Positions 1-64,000 of a DNA stretch of 64,000 nucleotides are shown in pieces. The stretch comes from Hysterangium stoloniferum. Lineage: Eukaryota; Basidiomycota; Agaricomycetes; Hysterangiales; Hysterangiaceae. The notes under the pieces are model-generated. The model was given only the letters and a program-made list of their open reading frames with translations, made no database searches and was not told the DNA's origin. Location of the stretch: NCBI GenBank assembly GCA_015178975.1, contig WHVD01000110.1:124001-188000 (forward strand), written 5' to 3'. Made by a program: the position numbers and the translations under genes. The first letter of the stretch is position 1. Each line of letters begins with the position of its first letter.

Positions 1-537
1 GTTAATATTCCTATTTACCTGGAGGACGACAGTGGAACGTTACTGAAGTTCGCAGCAGAAACTTATGTCGTTAGAGGAATGACGGTGCCAATTCTTTTAG
101 GAGAAGACTTCCATATTAATTACAAAATTGATACTCTAAGAGATCAGCCGTTGGGATCTAGACTTATTCTCCCGGGATGACAGGGTTTTATTCCAGCCAG
201 TTCTTCTAAGGAACCTCAACCTTTGACCTTCACCGTCAATAAGGCCCCTTTCGGGAAGCATGAGAAGGAGCAACCCAAGCTCACCTCTCTCCCCGATAAA
301 GGCGTGGGTACTGAAAGAGTCGCGCGAGCCTTGGAGGATTGCACTATCAATCCAGAGTCAGCCAGACTAGTGCCCATTTTTGTTGAAGATCTAAAGGGCG
401 AGGAGTGGATTGTTGAAGGAATTGTATTGCAAAACGAGGACGGTTCCATATTAGCCACACCAATCACAGCAATTTCAAGGAATAGTGCGGCAGTACCCTT
501 AGCCAATCCATCACTAACCCCTAAGACTATCCGATGA
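1..537 (+). pseudogene. GyA protease/linker region, 5' end outside window
   Basis: Reads in the frame of base 1. The first part matches the end of the retropepsin domain of GyB (the stretch around the ILLGEDFH motif), followed by a linker that ends in NPSLTPKTIR and a TGA at 535-537. The catalytic aspartate lies upstream of the window. An in-frame TGA at 178-180 sits where GyB-1 reads an Arg codon, so this copy is broken there. The linker after the protease (about residues 75-178) has no domain I recognise but is conserved in GyB-1, GyB-2 and partly GyB-3. The terminal TGA is shared by all copies and is listed separately. Confidence 0.85.
535..537 (+). promoter_or_regulatory. conserved in-frame TGA between protease and RT (GyA)
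   Basis: The codon string is CGA TGA GGG GAG, and the frame stays open on both sides into RT. The same TGA at the same protein position, followed by GGG GA, is present in GyB-1 (12514-12516), GyB-2 (18935-18937) and GyB-3 (54145-54147). This pattern suggests stop-codon readthrough, or termination and restart, used to set the Gag-Pro to Pol ratio, as in gammaretroviruses. That mechanism is inferred, not shown. The alternative is a CGA codon decayed by deamination in a common ancestor. Confidence 0.55.
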
Positions 538-1725
538 GGGGAGACAATAGGGATAATTCATGACCCCGCTCTTTGGGCTCACAAGCCCAGGTCACTTGAG
601 GAGAAAGGTTTAATGGCAGCAGGCGTGACCAAGATCGCACACCTTATCGAAAGTCTCTCTCAACTTGAGGAGGACCATCAATTCGCCTCAGAGTGGCCTA
701 AGCCACCTGTTGAACCAGAGATTGCGGACGATTTCGAACCGCCTGGTCCTAAGATGGCTGCAGTGGCTGATAATGAGAAATTTGCCTCAGAGGATCTTCA
801 CAAGCTAGTCAACTTGGGACCAGATATACCAACGGAGGTCCTGCCACGTCTCAGATCAGTTTTGACTGAGAACGTTAAGGCTTTTGGAGTCGACGGACAG
901 TTAGGGCCAGTGGAATGTAGAGTCCCTGTCCCCTTGAAAGAGGGCGCCCAGCCCATATCCATGCCTATGTTCCCTTCGTCCCCTGCCAATAGGAGAATTA
1001 TAGATGAGCAAATGGATACCTGGTTCGAACAGGGTGTCATTGAGCCATCTAAAAGCCCCTGGGGGGCACCAGCCTTTGTAGTATATCGCAATGGTAAACT
1101 GCGGGTGGTCATCGACTATCGGAAACTTAATCATCTCACTGTTCCAGATGAATTCCCTTTACCACGTCAATTGGAGATCATGCAGGCGCTGTCGGGATCA
1201 AATGTTCTTTCTTCTTTCGATGCGCTAGCTGGGTTTACTCAATTAGAAATGTTGGAGGACGATAAGCCCAAAACAGCCTTCAGATCTCATAGAGGGCTGT
1301 GGCAATTTAAAAGGATGCCGTTCGGGCTCAGAAACGGCCCCTCCACATTTCAGCACGTCATGCAAACAGTTTTAGCACCCTACTTGTGGATTTTTTGTTT
1401 AGTCTACATCGATGACATAGTCATATTCTCTAAGAACTGGGATGATCATTTGCTTCACCTGAATCAGGTGCTTGGCGCTATCGCTTTGGCTGGTATCACT
1501 CTCTCTCCCAAGAAATGTTTTATCGGATATAATTCGATCTTGTGTTGGGTCATAAAGTATCCAGGTTGGGTTTTTCGACCCATCAAGAGAAAGTTCGCAC
1601 TATATTGGAACTGGCCCCACCCACTAAGGTTTCTGAACTACAACGGTTCCTTGGAATGGTCCTTTACTTTTCGGCGTATATACCATTCTATTCATGGATG
1701 GTGTCCCCTTTATTCTTGCTCCTAA
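538..1725 (+). pseudogene. GyA reverse transcriptase
   Basis: Reading in frame from the TGA, the sequence gives a short conserved leader (GETIGIIHDP), then, from the Met at 613, the region upstream of RT and the RT fingers and palm: a PSKSPWGAPAFVVYRNGKLRVVIDYRKLN block and the catalytic LVYIDDIVIF block near 1399-1428. These are the standard Ty3/gypsy RT motifs. A one-base loss near 1543, compared with GyB-1, shifts the frame inside the SILLLGHKVS block. The true thumb continues in the next frame from 1542, so residues after about 310 in this frame are meaningless. Confidence 0.9.
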
Positions 1726-2373
1726 AAAAGGGAACACCCTGGACGTGGACCGCTGAACATGTCCGAGCTTATGTGATGTTAAAACTGCACTAGGATCAGC
1801 ACCAGTGCTGGGACATCCAGTTAGTGGGATGCCCTATCGATTGTATACGGATGCTTCGGATTTTGCCTTAGGTTGTTGTCTCCAACAAGTCCAGAAGATG
1901 GCTTTAGGAGACTTGATGGATATTAAAATCTATGCCCAAGCCAAATTAGCTTTTGACTGTGCACAGGATGTGCCATCCTTTGTTCATTGGTACAAAACCA
2001 AACAGCCCGAGATTGAGTGGTCGGATTCATGGGGACCCACTTTTGAGGCGACCGAAGTTACCATTGAATGAGTCATTGCATATTGGAGTCACACGCTGAA
2101 AAGCGCTGAACGTAACTATTCTGCCACTGAACGGGAAGCGTTAGCAGCAAAGGAGGGACTAGTCCACTTCCAACCCTTCATTGAAGATGAACACATTCTA
2201 CTCATTACGGACCATGCAGCTCTGCAATGGGCTAGATCGTACGAGAACACTAATCGTTGACTAGCCACATGGGGGGTGATATACGCTGCATTTCCAGGTC
2301 TCGAAATTTTATATCGAGCAGGAAGAGTTCACAGTAACGTGGACCCACTGTCCAGACTCGGGTACCAGCCTTC
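1542..2373 (+). pseudogene. GyA RT thumb, connection and RNase H
   Basis: The RT continues in a shifted frame (MLGHKVSRLGFSTHQEKV) and a further shift near 1790-1805 leads into RNase H with YRLYTDASDFALGCCLQQ, which keeps the catalytic Asp of the TDAS motif. In-frame stops follow at 2069-2071 (after VTIE) and near 2258 (after YENTNR), where GyB-1 reads through. The block ends with the YPGLEIL-like and HSNVDPLSRL motifs that precede the integrase in these elements. Broken as a gene, clear as a fossil. Confidence 0.85.
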
Positions 2374-4131
2374 GTGAGCCCTATTAGAGATGATTTACAA
2401 GCTATCACCTCGACCTCTCTGGACAAAAGCACTGAGGAAAAACTATGGAAGGACGAACCTGCTAAGAAGGCGGTCTTCTCGATCATAAACAATTCCATGG
2501 AACCTTTTGGAGTAACTCAGAAGGTCCGACAGTCGGAATGGGATTTTCATAATGCAGTAAGGGACGATCAGGAGGATGAGTCTGACTTTGCACTGCATCA
2601 TCCTCAGCTGCTAATCAGTATCGAGGAGGGATATATAAAGAAATTTCTAGAGGGATACTCGAAGGACCCAGTCTTCAGAAACCTCTACGCTCTAGATACC
2701 CCTTCACCCAATGCGGTTGTTACTCCTTCTCACTACTTTGTGGGAGCAAACAGACTCCTGTACTTTCGTGACTTGAACTGGAAAAGTCGAGTCTGCGTGC
2801 CCAGAACCATGACTAACTCTATTTTAAGGTTGGTACATGATAATCCTTTTGAGGGAGCACACGCCGGAGGTCAGCGGTTGTTCAACCTGATGAAAGACCG
2901 GTTCTTTTGGCCAAAAATGCTGCAAGATTGCGTGTCGTACGCGCGTACCTGCGACATCTGCCAAAAGACCAAAATTGATCACACTGCTCGTCAAGGAGCC
3001 CTCAGACCTGCCGACATACCTTTTAGGCCTTTTGAAGTAGTTTCTATGGACCTGATCACTGGACTACCTGACTCGGGAAAGGATTTGTATTCAGCAGTTT
3101 TCGTCGCCGTTGATAAATTAACGCATTTCGCTATTACAATACCTACTTTCTCGAACATTACGGCTGAAGGATTTGCATGAATGTTTGTCAAACAGGTGGC
3201 CAGCCCCTTCAGACTACCCTCTCGAATAATCTGCGATCGGGACAAGAGATGGACCTGCAGGTTCTGGCGGGAAGTCTGTAAGATTTATGGTACCACCCTT
3301 GCCGTATCTTCTGCCCATCATCCCCAGACGGATGGACAGATGGAGAATATGAATGCGACCATAGAACAAATGCTTCAAGCCTATTGTGCTTCTGCTAAGG
3401 AAAGCTGGTCCCAATGGATTGAGGTGGTAGTCCACACGTACAACTCAACCGTTCACAGTTCAACGAACTACGCTCCGGCCTTCTTATTAATGGGATACCT
3501 CCCAAGAGGGATGTCTCGAGTTCTAGGAGGTGACAAACCCCTAGTTCCTAGAGAACTATCAGACAGCCCTATGGCCGACCAATGGATTCTCAAACTAGAA
3601 AATCATCGACAGATGGTGTGGGATTCAATCGCTCGAGCCCAAGAGATTCAAGCACAAGTGTATAACAAGAAGCAAAGACCTGTAGAAGATATCTCCGAGG
3701 GAGACTTTGTATTGGTGAACCCCCACTCCCTTGAACTGGTGGAAGTCAAGGGAATGGGGAAGAAACTAATACAAAGACAGATTGGACCATTCGAGGTCCT
3801 TGAGAAATTGAACCCTCAAGTATTTAGGGTTAAGATTCCTCCAGAGTATCCGATGCATCCAGTCATTAATCGGGATCATCTACGGAAATATCAACCCTCT
3901 CCTCCCAACCTAGGTCCCAGACCCCAACTTGAGAACCTAAAAGAGTTGAAATCAGATCATGAAGAATATGAAGTCGAAGCTATTGTTGGACATAGAAAAC
4001 AGCGAAATCGTCTGCTATTTAGGGTGCGCTGGAAAGGTTATGGACCCGAAGAGGATTCGTGGTTAAACAGCACTAACCTCAGAAATGCTCCGGCACTTCT
4101 GAGGGCATACAAGGCGCTGTTCAAAATCTAA
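2374..4131 (+). pseudogene. GyA integrase and chromodomain
   Basis: Contains the HHCC zinc-binding region (GAHAGGQRLFNLMKDRFFWP followed by a CDICQ pair), then the catalytic core with Asp in VVSMDLITGLP, Asp in IICDRDKRW and Glu in TDGQMENMNATIEQ. It ends in a chromodomain (EYEVEAIVGHRK ... FRVRWKGYGPEEDSWL) that probably guides integration to chromatin marks. One stop, TGA at 3178-3180, interrupts the core. GyB-3 has CGA at this Arg, so it is a C-to-T change. Apart from that the two pieces (2374-3180, 3181-4131) are in one frame. Stop TAA at 4129-4131. Confidence 0.93.
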
Positions 4132-4492
4132 TGGGATATATGCACTCGAGAAATCATCTATTCTATCATTTATTCCATTTCTTTCGTAACTTCCTTTCAG
4201 AAACATCTCAGTCATTCAGTGAGCCATCTCATTGGCTTTTATTCTCTTTCATTTTTCTATCCCTCCAGTCGATTGGGACAACTACTAATTGGCGGCGGAC
4301 ACATTTACCCAAAACCCAGCCACAATTAATGAATTTCATTTAACAACCAACCGAGCGGAGTTTCAATTCAATATATATATATAAAAAAGTACATGTAAAT
4401 TCACATAAATTTTCTTTATCTTTCATACCACGTCCTTCACCTATCTACAGCCCTTCCCTCTATCTTCAACTTCACCACTTTATCGTGCTACG
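4132..4492 (+). promoter_or_regulatory. pol-ORF3 spacer of GyA with TATA-like tract
   Basis: About 360 bases without a gene. It holds an AT run at about 4370-4386 (repeated TA then an A-run) and, about 30 bases before it, the block AACCGAGCGGAGTTTCAA. Very similar blocks occur at the same place in GyB-1 (RC around 8080-8100) and GyB-3 (58412-58432), each followed by an AT-rich TATA-like stretch and then the ORF3 start. A pyrimidine-rich stretch ending CTATCTACAG at 4441-4450 would also serve as a 3' splice site. Either an internal promoter or splicing could express ORF3. Neither is proven. Confidence 0.45.
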
Positions 4493-5280
4493 ATGCTCCC
4501 ATTCCAACAAAACAAGCAAGTCCTCCCTAAGTTCAAAAAGGTCCCACGGTGTGAGGAGTATGCTTTTACCACAGTATCATTATGGTAAAACACTTCTTTT
4601 ATTTCATTTATATTTTACATATTCTATTCATATTTTTCTATCTTTCATATTCTTCGAATATTGCATATTTCATTAGTTCGAAGCATTGTGTATACTTGTG
4701 GGTTCACTCAGCACCAATTAGAACTCAGACACACTTTAACCCAAGAACCACCACTCGTAAGACACAAACTAGGTCTACTACAAGCGGTGATCAGGGTAAC
4801 GTGTCAGCTACTACATAGGTAGCATTATCTGAACTACTGAATACTTCTGGCCTCGAACTATAACAGTCGAGGCCTCCACTTGACCCATCGCACTCGTTGA
4901 CTCCTTCGTCATCTCGTGCTCTTTCTCTCACTTTCCCTTATATTGCACCGAATAGGTCAATATCTTTCCTTTCTACTCATTTCTTCGTATATAGAACGGT
5001 CTGAACTTCTACCACTCTTCACACGCGGGCCCCAACAGCCAGTATATCCATGACCGGCGGGGGATTCATCACCCACATGCCTCGTACAGACAATGTCGAG
5101 AGCAATTGGGGTACCCAAGAATCAACCCCCCTGTCGACTTTCTCCTTTGGTGCTGAGCCCGGGGGAAATACCGGTACAGATTGGAGTAAGCTGTTAGGGC
5201 CCTCCTTCAGACCGTCATCAGAGGAAGTCGCTGCTACTATGCGGAGGCAGGAAACATTTATGGAAGAACACAATGCAAGG
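4493..5280 (+). pseudogene. GyA ORF3 (unknown protein), split by a solo LTR and truncated
   Basis: ATG at 4493 opens MLPFQQNKQVLPKFKKVPR, which aligns with the start of GyB ORF3 (a PKFPNFKRIPRP block), then is cut by the LTR-L insertion at 4550-5023. After the insertion the frame reaches a stop near 5050. The downstream stretch 5050-5280 (ESNWGTQES ... GPSFRPSSEEV ... RQETFMEEHN) resembles the GyB ORF3 segment with PWSSDT, IFPSTEEEI and the coiled-coil start. The gene ends where GyB-1 begins. Function unknown. There is no signal peptide or membrane segment in the visible part, so I do not call it an envelope gene. Confidence 0.6.
4550..5023 (+). repeat. solo LTR-L, 474 bp
   Basis: Begins TGTGAGGAGTATGC and ends TACCACTCTTCACA. 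The same 474-bp unit occurs in reverse at 23234-23707. The flanks CACGG (4545-4549) and CGCGG (5024-5028) are a 5-bp target duplication with one change. Its last about 40 bases are almost the same as the end of LTR-B, so it probably belongs to a GyA-like relative. It is rich in short perfect inverted repeats: an 8-bp stem at 4564-4571/4583-4590 and another at 4849-4856/4867-4874. Confidence 0.85.
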
Positions 5281-5809
5281 TGTGAAGAGTGGTAGAAGTT
5301 CTAACTGTTCTATATACAAAGAATATCGACCGTTGAAGTATGATACAACGATGTATTGACTGTCTAAGTCTAATACGGACCGAACGCGTATTGACTACTT
5401 AGTTCAATACAGTAGAGAGAAGTAGCTATCTAAAGTAAGGTAGATAGCTAGAACAAATAAGCAGAATCGACTGATTAAGTGCGATTCTGGACAACTGCTC
5501 GAGTGCAAGTAGAGTAGTTAAAGCCCGTCTGTGACGGTCGAGACGATACACCAATCACAACTTACAGGACACTAACGGGTGTCTGGGTAAGTCGTGGTTG
5601 TGGTGTAAAAAGTGTCTGAGTTCTAAACTACAGGCACTAGAATACATAAGTCTGGCGTGTGTGCACCCACAAGAGTTGATGTACCGCATACATAGGTCGT
5701 TGAACTAATTATAGATATAATAAAAGAGAGAAAATAGAAATAATAAAGGAAATATAGTAAGAGCTCATCCGACTATATTTCCTGAGTGTATTTCGCCATA
5801 CCTCTCACA
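5281..5809 (-). repeat. 3' LTR-B of GyB-1, 529 bp, internally deleted
   Basis: On the minus strand it begins TGTGAGAGGTATGGCG and ends TACCACTCTTCACA. Compared with the 5' LTR it lacks about 100 bp between the AGTAGAGTAGTT and AAAGCCC blocks, where short repeats (AGTAG, GTAGCT/GTAGTT) flank the missing part. It also lacks a 29-bp duplicated unit found in the 5' LTR. It sits directly against GyA sequence. Confidence 0.92.
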
Positions 5810-5822
5810 GTGCCCCCCAGGT
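5810..5822 (-). promoter_or_regulatory. polypurine tract of GyB-1
   Basis: On the minus strand CCTGGGGGGCAC lies directly before the TG of the 3' LTR. The identical tract precedes the 3' LTR of GyB-3 at 61604-61615. This is the expected plus-strand primer site for reverse transcription. Confidence 0.85.
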
Positions 5823-7993
5823 CGAAGAGCTATGTCAAAGAAGATGTCGAAGGACACTTGGAACTCCTCCCCATGCATCCTGCAATGAACCCCCAAGGTG
5901 TAGGATAGCGTTGCCCCAGGTGAGACGCTTGGCACGAAAGGAAAGAGCGATGTCCTCCCACCTCGAAGCGTCATTGGCAGATGTCAACCCATCTAGTTTT
6001 TGGATCGACGAGACCCAACGACCGTAGGCCTTCTGGCGCGTTCGAATTATGGCGCGAACGTGATCAGCGGAAGCGTCAGTTATACGGGCAATGAGAGGGG
6101 GTCGAGGGTGTAGTGATGGCGGGGTAGGAGCGATGAGCGGTGTGGAGCTCATGTTTCCCCCAGAGGGGATTCCTCTCGAGGTGTCCGAATCCGGCAACAG
6201 TTGCTCCAACAAGTCAACAAGGTCCACTGCAGAGTGGAGGGGAGAGGACGGCTGCGGCGGGGGGCTGCGAATGGGGTGAGCCGGGGGGGGGGTCCATGAC
6301 AAGGGGCTCGTCGGCCTGAGTATCGGCTCTTTGTTTCCCTTTTGCCTTTTCGCTTAAGGGGGGAGGCTCCTCGAAGGCTTCCATTGCCGGGGGGGGTTCC
6401 TTGGAGACATCTATGGCTGAGAGAGGTGCTTCAAGGACTTCCTCCATAGGTGTTGTGAGAACTTCCGGGATAGGGTGATCAATATCCATCAATGTATCGT
6501 TAGGATGCTGAATGGGGCTTCCCAGAGAAATGCAAGGGGAGGAGGGAGAGGTGGGCAGTGGACTCCGCGTTGTCAAGGAAGTGAGGGGAATGTTAGACAC
6601 TGCAGGGACCAAAGGCGTCGGAGTAGAGTGGGAGGCGACGAGAGGGTCAGGTGACGTGCAGAGGGGTGAGATTGGCTGCAGTGCTGGAGGAGGCTTGGGT
6701 ATGGATGAGGACGGTGATATAAGACAATGTCCTGCGAAGGGGAGGGGTAGTGGTATAGGGGGAAGAGAAGGCAGCTTGGAGGATGGTACAAGACTTCCCA
6801 GTAGCTCCGAAAAGGGTGTAAAGCGCTGTAATGTAGGTACGGAAGAGACCGGCGGGGGTGGAGGGAGATGAGAGGAAGTGGATGGGGTTGCAGAGTCTGC
6901 TGGACGATACCCTCTCCAAACTCTGACGGAAGTTGGCATCTTTTGTCGTTGGTTAGGATCACTCATGAAGAAGTGAATGTTGTCAGGGAGTAGGAAAACT
7001 TCATGACAGTCAGCACCGAGGTACTTGCTGTCGTAGGCGGGGTAGCGAGATTGGTCGCCCTCCGAGTCAGATGAAAGATCACTGGGCCCCATCCAGTAGG
7101 TCCGTTCCTGAGGTCCACATTGTGAAAGGGGTCTGGGAGGTAATGCAACTCCATCTCCACGTCGCAATGCAATGCTTTGTAATTTGATCCTTCGTACTTT
7201 GTCCCAATCGTAGAAGGTGACCCCATCTTTCCCTTTCCTACTTTTTTGTCCTACACTCCGAACACATGGCGTGCCCCCGTTGCTGCAATCCGTTTCAGCA
7301 AAATCTGTCCATTTATGACCCGAAGGGGGAGCAATGATTGAAGGATTATCGTGCCCTTCCATTTTCCTCCATTCCTGCCGTGTCCGCCTTGAAGGGACAT
7401 TATCCCTAGCCCCCATCCTCCGCTGTCCTTCCAAGTACTCCTCTCTCCTCTTCTGTTTAAGCGTTTTCAATTCCTCCTGAACCTGCGCGGAGAAAGCCTC
7501 AGACTGCCGTTTCTTTTTGATCTCCTCTTCGGTAGAAGGGAAAATACTACAAGAAGGTGGTGGGGTTTCGCCCCATGTTCCCGAGGGAGCCCCCCAAGGT
7601 ATCAGAGGACCATGGTGCAGCTTTTGAAACGGAGTCCGTCCACGTAGGATTCGTGGACGATGAGGTCTCCTCCACGTGCTTGACAGTTTCTGTTCGAGGT
7701 GATGGGGCAGAAGGAACTGTAGTTTGAGGTTGAGGTATCCTTTTAAAATTGGGAAATCGGGGTCTGGGAAGAGGAGCGTATGGAGTAAAGGCGGTTCCGT
7801 TCCCCGAGTTGGTGGATGTTCCCGTGATGTCACCCTGCGCAGTGGAGGGTATTGGCAAAGGCGTTCCAGAATTACTCATGGAGTGCTCGACTTGTTCAGT
7901 GCGAGATGGCGTGGTAGAGGTATTAGTAGGTTGAGGTCGTGGTATTCTTTTGAAGTTGGGGAACTTGGGTTTGGGTTGTTGCTCCTGCGACAT
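5823..7993 (-). pseudogene. GyB-1 ORF3, long Pro/Ser-rich protein of unknown function
   Basis: ATG at 7993, about 700 residues if frames are joined. It lies between the chromodomain and the polypurine tract. The N-terminus has two copies of a PxFPNFKRIPxPQ motif (about residues 9-21 and 78-90). Next come a charged coiled-coil stretch (EEEIKKKRQ ... KQKRREEYLEGQ), a His/Cys-containing region (HKWTDFAETDC ... TPCVRS), a low-complexity Pro/Ser/Thr region, a KEPPP/SEKAKGKQRAD tail and a helical C-terminal part (ADHVRAIIRTRQKAYGRW). Frames change near 7600, near 6250 and near the end (DIFFDIALRPGGH), so this copy is broken. GyA and GyB-3 have homologous ORFs. It has no hydrophobic leader or membrane span, so it does not look like Env. 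Homology to known proteins not recognised. Confidence 0.7.
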
Positions 7994-8188
7994 AGTGTAC
8001 TGATTAGAGAGGTTGACGTGGAGGGAAGAGATAGAGGGAATAAAATTTTCTTTAGCGAATTTACGTATTTTATATTAATTTCAAGCTCCGCTCGGTTATT
8101 GAAGTGAAAGGCCAAGGGGGAAGAAAGTGGGGGGGTAGAGCTAGAAGTAGATAAACAGTGTTGTCGTCGTAAGGATGTGAAATGATCA
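7994..8188 (-). promoter_or_regulatory. pol-ORF3 spacer of GyB-1
   Basis: On the minus strand this spacer carries the conserved block AACCGAGCGGAGCTTGAA, followed by an AT-rich TATA-like run about 100 bases before the ORF3 ATG, and an AATCAG just before the ATG. The first block is shared with GyA and GyB-3. Candidate internal promoter or splice region for ORF3. Confidence 0.45.
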
Positions 8189-8635
8189 TTAAATTCGATA
8201 AATAGTCTTGTAAGCTCTAAGAAGAGCGGGAGCGTTACGAAGGTCATTGCCATTTAACCAAGTGTCCTCCTCCGGTCCATATCCTTTCCATCGAACCTGG
8301 AAAAGGAGTCGATTTCGATGCTTTTTGTGCCCTACTATAGCTTCTACTTTGTACTCCTCGTCGTTACGATTGAGTTCTCGAGGGTTCTCGAGTAGCTCCC
8401 TGGATCCGAATTCCTTAGGGGAGAGATGGTACTTTTTAAGATGGTCTTGATTAATCACTGGATGTAATTGATATTCCGAGGGAATGCGGAGTCGGAAGAC
8501 TTGAGGATTGATCTTTTCCAAGACCTCAAACGGCCCTATCCGTCTTTGTATAAGTTTTCTTCCGGATCCCTTGGCTTCGACGAGCTCGAGAGAATGGGGA
8601 TTAATCAGAACATAATCCCCCTCTGAGATATCTTC
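8189..8635 (-). pseudogene. GyB-1 integrase C-terminus and chromodomain
   Basis: Ends in a chromodomain (EYKVEAIVGHKK ... FQVRWKGYGPEEDTWLNG, then LRNAPALLRAYK) preceded by the GPFEVLEKINPQVFRL block typical of the Ty3 integrase C-terminal (GPY/F) module. It is separated from the catalytic core by the LTR-I insertion at 8636-9355. The frame reads open from 8635 to the stop at 8189. Confidence 0.9.
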
Positions 8636-9355
8636 TGTTAAGAACTGGAAACTGACTAATGTCGGTGGCCGACAGGGACCGATCGGAAGGACTTGGCTTC
8701 AGCTTATGGGCTGCGCCCTCGCAAATATCCGTAGGATGTCCTTAAATTTCGGGCGGGCGAAGACTAGTCCTAGTGAGTACCTTTCGGCGTGATACCGATC
8801 GGAATCGAAGGACAAGTCGGGCGTCGGGCCAAGGGGTCGGGGCCGGGAGTGGGCGAGCGCACGCGAAGGCGGATGGGGGAAGTCTTAGTATGAGACTGAT
8901 ACAGGTGTATGAGGGTATTCTGAGTCGATATTCTGATTGCCTAGTAACTACAATTACAGCGGGTTCATATACAAGTAACAGGTGTCTGGAAAATACTAAT
9001 GGGGAGAAGGGCGGAACACGGTATTAACAATAAGCTTGACTAGGAACGGGAAGTTTATGATTAGTTCGGAGGCCGATGATAACCGAGAGCGGGATTACGA
9101 TAAAAGGAAATGTTTCGAGGACTACAAATATAGATAGACATATGCGAAACATAAGATTGAACGGATCAACATAATAAAAGGGACGTATCAAAGTTTGACC
9201 AGACAATACGAGTTATTTGACGTGGGCGTAAATGGAGTTTGATCTTCGCGAAACATTCGTCAGCTTCGGGGCCGATGGTTTCCGAGAGGATGACTTGAAA
9301 CGTTGACAAGTGGCGATAACCTCGGGGCCGATAGGGTTGCGACACGGTCGTAACA
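8636..9355 (-). repeat. solo LTR-I, 720 bp, in GyB-1 integrase
   Basis: On the minus strand it begins TGTTACGACCGTGTCGC and ends CCAGTTCTTAACA. A perfect 5-bp target duplication TCTTC flanks it (8631-8635 and 9356-9360). The same LTR, in plus orientation, is the 3' LTR of GyC (28419-29474), so a GyC relative inserted here after GyB-1. Confidence 0.93.
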
Positions 9356-10038
9356 TCTTCCACTAATCTCCGTCTCTTGTTGTAACTGCGAGCTTGGGCT
9401 TCTTGTGCTCACGCGATCGAATCCCACGCCGCTTGTCGGTGATTTTCCAATTCTAAGATCCATTGGTCAGCTACAGGGCTATCCGACAACTCTCTGGGGA
9501 CCACAGGGTCATCCCCTCCTAGACAGCTAGACATTCCTCTTGGTAAGTAGCCCATCAGCAAAAAGGCCGGCACATAGCTTGTTGAGCTTTGAACCGTCGA
9601 ATTGTAGGTATGAGCCACTACTTGAGTCCATTTAGACCATTCCTCCTTCGAAGAGGTGCAGTACGCTCTGAGCATTTGCTCCACAATTGCATTAGTGTTC
9701 TCCATTTGACCGTCGGTCTGAGGATGGTGGGATGAGGATACTGCAAGGGCACTTCCGTATACTTTGCAGACTTCTCTCCAGAACCTACAGGTCCATCTCT
9801 TGTCTCGATCACAGATTATCCTTGAAGGCAGGCCGAAAGGAGCGGCTACTTTATTCACGAAGATTCACGCGAATCCTTCTACGGATAGATCTGAAGTGGT
9901 GGGTTCACAGATTAAGAAACACGTGAGTTTATCCACGGCGATGAAGATAGCGGAATAACCACCCTCTGTAGAAGGAGGCAATCTGGTAATCAGGTCCATC
10001 GAGACAACCTCAAATGGCCTTAGGGGTACATCCATGGG
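9356..10038 (-). pseudogene. GyB-1 integrase catalytic core
   Basis: Carries MDLITRLPPS (first Asp), IICDRDKRWTCRFW (second Asp) and TDGQMENTNAIVEQ (Glu), the DDE triad of retroviral-type integrases. In-frame TGA codons stand before the core (about 10036, after QGAL) and after EGFA (about 9865). In both places sister copies support an original CGA. It is joined across the LTR-I insertion to the chromodomain part. Confidence 0.88.
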
Positions 10039-12513
10039 TCAAAGAGCTCCTTGTCGAGCGGAATGATCAATTTTAGTTTTCTGGCATATGTCGCAGCTGC
10101 GAGCATACGCCACGCAGTCATGCAACATCCTCGGCCAGAAGAAACAGTCTTTCATCAGATTAAAAAGCCTGTGGCCACCTGCATGAGCTCCTTCGAAAGG
10201 ATTATGATGTATCAGCTTGAGTATGGTTGTCGTCATGCTGCTAGGAATGCAGATTCGACTTTTCCAGTCCGAATCTCGAAAGAACAATAGCTTATTCTTG
10301 CCGATAAAATAATGCGAAGGAGTGGCTACCATGTTTGGAGAAACGGAATCGGCGGCGTAATAATTCCTGAAGATGGGATCTTTCTGGTATCCATCGCGAA
10401 GTTCCTTAGCGTAATTCTCATCGATCTCTATAAGCAATTGTGGATTTGAGAGAGTAAAATCCGCCTCATCAGTCTCATCATTTCTGGGAAGGTTGTGCAA
10501 GTCCCATTTCATTTGGGGGACCTCTTCGACTGTTCTGACAGGTTCGACTAACTCGTGATGAGTGAGAAAGACGGCCTTTTCCACTGGTTTGTTCTCCCAT
10601 AACATCTCGTTGTCGTTCCGGTTATAAGAGTCCGCTACGATTGGTAAGAGATCGTCTCTTGTGGGGCTAGCACAGTCAGGTACTCGAGGAAGTCTAGATA
10701 ATGGGTCAATGTTGCTGTGTATCCGTCCTGCTCTATGTAGGATTTCCAGACCAGGGTATGCAGCGTATACCACCCCCCATGTGGCCAGTCTACGATTAGT
10801 ATTCTCGTAAGATCTGGCCCATTGTAACGCCGCATGGTCAGTGATCAAAAGGATATGTTCTCCCTTGATAAAGGGCTGGAAATGGACCAATCCTTCTTTA
10901 GCAGCTAACGCTTCTCGCTCTGTGGCTGAGTAGTTACATTCCGCTTTCTTGAGCATACGGCTCCAATAGGCGATAACATGTTCGACTGTGACACTGGTGT
11001 CATCAAAATCTGTGGCCCAGGAATCCGTCCAGGTGAATTCCGGCTCCTTGGTTTTATAACGAGTAACAAAAATGGGGACGTCTCGTGATTGATCGAAAGC
11101 TGTCCTTGCTTGGGCATAAATTTTTGTATCCTTTAGGTCCTTAAGCATCATTTTTTGTATTTGCTGGAGGCAACATCCCAGCGCGAAGTCCGAAGCGTTT
11201 GTGTATAACCTATAAGGCATATTGCTCGCAGGGTGTCCAAGTACTGGAGCAGAACTCAACGCAACTTTGATGTCTTCAAAAGCTCGGGCGTGTTCTAAAT
11301 CCCAATGCCAACAAACGCCTTTCTTTAAGAGGTTGAAAAGCGGAGCAACCATCCAGGAGTAGAATGGTATGTAAGCAGAGAAGTACAGAACCATTCTGAG
11401 AAAACGTTGAAGGTCTGCTATCTTAGAAGGCGTGGCTAATTCCAATATAGCGGTGACTTTTTCTTGATGGGTCGAAAAGCCGAGTCTAGACACTTTATGT
11501 CCTAGTAGTAAAATCGAATTATACCCCACGTAGCACTTTTTGGGCGAGAGAGTGATTCCCGCTGCAATGATGGCTTGTAGGACCTGGTCCAAATGCTCTA
11601 GATGATCGTCCCATGTCTTAGAAAAGATCACGATGTCGTCAATATAAACTAGGCAGAATATCCATAAGTAGGGTGCAAGTACGGTTTGCATAACCCTTTG
11701 GAATATAGAAGGTCCATTACGAAGTCCAAAGGGCATTCTCCGGAATTGCCACAGTCCTCGATGGGATCTGAAGGCTGTCTTCAGCTTATCTTCCTCTAAC
11801 ATTTCAAGTTGGGTAAAACCAGCTAGTGCATCGAAGGAAGATAAGATGTTGGATCCCGAGAGTGCTTGCATGATTTCCGATTGACGTGGCAGCGGAAATT
11901 CATCGGGAACCGTTAGGCTGTTCAACTTTCTATAGTCAATCACTACTCGTGGTTTCCCGTTGCGATAGACGACAAAGGCTGGCGCCCCCCAAGGACTCTT
12001 GGACAATTCAATCACTCCCTGTTGGAACCAAGTGTCCATTTGTTCGTCAATGACTTTCCTATTAGCTGGGGAGGTTGGAAACATTGACATTGAAATAGGT
12101 TGTGTGCCATCTTTTAAGGGGACATTGACCTTGACATCTACTTGTCCTAAACACCCGTCTACTCCAAAAGCTAGGACGTTCTTAGTTAATACTGACTCCA
12201 AGCGGGAGGAGACGTCGGTAGGGATGTTAGGACCTAAATTAACTAGCTTATGCAGATCTTCCGCGCGAAACGTTTCCGTGGTAGCAACTTCTGACGTTTT
12301 GGGGCCTGCTGGGTCAAAATCGTCTGCGAGTTCCCGTTCCAGGGGCAGCCCGGAAGATTGAGGATTAAGGACACGTTCCTCTTCTATTCTTGATAGACTT
12401 TCGACGAGATGGGCAATCTTGGTTGCCGTCAACTGCATCGATGCCCTCTCAGTCGAAGATCTAGGAGTCTGGGCCCATTTGTTCGCGTCGTGAATTAATC
12501 CAACGGTTTCCCC
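10039..12513 (-). pseudogene. GyB-1 RT, RNase H and integrase zinc finger
   Basis: A long open stretch (799 codons from the Met at 12438, also open upstream to the TGA at 12514). It has the RT block with LVYIDDIVIF near 11630-11660, RNase H, and the integrase HHCC region (EGAHAGGHRLFNLM ... CDICQKTK). In RNase H the motif reads YTNASDFALG where GyA and GyB-3 have YTDAS: the codon at 11197-11199 is AAC for the catalytic Asp, a G-to-A change, so RNase H should be inactive even though the frame is open. It ends at a TGA where CGA is expected. Confidence 0.93.
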
Positions 12514-12516
12514 TCA
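12514..12516 (-). promoter_or_regulatory. conserved in-frame TGA between protease and RT (GyB-1)
   Basis: Context AGA TGA GGG GAA on the minus strand. The frame is open from the protease ORF above it and through the whole 800-codon RT region below it, so this stop is the only barrier between Gag-Pro and Pol. See the GyA entry for the comparison with the other copies. Confidence 0.58.
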
Positions 12517-14310
12517 TCTGATGATTCTTGGCGTCAGAGAGGGATTAGCAAGAGGTATCGCGGCACGTTCCCTAGAGATGGCGGTGGTGGGAGCAGCTAG
12601 TATACTCCCATCGTCATTCTGTAAGACAACTCCCTCGACTATCCATTGGTCACCAATAAGATCTCCTACAAAGATTGGTACTAATCGAGCTGATTCCGGT
12701 TCTATAGTACAATCCTGTGAGGCCCGTGCGACTCTTTCAGTATGCACTCCTTTGTCTGGTTTGGAAGTCAATTCAGACGAGTCATTGGCTAATTCCTCAA
12801 GGGGGATCTTGCTAATCGAAAAGGTTAAAGGCTGCAGCTCCTTGGAAGAACTGGCTGGAATAGATCCTGCTCTCCCAGGCAAAATTAATCTGGAACCCAG
12901 CGGTTGGTCTCGCAGTGTCCCGATCTCATAGTTCACATGAAAGTCTTCTCCAAGAAGGATCGGGACAGTCATACCTCGGACAACGTACGTCTCGGCGGTA
13001 AATTTGAGGAGTATACCGGTGTCGTCCTCGAGATAAATGGGGACATTGACGTATCCTAATACTTTGGCATTACCGGTAAGTTGTATGAGGCGCAGCTTGA
13101 GTCCTTGCTTGAGTTTAGGGCGGTCCTCTAGTTCCTTATAGAAATCTTCCGAGATTAAGGAGAGGTCAGCTCCGGCGTCCAGCCTGATTTTAATAGGATT
13201 TGAGGCTTCTGAATTCCCTACGCATCCGTAGACGTGTAATGCTGAAATCCCAATACTGGAGTATCCACCCAGAGGGTCCCTTCTGGGATAGATAATAGTC
13301 AAATCCTCTTTCATAAGTCGACTGGATCGGGGGTACTGAATTCTAGGTCTTTTGCTTTCTTTTCTTGCAGCCAGTTTGATGTCCCTCCTGATACATCTAC
13401 CGTTAGGTACTTTGGGAGCGTTCGAAATAGAGTCGTCCGCTTCAGAGTCTGACTCATCGCAAGGAATTAAGTCGGGTAATTGCCCTGGGTCGAAGGGGAA
13501 GCTCTCCTCCTCCGATCCCTCTGACTCAGAGGGGTCTTCTATAATGTAGGTCTGACTTATTTCCTTAGATCGGTTCGCAAATGTGTTCTCGTCGACAATT
13601 TCCTCAATGGTGGGAGGTTCAGGTCGCGATAAAGCTCTCGTCTCAGTCAGACCTTCACGGTTCTGACGATGAGCATCTAGCCAGTCTCCTTTCTCGAGAA
13701 AATCATGGTCTGATATAGAAACATAAACTTGCAATGTCTCATTCTCATTCAAGGATGCTTTCACATCTGAAACAATGTTGTCCTCTGGCTGAGGAAGGTA
13801 GACAGAAATGAAAATTGATTCCTCATCAATGTTATGTACTTGTCCCTGTACACTTAATCCATAAACCGTTTCATAAGCCCTTTGATCCTCCGCCTCCTCC
13901 ATTGGGTTCTGCGCGGAGCACTTGTTAATAGAGACATAGTGCGACATCCTGCCTGCATGGGGGCAGTCGATCTTGAAATGCTCTAAGCTCCCACAAATCC
14001 AACACTCCTTCGGAGGTTTGGCAATGCTTTTCTTGTCACTTCGTTCGAAAAAGAACTTGCCGTGTTTCTTACCCTGCTTAGCGTTCGATCTCCTAGGGAC
14101 GGTTTTATCCTCGAGTTCGCCGAGGAGGGCGTGGCTTCGATTAGTGGAGTCGATTTTTCCAGAGTGCTCCTCCTCATGCCAGGGATCTGACTCGTCTTGC
14201 TCGGCAATCATGACTCTGGGTTTCTGAAACCGATAATGTTCTCGATGTGTTTGAACCCAAGTGTTAATCAGAGCCTCTTGTAAATTGTTCGCGTAAGTCT
14301 GTAGGCTCAT
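12517..14310 (-). CDS. GyB-1 Gag C-terminus plus aspartic protease
   Basis: 598 codons open. From the N-terminal side: the end of the capsid region, a zinc knuckle CWICGSLEHFKIDC (CX2CX4HX4C, nucleic-acid binding), a long acidic Ser/Glu-rich linker (EDPSESEGSEEESFP), and a retropepsin domain with IRLDAGADLSLISED. The active site triad is DAG, a variant of DTG/DSG, followed by ILLGEDFH. It cleaves the polyprotein in the assembled particle. The listed 5' limit is only where the frame opens: the true Gag begins further upstream in a frame broken by a 4-base insertion near 14365 relative to GyB-2. Confidence 0.85.
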
Positions 14311-16394
14311 GATGTCGTCGATAGGTTGTCCCTGTAGAAGATAAAGCCATTCCGTGGGTAGTGTCAGTCAGGATAAGTCTGTGCGTTTTGTCCTTCCGGT
14401 TTGGTGGAACCCGTACAAGAATCGATAGAGCTTGACCCTTCACTGAATGTAATGAATGGGTGTCTCATGATTGTGACCGGCCTGTCGAAACTTCATGGCT
14501 TCCCATTCTAGAGCCAAGGATTCGCGCCAACGGGTTCCAAGTAATCCTTCTACGATGCCCCAAAGAAACGATCTGTGAGATCGACTAAACTCAGTGCGAT
14601 GTTCACGGTCTAGGGTGCTCCACCAGATCTTAGCACTGCCAGTGAGTCGTCTTGGCAGAGCGACTCCCAACAATATACTCATGGAGTCAGAGATCTCCGA
14701 GAGGCTCATAATATCCATGATGTAATCCAACACCTTGGATTGAGTCCCATCGTATTCGGGAAGGTCTGACCATTTGATCTTGATGACGTTGGTGTTAAGA
14801 GCAATTCTTTTATCCTTAGGTAAGTCATCGATAGGCACGCTAGCTCGAGGTTGCATCGGAGTTTGAAAGGGAGAGTTAGGTACTCTACCGTGACACCCCC
14901 CACGTCCCGAATTCCCTCCATAGCTTGAGGTACTAGAACTCCCAGATGAATTACTAGGAGGTCCTCCTGATGGCAGAAAAGGGTTGAAGGAGATCGGCAG
15001 GGAATGGCAAGGATCGACTGGATTCAGCAATCCTCGACCAGCAACCTGACCAGCTATACCCTCGGTGAATGCAGTGGAGAAAGACGGTCGACCCCTGTTG
15101 GCAACTGATCGATATCTAGTCGTAGTTGGTTCATCACCCATGTTCGTATTGCCAGGGATTTGTTCGAACGCGACGCGAGAGCGGTGACTTTCCTGATGGG
15201 GGGTAGGGCTAGGTTCCGTCGCGATCCCTCTCTCGATTTCGACCGTATTCAGACCGTATTCAAAGGTTGATGAGGTTGAGGTTGAGGTTGATAGAGGGGG
15301 ATGCATATTTCCATTCCTTTTCCCTGAAGACGTTCCGCCACCTGCATCCTCATGTCAGACGGGAAGTTTTGCAAAATAATGGGACGATTGAGCGAATGAA
15401 GGAAATGAGTGTCGGGAGAGCCATTCAGGGTATGAACAAACGAACTTGTTGTGGAGATGGGCGAATCGGGTACGTGGATGGAATCACCATAAGGGTAAAG
15501 CACTTCCAAAACCATCTTATCGAGTCTTCTCTGATTTCGCCTTAACTGACCCCTTAAAGTGAAATACGCAAATAAAGAATTCTGAGTAATCCCGTTAAAA
15601 GACTCCTCCAGCATCCAAATGTATATATACTGGTAGTCGACTTTGGGGACGATGTGATCCCCACCGAGTAGGACGTGAAGGATTTGTAACACGTCATCGT
15701 GCGTGCGGAGTGCGTCGTGTTAAAGGCATAGAAAAGAATTGACCCAGCCTGGGATTGAACCAAGGACCTCCTGGCTTTATATGCAGGTGCTCTCAACCAC
15801 TGAGCTACTGGACCTATAGTCTAGTATTATATGATGGATTATATATACATATATATAAGGACTTATGATGCCAACTTGTGCTCTTATAACAGTTTATATA
15901 ACTGATGGGCAAGCCTGGGTCTTATAACAGTCTGTCACATATAGATATTGTATTTTCCCATTTCTAACATGTCGAGGAATGAAGAGAACACCTCTTGTTT
16001 AAGAACCGTCCTCCCTCCTTCCATAACAGAAGTAACTTCACTCGACCATTCGGGATCAAGCGAGTCAAGTCCTCAAGGGTTCCAGGTCGTAAGAATAGAT
16101 CCTGTGCCGATAAAATAGCCTGATAACGACCTAACCAGACTGCTACAGTCACCGGTAAAAGGGGGTAGTCCGTATTGTACTCCTCCACAAAGGGAGTAAC
16201 CTGATCCGTAGAAATTCGGTCGGCGTAGTACGCATCCCATTGTAAGTCGATGGGCTGGGCGTAAATCATATGACCCCTAAAGAATTGCTTAAGGATGACC
16301 TGTTTAGGCGGGAATGAGAGAACGGGTTCAGAAGCATGGGTAATTTCAACTTAGCTCCAGGGACGTTCAACTGCTCAGTTGACGGATGTTCTTC
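14311..16394 (-). pseudogene. GyB-1 Gag N-terminal part, broken
   Basis: Matches the uninterrupted GyB-2 Gag (22546-20357) along its length in three frames. Pieces lie at about 15306-14440 (a capsid-like region with IKWSDLPEYDGTQSKVLDYI and the IWWSTLDREHR block), 15692-15307, and 16269-15970. An LTR-F insertion at 15718-15969 interrupts it. Small indels near 14365, 15250-15310 (a GAGGTT repeat-rich stretch) and in the upstream piece break the frame. The W-rich block resembles retrotransposon gag proteins of the Ty3 type. Confidence 0.8.
15718..15969 (-). repeat. solo LTR-F in GyB-1 gag
   Basis: On the minus strand it begins TGTTAGAAATGGGAAAATAC and ends ACTTTTCTATGCCTTTAACA-like sequence. 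The flanks CGTCG (15713-15717) and TGTCG (15970-15974) are a 5-bp duplication with one C/T change. It contains the tRNA-like block described under TRIM-F. Confidence 0.88.
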
Positions 16395-16595
16395 TCATGG
16401 ACTTGGAGGGGCATCCGTTGATGGTCCAGCTACTGCTTCGACGGGACTTCCGGGAGGAGCTGGTTTTTGAAAAGTCAACGAAGACTTCCTCATGGTGACG
16501 TTACGGGGTGGTTCCAGACTTGCAGGTCTTTGACGAGGTTTTGAACTACTCGGGGTCACAGAGGATCTCGGCGTTTGGTTCTTGCCAGTGGTCAT
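16395..16595 (-). CDS. GyB-1 ORF0, 66-aa basic Pro/Ser-rich leader protein
   Basis: ATG at 16595, shortly after the primer site, starting MTTGKNQTPRSSVTPSSSK and ending GPSTDAPPSP at a TGA (16395-16397). The GyB-2 copy (22747-22547) has the same start, length and stop. Downstream of the TGA the same frame enters Gag (EQLNVPGA in GyB-1, EQLNIPGAN in GyB-2), so ORF0 and Gag are separated only by this TGA. It may be the true N-terminus of Gag with a second stop to be read through, or a small upstream ORF. Confidence 0.6.
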   Translation of the reverse strand: MTTGKNQTPRSSVTPSSSKPRQRPASLEPPRNVTMRKSSLTFQKPAPPGSPVEAVAGPSTDAPPSP

Positions 16596-16652
16596 TTACG
16601 TGTTTAGAATTTGATAGTTAAAATAAATGTTTTTCTTCATAGGGAAAGAGCG

Positions 16653-16670
16653 GTCTGGCTCGGATCACCA
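16653..16670 (-). promoter_or_regulatory. primer binding site of GyB-1
   Basis: On the minus strand TGGTGATCCGAGCCAGAC starts one base after the 5' LTR. It begins with TGG, complementary to the CCA end of a tRNA. The identical site is present in GyB-2 (22807-22824). I could not assign the tRNA. Confidence 0.8.
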
Positions 16671-16671
16671 C

Positions 16672-17330
16672 TGTGAAGAGTGGTAGAAGTTCTAACTGTT
16701 CTATATACGAAGAATATCAACCGTTGAAGTACGATACCATGATGTATTGACTGTCTAAGTCTAATACGGACCGAACGTGTATTGACTACTTAGTTCAATA
16801 TGGTAGAGAGAAGTAGCTATCTAAAGTAAGGTAGAGAGAAGTAGCTATCTAAAGTAAGGTAGATAGCTAGAATGAATAAGCAGAATCGACTGATTAAGTG
16901 CGATTCTGGACAACTGCTCAAGTGCAAGTAGAGTAGTTAGAGAGTCGAATAATAGAGTAGCGTGGATGTAGTCCACGCGAGTTGAGATAAGGATTGAGTT
17001 TCGACTGATACAGTTCGAAACTCAGTTTGAATGAGTAGCTAAAGCCCATCTGTGACGGTCGAGACGATACACCAATCACAACTTACAGGACACTAACGGG
17101 TGTCTGGGTAAGTCGTGGTTGCGGTGTAAAAAGTGTCTGAGTTCTAAACTACGGGTGCTAGAATACATAAGTCTGGTGTGTGTGCACCCACAAGAGTCGA
17201 TGTACCGCATACATAGGTCGTCGAACTAATTATAGATATAATAAAAGAGAGAAAATAGAAATAATAAAGGAAATATAGTAAGAGCTCATCCGACTATATT
17301 TCCTGAGTGTATTTCGCCATACCTCTCACA
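16672..17330 (-). repeat. 5' LTR-B of GyB-1, 659 bp
   Basis: Begins (minus strand) TGTGAGAGGTATGGCG and ends TACCACTCTTCACA. It contains a 29-bp tandem duplication at about 16804-16860 and a train of short perfect stem-loops: stems at 16842-16851/16860-16869 (10 bp), 16881-16888/16901-16908 (8 bp), 16960-16966/16972-16978 (7 bp) and 16996-17004/17015-17023 (9 bp). Its right flank is GyB-2 RT sequence. Confidence 0.92.
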
Positions 17331-18934
17331 GAGAGTGATTCCCGCAGCAATTATGGCTTGTAAAACCTGATTTAAATGTTCTAGATGATCGTCCCATGTC
17401 TTAGAAAAGATCACGATGTCGTCAATATAAACCAGGCAGAATATCCATAAGTAAGGTGCAAGTACGGTTTGCATAACCCTTTGGAATATAGAAGGTCCAT
17501 TACGAAGTCCAAAGGGCATTCTCCTGAATTGCCACAGTCCTCGATATGTGAGAGGTATGGCGAAATACACTCAGGAAATATAGTCGGATGAGCTCTTACT
17601 ATATCTCCTTTATTATTTCTATTTTCTCTCTTTTATTATATCTATAATTAGTTTGACGACCTATGTATGTGGTACATCGACTCTTGTGGGCACACACATG
17701 CCAGACTTATGTATTTTAGCGCCCGTAGTTTATGTAGAACTCAGACACTTTTTACACCACAACCACGACTTACCCAGACACCCATTAGTGTCCTGTAAGT
17801 CGTGATTGGTGTATCGTCTCGACCATCACAGATGGGCTTTAGCTATCTACTCTATCAGAGTTTCGAACTGTACCAGTTGAAACTCAATCCTTATCTCAAC
17901 TCGCGTGGACCACATCCACGCTACTCTATTATTCGACTCTCTAGTACTCTACTTTACTCTCGAGCTGTCGTTCAGAATCGCACTTGACAGTCGATTCTAC
18001 TTATTTGTTTTAGCTCTCTACCTTATTCTAGATAGCTACTTCTCTCTACCGTATTGAACTAAGTAGTCAATACGCGTTCATTCTGTATTAGACTTCGACA
18101 GTCAATACATCTTAGTGTTGTACCTAAACGGTCGATATCCTTTGTATATAGAATGGTTAGAACTTCCACTACTCTTCACACGATGGGATCTGAAGACGGT
18201 CTTCGGCTTGTCTTCCTCTAACATTTCAAGTTGGGTAAAACCGGCTAGTGCATCGAAGGAAGATAAGATGTTGGAGCCTGAAAGTGCTTGCATGATTTCT
18301 GACTGGCGTGGCAGTGGGAATTCGTCGGGAACTGTTAGACTGTTCAACTTTCTATAGTCGATCACTACTCGTGGTTTCCCGTTGCGATAGATGACAAAGG
18401 CTGGCGCCCCCAAGGACTCTTGGACGGTTCGATTACTCCCTGTTGGAACCAAGTATCCATTTGTTCATCAATGACTTTCCTATTAGCTGGGGAGGTTGGG
18501 AACATTGACATTGAAATAGGTTGTGCGCCCTCTTTCAATGGGACATTGACCTTGACATCCACTTGTCCCAGTCGCCCATCTACTCCGAAGGCTAGGACAT
18601 TCTTAGTTAATACTGACTCCAAGCGGGAGGAGACATCAGTAGGGATGTCAGGTCCCAAGTTAACCAGCTTATGCAGATCTTCCGCACGAAACGTTTCCGT
18701 GGTGGCAACCTCTGACGTTTTAGGACCTGCCGGGTTGAAATCATCTGCGAGTTCCCATTCTGGGGGCAGTCCGGAGAATTGAGGATTAAGGATACGCTCC
18801 TCTTCCATTTTTGATAGACTCTCGACGAGATGGGCGATCTTGGTTGCCGTTGACTGCATCGATGCTTTCTCAGTCAAAGATCTAGGAGTCTGGGCCCATT
18901 TGTTCGCATCGTGAATTAATCCAACGGTTTCCCC
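17331..18934 (-). pseudogene. GyB-2 RT, truncated and split by a solo LTR
   Basis: From the TGA at 18937 the frame is open through the ATKIAHLVESLS leader and RT start (residues up to the PSKSPWG block), then a one-base loss near 18410 breaks GAPAFV. The fingers and palm continue to 18181. The solo LTR-B (17547-18180) interrupts it, and 17331-17546 resumes with RGLWQFRRMPFGLRNGPS, LVYIDDIVIFSKTWDD and ends at ITL. Confidence 0.9.
17547..18180 (+). repeat. solo LTR-B, 634 bp, in GyB-2 RT
   Basis: Begins TGTGAGAGGTATGGCG and ends CCACTACTCTTCACA. The left flank CGATA (17542-17546) and right flank CGATG (18181-18185) form a 5-bp duplication with one change. The intact GyB-1 sequence reads CGATGGGATC there. 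It is a same-family insertion into GyB-2, in the opposite orientation. Confidence 0.93.
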
Positions 18935-18937
18935 TCA
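18935..18937 (-). promoter_or_regulatory. conserved in-frame TGA between protease and RT (GyB-2)
   Basis: Context AGA TGA GGG GAA, same protein position as in GyA, GyB-1 and GyB-3. The frame is open on both sides here, for 125 codons upstream and about 170 downstream. Confidence 0.55.
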
Positions 18938-20356
18938 TCTGATGATTCTTGGTGTCAGAGAGGGATTAGCGAGAGGTATCACGGCACATTCCCTAGAGAT
19001 GGCGGTGGTGGGAGCAGCTAGTATACTCCCATCGTCGTTCTGCAAGACAACTCCCTCGACTATCCATTGGTCACCAATAAGAACTCCTACAAAGATTGGT
19101 ACTAATTGAGCCGATTCCGGTTCTATAGTACAATATTGTAAGGCCTGTGTGACTCTTTCAGTACGCACTCCTTTGTCTGGTTTGGAAGTCAATTCAGGCG
19201 AGTCATTGGCTAATTCCTCAAAGGGAATCTTGCTAATCGAAAAGGTTAAAGGCTGTGGCTCCTTGGAAGAACTGGCTGGGATAGATCCTGCTCTCCCAGG
19301 CAAAATCAATCTGGAACCCAGCAGTTGGTCTCACAGTGTCCCGATCTCATAGTTCATGTGAAAGTCTTCTCCAAGGAGGATCGGGATGGTCATACCTCGG
19401 ACAACGTACGTTTCGGCGGTAAATTTAAGGAGTATACCAGTGTCGTCCTCGCGATAAATGGGGACGTTGACGTATCCTAATACTTTGGCATTACCGGTAA
19501 GTTGTACGAGGTGCAGCTTAAGTCCTTGCTTGAGTTTAGGGCGGTCCTCTAGTTCCTTATAGAAATCCTCCGAGATTAAGGAGAGGTCAGCCCCAGCGTC
19601 CAGCCTGATTTTAATAGGATTTGAGGCTTCTGAATTCCCTACGCGTCCGTGGATGTGTAATGCTGAAATCCCAATACTGGAATATCCACCCGGAGGGTCC
19701 CTTCTGCGATAGATAATAGTCAAATCCTCTTTCATAAGTCGACTCGATCGGGGGTATTGAACTCTAGGTCTTTTGCTTTCTTTTCTTGCAGCCAGTTTGA
19801 CGTTCCTCCTGATACGTCTACCGTTAGGTACCTTGGGAATGGCATTCGAAATAGAGTCATCCACTTCAGAGTCTGACTCATCGCAAGGAATTAAGTCGGG
19901 TAATTGCCCTGGGTTGAAAGGGAAGCTCTCCTCCTCCGATCCCTCTGACTCAGAGGGGTCTTCTATAACGTAGGTCTGACTTATTTCCTTAGATTGGTTC
20001 ACAAATGCGTCCTTGTCGATGATTTCCTCAATGGTGGGAGGTTCAGGTTGCGATAAAACTCTCGTCTCAGTCAGACCTTCACGGTTCTGACGATGAGTGT
20101 CTAGCCAGTCTCCTTTCTCGAGAAAATCATGGTCTGATATAGAAACATAAACTTGCAATGTCTCGTTCTCATTCGAGGATGCTTTCACGTCTGAAACGAT
20201 GTTGTCCTCTGGCTAAGGAAGGTAGACAGAAATGAAAATCGATTCCTCATCAATGTTATGTACTTGTCCCTGTACACTTAATCCATAAACCGTTTCATAA
20301 GCCCTTTGATCCTCCGCCTCCTCGCCTCCTCCATTGGGTTCTGCGCGGAGCACTTG
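18935..20356 (-). pseudogene. GyB-2 protease and linker
   Basis: Homologous over its whole length to GyB-1 12514-13930. It keeps the IRLDAGADLSLIS active site and ILLGEDFH. Stops at about 19330 (CGA to TGA in the linker) and 20215 (CAG to TAG) and a 5- or 6-base deletion near 20369 after the zinc knuckle break the frame. It ends in the conserved TGA at 18935-18937. Confidence 0.88.
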
Positions 20357-22546
20357 TTAATAGAGACATGACATCCTGCCCACATGGGGGCAGTTGATCT
20401 TGAAATGCTCTAAACTCCCACAAATCCAACACTCCTTCGGAGGTTTGGCAATGCTTTTCTTGTCACTTCGTTCGAAAAAGAACTTGCCGTGTTTCTTACC
20501 CTGCTTAGCGTTCAATCTCTTAGGGACGGTTTTATCCTCGAGTTCGCCGAGGAGGACATGACCTCGGTTAGTAGGGTCGATTCCTCCAGAGTGTTCTTCC
20601 TCATGCCAGGGATCCAACTCATCTTGCTCGGCAATCATGACTCTAGGCTTTTGGAACCGATAACGCTCTCGATGTGTTTGAACCCAAGCGTTAATCAACA
20701 CCTCTTGTAAATTGTTCGCATAAGTCTGCAGGCTCATGATGTCGTCGATAGGTTGTCCCTGTAGAAGGTAAAGCCATTCTGTGGGCAGCGTCAGGATGAG
20801 TCTGCGTGTTTCATCCTTCCAGTTTTGGTGGAACCCGTACAGGAATCGATAGAGCTTGACCCTCCACTGAATGTAATGAATGGGTGTCTCACAATTGTGA
20901 CTGATTTGTCGAAATTTCATGGCTTCCCATTCTAGAGCTAAAGATTCGTGCCAACGAGTTCCAAGTAATCCTTCTACGATACCCCAAAGAAACGATCCGT
21001 GAGATCGACTGAATTCAGCACGATGTTCACGGTCTAGAGTGCTCCACCAGATCTTGGCATTGCCGGTAAGTCGTCTTGGCAGAGCAACTCCCAACAGTGT
21101 GCTCATGGAGTCTGAGATCTCCAAGAGACTCATAATATCCATGATGTAATCCAATGCCTTGGACTGAGTTCCATCGTATTCGGGAAGGTCTGACCATTTT
21201 ATCTTGATGTCGTTGGTGTTAAGAGCAATCCTTTTATCCTTAGGTAAGTCATCGATAGGTGCGCTGACTCGAGGCTGCATCGGAGTTTGAAAGGGAGAGT
21301 TAGGTACTCTACCGTAACGCCCCCCACGTCCCGAATTTCCTCCATAGCTTGAGGCACTAGAACTCCCGGATGAATTACTAGGGGGTCCTCCTGCTGGCAA
21401 AAAGGGGTTCGAGGAGATCGGCAGGGAATGGCGGGGATCGACTGGATTCAGCGATCCTCGACCAGCAGCTTGACCCGCTATACCCTCAGTGAATGCAGTA
21501 GAGAAAGACGGTCGACCCCTGTTGGCGACTGATCGATTCCTAGTCGCAGCTTGGTGATCGCCGACATTAGGATTACTCGGAATTCGTTCGAATGCGACGC
21601 GAGAGCGGTGAATTCCCTGATGGGGGGTAGGGCTAGGTTCTGTTGCGATACCTCTCTCGATTTCGGCCGTATTCAAAGGTCGACGAGGTTGAGGTTGATA
21701 GAGGGGAGTGCAGATTTCCATTCCCTTTTCCTGAAGACATTCTGCGACTTGCGACCTCATATCCGACGGGAAATCTTGCAAAATAATGGGACAATTGAGC
21801 GAACGAAGGAAACGAGTGTCGGGAGACCCATTCAGGGTACGAACGAATGAACTGGTTGTGGAGATGGGCGAATCGGGTACCTGGATGGAATCACCATAAG
21901 GGTAGAGCACTTCCAAAACCATCTTATCAAGCCTCCTCTGATTTCGCCTTAACTGACCCCTTAAGGTAAAATACGCAAACGAAGAATTACGAGTGATCCC
22001 GTTAAGAGACTCCTCCAACATCCAGATGTATATATACTGGTAGTCAACCTTAGGGACGATGTGATCCCCACTAAGCAGGACGTGAAGAATTTGCAACGCG
22101 TCATCGTGCGTGCAGAGCACTTCGAGAAATGAAGAGAACACTTCTTGCTTAAGAATCATTCTTCCTTCTTCCATAACAGAAGTAACCTCACTCGACCATT
22201 CGGGAATCGAGTGGGTCAGATCCTCAAGGGTTCCAGGTCGCGTGAATAGATCTTGCACCGGTAAAATGGCCTGATAACGACCTAACCAGACCGCTACAGT
22301 TGCCGGTAGAAGAGGGTAATCCGAATTATACTCCTCCACGAAGGGAGTAACCTGATCCGCAGGGATTCGATCGGCGTAGTATGCATCCCATTGTAAGTCG
22401 ATGGGTTGAGCATAAATCATATGACCCCTGAAGAATTGCTTAAGGATGACCTGTCTAGGCGGGAACGAGAGAACGGGTTCGGAAGCACAGATAGTCTCGA
22501 CATTAGCTCCTGGAATGTTCAACTGCTCAGTCAGCAGACGTTCTTC
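20357..22546 (-). CDS. GyB-2 Gag, uninterrupted about 728-codon frame
   Basis: The best Gag of the GyB family here. The frame opens right after the ORF0 TGA and has no ATG near its start: its first residues (EQLNIPGAN) begin in sense frame with ORF0, which supports readthrough or a fused start. Order: N-terminal region with WDAYYADRIPADQV and KVDYQYIYIWMLEES; a Ser/Gly-rich hinge (about residues 330-420); a capsid-like domain with IKWSDLPEYDGTQSKALDYI and IWWSTLDREHR; and a zinc knuckle CWICGSLEHFKINC near the end. After GRMSCLY it hits a stop caused by a small deletion relative to GyB-1, so the link to protease is lost. Confidence 0.85.
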   Translation of the reverse strand, partial: EERLLTEQLNIPGANVETICASEPVLSFPPRQVILKQFFRGHMIYAQPIDLQWDAYYADRIPADQVTPFVEEYNSDYPLLPATVAVWLGRYQAILPVQDLFTRPGTLEDLTHSIPEWSSEVTSVMEEGRMILKQEVFSSFLEVLCTHDDALQILHVLLSGDHIVPKVDYQYIYIWMLEESLNGITRNSSFAYFTLRGQLRRNQRRLDKMVLEVLYPYGDSIQVPDSPISTTSSFVRTLNGSPDTRFLRSLNCPIILQDFPSDMRSQVAECLQEKGMEICTPLYQPQPRRPLNTAEIERGIATEPSPTPHQGIHRSRVAFERIPSNPNVGDHQAATRNRSVANRGRPSFSTAFTEGIAGQAAGRGSLNPVDPRHSLPISSNPFLPAGGPPSNSSGSSSASSYGGNSGRGGRYGRVPNSPFQTPMQPRVSAPIDDLPKDKRIALNTNDIKIKWSDLPEYDGTQSKALDYIMDIMSLLEISDSMSTLLGVALPRRLTGNAKIWWSTLDREHRAEFSRSHGSFLWGIVEGLLGTRWHESLALEWEAMKFRQISHNCETPIHYIQWRVKLYRFLYGFHQNWKDETRRLILTLPTEWLYLLQGQPIDDIMSLQTYANNLQEVLINAWVQTHRERYRFQKPRVMIAEQDELDPWHEEEHSGGIDPTNRGHVLLGELEDKTVPKRLNAKQGKKHGKFFFERSDKKSIAKPPKECWICGSLEHFKINCPHVGRMSCLY

Positions 22547-22747
22547 TCACGGACTTGGGGGGGCTTCCGTTGACGGTCCAGCTGCTGCTCTGGGAGGACT
22601 CCCAGGAAGAATTGGTTTTTGAAAAGTCAACGAGGACTTCCTCATGGTGACATTACGGGGTGGTTCCAGACTCGCAGGTCTTTGACGAGGTTTTGAATTA
22701 CTCGGGGTCATCGAAGGTCTCGACATTTGGTTCTTGCCAGTAGTCAT
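22547..22747 (-). CDS. GyB-2 ORF0, 66-aa leader protein
   Basis: ATG at 22747, MTTGKNQMSRPSMTPSNSK to GPSTEAPPSP, stop TGA (22547-22549). Same length and stop as in GyB-1, and the frame runs on into Gag after the TGA. Substitutions between the two copies keep the basic, Pro/Ser-rich character and the block PRQRPASLEPPRNVTMRKSS unchanged. Confidence 0.6.
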   Translation of the reverse strand: MTTGKNQMSRPSMTPSNSKPRQRPASLEPPRNVTMRKSSLTFQKPILPGSPPRAAAGPSTEAPPSP

Positions 22748-22806
22748 TTACGTGCTTAGAAGCTTATAGTCGTAAGATATCGTTTTTTCTTCGTAGGGAA
22801 AGTACG

Positions 22807-22824
22807 GTCTGGCTCGGATCACCA
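22807..22824 (-). promoter_or_regulatory. primer binding site of GyB-2
   Basis: TGGTGATCCGAGCCAGAC on the minus strand, one base after the 5' LTR. Identical to GyB-1. Confidence 0.8.
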
Positions 22825-22825
22825 C

Positions 22826-23933
22826 TGTGAAGAGTGGTAGAAGTTCTAACCGTTCTATATACGAAGAATATCGACCGTTTAGGTACGATACCATGATGTA
22901 TTGACTGTCTAAGTCTAATACAGACCGAACGCGTATTGACTACTTAGTTCAATACGGTAGAGAGAAGCAGCTATCTAAAGTAAGGTAGATAGCTAGAACG
23001 AATAAGTAGAATCGACTGTTAAGTGCGATTCTGGACGACTGCTCGAATGCAAGTAGAGTAACTAGAGAGTCGAATAATAGAGTAGCGTGGATGTAGTCCA
23101 CGTGGGTTGAGATAAGGATTGAGTTTCGACTGGTACAGTTCGAAACTCAGATTGAATGAGTAGCTAAAGCCCGTCTGTGACGGTCGAGATGATACACCAA
23201 TCACAACTTACAGGACACTAACAGGTGTCTGAGTGTGAAGAGTGGTGGAAGTTCAGACCGTTCTATATACGAAGAAATGAGTAGAAAGGAAGGATATTGA
23301 CCTATTCGGTGCAATATAAGAGGAAGTGAGAGAAAGAGCACAAGATGACGAAGGAGTCAACGAGTGCGATGGTTCGAGTGGAGGCCTCGACTATTACAGT
23401 TCGAGGCCAGAAGTGTTTAGTAGTTCAGATATTGCTACTTATGTAGTAGCTGACACGTTACCCTGATCACCGCTCGTAGTAGACCTAGTTTGTGTCTTAC
23501 GAGTGGTGGTTCTTGGGTTAAAGTGTGTCTGAGTTCTAATTGGTTCTGAGTGCACCCACAAGTATACACAATGCTTCGAACTAATGAAGTATGCAATATT
23601 CGAAGAATATGAAAGATAGAAAAATATGAATAAAATATGTAAAATATAAATGAAATAAAAGGAGTGTTTTACCACAATGATACTGTGGTAAAAGCATACT
23701 CCTCACACTGAGTAAGTCGTGGTTGCGGTGTAAAAGTGTCTGAGTTCTAAACTACGGGCACTAGAATACATAAGTCTGGTGTGTGTGCACCTACAAGAGT
23801 CAATGTACCGCATACATAGGTCGTCAAATTAATTATAGATATAATAAAAGAGAGAAAATAGAAATAATAAAGGAGATATAGTAAGAGCTCATCCGACTAT
23901 ATTTCCTGAGTGTATTTCGCCATACCTCTCACA
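22826..23933 (-). repeat. 5' LTR-B of GyB-2, interrupted by LTR-L
   Basis: About 629 bp of LTR-B once the LTR-L and one duplication copy are removed. Ends TGTGAAGAGTGG at 22826 and CCTCTCACA at 23933 (plus-strand reading). The same stem-loop chain as in the other copies is visible. It lacks the 29-bp duplication seen in the 5' LTR of GyB-1. Confidence 0.92.
23234..23707 (-). repeat. solo LTR-L, 474 bp, in the GyB-2 LTR
   Basis: Reverse copy of 4550-5023 with the same length. A perfect 5-bp target duplication CTGAG flanks it (23229-23233 and 23708-23712). It is an LTR inserted in the LTR of a related family. Confidence 0.95.
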
Positions 23934-25320
23934 CCTAGGCCCAGTTTATCCTCTCTCTTGCAGTCTGAATTATTGGCTATCCAAGATTTTTTAGATGAAC
24001 ATTTGGCTATAGATTTTATCCGACCCTCAAAGTCTCCTTATGGAGCCCCTGTCCTATTTGTTCGGAAAAAAGACAGTTCCCTTCGGCTTTGCATTGACTT
24101 TTGAGGACTAAATGCGATCACTCGAAAAGACAAGTACCCATTACCACTAATCTCCGATTTACTCGATGCCCCTCGGAAGGCCCGAATTTATACAAAGATA
24201 GATCTCAAGCATGCCTATCATTTGGTTCAGATTGCCAAAGGTGACGAATGGAAAACGGCTTTTTGCACTCGCTATGGCTCCTTTGAATGGTTAGTGATGC
24301 CTTTCAGCCTCACCAACGCTCTGTCAGTCTTTCAATGTTTTATCAACAACGTCTTTTCCAACCTCCTCGACCTCTTTGTCATTGTGTACTTAGACGACAT
24401 CCTCATATTCTCCAAAGATCCTACACTTCATGATGAACATGTTCGTGAAATTCTCCGAAGACTCTGAAAACATGGTCTTTTTGTGAATGGTAAAAAAATG
24501 TTCTTTTGATGTCGACACAGTTGAATATTTAGGTTTTATGATGGGACCTGACGGTCTCCGCATGGACGACTCTAAAATTCAAGTCATTCAAGATTGGCCG
24601 GAACCCCGAAATATTAAGGATATTCAATCCTTTTTAGGCTTCGCCAATTTTTATCATCGTTTCATTCACAACTACTCAAAAATTACTGTTCCGCTCACTC
24701 GTCTTACTCGCAAAGATGCCCCGTGGATTTTCTCCAAAGAATGCCGATCGGCATTCCAGGAATTGAAAAGTGCGTTCATATCCGCCCCTATTTTGTTGCA
24801 CTGGAAGCCCGACGTTCAACTCATCATGGAAACTGATACCTCAGACTATGCACTTGCTGCGATATTGTCCATTCTGGACACCAATGGTGAAGTACACCCA
24901 GTAGCTTTTCTGTCTCGCATGTTTTCGGCACCTGAACTCAACTATGATGTTCACGATAAGGAACTACTTGCAATATTTGAAGCTTTCAAGACATGGCGAC
25001 ATTATTTGGAAGGCTCGGCCTACCCGGTAGATGTTATTACAGACCACAAAAATTTAGTTTACTTTTCAACCACGAAACTTCTCACCCGTCGACAAGCTCG
25101 ATGGTCTGAATACCTCTCCACTTTCAACATGGTAATTCGCTTCCATCCCAGCCGCCTTGGTGGAAAACCCGACACTATGACTAGACGATGGGACATCTAT
25201 TCTAAAGAGAGGAGTAGCGACTACACCACAGTTAATCTGCATAATTTCAAGCCTATGTTTTCATTGGAACAACTGTCTACGTCTATCCGAGCCACTTACC
25301 TCATTCATCCAGTCTTGTGA
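23934..25320 (+). pseudogene. GyC RT and RNase H
   Basis: RT from [15 protein letters not shown] through [48 protein letters not shown], then RNase H with METDTSDYALAAILS, ELNYDVHDKELLAI and the HKNL block. Stops TGA at about 24102 (DF-stop-GLN, expected CGA) and 24465 and a one-base insertion in an A-run near 24494 break it. A further TGA at 25318-25320. It differs strongly from GyA/GyB (YLDD rather than YIDD). Confidence 0.9.
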
Positions 25321-26815
25321 AGTGTTATCCTTATGGATACCGAAAAGTTACATCAAGACATACTATCAGCAATTCCATTAGACCCAGTCACCAAAGCACA
25401 CCTCAATAACCCGTCCGACCCCAATCAATCCCGATGGTCATTAGACCCACAAGGTTTCATTAGATTTGACAATCGCATTTATGTACCAGATTCCGACACC
25501 CTTCGGCTGCGAATCCTACAACATAAGCACAACCACCCAATCTCAGGACATTTCGGCCTCAATAAGACCCTCTCACTCATTAGAAGAGAATATACATGGC
25601 CCGGCATCTGAGATTTTGTTAAGCACTATTGTAAATCTTGTACTACGTGTTTACACTCTAAATCACAGCGACACAAACCATATGGCCTACTCAAACAATT
25701 ACCGATACCGGAAAAACCTTGGAACTCGATTTCTATGGATTCATCGAGCACCTACCGGCATCCGAAGGTCACACAGCAATCCTAGTTGTTGTGGATCGGC
25801 TCACAAAACAAAGTATTTTCATTCCAACATATGACACGATAACATCTGTACAGTTAGCTAATTATTTGTCACCCATGTATTTTCCAAGCATGGCGTTCCA
25901 TCACATGTCACATCCGATCGTGGATCTGAGTTTGTCTCTCACTTCTTTAGGTCACTCAGAAAAGCACTAGACATGAAGCTACATTTCACTTTGGGCTATC
26001 ACCCGGAAGGCGATGGCCAAACCGAACGCATGAATCAAACCTTGGAACAATACATCCGTGTCTATTGCAACTATCAACAAGACAATTGGAAATCACTACT
26101 ACCGCTAGCCGAATTCGCATATAACAATGCACCAAATGCCACTACTGGCATTTCACCTTTCTTCGCAAATAAAGGCTACAACCCCAACATCGCAATCCAC
26201 CCAGAACACGATCTCGCATCCAGCCGTGCTCAAGACTTTGTTATAAACCTTGACGAGCTACATCAAGAACTTCGTAAAACTATCGCAATGGCTCAAGAAC
26301 GATACCAACAGTCTGCGGATAAGAACCGACTTCCACCTCCTGACTTCAAGATCGGAGACCGAGTATTCATTAAAGCCGAGTTTTTCCGAACTACTAGACC
26401 TTCTAAGAAGCTCTCTGAAAAATATTTAGGTCCTTTTGAAGTTATAGCACAAGCTGGCATGCTTTCATGGACGCTTCGGCTCCCCAACAACATGCGTGCA
26501 GTGCACCCGGTATTTCATGTATCTATGTTAGAACCTTGTGTTGCTAACAGTATACCAGATCACATACAACCACCACCTCCACCCGTGATTATTGATGGGG
26601 AACCTGAATTCGAGATATCAGAGATCCTAGACTCAAAAATCGACAATCGCCGACGCTCATGCAAATTACTTTATTTGGTTAAATGGGCTGGCTATGAAGG
26701 TACAGATAAAGAAACTTCATGGATCCTAGCTACAGAGCTCGGTAATGCCTCGGAAGTCGTTTTAGGGTTTCACCAAGCTTATCCGAACAAACCCGGTCCT
26801 CTAAATTCTTTATAA
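25321..26815 (+). pseudogene. GyC integrase and chromodomain
   Basis: Zinc-binding H2C2 region (HNHPISGHFGLNKTLSLIRR, then CKSCTTCLHSK), catalytic core with HYHPEGDGQTERMNQTLE, a GPY/F module (KYLGPFEVIAQ) and a chromodomain (EFEISEILDSKI ... LVKWAGYEGTDKETSW). A TGA at 25609-25611 and frame changes near 25720 and 25970 break the first half. The last 280 codons (25973-26815) are open. Confidence 0.92.
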
Positions 26816-27016
26816 GTCAATCACGCGGTACTCCGACCCTTCTCCGACTATGCACTTATGATTTTCACGCTGTGATTTGTTTGTTTTAAAAAACCGATAT
26901 ATTTTTGCTATCTAAGTTTCTCCTTCTACAACTTCACCTTCCTCTTTGGCCTCCAAACCTCCCCCACCGACAGCCACTGATACCGTTCCACCAACCTTTC
27001 CCGACACCCCAATCTC

Positions 27017-27364
27017 TGTTAAAACTGCCTCCACTGTCTCCAAAACCTTCTGGAACCTTCTAGAACCTTCTAGAAGCTTCCAGCATGTTCCAGGGTATTC
27101 CCAGTTCATTTCCCATGACAGCTGTCAATCAGCTGTCACTTTGTATTCCAGCTGTCAATCAGCTGTCAGTTTCCATTCAAGCTGTCAATCAGCTGTCACT
27201 TATGACAGCTGTCAACCAGCTGTCAACCAGCTGTCACTTATGACAGCTGACAAGCCTACTGATGTATAACATATATAAGCTTGTAGTTAGTGACCTGAAT
27301 AGTAACAACTTTTCTCAGACTTGTGTGTGTCACGTGTCACATAAGTCACAGGTCACATTTAACA
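27017..27364 (+). repeat. solo LTR-D, 348 bp, in the antisense gene
   Basis: TGTTAAAACTGCC to GGTCACATTTAACA. Perfect 5-bp duplication ATCTC (27012-27016, 27365-27369). Same LTR as the flanks of copia element CoE. Heat-shock-element array at 27047-27081, CAGCTGTCA array about 27117-27245, TATA box TATATAAG at 27272-27279. Confidence 0.95.
27047..27081 (+). promoter_or_regulatory. heat-shock-element array in LTR-D (representative)
   Basis: Alternating TTC and GAA triplets begin at 27048, 27053, 27058, 27063, 27068, 27073 and 27078, exactly 5 bp apart: seven contiguous perfect nTTCn/nGAAn units, the binding pattern of heat shock factor trimers. TTC also falls in register at 27088 and 27098. 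The array is upstream of the TATA box in the LTR, where a U3 enhancer should be. It is shared by the LTR-D copies, for example 37955-37989 and 47405-47439. Heat response is inferred. Confidence 0.75.
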
Positions 27365-28244
27365 ATCTCATGCCCAACTCCATTGCAACTTGAGACTTCC
27401 AAGTATTGCTCAATCTGACCCCCAAGAGACTCGATAACACTGGTCTGCTTCTCCAGCCCAACACCCAAAAGCCACAACTGCTCGGTCATGAGCCCTTGTT
27501 GTCGCAGAGTCTCAAATCGGAACCGAGTCGTTTCCGAGAAATATGTCCACATAAGGCGGTTTTGCTCTTCTAGAGCATCAGCCTGTCACTCCTGGAACGA
27601 TTCATCAGCCCCCGGGAAGACACACCCAAGCTTCTGATCGGCACACTCTTGACAAGTGCGGCCCTGACCATTGGCCCGAGGATGGCAGGTTCGACCCCAT
27701 TTCGTGCACCGATTGCACTTAGGGTCGTTTTCAGGCCCCGCCTTGGGGGCCTGTTTTTGTTTCTATAGGAAAATTATTAGAAAAGTTTTTATTTAGGAAA
27801 CCAAACCCACCTTGGGGCTCGACGGCCCCAGTGCATCCTCCTCGTCCTCCTCTCCCTCTTCGTTATCGGACTCCGAAGGCATCACAGCCTTGTGCTAAAA
27901 TATATATGTCAGTAAGGTTCGCAAAAATACCGGAGCTGACTTACCTTTCCCTCCCACTTCTTTTTCGCCGCCTCCTCTCGCGCCCGATCGGCCTCCTGCT
28001 GCTTGTTCTTCGCAAGCACCGCTTCCCAGTGCTTGCGCGCAGCCTCTTCCGCGGCCTGTTTCTTCTCCTTAGCCTCGATGGCCGCCAACTCCTCCTTCTC
28101 CTTCTGCTCCTCCTCTTCACACGCCTTTCTCTTCTGCTCGAGCACGCATCGATGATCCTGCGCATTCGCTAGTCCACTTGGGACCAACATAGGCGTGACT
28201 GTTAACCAAACCGGGAAGGGCTTCGACTCTGAACATATGGTCAT

Positions 28245-28418
28245 GGTGGTTAAGGGAAGAGAAGTAGAATTTCAAGCACCAGGACCCCTCAAATTTTTAT
28301 ATGTAATTTTTTGCCGAGTCACATGATGTTTTGACACACCCAACCGTACCCAACAAGTTTTTACATACGGGATCTAGATTTTCGGCCTCCTTGGGATTTC
28401 GGCCAAAAGGGGAGATAC
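28245..28418 (+). promoter_or_regulatory. GyC 3' untranslated end with polypurine tract
   Basis: 174 bases between the antisense ATG and the 3' LTR. On the plus strand it ends GGCCAAAAGGGGAGATAC directly before the TG of LTR-I, a purine tract of the kind that primes plus-strand synthesis. On the minus strand it must hold the promoter of the antisense gene, so that promoter lies between the tract and 28245 or inside the LTR. Confidence 0.7.
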
Positions 28419-29474
28419 TGTTACAACCGTGTCGCAACCCTATCGGTCCCGAGGTTATCGCCACTTATCAACGTTTTCAAGTCACCACTTCGGAAACCAT
28501 CGGCCCCCGAAGCTGACATATGTTTTCGTGATGATCAAACTCCGTTTACACCCATGTCAAAATAACTTGTATTGTCTGGTTAAACTTTTGATACGTCCCT
28601 TTTATTATGTTGATCCGTTCAATCCTATGTTTCACATATGTCTATCTATATTTGTAGTCCTTGAACTATTTCCTTTTATCGTAATTCCGCTCTCGGTTAT
28701 CATCGGCCTCCGAACTAATCATAAACTTCCCGTTCCTAGTCAAGCTTATTGTTAATACCATTTTCCGCCCTTCTCCCCGTTAGTATTTTCTAGACACCTG
28801 TTACTTGTATATGAACCCGCTGTAGTTGTAGTTAAGAATTGTTAAAACTGCCTCCACTGTCTCCAAAACCTTCTGGAACCTTCTAGAACCTTCTAGAAGC
28901 TTCCAGCATATTCCAGGGTATTCCCAGTTCATTTCCCATGACAGCTGTCAATCAGCTGTCACTTTGTATTCCAGCTGTCAATCAGCTGTCAGTTTCCATT
29001 CAAGCTGTCAATCAGCTGTCACTTATGACAGCTATCAACCAGCTGTCAACCAGCTGTCACTTATGACAGCTGACAAGCCTACTGATGTATAACATATATA
29101 AGCTTGTAGTTAGTGACCTGAATAGTAACAACTTTCCTCAGACTTGTGTGTGTCACGTGTCACAGTAAGTCACAGGTCACTTTTAACAAGAATACCCTCA
29201 TACGTCCATAACAGTCTCATACTAAGAATCCCCCCATCCACCTTCACGTACACTCGCCCACTCCTGGCCCTGATCCCTTGGCCTGACACTCGACTTGTCC
29301 TTGGGTCCCGATCGGTATCTCGCTGAAAGGAACTCTTTAGGATTAGTCTTCGCCCATCCGAAATCTAAGGACACCCTACAGATATTTACGAGGGTGCAGC
29401 ACATAAGCTGAAGCCAAGTCCTTCTGATCGGTCCCTGTCGGCCACCGACATTAGTCAGTTTTCAGTTCTTAACA
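28419..29474 (+). repeat. 3' LTR-I of GyC, split by LTR-D
   Basis: TGTTACAACCGTGTCGC to TTTCAGTTCTTAACA. About 702 bp without the LTR-D insertion, matching the 720-bp solo copy at 8636-9355. The left neighbour is the purine tract. The right flank is GGGGT in GyB-4. Confidence 0.9.
28840..29188 (+). repeat. solo LTR-D, 349 bp, in LTR-I
   Basis: TGTTAAAACTGCC to GTCACTTTTAACA with a perfect duplication AGAAT (28835-28839, 29189-29193). Confidence 0.95.
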
Positions 29475-30069
29475 GGGGTATACACTGCATACACTGCATA
29501 CCCTGGTCTGGAAATATTACATCGAGCGGGACAGATACACAGCAATGTTGACCCACTGTCTAGACTTCCTCGAGTACCTGACTGTGCTAGTCCCACGAGA
29601 GATGACCTCTTACCAATCATAGTGGATTCTCACAACCGGAATGACAATGAGACATTATGGGAGAACAAACCAGCAGAAAAGGCCGTCTTTCTCACTCATC
29701 ACAAGTTAGTTGAACCAATTGGAACGATGGAAGAGGTCCCCCAAATGAAATGGGATTTGCACAACCTCCCCAGAAACAATGAAATTGATGAGACAAACTT
29801 TACTCTCTTGAACCCCCAATTGCTTATGGAAATCAATGAGAATTATGTTAAGGAACTTCGTGACGGATATCAGAAAGATCCCACCTTCAGAAATCATTAC
29901 GCTGCCGATCCCATTTCCCCAAATATGGTAGCTACCTCCTCACACTATTTCATCGGCAAGAACAAGCTATTATTCTTTCGAGATTCAGACTGGAAAAGTT
30001 GAATCTGCATACCTAGCAGCATAACATCAACCATACTCAAATTGATACATGACAATCCCTTCAAAGGAA
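29475..30069 (+). pseudogene. GyB-4 fragment: RNase H end to integrase zinc finger
   Basis: Matches GyB-3 56130-56720. It reads YPGLEILHRAG-like, HSNVDPLSRLPRVPDC and then the pre-integrase region (VPQMKWDLHNLPRN, SHYFIGKNKLLFFRDSDWKS). TGA at about 30001 replaces CGA. A short duplication (TACACTGCA twice) sits at its start. It begins at the GyC LTR and ends at an LTR-F. Confidence 0.9.
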
Positions 30070-30138
30070 TGTTAGAAATGGGAAAATACAATATCTATAT
30101 GTGACAGACTGTTATAAGTCCCAGGTTTGCCATCAGTT
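30070..30138 (+). repeat. LTR-F, first 69 bp only
   Basis: Starts TGTTAGAAATGGGAAAATAC and stops at GCCATCAGTT where LTR-D of CoE-4 begins. The rest is lost, so the CoE-4 insertion was followed by a deletion. Confidence 0.88.
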
Positions 30139-30457
30139 TGTTAAAACTGCCTCCACTGTCTCCAAAACCTTCTGGAACCTTCTAGAACCTTCTAGAAGCT
30201 TCCAGCATGTTCCAGGGTATTCCCAGTTCATTTCCCATGACAGCTGTCAATCAGCTGTCACTTTCCATTCAAGCTGTCAATCAGCTGTCACTTATGACAG
30301 CTGTCAACCAGCTGTCAACCAGCTGTCACTTATGACAGCTGACAAGCCTACTGATGTATAACATATATAAGCTTGTAGTTAGTGGCCTGAACAGTAACAA
30401 CTTTCCTCAGACTTGTGTGTGTCACGTGTCACAGTAAGTCACAGGTCACATTTAACA
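30139..30457 (+). repeat. 5' LTR-D of CoE-4, 319 bp
   Basis: TGTTAAAACTGCC to GGTCACATTTAACA, one repeat block shorter than the 349-bp copies, followed at once by the CoE primer site. Left flank CAGTT. Confidence 0.9.
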
Positions 30458-30800
30458 GGTTATGGGCCCCGCCCTCTAAGCGCTCTAGTACTGTATAATG
30501 TTTTGCAAACTCACTTCTTTTGAGTAAGTTTCAGCCTATACTTGATATTCCCCTGCCAGGCCCAGCCTTATTGCTGTTGCTAGTAGGGAGGAACTTGTAC
30601 GCCACTAAGGCTGAGTTTCCCTCGAGACTACCGTCTGGACCTCGAGTTAAATATCTTTTTTCTCAACTTCTTTGCGAGTTTGCTACATCTATACTACAAT
30701 GCCATCTTCCATTCTCCAATTCCCTAAAGTCAATCAGACTAAAGGGAAGAAGGCAAATAGCACTCAGGAGACAATGTCTCAGGGCAATGCACCCACTGCA
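30458..30800 (+). pseudogene. CoE-4 leader and gag remnant
   Basis: Primer site GGTTATGGGCCCCGCCC, then the CoE leader. From the ATG at 30699 it gives MPSSILQFPKVNQ and then jumps to the stretch just after the zinc knuckle (KGKKANS-like), so most of gag is deleted. It ends at 30800 against the CoH 3' LTR. Confidence 0.85.
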
Positions 30801-31105
30801 TGTTGAAACAGTTGAATAACTCTTGACAAACACTCTGTGAGTGTGAGGAAAGTAAACACTTAATGTATTCAACTGTGAAATAACTACATACCTGTGAGTG
30901 TGAGGAAAGTAAACACTAAGGAGACTTTCCCACACCCACAGCGGAGTATACTACAGGGTGCTTACCTAAGCACCTACACATCAGTTACCTTACTAGGTAA
31001 CTCACTCAATACTGCACCTACAGTGCTGGGAAAAATACTACAAATATCAGAAAAATATAGGGAACATCATAGACTATGTAAGAGCTGTAATATCATACTC
31101 TAACA
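30801..31105 (-). repeat. 3' LTR-G of CoH, 305 bp
   Basis: On the minus strand TGTTAGAGTATGATATTAC to CAACTGTTTCAACA. It directly follows a purine tract (CAGGTGGGAG) at the end of the CoH coding region. The same LTR occurs as solo copies at 38847-39151 and 55168-55415. No target duplication remains (CTGCA left). Confidence 0.9.
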
Positions 31106-34100
31106 CTCCCACCTGATGAGACAGCTCTATGCTAGTCCCAGTAGTTTTCGTAAGTATTCTACCTTTGGCTTAGCCAATGGTTTTGTCAATAAATCAGCAG
31201 GCATCTCTGAAGTAGGGAGATGAACAACTTTGATCTTCCCACTATCAACTTCCTGCCTTAACCAATATGTTCTCAAATCCAGATGCTTCATACGGCCATG
31301 ATGTTCAGGATCTCTGGCAACTGCAATAGAAGATTGGTTTTCAAGATACAAAGTGGATGCAGTCTTTTGAGGATATCCCAATTCCTCAAATAAGTTTCGC
31401 AACCATAGCACTTCCTGACCAGCTGACACTGCTGCAATATACTCTGCTTCAGTAGTAGAGAGAGTTACAATAGTCTGGAGTTTGCTCTGCCAGCTAATGG
31501 CTCCAGTACCCATCTTAACCACATATGCACCAGTAGATTTTCCAGTTGACTTATCACCTCCATGGTCAGCATCTGAATAAGACACAAACAATTCCCTGTC
31601 ATTACTAGGGCCAAAGGTCAAGCCCAAGTCAAGGGTGCCTTTGAGATATCGAAAGAGATGTTGTACTGCTAGCCAATGAGCCTTTCCTGGATTGTGATTA
31701 AATCTGGCTAATACTCCAACAGTATAGGCAATGTCTGGACGAGTGGCAACAGCCAAATACATAAGAGAACCAACAGCATGGATGTATGGAATGTCCTTCA
31801 TGTATGCAATCTCTTCAGGAGACACTGGAGCCTGGTCTTTACTCAATTTTGAGTTAGGTATCATAGGTGTACCAATGGGATTGCAGTCAGCAAGACCATA
31901 ACGCTGTAACATGTCCAAGATGTATTGACGCTATGATAGAGTAATAGTACGCTTTGTCCTGTCTCTTTCAATGCCAACACCTAACAAGTAAGAAGTAGGA
32001 CCAAGATCATGCAATTTGAAGTGGCTCTTTAGATCATCTTTGAGCTTTTTGATAGCCTCCTTGGATTTAGATGCAATAGTCATGTCATCTACAAATACTG
32101 GTATAATGACTTTGACATCACCCTTTTGGAAGACCCAAATGCTATGATCGCATAGCACTTGTTTGAAACCCAAACTGAGCAGGACAGCATTCAACTTCTT
32201 GTGCCAGATACGAGGTGACTGGCGTAAACCATATAGTCCTTTCAGAAGAAGTAAGAACTCATCACGAGCACCTTGGTGAAAACCTTCAGGCTGCTGCAAG
32301 TATACTTCCTCTTCAAGTTCACCATTCAAGAATGCAGAGGAGATATCTACACTCTCAAGTTCCATGTCCTCCAGTGCAGCCAATGCTAGGACAGCACGCA
32401 AAGTGGCCCATTTGGCAGTAGGAGCAAAGGTATCAGTGAAGTCAAACCCTGGTCGTTGTGCATAGCCTTTTGCAACAAGACGAGCTTTGAACTTGTCAAT
32501 TGACCCATCCTTCTTACGCTTGATCACAAACACCCAACGAGAGCCAATAGCTTTACGACCCTCAGGTAGTTTAGCAAGGCGAAAAGTGCCATTTTCAAGC
32601 AGGGATTGCATTTCTGCATATGCAGCGTCATACCACTTGTCAGCATCAGGACTTTGTAAGGCCTCTTTGAGAGTTCTTGGTGCATCATCATGAGCACTGG
32701 CCTTGTAGGCAAACTCAAAGGCTTCATCCACACCAATGTAAAGATCTCCCTCACTGGCAGCTAGGGCTTCTTCCTCAGACTCAACTGGAGGAGGAGAATG
32801 TAGTGGAGAATCCTCTGCCTCATCACTGGACTCAACTACAGGAGTAGATTCTCTATAGTTGTGGATGTGAGCAGGGTCAACTTGCCAGAAACGCTTAGGA
32901 GGAACTCTGTTTCTGGGTGGATTGCGACGTGGTTGAGGAGGAGGACTCGGTGAACGTTCAGAATGTTCAGAATTAGAATCAGAGTTGGAACTAGGACCAG
33001 GAGGCAAAGCATTATTCTGACCATCTCCCACTGGATTTGGTTCCTGTGGAGCTCCCATCTGATTAGGCTGGGCTCCCACCTGAATAGACCTAGAGGGTCC
33101 AGGAATAAACAAATCAATAAATTGTGGAGTATCAGGAAGAACATCAGGAGCAGTAGGAGTAGAAGGTATGGCAGGTTTAGACAAGCCTGGTAAGACTCTC
33201 TCATCAAAGACAGCATTATTACTGATAATAGTCTTCTTAGTCAAGGGATTGTAAAACATCCAACCCTTATAATCTGGAGGATATCCAATAAAGACACATT
33301 TCTGTGTATGAGAGCCAAGTCCAATACGTTGATCCTTCTGTACATGCACATAAGCAGTACAGCCAAATACCCTAAGATGTGATACTTCTGGTTTCCTACT
33401 ATGCCAAACAGTATAAGGCACAGAATGCTTAAGAGCAGTGGTAGGTGAGCAGTTGCGCACATGAGTAATGGCAATGACAGCATGTCCCCAGAATGAGGGA
33501 GGGAGGTGGGATTCAGCCATAATTGAAGTAGCCCCTTCTTCCAATGTTCTGTTGAAGCGTTCAGCAACCCCATTCTGATGTGGTTCATGCCGCACAGTAT
33601 GCTGCCGGCTGATGCCAGCAGTGGAAAGGAAGGTATCAAACTCCTTAGACATATATTCTCCACCCTTGTCATCTCTGAATATCTTGATCTTCTGACCAAG
33701 CAAGTTCTCCACTTTAGCCTTATATTGCTTAAATGCCTGAAAGGCATCACTCTTATTTTTGAGTAATGCAATCGAAGCATAGCGTGAGGCATCATCAATG
33801 AAAGTGATCCAGTAGCGAAACCCTTCCACAGTTTGTGTAGGCAAGGGACCATGAACATCACTGTGAATGAGTGCAAGTGGTTTAGTATAGCGTGTTGTTG
33901 CTATTTTATTAATCACTCTGTTCTGTTTTCCAGCCAAACAAGGTTCGCAAATAGGATCAGGAGACGTGTGAGAGTCAATCTTTATCCCACCAACCAAATC
34001 ACCTTTGAGGAGCTTCTGGATATCGGCATGATTGAGATGATTAAAGCGACGATGCCAAAGTGTGGAGTCCAAGGGACAGGTTGTAACAAGACCTGCATAA

Positions 34101-34139
34101 TCCGTCATAGGTACCGTCATTCCATCCAAATAGGCCTGG
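31106..34139 (-). mobile_element. Ty1/copia element CoH, 5'-truncated
   Basis: Order integrase, RT, RNase H (copia order), then purine tract and 3' LTR-G. Gag, protease and the 5' LTR are missing: the left side of the coding region ends at 34139 at an LTR-D. A separate plus-strand fragment of the same family is at 52801-53393. Confidence 0.92.
31127..34129 (-). pseudogene. CoH integrase, RT and RNase H
   Basis: Integrase HHCC (WHRRFNHLNHADIQ ... CEPCLAGK), catalytic residues in HSDVHGPLPTQ, DDKGGEYMS and NGVAERFNRTLEE, a Pro/Ser-rich linker, then RT with KAIGSRWVFVIKRKKDG and IPVFVDDMTIASKS, and RNase H with SYSDADHGGDKSTGKSTG and STTEAEYIAAV, ending at LLGLA. The only break seen is one TAG at 31929-31931 (TLS-stop-RQY) where CAG fits. 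Otherwise about 1000 codons are open, so this decay is slight. Confidence 0.93.
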
Positions 34140-34410
34140 TGTTAAATGTGACCTGTGACTTACTGTGACACGTGACACACACAAGTCTGAGGAAAGTTGT
34201 TACTATTCAGGTCACTAACTACAAGCTTATATATGTTATACATCAGTAGGCTTGTCAGCTGTCATAAGTGACAGCTGGTTGACAGCTGGTTGACAGCTGT
34301 CAGAAGTGACAGCTGATTGACAGCTTGAATGGAAACTGACAGCTGATTGACAGCTGGAATACAAAGTGACAGCTGATTGACAGCTGTCATGGGAAATGAA
34401 CTGGGAATAC
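34140..34410 (-). repeat. truncated LTR-D (minus)
   Basis: On the plus strand it starts TGTTAAATGTGACC and stops at GGGAATAC. The last about 80 bp with the heat-shock array are absent. CCTGG is on both sides (34135-34139, 34411-34415), but CCTGG is also the natural next LTR sequence, so it is not proof of a target duplication. Confidence 0.85.
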
Positions 34411-34415
34411 CCTGG

Positions 34416-34772
34416 TGTTAAAACTGCCTCCACTGTCTCCAAGACCTTCTGGAACCTTCTAGAACCTTCTAGAAGCTTCCAGCATGTTCCAGAGTATTCC
34501 CAGTTCATTTCCCATGACAGCTGTCAATCAGCTGTCAGTTTCCATTCAAGCTGTCAATCAGCTGTCACTTATGACAGCTGTCAACCAGCTGTCAACCAGC
34601 TGTCACTTATGACAGCTGTCAACCAGCTGTCAACCAGCTGTCACTTATGACAGCTGACAAGCCTACTGATGTATAACATATATAAGCTTGTAGTTAGTGA
34701 CCTGAATAGTAACAACTTTCCTCAGACTTGTGTGTGTCACGTGTCACAGTAAGTCACAGGTCACATTTAACA
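34416..34772 (+). repeat. LTR-D (plus), head-to-head with the previous copy
   Basis: TGTTAAAACTGCC to ACATTTAACA, 357 bp. It carries an extra CAACCAGCTGT block. It is followed directly by internal CoE-1 sequence without a primer site, so the 5' end of CoE-1 was deleted up to the LTR or the LTR inserted there. Confidence 0.88.
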
Positions 34773-35758
34773 ACAACCAGCTCCAGCTCTAGCTGAAGAT
34801 GATGATGAGGACATTGATTATGAGGAAGTCCAGTTTGTTGGAACAGCTTCAACTGCTGATCCACAAAACTACAAGCAGGCTATGAAAGGTGATGATGCAG
34901 ATAAATGGCAAGAGGCTATAAATACAGAGTACAATACACTGGTAGAAAACAAGACATGGGAACTTGTTGACCTTCCAGTTGGTGCAAAGGCAATTGGTTC
35001 GGGTTGGGTGTTTAAAGTCAAACACAATGCAGATGGCACCATTGAGCGTTATAAAGCTCGTCTTGTTGCCAAAGGATACTCACAACGTCCTGGCATTGAC
35101 TACAATGAAGTGTTTGCACCTACTTTTAGACCTGCCACTCTGCGTTTGATTCTGGCCCTAGCTGCCATTGAAGACATGGACTTGCGCTCTGTTGACATTT
35201 CTGCTGCTTTCACCCATGGTGACCTTGATGAGACAATCTATATGAGACAACCTGAAGGCTTCCATCAAGGAGGTCCTAATAAGGTTCTCAGACTCTTGAA
35301 ATCACTTTATGGTCTCAAGCAGGGATCTCGTCAATGAAACATCAAATTACATAGTGCACTTACTGAAATGGAGTTCAAACGAATTGAATCTGATACCTCT
35401 GTTTACATTTATTCAAATGGAGAGGTGAAGATCTTTGTACCCATTTACATTGATGATATTACATTTGCATCCAAGTCCACTCTTGCCATTGACAAAGCTG
35501 TCAAGCAATTGTCCCTGCATTTCAAATGCCGTGATCTTGGACCCACTGTTTATTTACTTGGTGTGGGAGTTGGCAGAGATCGCTCTAAGCGTCTCCTTAC
35601 TCTTGATCAGCGACAGTTTATTCTCAACATGCTTGAGCGTTATAACATGTCTGACTGTCATCCAGTTCTCACACCTATGACACCTGGTACATCTCTTTCC
35701 AAAGAAATGGGTCCTGAGAATGCTGCAGAGGTGGATTTCATGCATAGTGTTCCTTATC
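34773..35758 (+). pseudogene. CoE-1 RT, first part
   Basis: From the acidic linker (EDDDEDIDYEEVQ) through KAIGSGWVFKVKHNADG and VPIYIDDITFASKS to HSVPYL. Stop TGA at about 35335 where TGG is expected. It is cut at 35758 by CoE-2 and resumes at 50634: the last five bases TTATC are repeated there. Confidence 0.93.
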
Positions 35759-36137
35759 TGTTAAAAGTGACCTGTGACTTACTGTGACACGTGACACACA
35801 CAAGTCTGAGGAAAGTTGTTACTATTCAGGTCACTAACTACAAGCTTATATATGTTATACATCAGTAGGCTTGTCAGCTGTCATAAGTGACAGCTGGTTG
35901 ACAGCTGGTTGACAGCTGTCAGAAGTGACAGCTGATTGACAGCTTGAATGGAAACTGACAGCTGATTGACAGCTGGAATACAAAGTGACAGCTGATTGAC
36001 AGCTGGAATACAAAGTGACAGCTGATTGACAGCTGTCATGGGAAATGAACTGGGAATACCCTGGAACATGCTGGAAGCTTCTAGAAGCTTCTAGAAGGTT
36101 CCAGAAGGTTTTGGAGACAGTGGAGGCAGTTTGAACA
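35759..36137 (-). repeat. 3' LTR-D of CoE-2, 379 bp
   Basis: 30 bp longer than its 5' partner (349 bp), because one CAGCTGGAATACAAAGTGA unit with its neighbour is tandemly repeated at about 35945-36020. The terminal bases read TTTGAACA instead of TTTTAACA. Confidence 0.93.
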
Positions 36138-36234
36138 GACCCCCCTGATCTCACATGTCTCCAAAGAAAAAGAAACAGAGAGAGAGAGAGAGAGACTTTG
36201 CTAAACTACAGAGAGTAAGAAAGAAAACAAGAAA
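36138..36234 (-). promoter_or_regulatory. 3' untranslated region and polypurine tract of CoE-2
   Basis: On the minus strand a TC-rich stretch followed by GATCAGGGGGGTC directly before the LTR. The same tract precedes 47375 and 51914. Confidence 0.85.
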
Positions 36235-37309
36235 CTAAGTCCTTATACCCATTCCATCACGGCAAAATTGAACCTTGGGAGTAGATAGAGGCTTGGTTAG
36301 AATATCTGCAATTTGTTCTGCAGTAGGAATATAGGAAGGAGCAATACACTTGGCATTTACAGCATCCCTAAGCCAATAGTAGCGCAGGTCAAGATGTTTC
36401 ATCCTTCCATGATGCTCAGGATTCTTAGCAACACTGATGGCAGACTGGTTGTCAATGTGTAGAGTGGAGGGTTGATCAACTTGGTAGCCAAATTCACCTA
36501 GGATTTGCCGCATCCAGGCAATCTCCTTGCCAGCTTCTACAGCAGAGACAAATTCTGCTTCAGTTGTAGAAAGTGTGACAATACTTTGCAGTTTACTACT
36601 CCAGCCAATAGCACCTCCAGCCATCATAGTTACATAACCACCAGTGGATCTTCCAGAATCAATGCAATCACCATGAGCAGCATCAGTGTATGTGGTGAAT
36701 AATTCAGAGCCACATTTACCAGAGTAATGCAACTTGTAATCCAGTGTACCTTTTAGGTATCTGAACAAGTGCTTCACTGCTGTCCAATGCTTTGGTCCAG
36801 GATTGCAATTAAAACGTGCCAAATAGGACACAGTATAAGCAATATCTGGACGGGTCATAGTGGCCAGGTATTGTAAAGACCCAACAGCACTGAGATAAGG
36901 AACACTACGCATGAAATCCACCTCTGCAGCATTCTCAGGACCCATTTCTTTGGAAAGAGATGTACCAGGTGTCATAGGTGTGAGAACTGGATGACAGTCA
37001 GACATGTTATAACGCTCAAGCATGTTGAGAATAAACTGTCGCTGATCAAGAGTAAGGAGACACTTAGAGTGATCTCTGCCAACTCCCACACCAAGTAAAT
37101 AAACAGTGGCTCCAAGATCACAGCATTTGAAATGCAGGGACAATTGCTTGACAGCTTGGTCAATGGCAAGAGTGGACTTGGATGCAAATGTAATATCATC
37201 AATGTAAATGGGTACAAAGATCTTGACCTCTCCATTTGAATAAATGTAAACAGAGGTATCAGATTCAATTCGTTTGAACTCCATTTCAGTAAGTGCACTA
37301 TGTAATTTG
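36235..37309 (-). pseudogene. CoE-2 RT C-terminal part and RNase H
   Basis: Open frame from MEFKRIESDTSVYIYSNGE through VPIYIDDITFASKS, TTYTDAAHGDCIDSGRSTGG, STTEAEFVSAVEAG and MKHLDLRYYWLRDAV to the stop at 36235. Catalytic YIDD and the RNase H TDAAHGD and TTEAE motifs are intact. It is separated from its RT N-terminal half by the LTR-F insertion and a deletion of about 364 bp. Confidence 0.92.
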
Positions 37310-37560
37310 TGTTAGAAATGGGAAAATACAATATCTATAAGTGACAGACTGTTATAAGACCCAGGCTTGCCATCAGTTATATAAACTGTTATAAGAGCAC
37401 AAGTTGGCAACATAAGTCCTTATATATATGTATATATAATCCATCATATAATACTAGACTATAGGTCCAGTAGCTCAGTGGTTAAGAGCACCTGCATATA
37501 AAGCCAGGAGGTCCTTGGTTCAATCCCAGGCTGGGTCAATTCTTTTCTATGCATTTAACA
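37310..37560 (+). repeat. LTR-F at a deletion in CoE-2
   Basis: 251 bp, TGTTAGAAATGGG to ATGCATTTAACA. The flanks ATTTG and CTGGG do not match. Compared with CoE-3 (45835-46198) about 364 bp of RT are missing exactly at this unit. The tRNA-like block is at 37464-37537. Confidence 0.93.
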
Positions 37561-37924
37561 CTGGGAGGTCAACAAGTTCCCATGTCTTGTTCTCTACCAA
37601 TGTATTGTACTCTGCATTGATAGCTTCTTGCCATTTATCTGCATCATCACCTTTCATAGCCTGCTTGTAGTTTTGTGGATCAGCAGTTGAAGCTGTTCCA
37701 ACAAACTGTACTTCCTCATAACCAATGTCCTCATCATCATCCTCAGCTGGAGCTAGAACTGGTGGTACCTTCCACCATTCACCAGGTTGCTTTGAAACAC
37801 GCTGAGAGCGACGAAGCTGTGGTTCTGGTGCAGGTGGAGGAGGTAGTTGAATAGGTTCTTCAACACCAGGAGGAGGCAAAGGTGGTTCAGGAAGTGCAGG
37901 AATCTGAGCAGGAGGTGCAGGAAC
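37561..37924 (-). pseudogene. CoE-2 linker and start of RT
   Basis: Reads VPAPPAQIPALPEPPLPPPG, then QLRRSQRVSKQPGEWWKV, the acidic DEDIGYEEVQ block and NKTWELVDLP. It continues the frame of the gag-integrase part at 47724-50038 once CoE-3 and one GGAAC copy are removed. Confidence 0.92.
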
Positions 37925-38273
37925 TGTTAAAACTGCCTCCACTGTCTCCAAGACCTTCTGGAACCTTCTAGAACCTTCTAGAAGCTTCCAGCATGTTCCA
38001 GAGTATTCCCAGTTCATTTCCCATGACAGCTGTCAATCAGCTGTCACTTTGTATTCCAGCTGTCAATCAGCTGTCAGTTTCCATTCAAGCTGTCAATCAG
38101 CTGTCACTTATGACAGCTGTCAACCAGCTGTCAACCAGCTGTCACTTATGACAGCTGACAAGCCTACTGATGTATAACATATATAAGCTTGTAGTTAGTG
38201 ACCTGAATAGTAACAACTTTCCTCAGACTTGTGTGTGTCACGTGTCACAGTAAGTCACAGGTCACTTTTAACA
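37925..38273 (+). repeat. 5' LTR-D of CoE-3, 349 bp
   Basis: TGTTAAAACTGCC to GTCACTTTTAACA. Heat-shock array at 37955-37989 (seven TTC/GAA units in 5-bp register), CAGCTGTCA array, and TATATAAG about 90 bp before the end. This is the likely promoter of the whole CoE-3 unit. Confidence 0.95.
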
Positions 38274-38515
38274 GGTTATGGGCCCCGCGCTCTAAGCGCT
38301 CTAGTACAGTATAACGTTTTGCAAACTCGCTTCTTTTGAGTAAGTTTCAGCCTATACTTTTATATTCCCCTGCCAGGCCCAGCCTTATTGCTGTTGCTAG
38401 TAGGGAGGAACTTGTACGCCACTAAGGCTGAGTTTCCCTCGAGACTACCGTCTGGACCTCGAGTTAAATACCTTTTTTCTGAACTTCTTTGCGAGTTTGC
38501 TCTGTGTATACTACA
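38274..38515 (+). promoter_or_regulatory. CoE-3 primer site and leader
   Basis: GGTTATGGGCCCCGCGCTC follows the LTR without a spacer. Its first 12 bases are complementary to the anticodon stem-loop end of initiator tRNA-Met (GGGCCCATAACC), as in the half-tRNA primer of Drosophila copia. The rest of the 242-base leader is TC-rich and non-coding. Confidence 0.8.
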
Positions 38516-38846
38516 ATGTCATCTTCCATCCCCCAATTCCCTAAACTCAACTCTCATAACTACAACACCTGGTCTGGTGAGATGCAGGCTTGGCTTCGTG
38601 CCCAGGGTGTCTGGCGCATTGTTGAGGCCACCTCCATTGCACCTGCACTATCCTCATCTCCCACAGAGGCTCAGCAAACTGCATTTGATGCTTGGGCTCT
38701 CAAGTTAGACAAAGCAGCAGGTTGGATGTACTTGAGTGTTGAGGATGATCAAAAGATTCATCTTAAAGGGATTGAGGGTGATCCGGTCAAGATGTGGACC
38801 AGTCTGTGTGATGTACACTTGCAGAAGCGCCCTGGCATGCGCTTCA

Positions 38847-39151
38847 TGTTAGAGTATGATATTACAGCTCTTACATAGTCTATGATGTTCCCTATATTTT
38901 TCTGATATTTGTAGTATTTTTCCCAGCACTGTAGGTGCAGTATTGAGTGAGTTACCTAGTAAGGTAACTGATGTGTAGGTGCTTAGGTAAGCACCCTGTA
39001 GTATACTCCGCTGTGGGTGTGGGAAAGTCTCCTTAGTGTTTACTTTCCTCACACTCACAGGTATGTAGTTATTTCACAGTTGAATACATTAAGTGTTTAC
39101 TTTCCTCACACTCACAGGGTGTTTGTCAAGAGTTATTCAACTGTTTCAACA
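38847..39151 (-). repeat. solo LTR-G, 305 bp, in CoE-3 gag
   Basis: TGTTAGAGTATG to TGTTTCAACA with a perfect duplication CTTCA (38842-38846, 39152-39156). Same LTR as CoH, so CoH or a relative was active after CoE-3. Confidence 0.95.
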
Positions 39152-42100
39152 CTTCAATGCGTATGATGATCTCTTCTCCATCAGAAAGGAAGAGAATGAG
39201 AATTTGCAAACTCTGATGAATCGGGTGGATCTAGCCATCCGTGCCATCCAGGATCTGCGCCCATTGAATTTTGATCTTGCCAAACTTGATGAGGAACTTG
39301 CATCAATGGCAATGATCAGGGCACTTCCTGAGCAGTTTGACAACTTTGCCTCTTCTCTCCTTCTGATGGACAAGCTGGACAAGGCTACTATCCAACAAGC
39401 TTTTGTCACAGAAGAGTCACAACGCCGTCATCGGGCTTCACAAGCTCCTGCAGTTGCATCTCCACTTACTGTAAAGGGCAATGCATCCACTGCATTTCTC
39501 AAATGTACTTTCTGCTCTATGACCAACCATACTATGGACAAGTGTCATCGCTTCATTAAGAAGCAGCAGGAAGCACAGGAGAGTGTCCTTACCAATCGTG
39601 CTAAAGGGAAGAAGAAGCCAAATAGGCCTCAGAAGACAATGTCTCAGAACAATGTTGAATATACTGGAAATGCACTTGCTTTCTCCTCATCCGATTCCTC
39701 CACCCTGCAGAATGGTTCTGACTATGATTGGCTTGCTGATACAGGTGCTAGTAGTCATATGACTCCTCATAGTCATTGGCTGCGTAACTACACACCATTA
39801 TGTGTCCCAATCAAGTTAGCAGATCACACTGTTATCTACTCTGCAGGAGTTGGTTCTGTGGTATTCAACCCAGTTATAAATGGAAGGAAATCGCGATCTG
39901 TGGAACTTACAAGAGTTTTGCATGTACCACAACTGCGCAGTAACCTACTGTCTTGTCTTTATCTCACAAGGCACAAAGGACTACTCATACACATTGATCG
40001 AACAACAATGCATTTCAAACACTCTGGACAGACTATGTTTACAGCCAGAGTTACTGCACAGAATGCAGGTATCCTCAATGGTGTCACTGCACCTATTATT
40101 GAGCAAGCTGGTGCTGTCTCCACCCTTCCCTTTGATATCAATCTCTGGCATCGCCGTCTTGGACACCACAGCTATGCTGATGTCCAGAAGATGATCAGAG
40201 AAGGATTGGTGGTTGGCTTAAACCTTGACTCAAAGGAACAGCCTGATCCCATCTGTGAACCTTGCCTTGCTGGCAAAATGACTGCTAGTCCATTCCCTAT
40301 CTCACCAAGTCATTCTCAGATACCACTTGAACTTATTCATAGTGATCTACATGGACCACTTCCTGTGCAAACAACTGAGGGTTATCACTACTGGATAACC
40401 TTTATTGATGATTGCACCAAGTTGCGAGCTGTTCTGTTCTTGAAACGGAAGAGTGATGCATTTGAAGCATTCAGGAGATACAAAGCTTATGCTGAGAATA
40501 TTCTGGGTTGCAAGGTCAAAGCTCTGCAGGATGACAAAGGGGGGGAGTATATGTCAAATGCCTTTATCAAGTTTACAGATGAATGTGGAATAGTACGCCG
40601 CCATACTACTCGCAATCGCCCTCAACAGAATGGAGTTGCAGAAAGAGCCAATCGCACTATGGCTGATCATGTCACTGCCATGATGCATGAGGCGCGTATG
40701 CCTGCTTCTTTCTGGAACCATGCTGTGACATCTTATGTCTATGTATGGAATCGTCTACCTACTGCACCATTACCTAAAACTACACCCTATGAGCAATGGT
40801 ACAAGCAGAAACCAGATGTGAGCAACTTGCGAGTGTGGGGGTGTACTGCCTATGTTTACATTCAAAAGGACAAAAGGAAGTCACTTCAGTCACACATGGA
40901 GAAATGCCTCTTTCTAGGCTATCCTGTGGGATACAAAGGTTGGCAATTCTACAACCCTGTTACAAAGAAGTTTATCATCTCTGAACGGGCTGTATTTGAT
41001 GAACGCCACTTTCCTGGTCTATCTACTACTGGACCAATGCCTAATATTAGGCTTTTCCCAAATATACCAAACTCTGACATTCCTTTATTTGTGCCAGAAG
41101 TAGAGGGGGATAATGATATTTCTGTCCCTCCTACTCATATTCCTGCACCTCCTGCTTATATTCCTGCACCTCCTGTTCAGATTCCTGCACCTCCTGCTCA
41201 GATTCCTGCACTTCCTGAACCCATTCAACTACCTCCTCCACCTGCACCAGAACCACAGCTTCGTCGCTCTCAGCGTGTTCCAAAGCAACCTGGTGAATGG
41301 TGGAAGGTACAACCAGCTCCAGCTCTAGCTGAAGATGATGATGAAGACATTGATTATGAGGAAGTCCAGTTTGTTGGAACAGCTTCAACTGCTGATCCAC
41401 AAAACTACAAGCAGGCTATGAAAGGTGATGATGCAGATAAATGGCAAGAAGCTATCAATGCAGAGTACAATACATTGGTAGAGAACAAGACATGGGAACT
41501 TGTTGACCTCCCAGTTGGTGCAAAGGCAATTGGTTCAGGTTGGGTGTTTAAAGTCAAACACAATGCAGATGGCACAATTGAGCGTTATAAAGCTCGTCTT
41601 GTTGCCAAAGGATATTCACAACGTCCTGGCATTGACTACAATGAAGTGTTTGCACCTACTTTTAGACCTGCAACTCTGCGTTTGATTCTGGCCCTAGCTG
41701 CCATTGAAGACATGGACTTGCGCTCTGTTGACATTTCTGCTGCTTTCACCCATGGTGACCTTGATGAGACAATCTATATGAGACAACCTGAAGGCTTCCA
41801 TCAAGGAGGTCCTAATAAGGTTCTCAGACTCTTGAAATCACTTTATGGTCTCAAGCAGGGATCTCGTCAATGGAACATCAAGTTACATGGTGCACTTACT
41901 GAAATGGAGTTCAAACGAATTGAATCTGATACCTCTGTTTACATTTATTCAAATGGAGAGGTCAAGATCTTTGTACCCATTTACATTGATGATATTACAT
42001 TTGCATCCAAGTCCACTCTTGCCATTGACAAAGCTGTCAAGCAATTGTCCCTGCATTTCAAATGCCGTGATCTTGGACCCACTGTTTATTTACTTGGTGT

Positions 42101-42259
42101 GGGAGTTGGCAGAGATCGCTCTAAGCGTCTCCTTACTCTTGATCAGCGACAATTTATTCTCAACATGCTTGAGCGTTATAACATGTCTGACTGTCATCCA
42201 GTTCTCACACCTATGACACCTGGTACATCTCTTTCCAAAGAAATGGGTCCTGAGAATGC

Positions 42260-42510
42260 TGTTAAAGGCATAGAAAAGAATTGACCCAGCCTGGGATTGA
42301 ACCAAGGACCTCCTGGCTTTATATGCAGGTGCTCTTAACCACTGAGCTACTGGACCTATAGTCTAGTATTATATGATGGATTATATATACATATATATAA
42401 GGACTTGTAATGCCAACTTGTGCTCTTATAACAGTTTATATAACTGATGGCAAGCCTGGGTCTTATAACAGTCTGTCACATATAGATATTGTATTTTCCC
42501 ATTTCTAACA
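42260..42510 (-). repeat. solo LTR-F, 251 bp, in CoE-3 copy 1
   Basis: Perfect duplication AATGC (42255-42259, 42511-42515). The tRNA-like block is at 42283-42356 on the minus strand. Confidence 0.95.
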
Positions 42511-42651
42511 AATGCTGCAGAGGTGGATTTCATGCGTAGTGTTCCTTATCTCAGTGCTGTTGGGTCTTTACAATACCTGGCTACTATGACCCGTCCAGAT
42601 ATTGCTTATACTGTGTCCTACTTGGCACGTTTTAATTGCAATCCTGGACCA

Positions 42652-42902
42652 TGTTAGAAATGGGAAAATACAATATCTATATGTGACAGACTGTTATAAG
42701 ACCCAGGTTTGCCATCAGTTATATAAACTGTTATAAGAGCACAAGTTGGCATCATAAGTCCATATATATATGTATATATAATCCATCATATAATACTAGA
42801 CTATAGGTCCAGTAGCTCAGTGGTTAAGAGCACCTGCATATAAAGCCAGGAGGTCCTTGGTTCAATCCCAGGCTGGGTCAATTCTTTTCTATGCCTTTAA
42901 CA
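42652..42902 (+). repeat. LTR-F in the place of a 5' LTR before CoE-3 copy 2
   Basis: 251 bp, left flank GACCA in copy-1 RNase H, right neighbour the CoE primer site GGTTATGGGCCCC. There is no target duplication. The arrangement LTR-F, primer site, CoE internal region is a junction between a TRIM-F and CoE within their shared primer site. Confidence 0.92.
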
Positions 42903-43145
42903 GGTTATGGGCCCCGCGCTCTAAGCGCTCTAGTACAGTATAACGTTTTGCAAACTCGCTTCTTTTGAGTAAGTTTCAGCCTATACTTTTATATTCCCCT
43001 GCCAGGCCCAGCCTTATTGCTGTTGCTAGTAGGGAGGAACTTGTACGCCACTAAGGCTGAGTTTCCCTCGAGACTACCGTCTGGACCTCGAGTTAAATAC
43101 CTTTTTTTCTGAACTTCTTTGCGAGTTTGCTCTGTGTATACTACA
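42903..43145 (+). promoter_or_regulatory. primer site and leader of CoE-3 copy 2
   Basis: GGTTATGGGCCCCGCGCTC and the same leader as 38274-38515, ending at the ATG at 43146. Confidence 0.8.
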
Positions 43146-46100
43146 ATGTCATCTTCCATCCCCCAATTCCCTAAACTCAACTCTCATAACTACAACACCT
43201 GGTCTGGTGAGATGCAGGCTTGGCTTCGTGCCCAGGGTGTCTGGCGCATTGTTGAGGCCACCTCCATTGCACCTGCACTATCCTCATCTCCCACAGAGGC
43301 CCAGCAAACTGCATTTGATGCTTGGGCTCTCAAGTCAGACAAAGCAGCAGGTTGGATGTACTTGAGTGTTGAGGATGATCAAAAGATTCATCTTAAAGGG
43401 ATTGAGGGTGATCCGGTCAAGATGTGGACCAGTCTGTGTGATGTACACTTGCAGAAGCGCCCTAGCATGCGCTTCAATGCGTATGATGATCTCTTCTCCA
43501 TCAGAAAGGAAGAGAATGAGAATTTGCAAACTCTGATGAATCGGGTGGATCTAGCCATCCGTGCCATCCAGGATCTGCGCCCATTGAATTTTGATCTTGC
43601 CAAACTTGATGAGGAACTTGCATCAATGGCAATGATCAGGGCACTTCCTGAGCAGTTTGACAACTTTGCCTCTTCTCTCCTTCTGATGGACAAGCTGGAC
43701 AAGGCTACTATCCAACAAGCTTTTGTCACAGAAGAGTCACAACGCCGTCATCGGGCTTCACAAGCTCCTGCAGTTGCATCTGCACTTACTGTAAAGGGCA
43801 ATGCATCCACTGCATTTCTCAAATGTACTTTCTGCTCCATGACCAACCATACTATGGACAAGTGTCATCGCTTCATCAAGAAGCAGCAGGAAGTACAGGA
43901 GAGTGTCCTTACCAATAGTGCTAAAGGGAAGAAGAAGCCAAATAGGGCTCAGAAGACAATGTCTCAGAACAATGTTGAATATACTGGAAATGCACTTGCT
44001 TTCTCCTTATCTGATTCCTCCACCCTGCAGAATGGTCCTGACTATGATTGGCTTGCTGATACAGGTGCTAGTAGTCATATGACTCCTCATAGTCATTGGC
44101 TGCGTAACTACACACCATTATGTGTCCCAATCAAGTTAGCAGATCATACTGTTATCTACTCTGCAGGAGTTGGTTCTGTGGTATTCAACCCAGTTATAAA
44201 TGGAAGGAAATCGCGATCTGTGGAGCTTACAAGAGTTTTGCATGTACCACAACTGCGCAGTAACCTACTGTCTTGTCTTTATCTCACAAGGCACAAAGGA
44301 CTACTCATACACATTGATCGAACAACCATGCATTTCAAACTCTCTGGCCAGACTTTGTTTACAGCCAGAGTTACTGCCCAGAATGCAGGCATCCTAAATG
44401 GTGCCACTGCACCTATTATTGAGCAAGCTGGTGCTACCTCCACTCTTCCCTTTGATATCAATCTCTGGCATCGCCGTCTTGGACATCACAGCTATGCTGA
44501 TGTCCAGAAGATGATCAGAGAAGGATTGGTGGTTGGCTTAAACCTTGACTCAAAGGAACAACCTGATCCTATCTGTGAACCTTGCCTTGCTGGCAAAATG
44601 ACTGCCAATCCATTTCCTACCTCACCAAGTCAATCTCAGACACCACTTGAACTTATTCATAGTGATCTACATGGACCACTTCCTGTGCAAACAACTGAGG
44701 GTTATCACTACTGGATAACCTTTATTGATGATTGCACCAAGTTGCGAGCTGTTCTGTTCTTGAAACGGAAGAGTGATGCATTTGAAGCATTCAGGAGATA
44801 CAAAGCTTATGCTGAGAATCTTCTGGGTTGCAAGGTCAAAGCTCTGCAGGATGACAAAGGGGGGGAGTATATGTCAAATGCCTTTATCAAGTTTACAGAT
44901 GAATGTGGAATAGTACGCCGCCATACTACTCGCAATCGCCCTCAACAGAATGGAGTTGCAGAAAGAGCCAATCGTACTATGGCAGATCATGTCACTGCCA
45001 TGATGCATGAGGCGCGTATGCCTGCTTCTTTCTGGAACCATGCTGTGACATCTTATGTTTATGTATGGAATCGTCTGCCTACTGCACCATTGCCTAAAAC
45101 TACACCCTATGAGCAATGGTACAAGCAGAAACCAGATGTGAGCAACTTGCGAGTGTGGGGGTGTACTGCCTATGTTTACATTCAAAAGGACAAAAGGAAG
45201 TCACTTCAGTCGCACATGGAGAAATGCCTCTTTCTAGGCTATCCTGTGGGATACAAAGGTTGGCAATTCTACAACCCTGTTACAAAGAAGTTTATCATTT
45301 CTGAACGGGCTGTATTTGATGAACGCCATTTTCCTGGTCTATCTACTACTGGACCAATGCCTAATATTAGGCTTTTCCCAAATATACCAAACTCTGACAT
45401 TCCTTTATTTGTGCCAGAAGTAGAGGGGGATAATGATATTTCTGTCCCTCCTACTCATATTCCTGCACCTCCTGCTTATATTCCTGCACCTCCTGTTCAG
45501 ATTCCTGCACCTCCTGCTCAGATTCCTGCACTTCCTGAACCCATTCAACTACCTCCTCCACCTGCACCAGAACCACAGCTTCGTCGCTCTCAGCGTGTTC
45601 CAAAGCAACCTGGTGAATGGTGGAAGGTACAACCAGCTCCAGCTCTAGCTGAAGATGATAATGAAGACATTGATTATGAGGAAGTACAGTTTGTTGGAAC
45701 AGCTTCAACTGCTGATCCACAAAACTACAAGCAGGCTATGAAAGGTGATGATGCAGATAAATGGCAAGAAGCTATCAATGCAGAGTATAGTACACTGGTA
45801 GAGAACAAGACATGGGAACTTGTTGATCTTCCAGTTGGTGCAAAGGCAATTGGTTCTGGTTGGGTATTTAAAGTCAAACACAATGCAGATGGCACAATTG
45901 AGCGTTATAAAGCTCGTCTTGTTGCCAAAGGATACTCACAACGTCCTGGCATTGACTATAATGAAGTGTTTGCACCTACTTTTAGACCTGCCACTCTGCG
46001 TTTGATTCTGGCCCTAGCTGCCATTGAAGACATGGACTTGCGCTCTGTTGATATTTCTGCCGCTTTCACTCATGGTGACCTTGATGAGACAATCTATATG

Positions 46101-47273
46101 AGACAACCTGAAGGCTTCCATCAAGGAGGTCCTAATAAGGTTCTCAGACTCTTGAAATCACTTTATGGTCTCAAGCAGGGATCTCGTCAATGGAACATCA
46201 AGTTACATGGTGCACTTACTGAAATGGAGTTCAAACGAATTGAATCTGATACCTCTGTTTACATTTATTCAAATGGAGAGGTGAAGATCTTTGTACCCAT
46301 TTACATTGATGATATTACATTTGCATCCAAGTCCACTCTTGCCATTGACAAAGCTGTCAAGCAATTGTCCCTGCATTTCAAATGCCGTGATCTTGGACCC
46401 ACTGTTTATTTACTTGGTGTGGGAGTTGGCAGAGATCGCTCTAAGCGACTCCTTACTCTTGATCAGCGACAGTTTATTCTCAACATGCTTGAGCGTTATA
46501 ACATGTCTGACTGTCATCCAGTTCTCACACCTATGACACCTGGTACATCTCTTTCCAAAGAAATGGGTCCTGAGAATGCTGCAGAGGTGGATTTCATGCG
46601 TAGTGTTCCTTATCTCAGTGCTGTTGGGTCTTTACAATATCTGGCTACTATGACCCGTCCAGATATTGCTTATACTGTGTCCTACTTGGCACGTTTTAAT
46701 GGCAATCCTGGACCAAAGCATTGGACAGCAGTGAAGCACTTGTTCAGATACCTAAAAGGTACACTGGATTACAAGTTGCATTACTCTGGCAAATGTGGCT
46801 CTGAATTATTCACCACATACACTGATGCTGCTCATGGTGATTGTATTGATTCTGGAAGATCCACTGGGGGTTATGTGACTATGATGGCTGGAGGTGCTAT
46901 TGGCTGGAGTAGTAAACTGCAAAGTATTGTCACACTTTCTACAACTGAAGCAGAATTTGTCTCTGCTGTAGACGCTGGCAAGGAGATTGCCTGGATGCGG
47001 CAAATCCTAGGTGAATTTGGCTACCAAGTTGATCAACCCTCCACTCTACACATTGACAACCAGTCTGCCATCAGTGTTGCTAAGAACCCTGAGCATCATG
47101 GAAGGATGAAACATCTTGACCTGCGCTACTATTGGCTTAGGGATGCTGTAAATGCCAAGTGTATTGCTCCTTCCTATATTCCTACTGCAGAACAAATTGC
47201 AGATATTCTAACCAAGCCTCTATCAACTCCCAAGGTTCAATTTTGCCGTGATGGAATGGGTATAAAGACTTAG
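43146..47273 (+). CDS. CoE-3 copy 2 Gag-Pol polyprotein, intact
   Basis: The most complete gene in the window. The frame opens at 43119, but the ATG at 43146 (MSSSIPQFPKLN) matches the start of the other copies: 1375 aa. Counting from 43119: gag 1 to about 230, zinc knuckle CTFCSMTNHTMDKC at 236, protease DTG at 314-316, integrase HHCC from 451 (HRRLGHHSYADV ... CEPCLAGK), catalytic D516, D578 and E615, a linker with repeated IPAPP units at about 770-810, RT with YIDD at 1062-1065, and RNase H with TDAAHGD at about 1235 and TTEAE at about 1276. One frame without stops means Gag-Pol is made as one protein. All catalytic motifs look intact, but its immediate 5' LTR is an LTR-F, so its promoter must be that or the LTR-D at 37925. 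Confidence 0.96.
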   Translation: MSSSIPQFPKLNSHNYNTWSGEMQAWLRAQGVWRIVEATSIAPALSSSPTEAQQTAFDAWALKSDKAAGWMYLSVEDDQKIHLKGIEGDPVKMWTSLCDVHLQKRPSMRFNAYDDLFSIRKEENENLQTLMNRVDLAIRAIQDLRPLNFDLAKLDEELASMAMIRALPEQFDNFASSLLLMDKLDKATIQQAFVTEESQRRHRASQAPAVASALTVKGNASTAFLKCTFCSMTNHTMDKCHRFIKKQQEVQESVLTNSAKGKKKPNRAQKTMSQNNVEYTGNALAFSLSDSSTLQNGPDYDWLADTGASSHMTPHSHWLRNYTPLCVPIKLADHTVIYSAGVGSVVFNPVINGRKSRSVELTRVLHVPQLRSNLLSCLYLTRHKGLLIHIDRTTMHFKLSGQTLFTARVTAQNAGILNGATAPIIEQAGATSTLPFDINLWHRRLGHHSYADVQKMIREGLVVGLNLDSKEQPDPICEPCLAGKMTANPFPTSPSQSQTPLELIHSDLHGPLPVQTTEGYHYWITFIDDCTKLRAVLFLKRKSDAFEAFRRYKAYAENLLGCKVKALQDDKGGEYMSNAFIKFTDECGIVRRHTTRNRPQQNGVAERANRTMADHVTAMMHEARMPASFWNHAVTSYVYVWNRLPTAPLPKTTPYEQWYKQKPDVSNLRVWGCTAYVYIQKDKRKSLQSHMEKCLFLGYPVGYKGWQFYNPVTKKFIISERAVFDERHFPGLSTTGPMPNIRLFPNIPNSDIPLFVPEVEGDNDISVPPTHIPAPPAYIPAPPVQIPAPPAQIPALPEPIQLPPPPAPEPQLRRSQRVPKQPGEWWKVQPAPALAEDDNEDIDYEEVQFVGTASTADPQNYKQAMKGDDADKWQEAINAEYSTLVENKTWELVDLPVGAKAIGSGWVFKVKHNADGTIERYKARLVAKGYSQRPGIDYNEVFAPTFRPATLRLILALAAIEDMDLRSVDISAAFTHGDLDETIYMRQPEGFHQGGPNKVLRLLKSLYGLKQGSRQWNIKLHGALTEMEFKRIESDTSVYIYSNGEVKIFVPIYIDDITFASKSTLAIDKAVKQLSLHFKCRDLGPTVYLLGVGVGRDRSKRLLTLDQRQFILNMLERYNMSDCHPVLTPMTPGTSLSKEMGPENAAEVDFMRSVPYLSAVGSLQYLATMTRPDIAYTVSYLARFNGNPGPKHWTAVKHLFRYLKGTLDYKLHYSGKCGSELFTTYTDAAHGDCIDSGRSTGGYVTMMAGGAIGWSSKLQSIVTLSTTEAEFVSAVDAGKEIAWMRQILGEFGYQVDQPSTLHIDNQSAISVAKNPEHHGRMKHLDLRYYWLRDAVNAKCIAPSYIPTAEQIADILTKPLSTPKVQFCRDGMGIKT

Positions 47274-47374
47274 TTTCTTGTTTTCTTTCTTACTCTCTGT
47301 AGTTTAGCAAAGTCTCTCTCTCTGTCTCTTTCTCTGTTTCTTTTTCTTTGGAGACATGTGAGATCAGGGGGGTC
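47274..47374 (+). promoter_or_regulatory. CoE-3 3' untranslated region and polypurine tract
   Basis: A TC-rich stretch with (TC)n, then GATCAGGGGGGTC directly before the LTR. Confidence 0.85.
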
Positions 47375-47723
47375 TGTTAAAACTGCCTCCACTGTCTCCA
47401 AGACCTTCTGGAACCTTCTAGAACCTTCTAGAAGCTTCCAGCATGTTCCAGAGTATTCCCAGTTCATTTCCCATGACAGCTGTCAATCAGCTGTCACTTT
47501 GTATTCCAGCTGTCAATCAGCTGTCAGTTTCCATTCAAGCTGTCAATCAGCTGTCACTTATGACAGCTGTCAACCAGCTGTCAACCAGCTGTCACTTATG
47601 ACAGCTGACAAGCCTACTGATGTATAACATATATAAGCTTGTAGTTAGTGACCTGAATAGTAACAACTTTCCTCAGACTTGTGTGTGTCACGTGTCACAG
47701 TAAGTCACAGGTCACTTTTAACA
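47375..47723 (+). repeat. 3' LTR-D of CoE-3, 349 bp
   Basis: Same variants as the 5' LTR. Heat-shock array 47405-47439, TATATAAG at 47630-47637. Right flank GGAAC, the target duplication of CoE-3. Confidence 0.95.
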
Positions 47724-50038
47724 GGAACATGGACAGGAGGTACAAAAGTATCATTATCCCCCTGTACTTCTGGCACAAATGAAGGAATGTCAGAGTTTGG
47801 TGTCTTTGGAAAAAGCCTTATATTAGGCATTGGTCCAGTAGTAGATAGACCAGGAAAGTGGCGTTCATCAAATACAGCCCGTTCAGAAATAATAAACTTC
47901 TTTGTAACAGGGTTGTAGAATTGCCAACCTTTGTATCCCACAGGGTAGCCTAGAAAGAGGCATTTCTCTATATGTGACTGAAGTGACTTCCTTTTGTCTC
48001 TTTGAATGTAAATATAGGCAGTACACCCCCATACTCGCAAGTTACTCACATCTGGTTTCTGCTTGTACCATTGCTCATAGGGTGTAGTTTTGGGCAATGG
48101 TGCAGTAGACAGACGATTCCATACATAGACATAAGATGCCACAGCATGGTTCCAGAATGAAGCAGGCATGCGCGCTTCATGCATCATGGCAGTGACATGA
48201 TCAGCCATAGTGCGATTGGCTCGTTCTGCAACTCCATTCTGTTGAGGGCGGTTGCGAGTGGTATGACGGCGTGCTATTCCACATTCATCTGTAAACTTGA
48301 TAAAGGCATTTGACATGTATTCCCCCCCTTTGTCATCTTGCAGAGCTTTGACCTTGCAACCCAGAAGATTCTCAGCATAAGCTTTGTATCTCCTGAATGC
48401 TTCAAATGCATCACTCTTCCGTTTTAAGAACAGAACCGCTCGCAACTTGGTGCAATCATCAATAAAGGTTATCCAGTAGTGATAACCCTCAGTTGTTTGC
48501 ACAGGAAGTGGTCCATGTAGATCACTATGAATAAGTTCAAGTGGTGTCTGAGAATGACTTGGTGAGATAGGGAATGGACTGGCAGTCATTTTGCCAGCAA
48601 GGCAAGGTTCACAGATAGGATCAGGTTGTTCCTTTGAGTCAAGGTTTAAGCCAACCACCAATCCTTCTCTGATCATCTTCTGGACATCAGCATAGCTGTG
48701 ATGTCCAAGACGGCGATGCCAGAGATTGATATCAAAGGGGAGAGTGGAGACAGCACCAGCTTGCTCAATAATAGGTGCAGTAACACCATTTAGGATGCCT
48801 GCATTCTGTGCAGTAACTCTGGCTGTGAACAGAGTCTGTCCAGAGCGTTTGAAACATATGGTTGTTTGGTCAATCTCAATGAGTAGACCTTTACACTTTG
48901 TAAGGTAAAGACAAGATAGTAGATTACTACGCAATTGTGGTACATGCAAGACTCTTGTAAACTCAACAGATCGCAATTCCTTTCCATTTACAACTGGATT
49001 AAAAACCAGTGTTCCAACTCCTGCAGAGTAAATAATACTATGATCTGCTAACTTGATTGGTACGCATAATGCTGTGTAGTTACGCAGCCAGTGACAATGG
49101 GGAGTCATATGACTACTGGCCCCTGTGTCTGCAAGCCAATCAAAGTCAGAATCATTCTGCAGGGTGGGGGAATTGGATGAGGAGAAAGCACGTGCATTTC
49201 CAGCAGATTCAACATTGTTCTGAGACATTATCTCCTGAGTCCTGTTTGCCTTCTTTCCTTTAGTACGATTGGTACGGACACTCTCCTGTGCTTCCTGCTG
49301 CATCTTAATGAATCTATGACACTTTTCCATAGTATGGTTGGTCATGCAACAGAAAGTACATTTGAGAAATGCAGTGGATGCATTGTCCTTTACAGCCAGT
49401 GCAGATGCAACTGTAGGAGCTTGTGAAGCACGATGACGGCGTTGTGACTCTTCTGTGACAAAGGCTTGTTGGATAGTAGCCTTGTCCAGCTTGTCCATCA
49501 TAAGAAGAGAAGAGGCAAAGTTGTCAAACTGCTCAGGAAGTGCCCTGATCATTGCCATTGATGCAAGCTCCTCATCAATTTTGGCAAGATCAAAATTCAA
49601 TGGGCGCAGATCCTGGATGGCACGGATGGCTATATCCACCCGATTCATCAGAGTTTGCAAATTCTCATTCTCTTCCTTTCTGATGGAGAAGAGATCATCA
49701 TATGCATTGAAACGCATGCCAGGGCGCTTCTGCAAGTGTACATCACACAGACTGGTCCACATCTTGACCGGATCACCCTCAATCCCTTTAAGATGAATCT
49801 TTTGATCATCCTCAACACTCAAGTACATCCAACCTGCTGCTTTGTCTGATTTGAGAGCCCAAGCATCAAATGCAGTTTGCTGGGCCTCTGTAGGAGATGA
49901 GGATAGTGCAGGGGCAATGGAGGAAGCCTCAACAATGCGCCATACACCCTGGGCACGAAGCCAAGCCTGCATCTCACCAGACCAGGTATTGTAGTTATGA
50001 GAGTTGAGTTTAGGGAATTGGGGGATGGAAGATGACAT
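47724..50038 (-). CDS. CoE-2 gag, protease and integrase, cut by CoE-3
   Basis: ATG at 50038 (MSSSIPQFPKLN). Open for about 770 codons: zinc knuckle (CTFCCMTNHTMEKC), protease DWLADTGASSHMT, integrase HHCC and DDE motifs (HSDLHGPLPVQ, DDKGGEYMS, NGVAERANRT), to FVPPVHVPV, where CoE-3 begins. The rest of the polyprotein is at 37924-36235. It differs from CoE-3 by many substitutions, most in the protease flank (KELRSVEFTRVL). Confidence 0.95.
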
Positions 50039-50284
50039 TGTATACAAGTATAGAGAGAGCAAACTCGCAAAGAAGTTGGGAAAAAAGGTATTTAACTCGA
50101 GGTCCAGACGGTAGTCTCGAGGGAAACTCAGCCTTAGTGGCGTACAAGTTCCTCCCTACTAGCAACAGCAATAAGGCTGGGCCTGGCAGGGGAATATAAA
50201 GTATAGGTTGAAACTTACTCAAAAGAAGCGAGTTTGCAAAACGTTATACTGTACTAGAGCGCTTAGAGCGCGGGGCCCATAACC
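50039..50284 (-). promoter_or_regulatory. CoE-2 leader and primer site
   Basis: On the minus strand GGTTATGGGCCCCGCGCTC adjoins the 5' LTR at 50284, then the leader to the ATG. Same as in CoE-3. Confidence 0.8.
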
Positions 50285-50633
50285 TGTTAAAAGTGACCTG
50301 TGACTTACTGTGACACGTGACACACACAAGTCTGAGGAAAGTTGTTACTATTCAGGTCACTAACTACAAGCTTATATATGTTATACATCAGTAGGCTTGT
50401 CAGCTGTCATAAGTGACAGCTGGTTGACAGCTGGTTGACAGCTGTCAGAAGTGACAGCTGATTGACAGCTTGAATGGAAACTGACAGCTGATTGACAGCT
50501 GGAATACAAAGTGACAGCTGATTGACAGCTGTCATGGGAAATGAACTGGGAATACCCTGGAACATGCTGGAAGCTTCTAGAAGCTTCTAGAAGGTTCCAG
50601 AAGGTTTTGGAGACAGTGGAGGCAGTTTTAACA
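50285..50633 (-). repeat. 5' LTR-D of CoE-2, 349 bp
   Basis: Plus-strand reading TGTTAAAAGTGACC to GGCAGTTTTAACA. Right flank TTATC completes the duplication with 35754-35758. Confidence 0.95.
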
Positions 50634-50816
50634 TTATCTCAGTGCTGTTGGGTCTTTACAATACCTGGCTACTATGACCCGTCCAGATATTGCTTATACT
50701 GTGTCCTACTTGGCACGTTTTAATTGCAATCCTGGACCAAAGCATTGGACAGCAGTGAAGCACTTGTTCAGATACCTAAAAGGTACACTGGATTGCAAGT
50801 TGCATTACTCTGGTAA

Positions 50817-51067
50817 TGTTAGAAATGGGAAAATACAATATCTATATGTGACAGACTGTTATAAGACCCAGGCTTGCCATCAGTTATATAAACTGTTATA
50901 AGAGCACAAGTTGGCATCACAAGTCCTTATATATATGTATATATAATCCATCATATAATACTAGACTATAGGTCCAGTAGCTCAGTGGTTAAGAGCACCT
51001 GCATATAAAGCCAGGAGGTCCTTGGTTCAATCCCAGGCTGGGTCAATTCTTTTCTATGCCTTTAACA
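50817..51067 (+). repeat. solo LTR-F, 251 bp
   Basis: Perfect duplication GGTAA (50812-50816, 51068-51072), in CoE-1 RNase H. Confidence 0.96.
50971..51044 (+). tRNA. tRNA-like sequence inside LTR-F (representative)
   Basis: 74 nt. Acceptor arms GGTCCAG/CTGGGTC pair over 7 positions, D arm GCTC/GAGC, T arm CTTGG/CCAGG with loop TTCAATC. A box TAGCTCAGTGG and B box GGTTCAATCC fit the Pol III consensus, and a TTTT run follows within ten bases as a terminator. The anticodon arm (CCTGC ... CCAGG) has one extra base and a mismatch, so I cannot assign an amino acid, and I take it as a Pol III promoter module rather than a working tRNA. Other copies: 37464-37537, 42806-42879, 51325-51398 (+), 42283-42356, 60190-60263, 60507-60580 (-). 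Confidence 0.7.
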
Positions 51068-51170
51068 GGTAAATGTGGCTCTGAATTATTCACCACATAC
51101 ACTGATGCTGCTCATGGTGATTGTATTGATTCTGGAAGATCCACTGGTGGTTATGTAACTATGATGGCTG

Positions 51171-51421
51171 TGTTAGAAATGGGAAAATACAATATCTATA
51201 TGTGACAGACTGTTATAAGACCCAGGTTTGCCATCAGTTATATAAACTGTTATAAGAGCACAAGTTGGCAACATAAGTCCTTATATATATGTATATATAA
51301 TCCATCATATAATACTAGACTATAGGTCCAGTAGCTCAGTGGTTAAGAGCACCTGCATATAAAGCCAGGAGGTCCTTGGTTCAATCCCAGGCTGGGTCAA
51401 TTCTTTTCTATACCTTTAACA
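51171..51421 (+). repeat. solo LTR-F, 251 bp
   Basis: Perfect duplication GGCTG (51166-51170, 51422-51426), about 100 bp from the previous LTR-F and in the same orientation, but with a different target, so a separate insertion. Confidence 0.96.
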
Positions 51422-51809
51422 GGCTGGAGGTGCTATTGGCTGGAGTAGTAAACTGCAAAGTATTGTCACACTTTCTACAACTGAAGCAGAATTTGTCTCT
51501 GCTGTAGAAGCTGGCAAGGAGATTGCCTGGATGCGGCAAATCCTAGGTGAATTTGGCTACCAAGTTGATCAACCCTCCACTCTACACATTGACAATCAGT
51601 CTGCCATCAGTGTTGCTAAGAACCCTGAGCATCATGGAAGGATGAAACATCTTGACCTGCGCTACTATTGGCTTAGGGATGCTGTAAATGCCAAGTGTAT
51701 TACTCCTTCCTATATTCCTACTGCAGAACAAATTGCAGATATTCTAACCAAGCCTCTATCTACTCCCAAGGTTCAATTTTGCCGTGATGGAATGGGTATA
51801 AGGACTTAG

Positions 51810-51848
51810 TTTCTTGTTTTCTTTCTTACTCTCTGTAGTTTAGCAAAG

Positions 51849-51879
<31 letters not shown>

Positions 51880-51913
51880 CTTTTTCTTTGGAGACATGTG
51901 AGATCAGGGGGTC
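51810..51913 (+). promoter_or_regulatory. CoE-1 3' untranslated region, (TC)n microsatellite and polypurine tract
   Basis: Holds a (TC)n run at about 51848-51876, longer than in CoE-3, then GATCAGGGGGTC before the LTR (one G fewer). Confidence 0.85.
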
Positions 51914-52262
51914 TGTTAAAACTGCCTCCACTGTCTCCAAAACCTTCTGGAACCTTCTAGAACCTTCTAGAAGCTTCCAGCATGTTCCAGGGTATTCCCA
52001 GTTCATTTCCCATGACAGCTGTCAATCAGCTGTCACTTTGTATTCCAGCTGTCAATCAGCTGTCAGTTTCCATTCAAGCTGTCAATCAGCTGTCACTTAT
52101 GACAGCTGTCAACCAGCTGTCAACCAGCTGTCACTTATGACAGCTGACAAGCCTACTGATATATAACATATATAAGCTTGTAGTTAGTGACCTGAATAGT
52201 AACAACTTTCCTCAGACTTGTGTGTGTCACATGTCACAGTAAGTCACAGGTCACATTTAACA
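51914..52262 (+). repeat. 3' LTR-D of CoE-1, 349 bp
   Basis: TGTTAAAACTGCC to ACATTTAACA, right flank GCTAC. No matching duplication at its left end. Confidence 0.93.
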
Positions 52263-52534
52263 GCTACCTCCACTCTTCCCTTTGATATCAATCTCTGGCA
52301 TCGCCGTCTTGGACATCACAGCTATGCTGATGTCCAGAAGATGATCAGAGAAGGATTGGTGGTTGGCTTAAACCTTGACTCAAAGGAACAACCTGATCCT
52401 ATCTGTGAACCTTGCCTTGCTGGCAAAATGACTGCCAATCCATTTCCTACCTCACCAAGTCAATCTCAGACACCACTTGAGCTTATTCATAGTGATCTAC
52501 ATGGACCACTTCCTGTGCAAACAACTGAGGGTTA
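52263..52534 (+). pseudogene. CoE fragment, integrase N-terminal part
   Basis: Open from ATSTLPFDINLWHRRLGHHS to LHGPLPVQTTEG, then joined to unrelated sequence. It matches CoE-3 copy 2 at 44430-44703 closely (TANPFPTSPSQSQ variant). It ends at a breakpoint with a 3-base overlap (TTA). Confidence 0.92.
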
Positions 52535-52546
52535 ATGATTCTTGGC
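52535..52546 (-). other. GyB scrap at a rearrangement breakpoint
   Basis: AATGATTCTTGGC is the reverse complement of the 13 bases that follow the LTR-D at 54128 (GCCAAGAATCATT). With the adjoining LTR-D it forms an inverted copy of that insertion site. Confidence 0.75.
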
Positions 52547-52800
52547 TGTTAAATGTGACCTGTGACTTACTGTGACATGTGACACACTCAAGTCTGAGGA
52601 AAGTTGTTACTATTTAGGTCACTAACTACAAGCTTATATATATTATACATCACTAGGCTTGTCAGCTTGAATGGAAACTGACAGCTGATTGACAGCTGTC
52701 ATGGGAAATGAACTGGAAATACTCTGGAACATGCTGGAAGCTTCTAGAAGGTTCTAGAAGGTTCCAGAAGGTCTTGGAGACAGTGGAGGCAGTTTTAACA
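52547..52800 (-). repeat. LTR-D (minus), 254 bp, internally deleted
   Basis: Shares with the LTR-D at 53821-54128 rare variants such as GAGTGTGTCACATGTC and AATATATATAAG. Most of the CAGCTGTCA array is missing. It is flanked by the GyB scrap on the left and CoH on the right (TTATC), with no duplication. Confidence 0.88.
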
Positions 52801-53393
52801 TTATCAGTAATAATGCTGTCTTTGATGAGAGAGTCTTCCCAGGCTTGTCTAAACCTGCCATACCTTCTACTCCTACTGCTCCTGATATTCTTCCTGATAC
52901 TCCACAATTTATTGATTTGTTTATTCCTGGACCCTCTAGGTCTATTCAGGTGGGAGCCCAGCCTAATCAGGTGGGAGCTCCACAGGAACCAAATCTGGTG
53001 AAAGATGGTCAGAATAATGCTTTGCCTCCTGGTCCTAGTTCCAACTCTGATTCTAACTCTGAACATTCTGAACATTCACCGAGTCCTCCTCCTCAACCAC
53101 GTTGCAATCCACCCAGAAATAGAGTTCCTCCTAAGCGTTTCTGGCAAGTTGACCCTGCTAACATCCACAACTATAGAGAATCTACTCCTGTAGTTGAGTC
53201 CAGTGATGAGGCAGAGGATTCTCCACTACATTCTCCTTCTCCAGTTGAGTCTGAGGAAGAAGCCCTAGCTGCCAGTGAGGGAGATCTTTACATTGGTGTG
53301 GATGAAGCCTTTGAGTTTGCCTACAAGGCCAGTGCTCATGATGATGCACCGAGAACTCTCAAAGAGGCCTTACAAAGTCCTGATGCTGACAAG
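52801..53393 (+). pseudogene. CoH fragment, integrase-RT linker
   Basis: SNNAVFDERVFPGLSKPAIP through a Pro/Ser-rich linker (PPSPPPQPRCNPPRN region) and EEALAASEGDLYIGVDEAFE to SPDADKC. Matches CoH 33225-32632 on the other strand. Open throughout, cut at both ends. Confidence 0.93.
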
Positions 53394-53644
53394 TGTTAAA
53401 GGCATAGAAAAGAATTGACCCAGCCTGGGATTGAACCAAGGACCTCCTGGCTTTATATGCAGGTGCTCTTAACCACTGAGCTACTGGACCTATAGTCTAG
53501 TATTATATGATGGATTATATATACATATATATAAGGACTTATGATGCCAACTTGTGCTCTTATAACAGCTTATATAACTGATAGCAAACCTGAGTCTTAT
53601 AACAGTCTGTCACATATAGATATTGTATTTTCCCATTTCTAACA
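53394..53644 (-). repeat. LTR-F, 251 bp, at the CoH/GyB-3 junction
   Basis: Left flank ACAAG (CoH), right flank AAAAC (GyB-3). No target duplication, so it sits at a rearranged junction. Confidence 0.92.
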
Positions 53645-54144
53645 AAAACCGGAATCAGCTTGATTAGTACCAATCTTCGTAGGAGATCTTATTGGTGACC
53701 AATGGATAGTCGAGGGAGTTGTCTTGCAGAACGACGATGGGAGTATACTAGCTGCTCCTACCACTGCCATCTCTAGGGAACGCGCCACGATACCTCTCGC
53801 TAATCCCTCTCTGACACCAATGTTAAAACTGCCTCTACTGTCTCCAAGACCTTCTGGAACCTTCTAGAACCTTCTAAAAGCTTCCAGCATGTTCCAGAGT
53901 ATTCCCTGTTCATTTCCCATGACAGCTGTCAATCAGCTGTCAGTTTCCATTCAAGCTGTCAATCAGCTGTCACTTCTGACAGCTGTCAACCAGCTGTCAC
54001 TTTTGACAGCTGACAAGCCTACTGATGTATAATATATATAAGCTTGTAGTTAGTGACCTGAATAGTAACAACTTTCCTCAGACTTGAGTGTGTCACATGT
54101 CACAGTAAGTCACAGGTCACATTTAACAGCCAAGAATCATTAGA
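53645..54144 (+). pseudogene. GyB-3 post-protease linker
   Basis: Matches GyB-1 near 12695-12517 (VPIFVGDLIGDQWIVEG-like, NPSLTP). It is cut by LTR-D at 53821-54128 and ends with the conserved TGA at 54145-54147. Confidence 0.88.
53821..54128 (+). repeat. solo LTR-D, 308 bp
   Basis: Flanks ACCAA (53816-53820) and GCCAA (54129-54133): a duplication with one change. GyB-1 reads CCAAGAATCAT here. It has fewer CAGCTGTCA units than other copies. Confidence 0.9.
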
Positions 54145-54147
54145 TGA
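54145..54147 (+). promoter_or_regulatory. conserved in-frame TGA between protease and RT (GyB-3)
   Basis: Context AGA TGA GGG GAA ACT, the fourth copy with this stop at this position. Confidence 0.55.
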
Positions 54148-56897
54148 GGGGAAACTGTTGGACTAATTCATGACGCGAACAAATGGGCCCAGACCCCTAG
54201 ATCTTCAACTGAGAAGGCACCGATGCAGTCAATGGCAACTAAGATTGCCCATCTCATCAAAAGTCTATCAAGAATAGAGGAGGAGCATGTCCTTAATCCT
54301 CAATCTTCCAGACTGCCCCCAGAATGGGAACTTGCAGATGATTTCGATCCGGCAGGCCCTAAAACGTCAGAGGTTGCCACCACAGAAACATTTTGTGTGG
54401 AAGATCTGCATAAGCTGGTTAACTTAGGACCTGACATCCCTACCGATGTCTCCTCCCACTTGGAGTCAGTATTAACTAAGAACGTCCTAGCCTTCAGAGT
54501 AGACGGGCGTTTAGGACAAGTAGATGTCAAGGTCAATGTCCCATTGAAAGAGGGTGTGCAACCTATTTCAATGTCAATGTTTCCAATCTCCCCAGCTAAT
54601 AGGAAAGTCATTGATGAACAAATGGATACTTGGTTCCAACAGGGGGTAATCGAACCATCCAAGAGTCCTTGGGGAGTGCCAGCCTTTGTCGTCTATCGCA
54701 ATGGGAAACCATGAGTAGTGATTGACTATAGAAAGTTGAACAGCCTAACAGTTCCCGACGAATTTCCACCGCCATGCCAGTCAGAAATCATGCAAGTGCT
54801 CTCGGGATCCAACATCTTATCTTCCTTTGATGCACTAGCCGGTTTTACCCAACTTGAAATGTTAGAGGAAGACAAGCCGAAGACTGCCTTCAGATCCCAT
54901 TGAGGACTGTGGCAATTCAGGAGAATGCCCTTTGGACTTCGTAATGGACCTTCTATATTCCAAAGGGTTATGCAAACTGTACTTGCACCTTACTTATGGA
55001 TATTCTGCCTAGTTTATATTGACGACATCGTGATCTTTTCTAAGACATGGGACGATCATCTAGAGCATTCAGACCAGGTTTTACAAGCTATAATTGCAGC
55101 GGGAATCACTCTTTCGCCTAAAAAGTGCTACGTGGGGTATAATTTGATTCTACTACTAGGACATAAGTGTTGAAACAGTTGAATAACTCTTAACAAACAC
55201 CCTGTGAGTGTGAGGAAAGTAAACACTAAGGAGACTTTCCCACACCCACAGCGGAGTATGCTACAGGGTGCTTACCTAAGCACCTATACATCAGTTACCT
55301 TACAAGGTAACTCACTCAATACTGCACCTACAGTGCTGGGAAAAATACTACAAACATCAGAAAAATATAGGGAACATCATATACTGTGTGAGAGCTGTAA
55401 TATCATACTCTAACAATAAGGTATCTAGACTCAGCTTTTCAACCCATCAAGAAAAGGTCGCCGCTATATTAAAATTAGCTACACCTTCTAAGATAGCAGA
55501 TCTTCAACGTTTTCTAGGGATAGTTCTGTACTTCTCTGCTTCCATACCATTTTACTCCTGGACGGTTGCTCCACTCTTCAACCTCTTGAAGAAAGGAGTT
55601 CGTTGGAATTGGGATTCTGAACACGCCCGAGCTTTTGAAGACATCAAGGTTGCGTTGAGCTCAGCTCCAGTACTTGGACACCCCGCGAGCGGTATGCCTT
55701 ATCGGTTATACACAGATGCTTCGGACTTCGGACTAGGATATTGTCTCCAACAAATACAGAAAATGACGCTTAAGGACCTAAAAGATACAAAAATTTATGC
55801 CCAGGCAAGAGCAGCCTTTGATCAATCATGAGACGTGCCCATTTTTGTTACTCATTATAAAACCAAGGAGCCGGAATTCACCTGGACAGATTCCTGGGCT
55901 GCAGATTTTGACAACACCAGTGTCACGGTCGAATACGTTATCGCCTATTGGAGCCGTACGCTCAAGAAAGCAGAATGTAACTACTCAGCCACAGAGCGAG
56001 AAGCGTTAGCTGCTAAAGAAGGATTAGTCCATTTCTAGCCCTTTATCGAGGGAGAACATATCCTTCTGATCACTGACCATGTGGTGTTACAATGGGCCAG
56101 ATCTTACGAGAATACTAATCATCGACTGGCCGCATGGGGGGTGGTATACGCTGCATACCCCAGTCTGGAAATCCTACATAGAGCGGGACGGATACACAGC
56201 AATGTTGACCCACTGTCTAGACTTTCTTGAGTACCTGACTGTGCTAGCCCCACGAGAGACAATCTTTTACCAATCGTAGCAGATTCTTACAACCGGAATG
56301 ATGACGAGACGTTATGGGAGAACAAACCAGCAGAAAAGGCTGTCTTTCTCACTCATCACGAGTTAGTCAAACCAGTTGGAACCATGGAAGAGGTCCCCCA
56401 AATGAAATGGGACTTGCACAACCTCCCCAGAAATGATGAAACCGATGAAGTGAATTTTACTCTCTCAAATCCACAATTGCTTATAGAGATCGATGAAAAT
56501 TACGCTAAGGAACTTCGCAATGGATACTAGAAAGATCCTGCCTTCAGAAATCATTACGCCGCCAATCCCATTTCTCCAAACATGGTAGCTACTTCTTCGC
56601 ATTATTTCATCGGCAAGAATAAGCTATTGTTCTTTCGAGATTCGGACTGGAAAAGTCGAATCTGCATTCCTAGCAGCATGACGTCAACCATACTCAAGCT
56701 GATATATGATAACCCCTTTGAAGGAGCTTATACAGGCGGCCACAGACTCTTTAAGCTGATGAAAGACCGTTTCTTCTAGCTGAGGATGTTGCACGACTGC
56801 GTGGCGTACGCTTGCAGCTGCGACATATGCCAGAAAACTAAGGTTGATCATTCCGCTTGACAAGGAGCTCTTCGACCCGCAGATGTACCTCTAAGGC
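54148..56897 (+). pseudogene. GyB-3 RT, RNase H and integrase zinc finger
   Basis: RT begins MQSMATKIAHLIKSLS at 54223 and keeps LVYIDDIVIFSKTWDD (about 55005-55060) and RNase H YTDASDFGLG. Stops at 54715 and 54901 (CGA to TGA), 55829 (CGA to TGA), 56036 and 56528 (CAG to TAG), 56777 (TGG to TAG) and 56857 (CGA to TGA), each judged against GyB-1. LTR-G at 55168-55415 splits the HKVSRLGFS block. Between the stops the frame is kept, so decay is almost all by point change. Confidence 0.93.
55168..55415 (+). repeat. solo LTR-G, 248 bp
   Basis: TGTTGAAACAGTTG to CATACTCTAACA, reverse of the CoH LTR orientation. Perfect duplication ATAAG (55163-55167, 55416-55420). 57 bp shorter than the 305-bp copies, which carry one more unit between two GTGAGTGTGAGGAAAG repeats. 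Confidence 0.95.
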
Positions 56898-56902
56898 CGT
56901 TT

Positions 56903-57248
56903 TGTTAAAACTGCCTCCACTGTCTCCAAAACCTTCTGGAACCTTCTAGAACCTTCTAGAAGCTTCCAGCATGTTCCAGGGTATTCCCAGTTCATTTCCC
57001 ATGACAGCTGTCAATCAGCTGTCACTTTGTATTCCAGCTGTCAATCAGCTGTCAGTTTCCATTCAAGCTGTCAATCAGCTGTCACTTATGACAGCTGTCA
57101 ACCAGCTGTCAACCAGCTGTCACTTATGACAGCTGACAAGCCTACTGATGTATAACATATATAAGCTTGTAGTTAGTGACCTGAATAATAACTTTCCTCA
57201 GACTTGTGTGTGTCACGTGTCACAGTAAGTCACAGGTCACATTTAACA
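56903..57248 (+). repeat. solo LTR-D, 346 bp
   Basis: Perfect duplication CGTTT (56898-56902, 57249-57253), in GyB-3 integrase. A 3-bp loss near the end (GAATAATAACTTT). Confidence 0.95.
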
Positions 57249-58321
57249 CGTTTGAGGTTGTCTTGATGGACCTGATTACCGGATTGCCTCCTTCTACAGA
57301 GAGTGCTTATTCAGCCATCTTCGTCACCGTGGATAAACTCATGTGTTTCTTAATTTGTGAACCCACCACTTCAGATCTATCCACAGAAGGATTCGCGCGA
57401 ATCTTCGTGAATAAAGTGGCCGCTCCTTTTAGCCCACCTTCAAGGATAATCTGTGATAGAGACAAGAGGTGGACCTGTAGGTTCTGGAGAGAGGTCTGCA
57501 AGGTATACGGAAGTGCCCTTGCAGTATCCTCGTCCCACCCTCAGACCGACGGTCAAATGGAGAATGCCAATGCTATCGTGGAGCAAATGCTCAGAGCGTA
57601 CTGCACTTCTTGGAAGGAGGAATGGTCTAAATGGACTCAAGTAGTGGCTCATACCTACAATTTGATGGTTCAAAGCTTAACAAGCTATGTGCTGGCCTTT
57701 TTGCTGATGGGCTACTTACTGAGAGGAATGTCTCGCTGTCTAGGAGGGGACGACCCATGGTTTCCAGAGAATTATCGGATAGCCCCGTAGCCGACCAATG
57801 GATCTTAGAATTGGAAAACCATCGACAAGTGGCACAGGATTCGATTGCACGAGCATAAGAAACGCAAGCTCGCAGCTACAATAAGAGACGGAGATTGGTG
57901 GAAGATATCTCAGAGGGAGATTATGTTCTGATCAATCCCCATTCTCTCGAGCTCGTCGAAGCCAAGGGACCCAGAAGGAAACTTATACAAAGACGGATAG
58001 GGCCGTTCGAAGTCTTGGAGAAGATCAATCCTCAAGTCTTTCAACTCTGCATTCCCTTGGAATATCAATTACACCCAGTGATTAATCGAGACCATCTTAA
58101 AAAGTACCATCTCTCCCCTAAGGAATTCGGATCCAGGGAGTTACTCGAGAATCCTCGAGAACTCAATCATAACGACGAGGAGTATGAAGTAGAAGCTATA
58201 GTAGGGCACAAAAAGCATTGAAATCGACTCCTTTTCCAGGTTCGATGGATGGTTAAACAGCAATGACATTCATAACGCTCCCGCTCTTCTTAGAGCTTAT
58301 AAGACTATTTATCGAATCTAA
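57249..58321 (+). pseudogene. GyB-3 integrase core and chromodomain
   Basis: VLMDLITGLPPSTESAYSA, IICDRDKRWTCRFW and TDGQMENANAIVEQ give the DDE residues. A 3-base loss gives SSSHPQ for SSSHHPQ. A frame change near 57755 (DDPWFPENY against MVSRELSDSP), TAA at about 57856, TGA at 58219-58221 and a deletion just after it (RWMVKQQ against VRWKGYGPEEDTWLNG) remove the middle of the chromodomain. Confidence 0.9.
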
Positions 58322-58515
58322 TGATCATTTCACATTCTTACGATGACAACACTATTTATCTACTTCTAACTCTACCCCCCACTTTCATCCCCCTCGGCCT
58401 TTCACCTCAATAACCGAGTGGAGCTTGAAATTAATATAAAATACATAAATTCGCTAAAGAAAAATTTCTTTCCCCTATCTCTTCCCTCCACGTCAACCTC
58501 TCAAATCAGTATACT
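58322..58515 (+). promoter_or_regulatory. pol-ORF3 spacer of GyB-3
   Basis: Holds AACCGAGTGGAGCTTGAA and the TATA-like run after it (about 58412-58450), as in GyB-1 and GyA, then a TC-rich stretch to the ORF3 ATG at 58516. Confidence 0.45.
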
Positions 58516-58848
58516 ATGTCGCAGAAGCAACAACCCAAACCCAAGTTCCCCAACTTCAAAAGAATACCGCGACCCCAACCTATTAATACTTCTACCACAC
58601 CGTCTCGTACTGAACAAGTCGAGCACTCCACGGGTAATTCTGGAATGCCTTTGTCAATACCCTCCGCTGCACAGGACGACATGGCGGGAATGTCCACCAA
58701 CTTGGAGAACGGAACTGCTTTTACTCCATACACTCCTCTTCCCAGACCCCGATTTCTCAATTTTAAAAGAATACCTCGACCTCAAACAACAGTTCCTCCT
58801 TCCCCACCACCTTGAACAGAAACTGTCGAGCGCGTAGAGGAGACCTCA

Positions 58849-59441
58849 TGTGAGAGGTATGGCGAAATACACTCAGGAAATATAGTCAGATGAGCTCTTA
58901 CTATATCTCCTTTATTATTTCTATTTTCTCTCTTTTATTATATCTATAATTAGTTCGATGACCTATGTATGCAGTACATCGACTCTTGTGGGCGCACACG
59001 CAGACTTATGTATTCTAGCGCCTGTAGTTTAGAACTCAGACACTTTTTACACCACAACCACGACTTACCCAGACACCCGTTAGTGTCCTGTAAGTTGTGA
59101 TTGGTGTATCGTCTCGACCGTCACAGACGGGCTTTAGCTACTCATTCAAACTGAGTTTCGAACTGTATCAGTCGAAACTCAATCCTTATCTCAACTCGCG
59201 TGGACTACATCCACACTACTCTATTATTTGACTCTCTAACTACTCTACTTGCACTCGAGCAGTTGTCCAGAATCGCACTTAACCAGTCGATTCTGCTTAT
59301 TCGTTCTAGCTATCTACCTTACCTTAGATAGCTACTTCTCTCTACCGTATTGAACTAAATAGTCAATACATCGTGGTATCGTACCTCAACAGTCGATATT
59401 CTTCGTATATAGAACGGTTAGAACTTCTACCACTTTTCACA
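58849..59441 (+). repeat. solo LTR-B, 593 bp, in GyB-3 ORF3
   Basis: TGTGAGAGGTATGGCG to CCACTTTTCACA with a perfect duplication CCTCA (58844-58848, 59442-59446). Same family and orientation as its host. Confidence 0.96.
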
Positions 59442-60166
59442 CCTCATCGTCCACATACCCCATGCAGACGGACTCCATTTCAAAAGCTACACCCTGGTCC
59501 TCTAATACTTGGGGGGCTCCCTCGGGAACATGGAGTGAAACCCCACCACCTTCTCATAGTATTTTCCCTTCTACCAAAGAGGAGATCAAAAAGAAACGGC
59601 AGTCCGAGGCTTTCTCTGCACAGGTCCAGGAGGAATTGAAAATGCTTAAACAGAAGAGGAGAGAGGAGTACTTAGAAGGACAGCGGAGGATGGGGGCTAG
59701 GGATAATGTCCCGTCAAGGCAGACATGGCAGGAATGGAGGAGAATGGAAGGGCACGACAATCCTTCAACCATTGCTCCCCCTTCGGGTCATAAATGGACG
59801 GATTTCGCTGAAACGGATTGCAGCGATGGGGGCACGCCATGTGTTCGGAGTGTGGGACAAAAAAGTAGGAAAGGAAAAGACAGAGTCACCTTCTATGATT
59901 GGGACAAAATGTGAAGGATCAAACTACAAAGTATTGCATTGCAACGTGGGGATGGAGTTGCACTACCTCCCAGACCCCCTTCACAACGTGGACCTCAGGA
60001 ACGGACATACCAGATGGGGCCTGGTGATCTTTCATCTGACTCAGAGGATGACCAATTGCGCTACCCCACCTACGACAGCAAGTACCTCGGTGCTGACTGC
60101 CATAAAGGTTTTCTACTCCCTGACAACATTCACTTCTTCACGAGTGATCCTAACCAACGACGAAAG

Positions 60167-60734
60167 TGTTAAAGGCATAGAAAAGAATTGACCCAGCCTG
60201 GGATTGAACCAAGGACCTCCTGGCTTTATATGCAGGTGCTCTTAACCACTGAGCTACTGGACCTATAGTCTAGTATTATATGATGGATTATATATACATA
60301 TATATAAGGACTTGTGATGCCAACTTGTGCTCTTATAACAGCTTATATAACTGATGGCAAACCTGGGTCTTATAACAGTCTGTCACATATAGATATTGTA
60401 TTTTCCCATTTCTAACACTTCCCCTGAAATCAATATCTAGTCTATACCCTATGCAGCGCACCAAGCTCACGGGGCCCATAACCTGTTAAAGGCATAGAAA
60501 AGAATTGACCCAGCCTGGGATTGAACCAAGGACCTCCTGGCTTTATATGCAGGTGCTCTTAACCACTGAGCTACTGGACCTATAGTCTAGTATTATATGA
60601 TGGATTATATATACATATATATAAGGACTTATGTTGCCAACTTGTGCTCTTATAACAGTTTATATAACTGATGGCAAGCCTGGGTCTTATAACAGTCTGT
60701 CACATATAGATATTGTATTTTCCCATTTCTAACA
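60167..60734 (-). mobile_element. TRIM-F: complete miniature LTR retrotransposon with tRNA-like LTRs
   Basis: Two 251-bp LTR-F in direct orientation (60167-60417 and 60484-60734) around a 66-bp internal region, flanked by a perfect 5-bp duplication GAAAG (60162-60166, 60735-60739). Total 568 bp. On the minus strand the internal region begins GGTTATGGGCCCCGTGAGC directly after the 5' LTR, which is the same primer site as copia CoE, and ends TTTCAGGGGAAG directly before the 3' LTR, a purine tract. No coding capacity. Each LTR carries a tRNA-like sequence (60190-60263, 60507-60580). These are all the marks of a TRIM moved in trans, and the shared primer site and TGTTA...TAACA ends point to CoE-type machinery. 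Confidence 0.93.
60418..60483 (-). promoter_or_regulatory. TRIM-F internal region: primer site and polypurine tract
   Basis: 66 bp. The primer site is at 60470-60483 on the minus strand, with 12 bases identical to the CoE site and complementary to the initiator tRNA-Met anticodon arm. The purine tract AGGGGAAG is at 60418-60425. About 40 bases separate them. Confidence 0.88.
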
Positions 60735-61615
60735 GAAAGCTACCGACTTCCGTCAGAGTTTGGAGGGGGTATCGTCCAGCCGACTCTGTGATGCCATCCA
60801 GCTCCACTCACCTCCCCCGACCTCTGCCCGTCTCTTCCGTACCCCCACTACAGCGCTTTACACCTTTTTCAGAGTTGCTGGGAGGTCTTGTACCATCCAC
60901 CGACCTGCCTTCTCTCCCCCCTATACCATTACCCCTTCCCTTCGTGGGACATTCCCTTATATCACCGTCCTCACCCATATCCAAGCCTTCTCCAGCACCG
61001 CAGCTGATCCTACCCCTCCACACGTCACCTGACCCTCTCGTCGCCTCCCACTCTACTCCGACGCCATTGCTCCCTGCAGTGTCAGACACTCCCCTTATTT
61101 CCTCGACAGCGTGGAGTCTACCGCCCACTCCTCCCTACTCCCCTTGTGTTTCTCTGGGAAGCCCCATTCAATATCCTAACGTTACATTAATGGATGTTGA
61201 TCACCCTATCTCGGAAGTTCTCGCAATACCTATGGAGGAAGTTCTCGCAATACCTATGGAGGAAGTTCTCGCAATACCTATGGAGGAAGTTCTCGAGGTG
61301 CCTCTCTCAGCCACAGAAGTCTCCAAGGAACCCCCCCCGGCAATGGAAGTCTTCGAGGAGCCTCCCCCCTTAAGTGAAAAAGCAAAAGGGAAGTGAAAAA
61401 CCAATATTCAGGCCAACAAGCCCCTTGTCATTGACCCTCCCCCGGCCGACCCCATTCATAGCCCCCCGCCACAGCCGCCCTCTCCCTTCCACTCTCAGGA
61501 TACGGCTGGCCCCTCTCATCCCTTCCAGTCAAGTTGGATGCGTGTGTCCATTAATTACCCCTCCGACATCTTCACTGTGGTCTTCTTTGACATAGCTCTT
61601 CGACCTGGGGGGCAC

Positions 61616-62504
61616 TGTGAGAGATATGGCAAAATACTCTCAGGAAATATAGTCGGATGAGCTCTTACTATATTCCCTTTATTATTTCTGTTTTCTCTCT
61701 ATTTTATTATACATCTATAATTAGTTCGACGACCTATGTATGCGGTACATTGACTCTTATGGGCGCATACACGCCAGACTTATGTATTCTAGCACTTGTA
61801 GTTAAAACTCAGACACTTTTACACCGCAACCACAACTTACCCAGACACCTGTTAGTGTCCTGTAAGTTGTGATTGGTGTATCGTCTTGTTAAAGGCATAT
61901 AAAAGAACTGACCCAGCCTGGGATTGAACCAAGGACCTCCTGGCTTTATATGCAGGTGCTCTTAACCACTGAGCTACTGGACCTATAGTCTAGTATTATA
62001 TGATGGATTATATATACATCTATATAAGGACTTATGATGCCAACTTGTGCTCTTATAACAGTTTATATAACTGATGGCAAACCTGGGTCTTATAACAATC
62101 TGTCACATATAGATATTGTATTTTCCCATTTCTAACACGTCTCGACCGTCACAGATGGGCTTTAGCTATCTACTCAATCAGAGTTTCAAACTGTACCAGT
62201 CGAAACTCAATCCTTTTCTCAACCCACATGGACTACATCCATGCTACTCTATTATTCGACTCTCTAGTTACTCTACTTTACACTCGAGCAGTTGTCCAGA
62301 ATCGCACTTAACAGTTGATTCTACTTATTCATTCTAGCTCTCTACTTTACTCTAGATAGCTACTTCTCTCTACCGTATTGAACTAAGTAGTCAATACGCA
62401 TCTGGTCTGTATTAGACTTAGACAGTCAATACATCTTAGTGTCGTACCTAAACGGTCGATATTCTTCGTATATAGAACGGTTAGAACTTCCACTACTCTT
62501 CACA
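61616..62504 (+). repeat. 3' LTR-B of GyB-3, split by LTR-F
   Basis: TGTGAGAGATATGGC to CCACTACTCTTCACA, about 633 bp without the insertion. Preceded by the GyB purine tract. Confidence 0.94.
61887..62137 (-). repeat. solo LTR-F, 251 bp, in the GyB-3 LTR
   Basis: Perfect duplication CGTCT (61882-61886, 62138-62142). Confidence 0.96.
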
Positions 62505-63317
62505 GCAACTGTGGTTGGTAGAGTTAATTTCTTTGGGGTATACTGTCTCATACTCGGGATCTGACTCTTCCTGTTCAGTGATCATGAGGGCTTCCCGTAA
62601 ATTATTGGCATAGGTCTGTAACCCCATTATGTATGTCATTGATGGGCTGTTCTTGCAATAAGTAGACCCATTCCATGGGTAGGGTCAAGATTAAACAGTG
62701 TGTTTCCTCCTTTCGATCCTGGTGGAAACCATAGAGAAACCTGTTAAAGGTATAGAAAAGAATTGACCCAGCCTGGGATTGAACCAAGGACCTCCTGGCT
62801 TTATATGCAGGTGCTCTTAACCACTGAGCTACTGGACCTATAGTCTAGTATTATATGATGGATTATATATACATATATATATGGACTTATGATGCCAACT
62901 TGTGCTCTTATAACAGTTTATATAACTGATGGCAAACCTGGGTCTTATAACAGTCTGTCACATATAGATATTGTATTTTCCCATTTCTAACAAAACCGAT
63001 ACAACTTGACCTGACACTGAATGTATTGCACCAGAGTTTCACGATCATGATGAGCTTGATGAAACATCATTTCTTCCCATTCAACCATGAGAGATTCATG
63101 CCACCTGGTCCCTAGTAAACCTTCAACAATGCCCCAAAGAAAAGATCTGTAAGATTGACTGAATTCAGTGCAATGCTCACAGTCTAGGGTGCTCTACCAA
63201 ATCTTTGCATTACCCATGAGTCATCTGGGCAGAGTGACTCCCAACAGGGCACTTATCGAATCTGATATTTCTGAAAGGCTTATATCAAGGATGTACTCCA
63301 AAGCCTTGGAATGACTC
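62505..63317 (-). pseudogene. GyJ gag fragment
   Basis: A GyA/GyB-related gag on the minus strand. It aligns with GyB-1 14180-14730 (the IHNLITMSYANNL-like and IYYLDQEQP-like blocks, then LGTRW, WWSTLD-like blocks) but is clearly more diverged than GyB-1 is from GyB-2. No long frame is open. It could be the GyA family, whose gag is not otherwise in the window. Interrupted by LTR-F. Confidence 0.75.
62742..62992 (-). repeat. solo LTR-F, 251 bp, in GyJ gag
   Basis: Perfect duplication AAACC (62737-62741, 62993-62997). Confidence 0.96.
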
Positions 63318-63697
63318 TGTGAGAGGTACGGCGAAATATACTCCGGAAATATAGTCTGGACAAGCTCATACTATATTTCTATTATTATTTTTACTTTCTC
63401 TCTATTTTATTATACACATATAATTATGTAGTTCGACAACCTATGCATTCAGTACATTGACTCTTGTGGGTGCATACATGCCAGACTTATGTATTCTAGC
63501 ACCAGTACTTAGAACTCAGACACTTTTTACCCTGCAACCACGACTTACCCAGACACCCAGTTAGTGTCCTGTAAGTTGTGATTGGGGTATTGTCTTGACC
63601 ATCACAGATGGGTTTTAACTACTAATGCAATCCGAGCTTCGAACTATACTAGTCGAAACTCAAACCATTATCTCAATCCATGCGGACTACATCCGTG
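63318..63697 (+). repeat. partial LTR-B, 5' part
   Basis: TGTGAGAGGTACGGCG, about 380 bp, more diverged than the other LTR-B copies (for example ATACTCCGGAAATATAGTCTGGAC). It stops in the ACTACATCCGTG block where LTR-K begins. Confidence 0.88.
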
Positions 63698-64000
63698 TGT
63701 CACGAATGTACAAGCTCAAATTTTGATAATATTCAATTTAATATTTCTTCGACATTCCTTTGACTTTCCAACTCGACTTCTGACTCAATTTCCAACTCGA
63801 CTATTCTTTGACAATATCTTCAACAATATTGAAATATTGAATATCTTCGACTTGTCTCAGTTTGACATCATTGATGATTTCACTTTGATATCATATTATC
63901 ATCATAGGTAAATGATATATAGTATACATATAAGGGCAATGATAGGAACGAAGGAAGTCAGTCAGAAAACCTGTATTATATTATATTATTACTGTATTAT
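63698..64000 (+). repeat. LTR-K, start of an unidentified LTR-like element
   Basis: Starts TGTCACGAATGTACAAGC inside LTR-B and runs out of the window. AT-rich, with repeated TTTCCAACTCGACT phrases, a TATA-like ATATAGTATACATATAAGG near 63917-63935, and a plausible transcription start after it. No partner is in the window, so the end and the duplication cannot be checked. Confidence 0.5.

Follow-up and report, generated by a model that had tools for sequence, protein, structure and literature searches.

A Helenus-type TRIM in Hysterangium stoloniferum and a likely Copia helper linked to it by LTR exchange

The miniature LTR retrotransposon (TRIM) described here, TRIM-F, represents Helenus in a genome new to that group, as judged by each feature tested (anatomy, A and B boxes, target-site duplication, and primer-binding site). 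It lies in a 64,000-nucleotide stretch of a Hysterangium stoloniferum contig, which we refer to as the window. What is new relative to the literature that we found is a likely helper, a Copia element named Copia-A, which also resides in this window and which repeated exchanges of LTRs connect with the TRIM. We consider it probable that TRIM-F, as a Helenus-type element, has an internal Pol III promoter and is carried by Copia-A through co-packaging and intermolecular plus-strand transfer.

Anatomy of TRIM-F

TRIM-F is a complete two-LTR element of 568 bp at positions 60167 to 60734 of the window, and the sense strand of both the element and its tRNA-like block is the minus strand. In sense orientation, the 5′ LTR (60484 to 60734; TGTTAG..TTAACA) and the 3′ LTR (60167 to 60417) are each 251 bp long and differ at 4 of these positions. 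We call this repeat LTR-F. The 66-bp core (60418 to 60483) begins with a primer-binding site (PBS; GGTTATGGGCCCCG, 60470 to 60483, minus strand) and ends with a polypurine tract (PPT; TTTCAGGGGAAG, 60418 to 60429, minus strand), assigned from its sequence, that adjoins the 3′ LTR. A target-site duplication (TSD) of GAAAG flanks the element at 60162 to 60166 on the left and 60735 to 60739 on the right. An earlier note on this DNA had given the same coordinates, LTR length, core with PBS and PPT, and duplication, and all of these proved exact on re-examination. The LTR pair, the PBS and PPT, the noncoding sequence, and the length below 1,000 bp (568 bp, with a 66-bp core) are those of a TRIM.

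Each LTR contains a tRNA-like block, located at 60506 to 60580 in the 5′ LTR (LTR positions 155 to 229; minus strand) and at 60189 to 60263 in the 3′ LTR (minus strand). The block was called by ARAGORN and matches the Rfam tRNA family RF00005 with a score of 48.6 bits (E 2.8e-7; gathering score 29). Its A box and B box are TAGCTCAGTGG and GGTTCAATCCC, the A box having TGG as its final letters; in the 3′ LTR they occupy 60246 to 60256 and 60200 to 60210. A TTTT run that is a possible weak Pol III terminator, as read from the sequence, follows 4 nt past the block (60181 to 60184, and likewise 60498 to 60501; minus strand). The block with its A box, B box, and T run had thus been recognized correctly in the earlier note, whereas its length is 75 nt by ARAGORN and not 74 nt.

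A Pol III-type block, a small size, and the existence of tandem TRIM arrays with steps of about 318 bp (contigs C4 and C534) could also bring to mind a SINE or an array of tRNA genes. The TG..CA LTR pair, the PBS, the PPT, the solo LTRs, and the 5-bp TSDs contradict this reading and rule out a SINE, and we regard it as extremely improbable. Cassandra, which has a 5S module, was also considered and rejected, since Rfam searches at gathering scores returned tRNA alone in the window.

LTR-F copies in the window and the genome

Beyond TRIM-F itself, the window holds 10 further LTR-F copies, namely 9 full-length copies and 1 fragment (30070 to 30138, plus strand), rather than the "at least eleven more" first proposed. 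Five solo LTRs for which the earlier note had listed clean or near-clean duplications have perfect TSDs: AATGC at 42260 to 42510 (minus), GGTAA at 50817 to 51067 (plus), GGCTG at 51171 to 51421 (plus), AGACG at 61887 to 62137 (minus), and GGTTT at 62742 to 62992 (minus), the last two given in sense orientation. The flanks of the solo LTR at 15718 to 15969 (minus) agree at only 4 of 5 positions, and those at 37310 to 37560 (plus) and 53394 to 53644 (minus) do not match. The solo LTR at 42260 to 42510 lies within a Copia reading frame. Because it interrupts the frame of the left Copia unit, the TRIM also harms its likely helper. The remaining copy, at 42652 to 42902, is not a solo LTR and does not belong to a TRIM either; it is described below with the chimeras.

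The genome assembly comprises 111 Mb in 554 contigs, with contigs of up to 4.4 Mb. With up to 3 mismatches allowed, the leading 32 nt of the block have 243 matches in it and the leading 26 nt of the LTR have 225, and backward-pattern controls for both searches gave 0 matches. Perfect 5-bp TSDs flank 14 of 21 solo LTRs in a genome set of which some members were selected because they match half of the block exactly. This set was drawn from 73 distinct of 143 BLAST hits, those with less than 60 nt of flank or with incomplete ends having been dropped. Three near-identical TRIM-F copies occur 5414 bp apart on one contig (C543:266371, 271785, and 277199). They seem to be one insertion that was segmentally duplicated in tandem together with its surroundings, which inflates copy counts.

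Conservation of the tRNA-like block

All 11 full-length LTR-F copies of the window carry the 75-nt block by ARAGORN and Rfam. For the genome, we relied on loci chosen independently of the block. Among LTRs picked by U3 alone, the block follows U3 in 58 of 58, a count that leaves out 3 partial U3 pieces and copies with less than 150 nt downstream. In 62 copies of the main subfamily that were likewise not picked by the block, the A box is exact in 62 and the B box in 61, and the context of the weak T run is exact in only 53, which speaks against the Pol III reading; this set excludes U3 sequences less than 93% identical, and hence leaves out the sister subfamily F2 (L065, L068, L080, L083, and L084). 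The earlier note had stated that a functional Pol III module would be refuted if the block occurred in a minority of LTRs or if its boxes were not conserved, and these counts show the opposite on both points. Conservation figures from a set that included block-chosen loci were set aside in favor of the 62-copy set and the comparison of F with F2.

A different reading of this conservation is that the block is a passenger, that Pol II transcribes TRIM-F from a TATA-like U3 as in an ordinary TRIM, and that the block is preserved by the youth of the copies. TATA-like stretches do occur about 20 to 45 nt upstream of the block in LTR-F, so Pol II transcription is possible for this LTR. Moreover, an F2 copy (L083, TSD GGTAA) with about 6 nt of the A box missing from each LTR has moved, and a small two-LTR element with a like PBS (L073/L074) has no tRNA detectable by ARAGORN. 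However, U3 has drifted between F and F2 in 42 of 166 columns and the block in 4 of 77 (Fisher p 9e-5; one sequence each, L065 versus the window LTR); the A and B boxes are identical, and all four block differences are indels in the anticodon arm. The mean minority fraction across the 62 copies is also lower in the block (0.0024) than in U3 (0.0136), a contrast that comes largely from 4 diagnostic U3 sites.

Further evidence against a passenger role comes from a more distant family, G (L089, L090, and L091), whose LTRs measure about 128 bp, with only about 33 bp ahead of the block, and whose core is about 154 bp. Its block still has 384 matches in the genome at up to 3 mismatches, and the family is more abundant than F. 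Because so short an LTR leaves scant space for a Pol II promoter, family G offers the best indirect case for Pol III. Overall, we find the passenger reading rather unlikely, and Pol III transcription of TRIM-F is predicted from sequence as the likely mode. Among the family G matches listed, at least 27 clusters counted by eye are spaced by about 283 bp, as expected of two-LTR copies, and ARAGORN calls the block tRNA-Ile in L090 and L091.

The block was also considered as a functional tRNA gene. The Rfam alignment places an extra base in its anticodon stem, which accompanies the Tyr-ATA call of ARAGORN, and we rejected this candidate because such a base would make a working tRNA unlikely. No parental tRNA gene of the F block was found among 20 fetched tRNA-matching stretches, in which the best other matches (Cys and Met) reach 0.71 identity; one of the 20 has no ARAGORN call, and one (L118) is itself an LTR-F. 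Elsewhere in the genome, many tRNA matches of about 95 nt are clustered on one contig (C112:987097-1219099), and the one fetched from there (L111) is Lys-CTT by ARAGORN.

Primer-binding site

Two host iMet genes (L077 and L078) have an anticodon arm to which the 14-nt PBS of TRIM-F is exactly complementary. The primer is therefore probably an internally cut iMet. The primer tRNA of Drosophila copia is iMet. Priming from the anticodon loop is reported for that element in PMC10886601. A role of the tRNA-like block itself as primer was rejected because the PBS matches iMet instead.

Searching the genome with the PBS at up to 2 mismatches gave 64 matches, among them the host iMet genes. By hand, 30 of the 64 were recognized as TRIM-F cores, including the three from the C543 duplication, and 7 of these 30 have a Copia 5′ LTR. 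The count of 30 represents one core type; composite cores, and probably the cores of other full-length copies as well, are more than 2 mismatches away.

Copia-A, the likely helper

The likely helper is represented in the window by a unit with outer Copia-A LTRs on the plus strand. The left LTR (349 bp, 37925 to 38273) is preceded by TSD GGAAC at 37920 to 37924, and the right LTR (47375 to 47723), which shows 0 of 349 differences from the left, is followed by the same TSD. The full internal region of Copia-A (42903 to 47374, plus strand) begins with 14 nt that are the TRIM-F PBS. It contains an open reading frame of 1386 aa (43113 to 47273, plus strand) with matches to copia gag, GAG-pre-integrase, the retroviral SH3-like domain, and RVT_2. 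The integrase core falls just below the Pfam cut-off (31.7 versus 32.6), and the C-terminal 190 residues are without a Pfam match. Among relatives of the Copia reverse transcriptase, the best matches have 86% identity; named fungal ones include those of Agrocybe chaxingu (76%), Taiwanofungus (63%), and Sparassis (62%), and named plant and arachnid proteins are at about 40%.

Copia-A and TRIM-F have in common the 14-nt PBS and the LTR ends TGTTA..TTTAACA, which yields a 21-bp identity at the junction of LTR and PBS. Otherwise, the two LTRs are similar at their ends only, and the cores share little besides the PBS. We therefore rejected a deletion derivative of Copia-A as the origin of TRIM-F, and the case for a partnership of the two elements rests on the PBS and the chimeras. 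Joints between a Copia LTR and the PBS number 78 in the genome at up to 3 mismatches. Two candidate Copia bodies beside PBS matches (L087 and L088) gave a Ty3-type element by translation and nothing useful otherwise. In L071, a frame that resembles a Ty3-type reverse transcriptase by eye lies downstream of an iMet-type PBS, a site found elsewhere here with Copia.

LTR-exchange chimeras

We found 13 loci in which LTR-F and Copia LTRs have been exchanged at the LTR-PBS junction, and perfect 5-bp TSDs flank 10 of them (9 of 12 when the window unit is left aside). Seven, obtained by comparing the PBS search with the search for Copia LTR-PBS joints and then confirmed by sequence, consist of a Copia LTR, a TRIM core, and LTR-F. 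Six of these have a TSD: L040 (ACGCG), L044 (CCTGG), L048 (TTACA), L052 (GATTT), L061 (GGTTG; its Copia LTR has an internal deletion), and L099 (ATCCA). The seventh, L043, has none. The complementary arrangement of LTR-F, Copia internal region, and Copia LTR is present in L028/L093 (TSD AGAGA) and in L096 (no TSD).

The other structures are composite. L092 reads LTR-F, Copia internal region, Copia LTR, core, LTR-F, and its TSD, TTTTT, is of low complexity. L094/L097 (TSD ATCAC) and L095/L098 (no TSD) read Copia LTR, core, LTR-F, Copia internal region, Copia LTR. The last structure is the window unit (37925 to 47723, TSD GGAAC), in which the outer Copia LTRs surround LTR-F and the internal region of Copia-A; here the 3′ end of the LTR-F at 42652 to 42902 (plus strand) passes directly, to the base, into the PBS and full internal region of Copia-A. 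Because GGAAC flanks the outer Copia LTRs, this LTR-F could be a later arrival. The joint between LTR-F and a Copia internal region occurs at 6 places genome-wide. L092, L094, L095, and L096 have one internal deletion in common in their Copia part and thus do not represent four fresh events. Together with the alike Copia LTRs of L040 and L048, this means that independent exchanges are counted with less certainty than loci.

Exchange on the PPT side gave 0 matches for the joint of Copia PPT with LTR-F and 0 for that of TRIM PPT with Copia LTR, at up to 3 mismatches in a genome search run without a genome-wide positive control. Like-with-like joints of PPT and LTR are present in the fetched loci.

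Chimeras of this kind could be assembly artefacts, in which repeats were joined over the 21 common bp, and an assembly in 554 contigs that is rich in repeats gives some room for this. A false join would part the two halves of a TSD, and yet 10 of the 13 structures retain both; the contigs, moreover, extend up to 4.4 Mb. We consider artefacts a very unlikely explanation of the set as a whole.

The chimeras might also postdate integration and stem from chromosomal recombination or gene conversion within the 21-bp LTR-PBS identity, in which case they would be uninformative on co-packaging. L043 has AGTTT on its left and CTTCT on its right, and L096 has CTTCT on its left and AGTTT on its right (contigs C68 and C256). 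These mirrored flanks resemble both products of one reciprocal exchange, which suggests that this pair arose by chromosomal exchange between Copia and TRIM-F at the LTR-PBS junction, although the pair may instead be a misassembly; 225 of 300 bases of the flank are repeat. L095 also carries no TSD. For the window unit, an insertion into Copia and subsequent recombination between LTRs would suffice as an explanation.

For the other chimeras, an origin after integration must contend with perfect 5-bp TSDs at the exact ends of six of the seven Copia LTR-core-LTR-F loci and of L028/L093, L092, and L094. Conversion of a whole LTR would require homology beyond the element. Furthermore, the Copia LTRs of the chimeras are diverse, with 87 to 99% identity to the Copia-A LTR of the window. 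We therefore judge a post-integration origin of the chimeras to be unlikely. The TSDs at exact ends indicate that most chimeras were complete before integration. The nucleic acids of TRIM-F and Copia-A would then have come together ahead of integration, and this is the strongest support here for Copia-A as the element that moves TRIM-F.

TRIM-F copies whose LTRs probably come from two parents

The LTR pairs of TRIM-F were compared at four U3 sites (57, 76, 101, and 104) that are polymorphic across the family and were derived from a set that included block-chosen loci. There are 21 two-LTR copies, of which the 7 without a TSD were left out. Among the remaining 14, 7 copies have LTRs identical across the 251 reference positions, differences at other sites are seen in 2, and the LTRs of 5, the window copy among them, are discordant at two or more of the four diagnostic sites; inserted bases are outside this comparison (the LTRs of L060 are unequal in length). 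In the window copy, the 4 LTR differences are exactly the four diagnostic sites. Because the differences sit at family-diagnostic sites, new mutations are hardly their cause, and two parental LTRs fit. Discordant pairs would be the LTRs of two parents brought together by intermolecular transfer or gene conversion.

Proposed mechanism

In the mechanism that we favor, transcription of TRIM-F would start near the block of the 5′ LTR, read through the weak T4 stop, and end past the block of the 3′ LTR, and the tRNA-like block would serve as the R region. The RNA would enter Copia-A particles by co-packaging, where a half-length host iMet tRNA would prime at GGTTATGGGCCCCG. The reverse transcriptase and integrase of Copia would then make and insert the TRIM-F copy, with a 5-bp duplication. 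Because the TRIM and its helper have the PBS and the LTR ends TGTTA..TTTAACA in common, cross-transfer of plus-strand strong-stop DNA is possible. This DNA, ending in the PBS, would cross to the minus strand of the partner, and the product would have one LTR from each parent; the exact step at which this happens is our inference. Recombination between cDNAs over the 21 common bases could give the same joint.

From the sequences at hand, Copia-A likely mobilizes TRIM-F. It need not be the sole helper, since in L084 the core and LTR of F2 adjoin a different LTR family (ending GATTTCTAACA) as well as a PBS with other internal sequence. LTR exchange thus extends beyond Copia-A, and more than one helper is possible. 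The stretch behind this second LTR family, X, contains no long frame in L120. A smaller two-LTR element is also present in the genome (L073:339-716 in sense orientation; L074 is alike), with a 162-bp repeat seen, a 54-bp spacer, and the same kind of PBS.

We more tentatively propose that TRIM-F and Copia-A form one recombining system, in which PBS-based LTR swaps are frequent and composites may move with either LTR type; we lean slightly against this broader view. The same composite unit is bounded by LTR-F in L092 and by Copia LTRs in L094.

Comparison with known systems

The TRIM-F anatomy, in which both LTRs hold a tRNA-like module of Pol III type, bears out the analogy to Cassandra drawn in the earlier note. 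However, a tRNA-derived version in a mushroom is not the new variant that had been suggested, as TRIMs with a tRNA in the LTR were published in 2024 as Helenus, including in Agaricus bisporus and Coprinopsis cinerea (PMC10886601). There, Kojima (2024) describes such TRIMs from organisms that include Agaricomycetes, with fungal TSDs of 5 bp and a PBS for the iMet anticodon as the commonest type. The features of Helenus set out in that paper include a tRNA-like sequence with A and B boxes in each LTR of a TRIM, a PBS and PPT, 5-bp TSDs, solo LTRs, an iMet anticodon-loop primer, and inflated tRNA gene counts, and all have their likeness here. A Copia helper is inferred there as well, and the common PBS and the chimeras support one as likely here. 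The host genome and the families F, F2, and G are new.

The evidence for the helper also differs. In PMC10886601, the helper is inferred because PBSs are similar and because a single internal match was found across species, whereas here a Copia element of the same genome, with an open frame, is linked to the TRIM by LTR-exchange chimeras. Words starting with "chimer" or "hybrid" are absent from the main text of PMC10886601. Kojima's paper treats the basis of TRIM dependence as unknown and indicates no helper for Cassandra (PMC10886601). Cassandra resembles TRIM-F in having the promoter of a small-RNA gene within a TRIM LTR (PMC10886601) and, reportedly, in forming tandem arrays (Kalendar 2020), and differs in that its module is 5S rRNA, in plants, and that of TRIM-F is tRNA-like.

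Retrotransposon complexes of the Triticeae, as presented by Sabot and Schulman 2007 (PMC1950507), similarly have internal LTRs and 5-bp TSDs and involve switching between co-packaged RNAs. They are built from similar elements, with three alike LTRs and a switch at R (PMC1950507). TRIM-F and Copia-A, in contrast, have unrelated LTRs and cores, the pair includes a Pol III-type TRIM, and switching takes place at the LTR-PBS junction. We found no published report of a Pol III-type TRIM that exchanges LTRs with its helper in a search that lay mostly outside subscription journals. LTR swapping between autonomous and non-autonomous elements was reportedly described in soybean by Du et al. in 2010, for larger elements without a Pol III module.

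Because the two LTRs of one copy can derive from different parents, LTR divergence is unsafe for dating such copies. The LTRs also inflate the tRNA counts of such genomes. A likely helper with an open frame beside the TRIM, together with many joint products in the genome, makes the bond between parasite and helper testable. If the proposed mechanism is true, the common primer site would be the physical basis of that bond.
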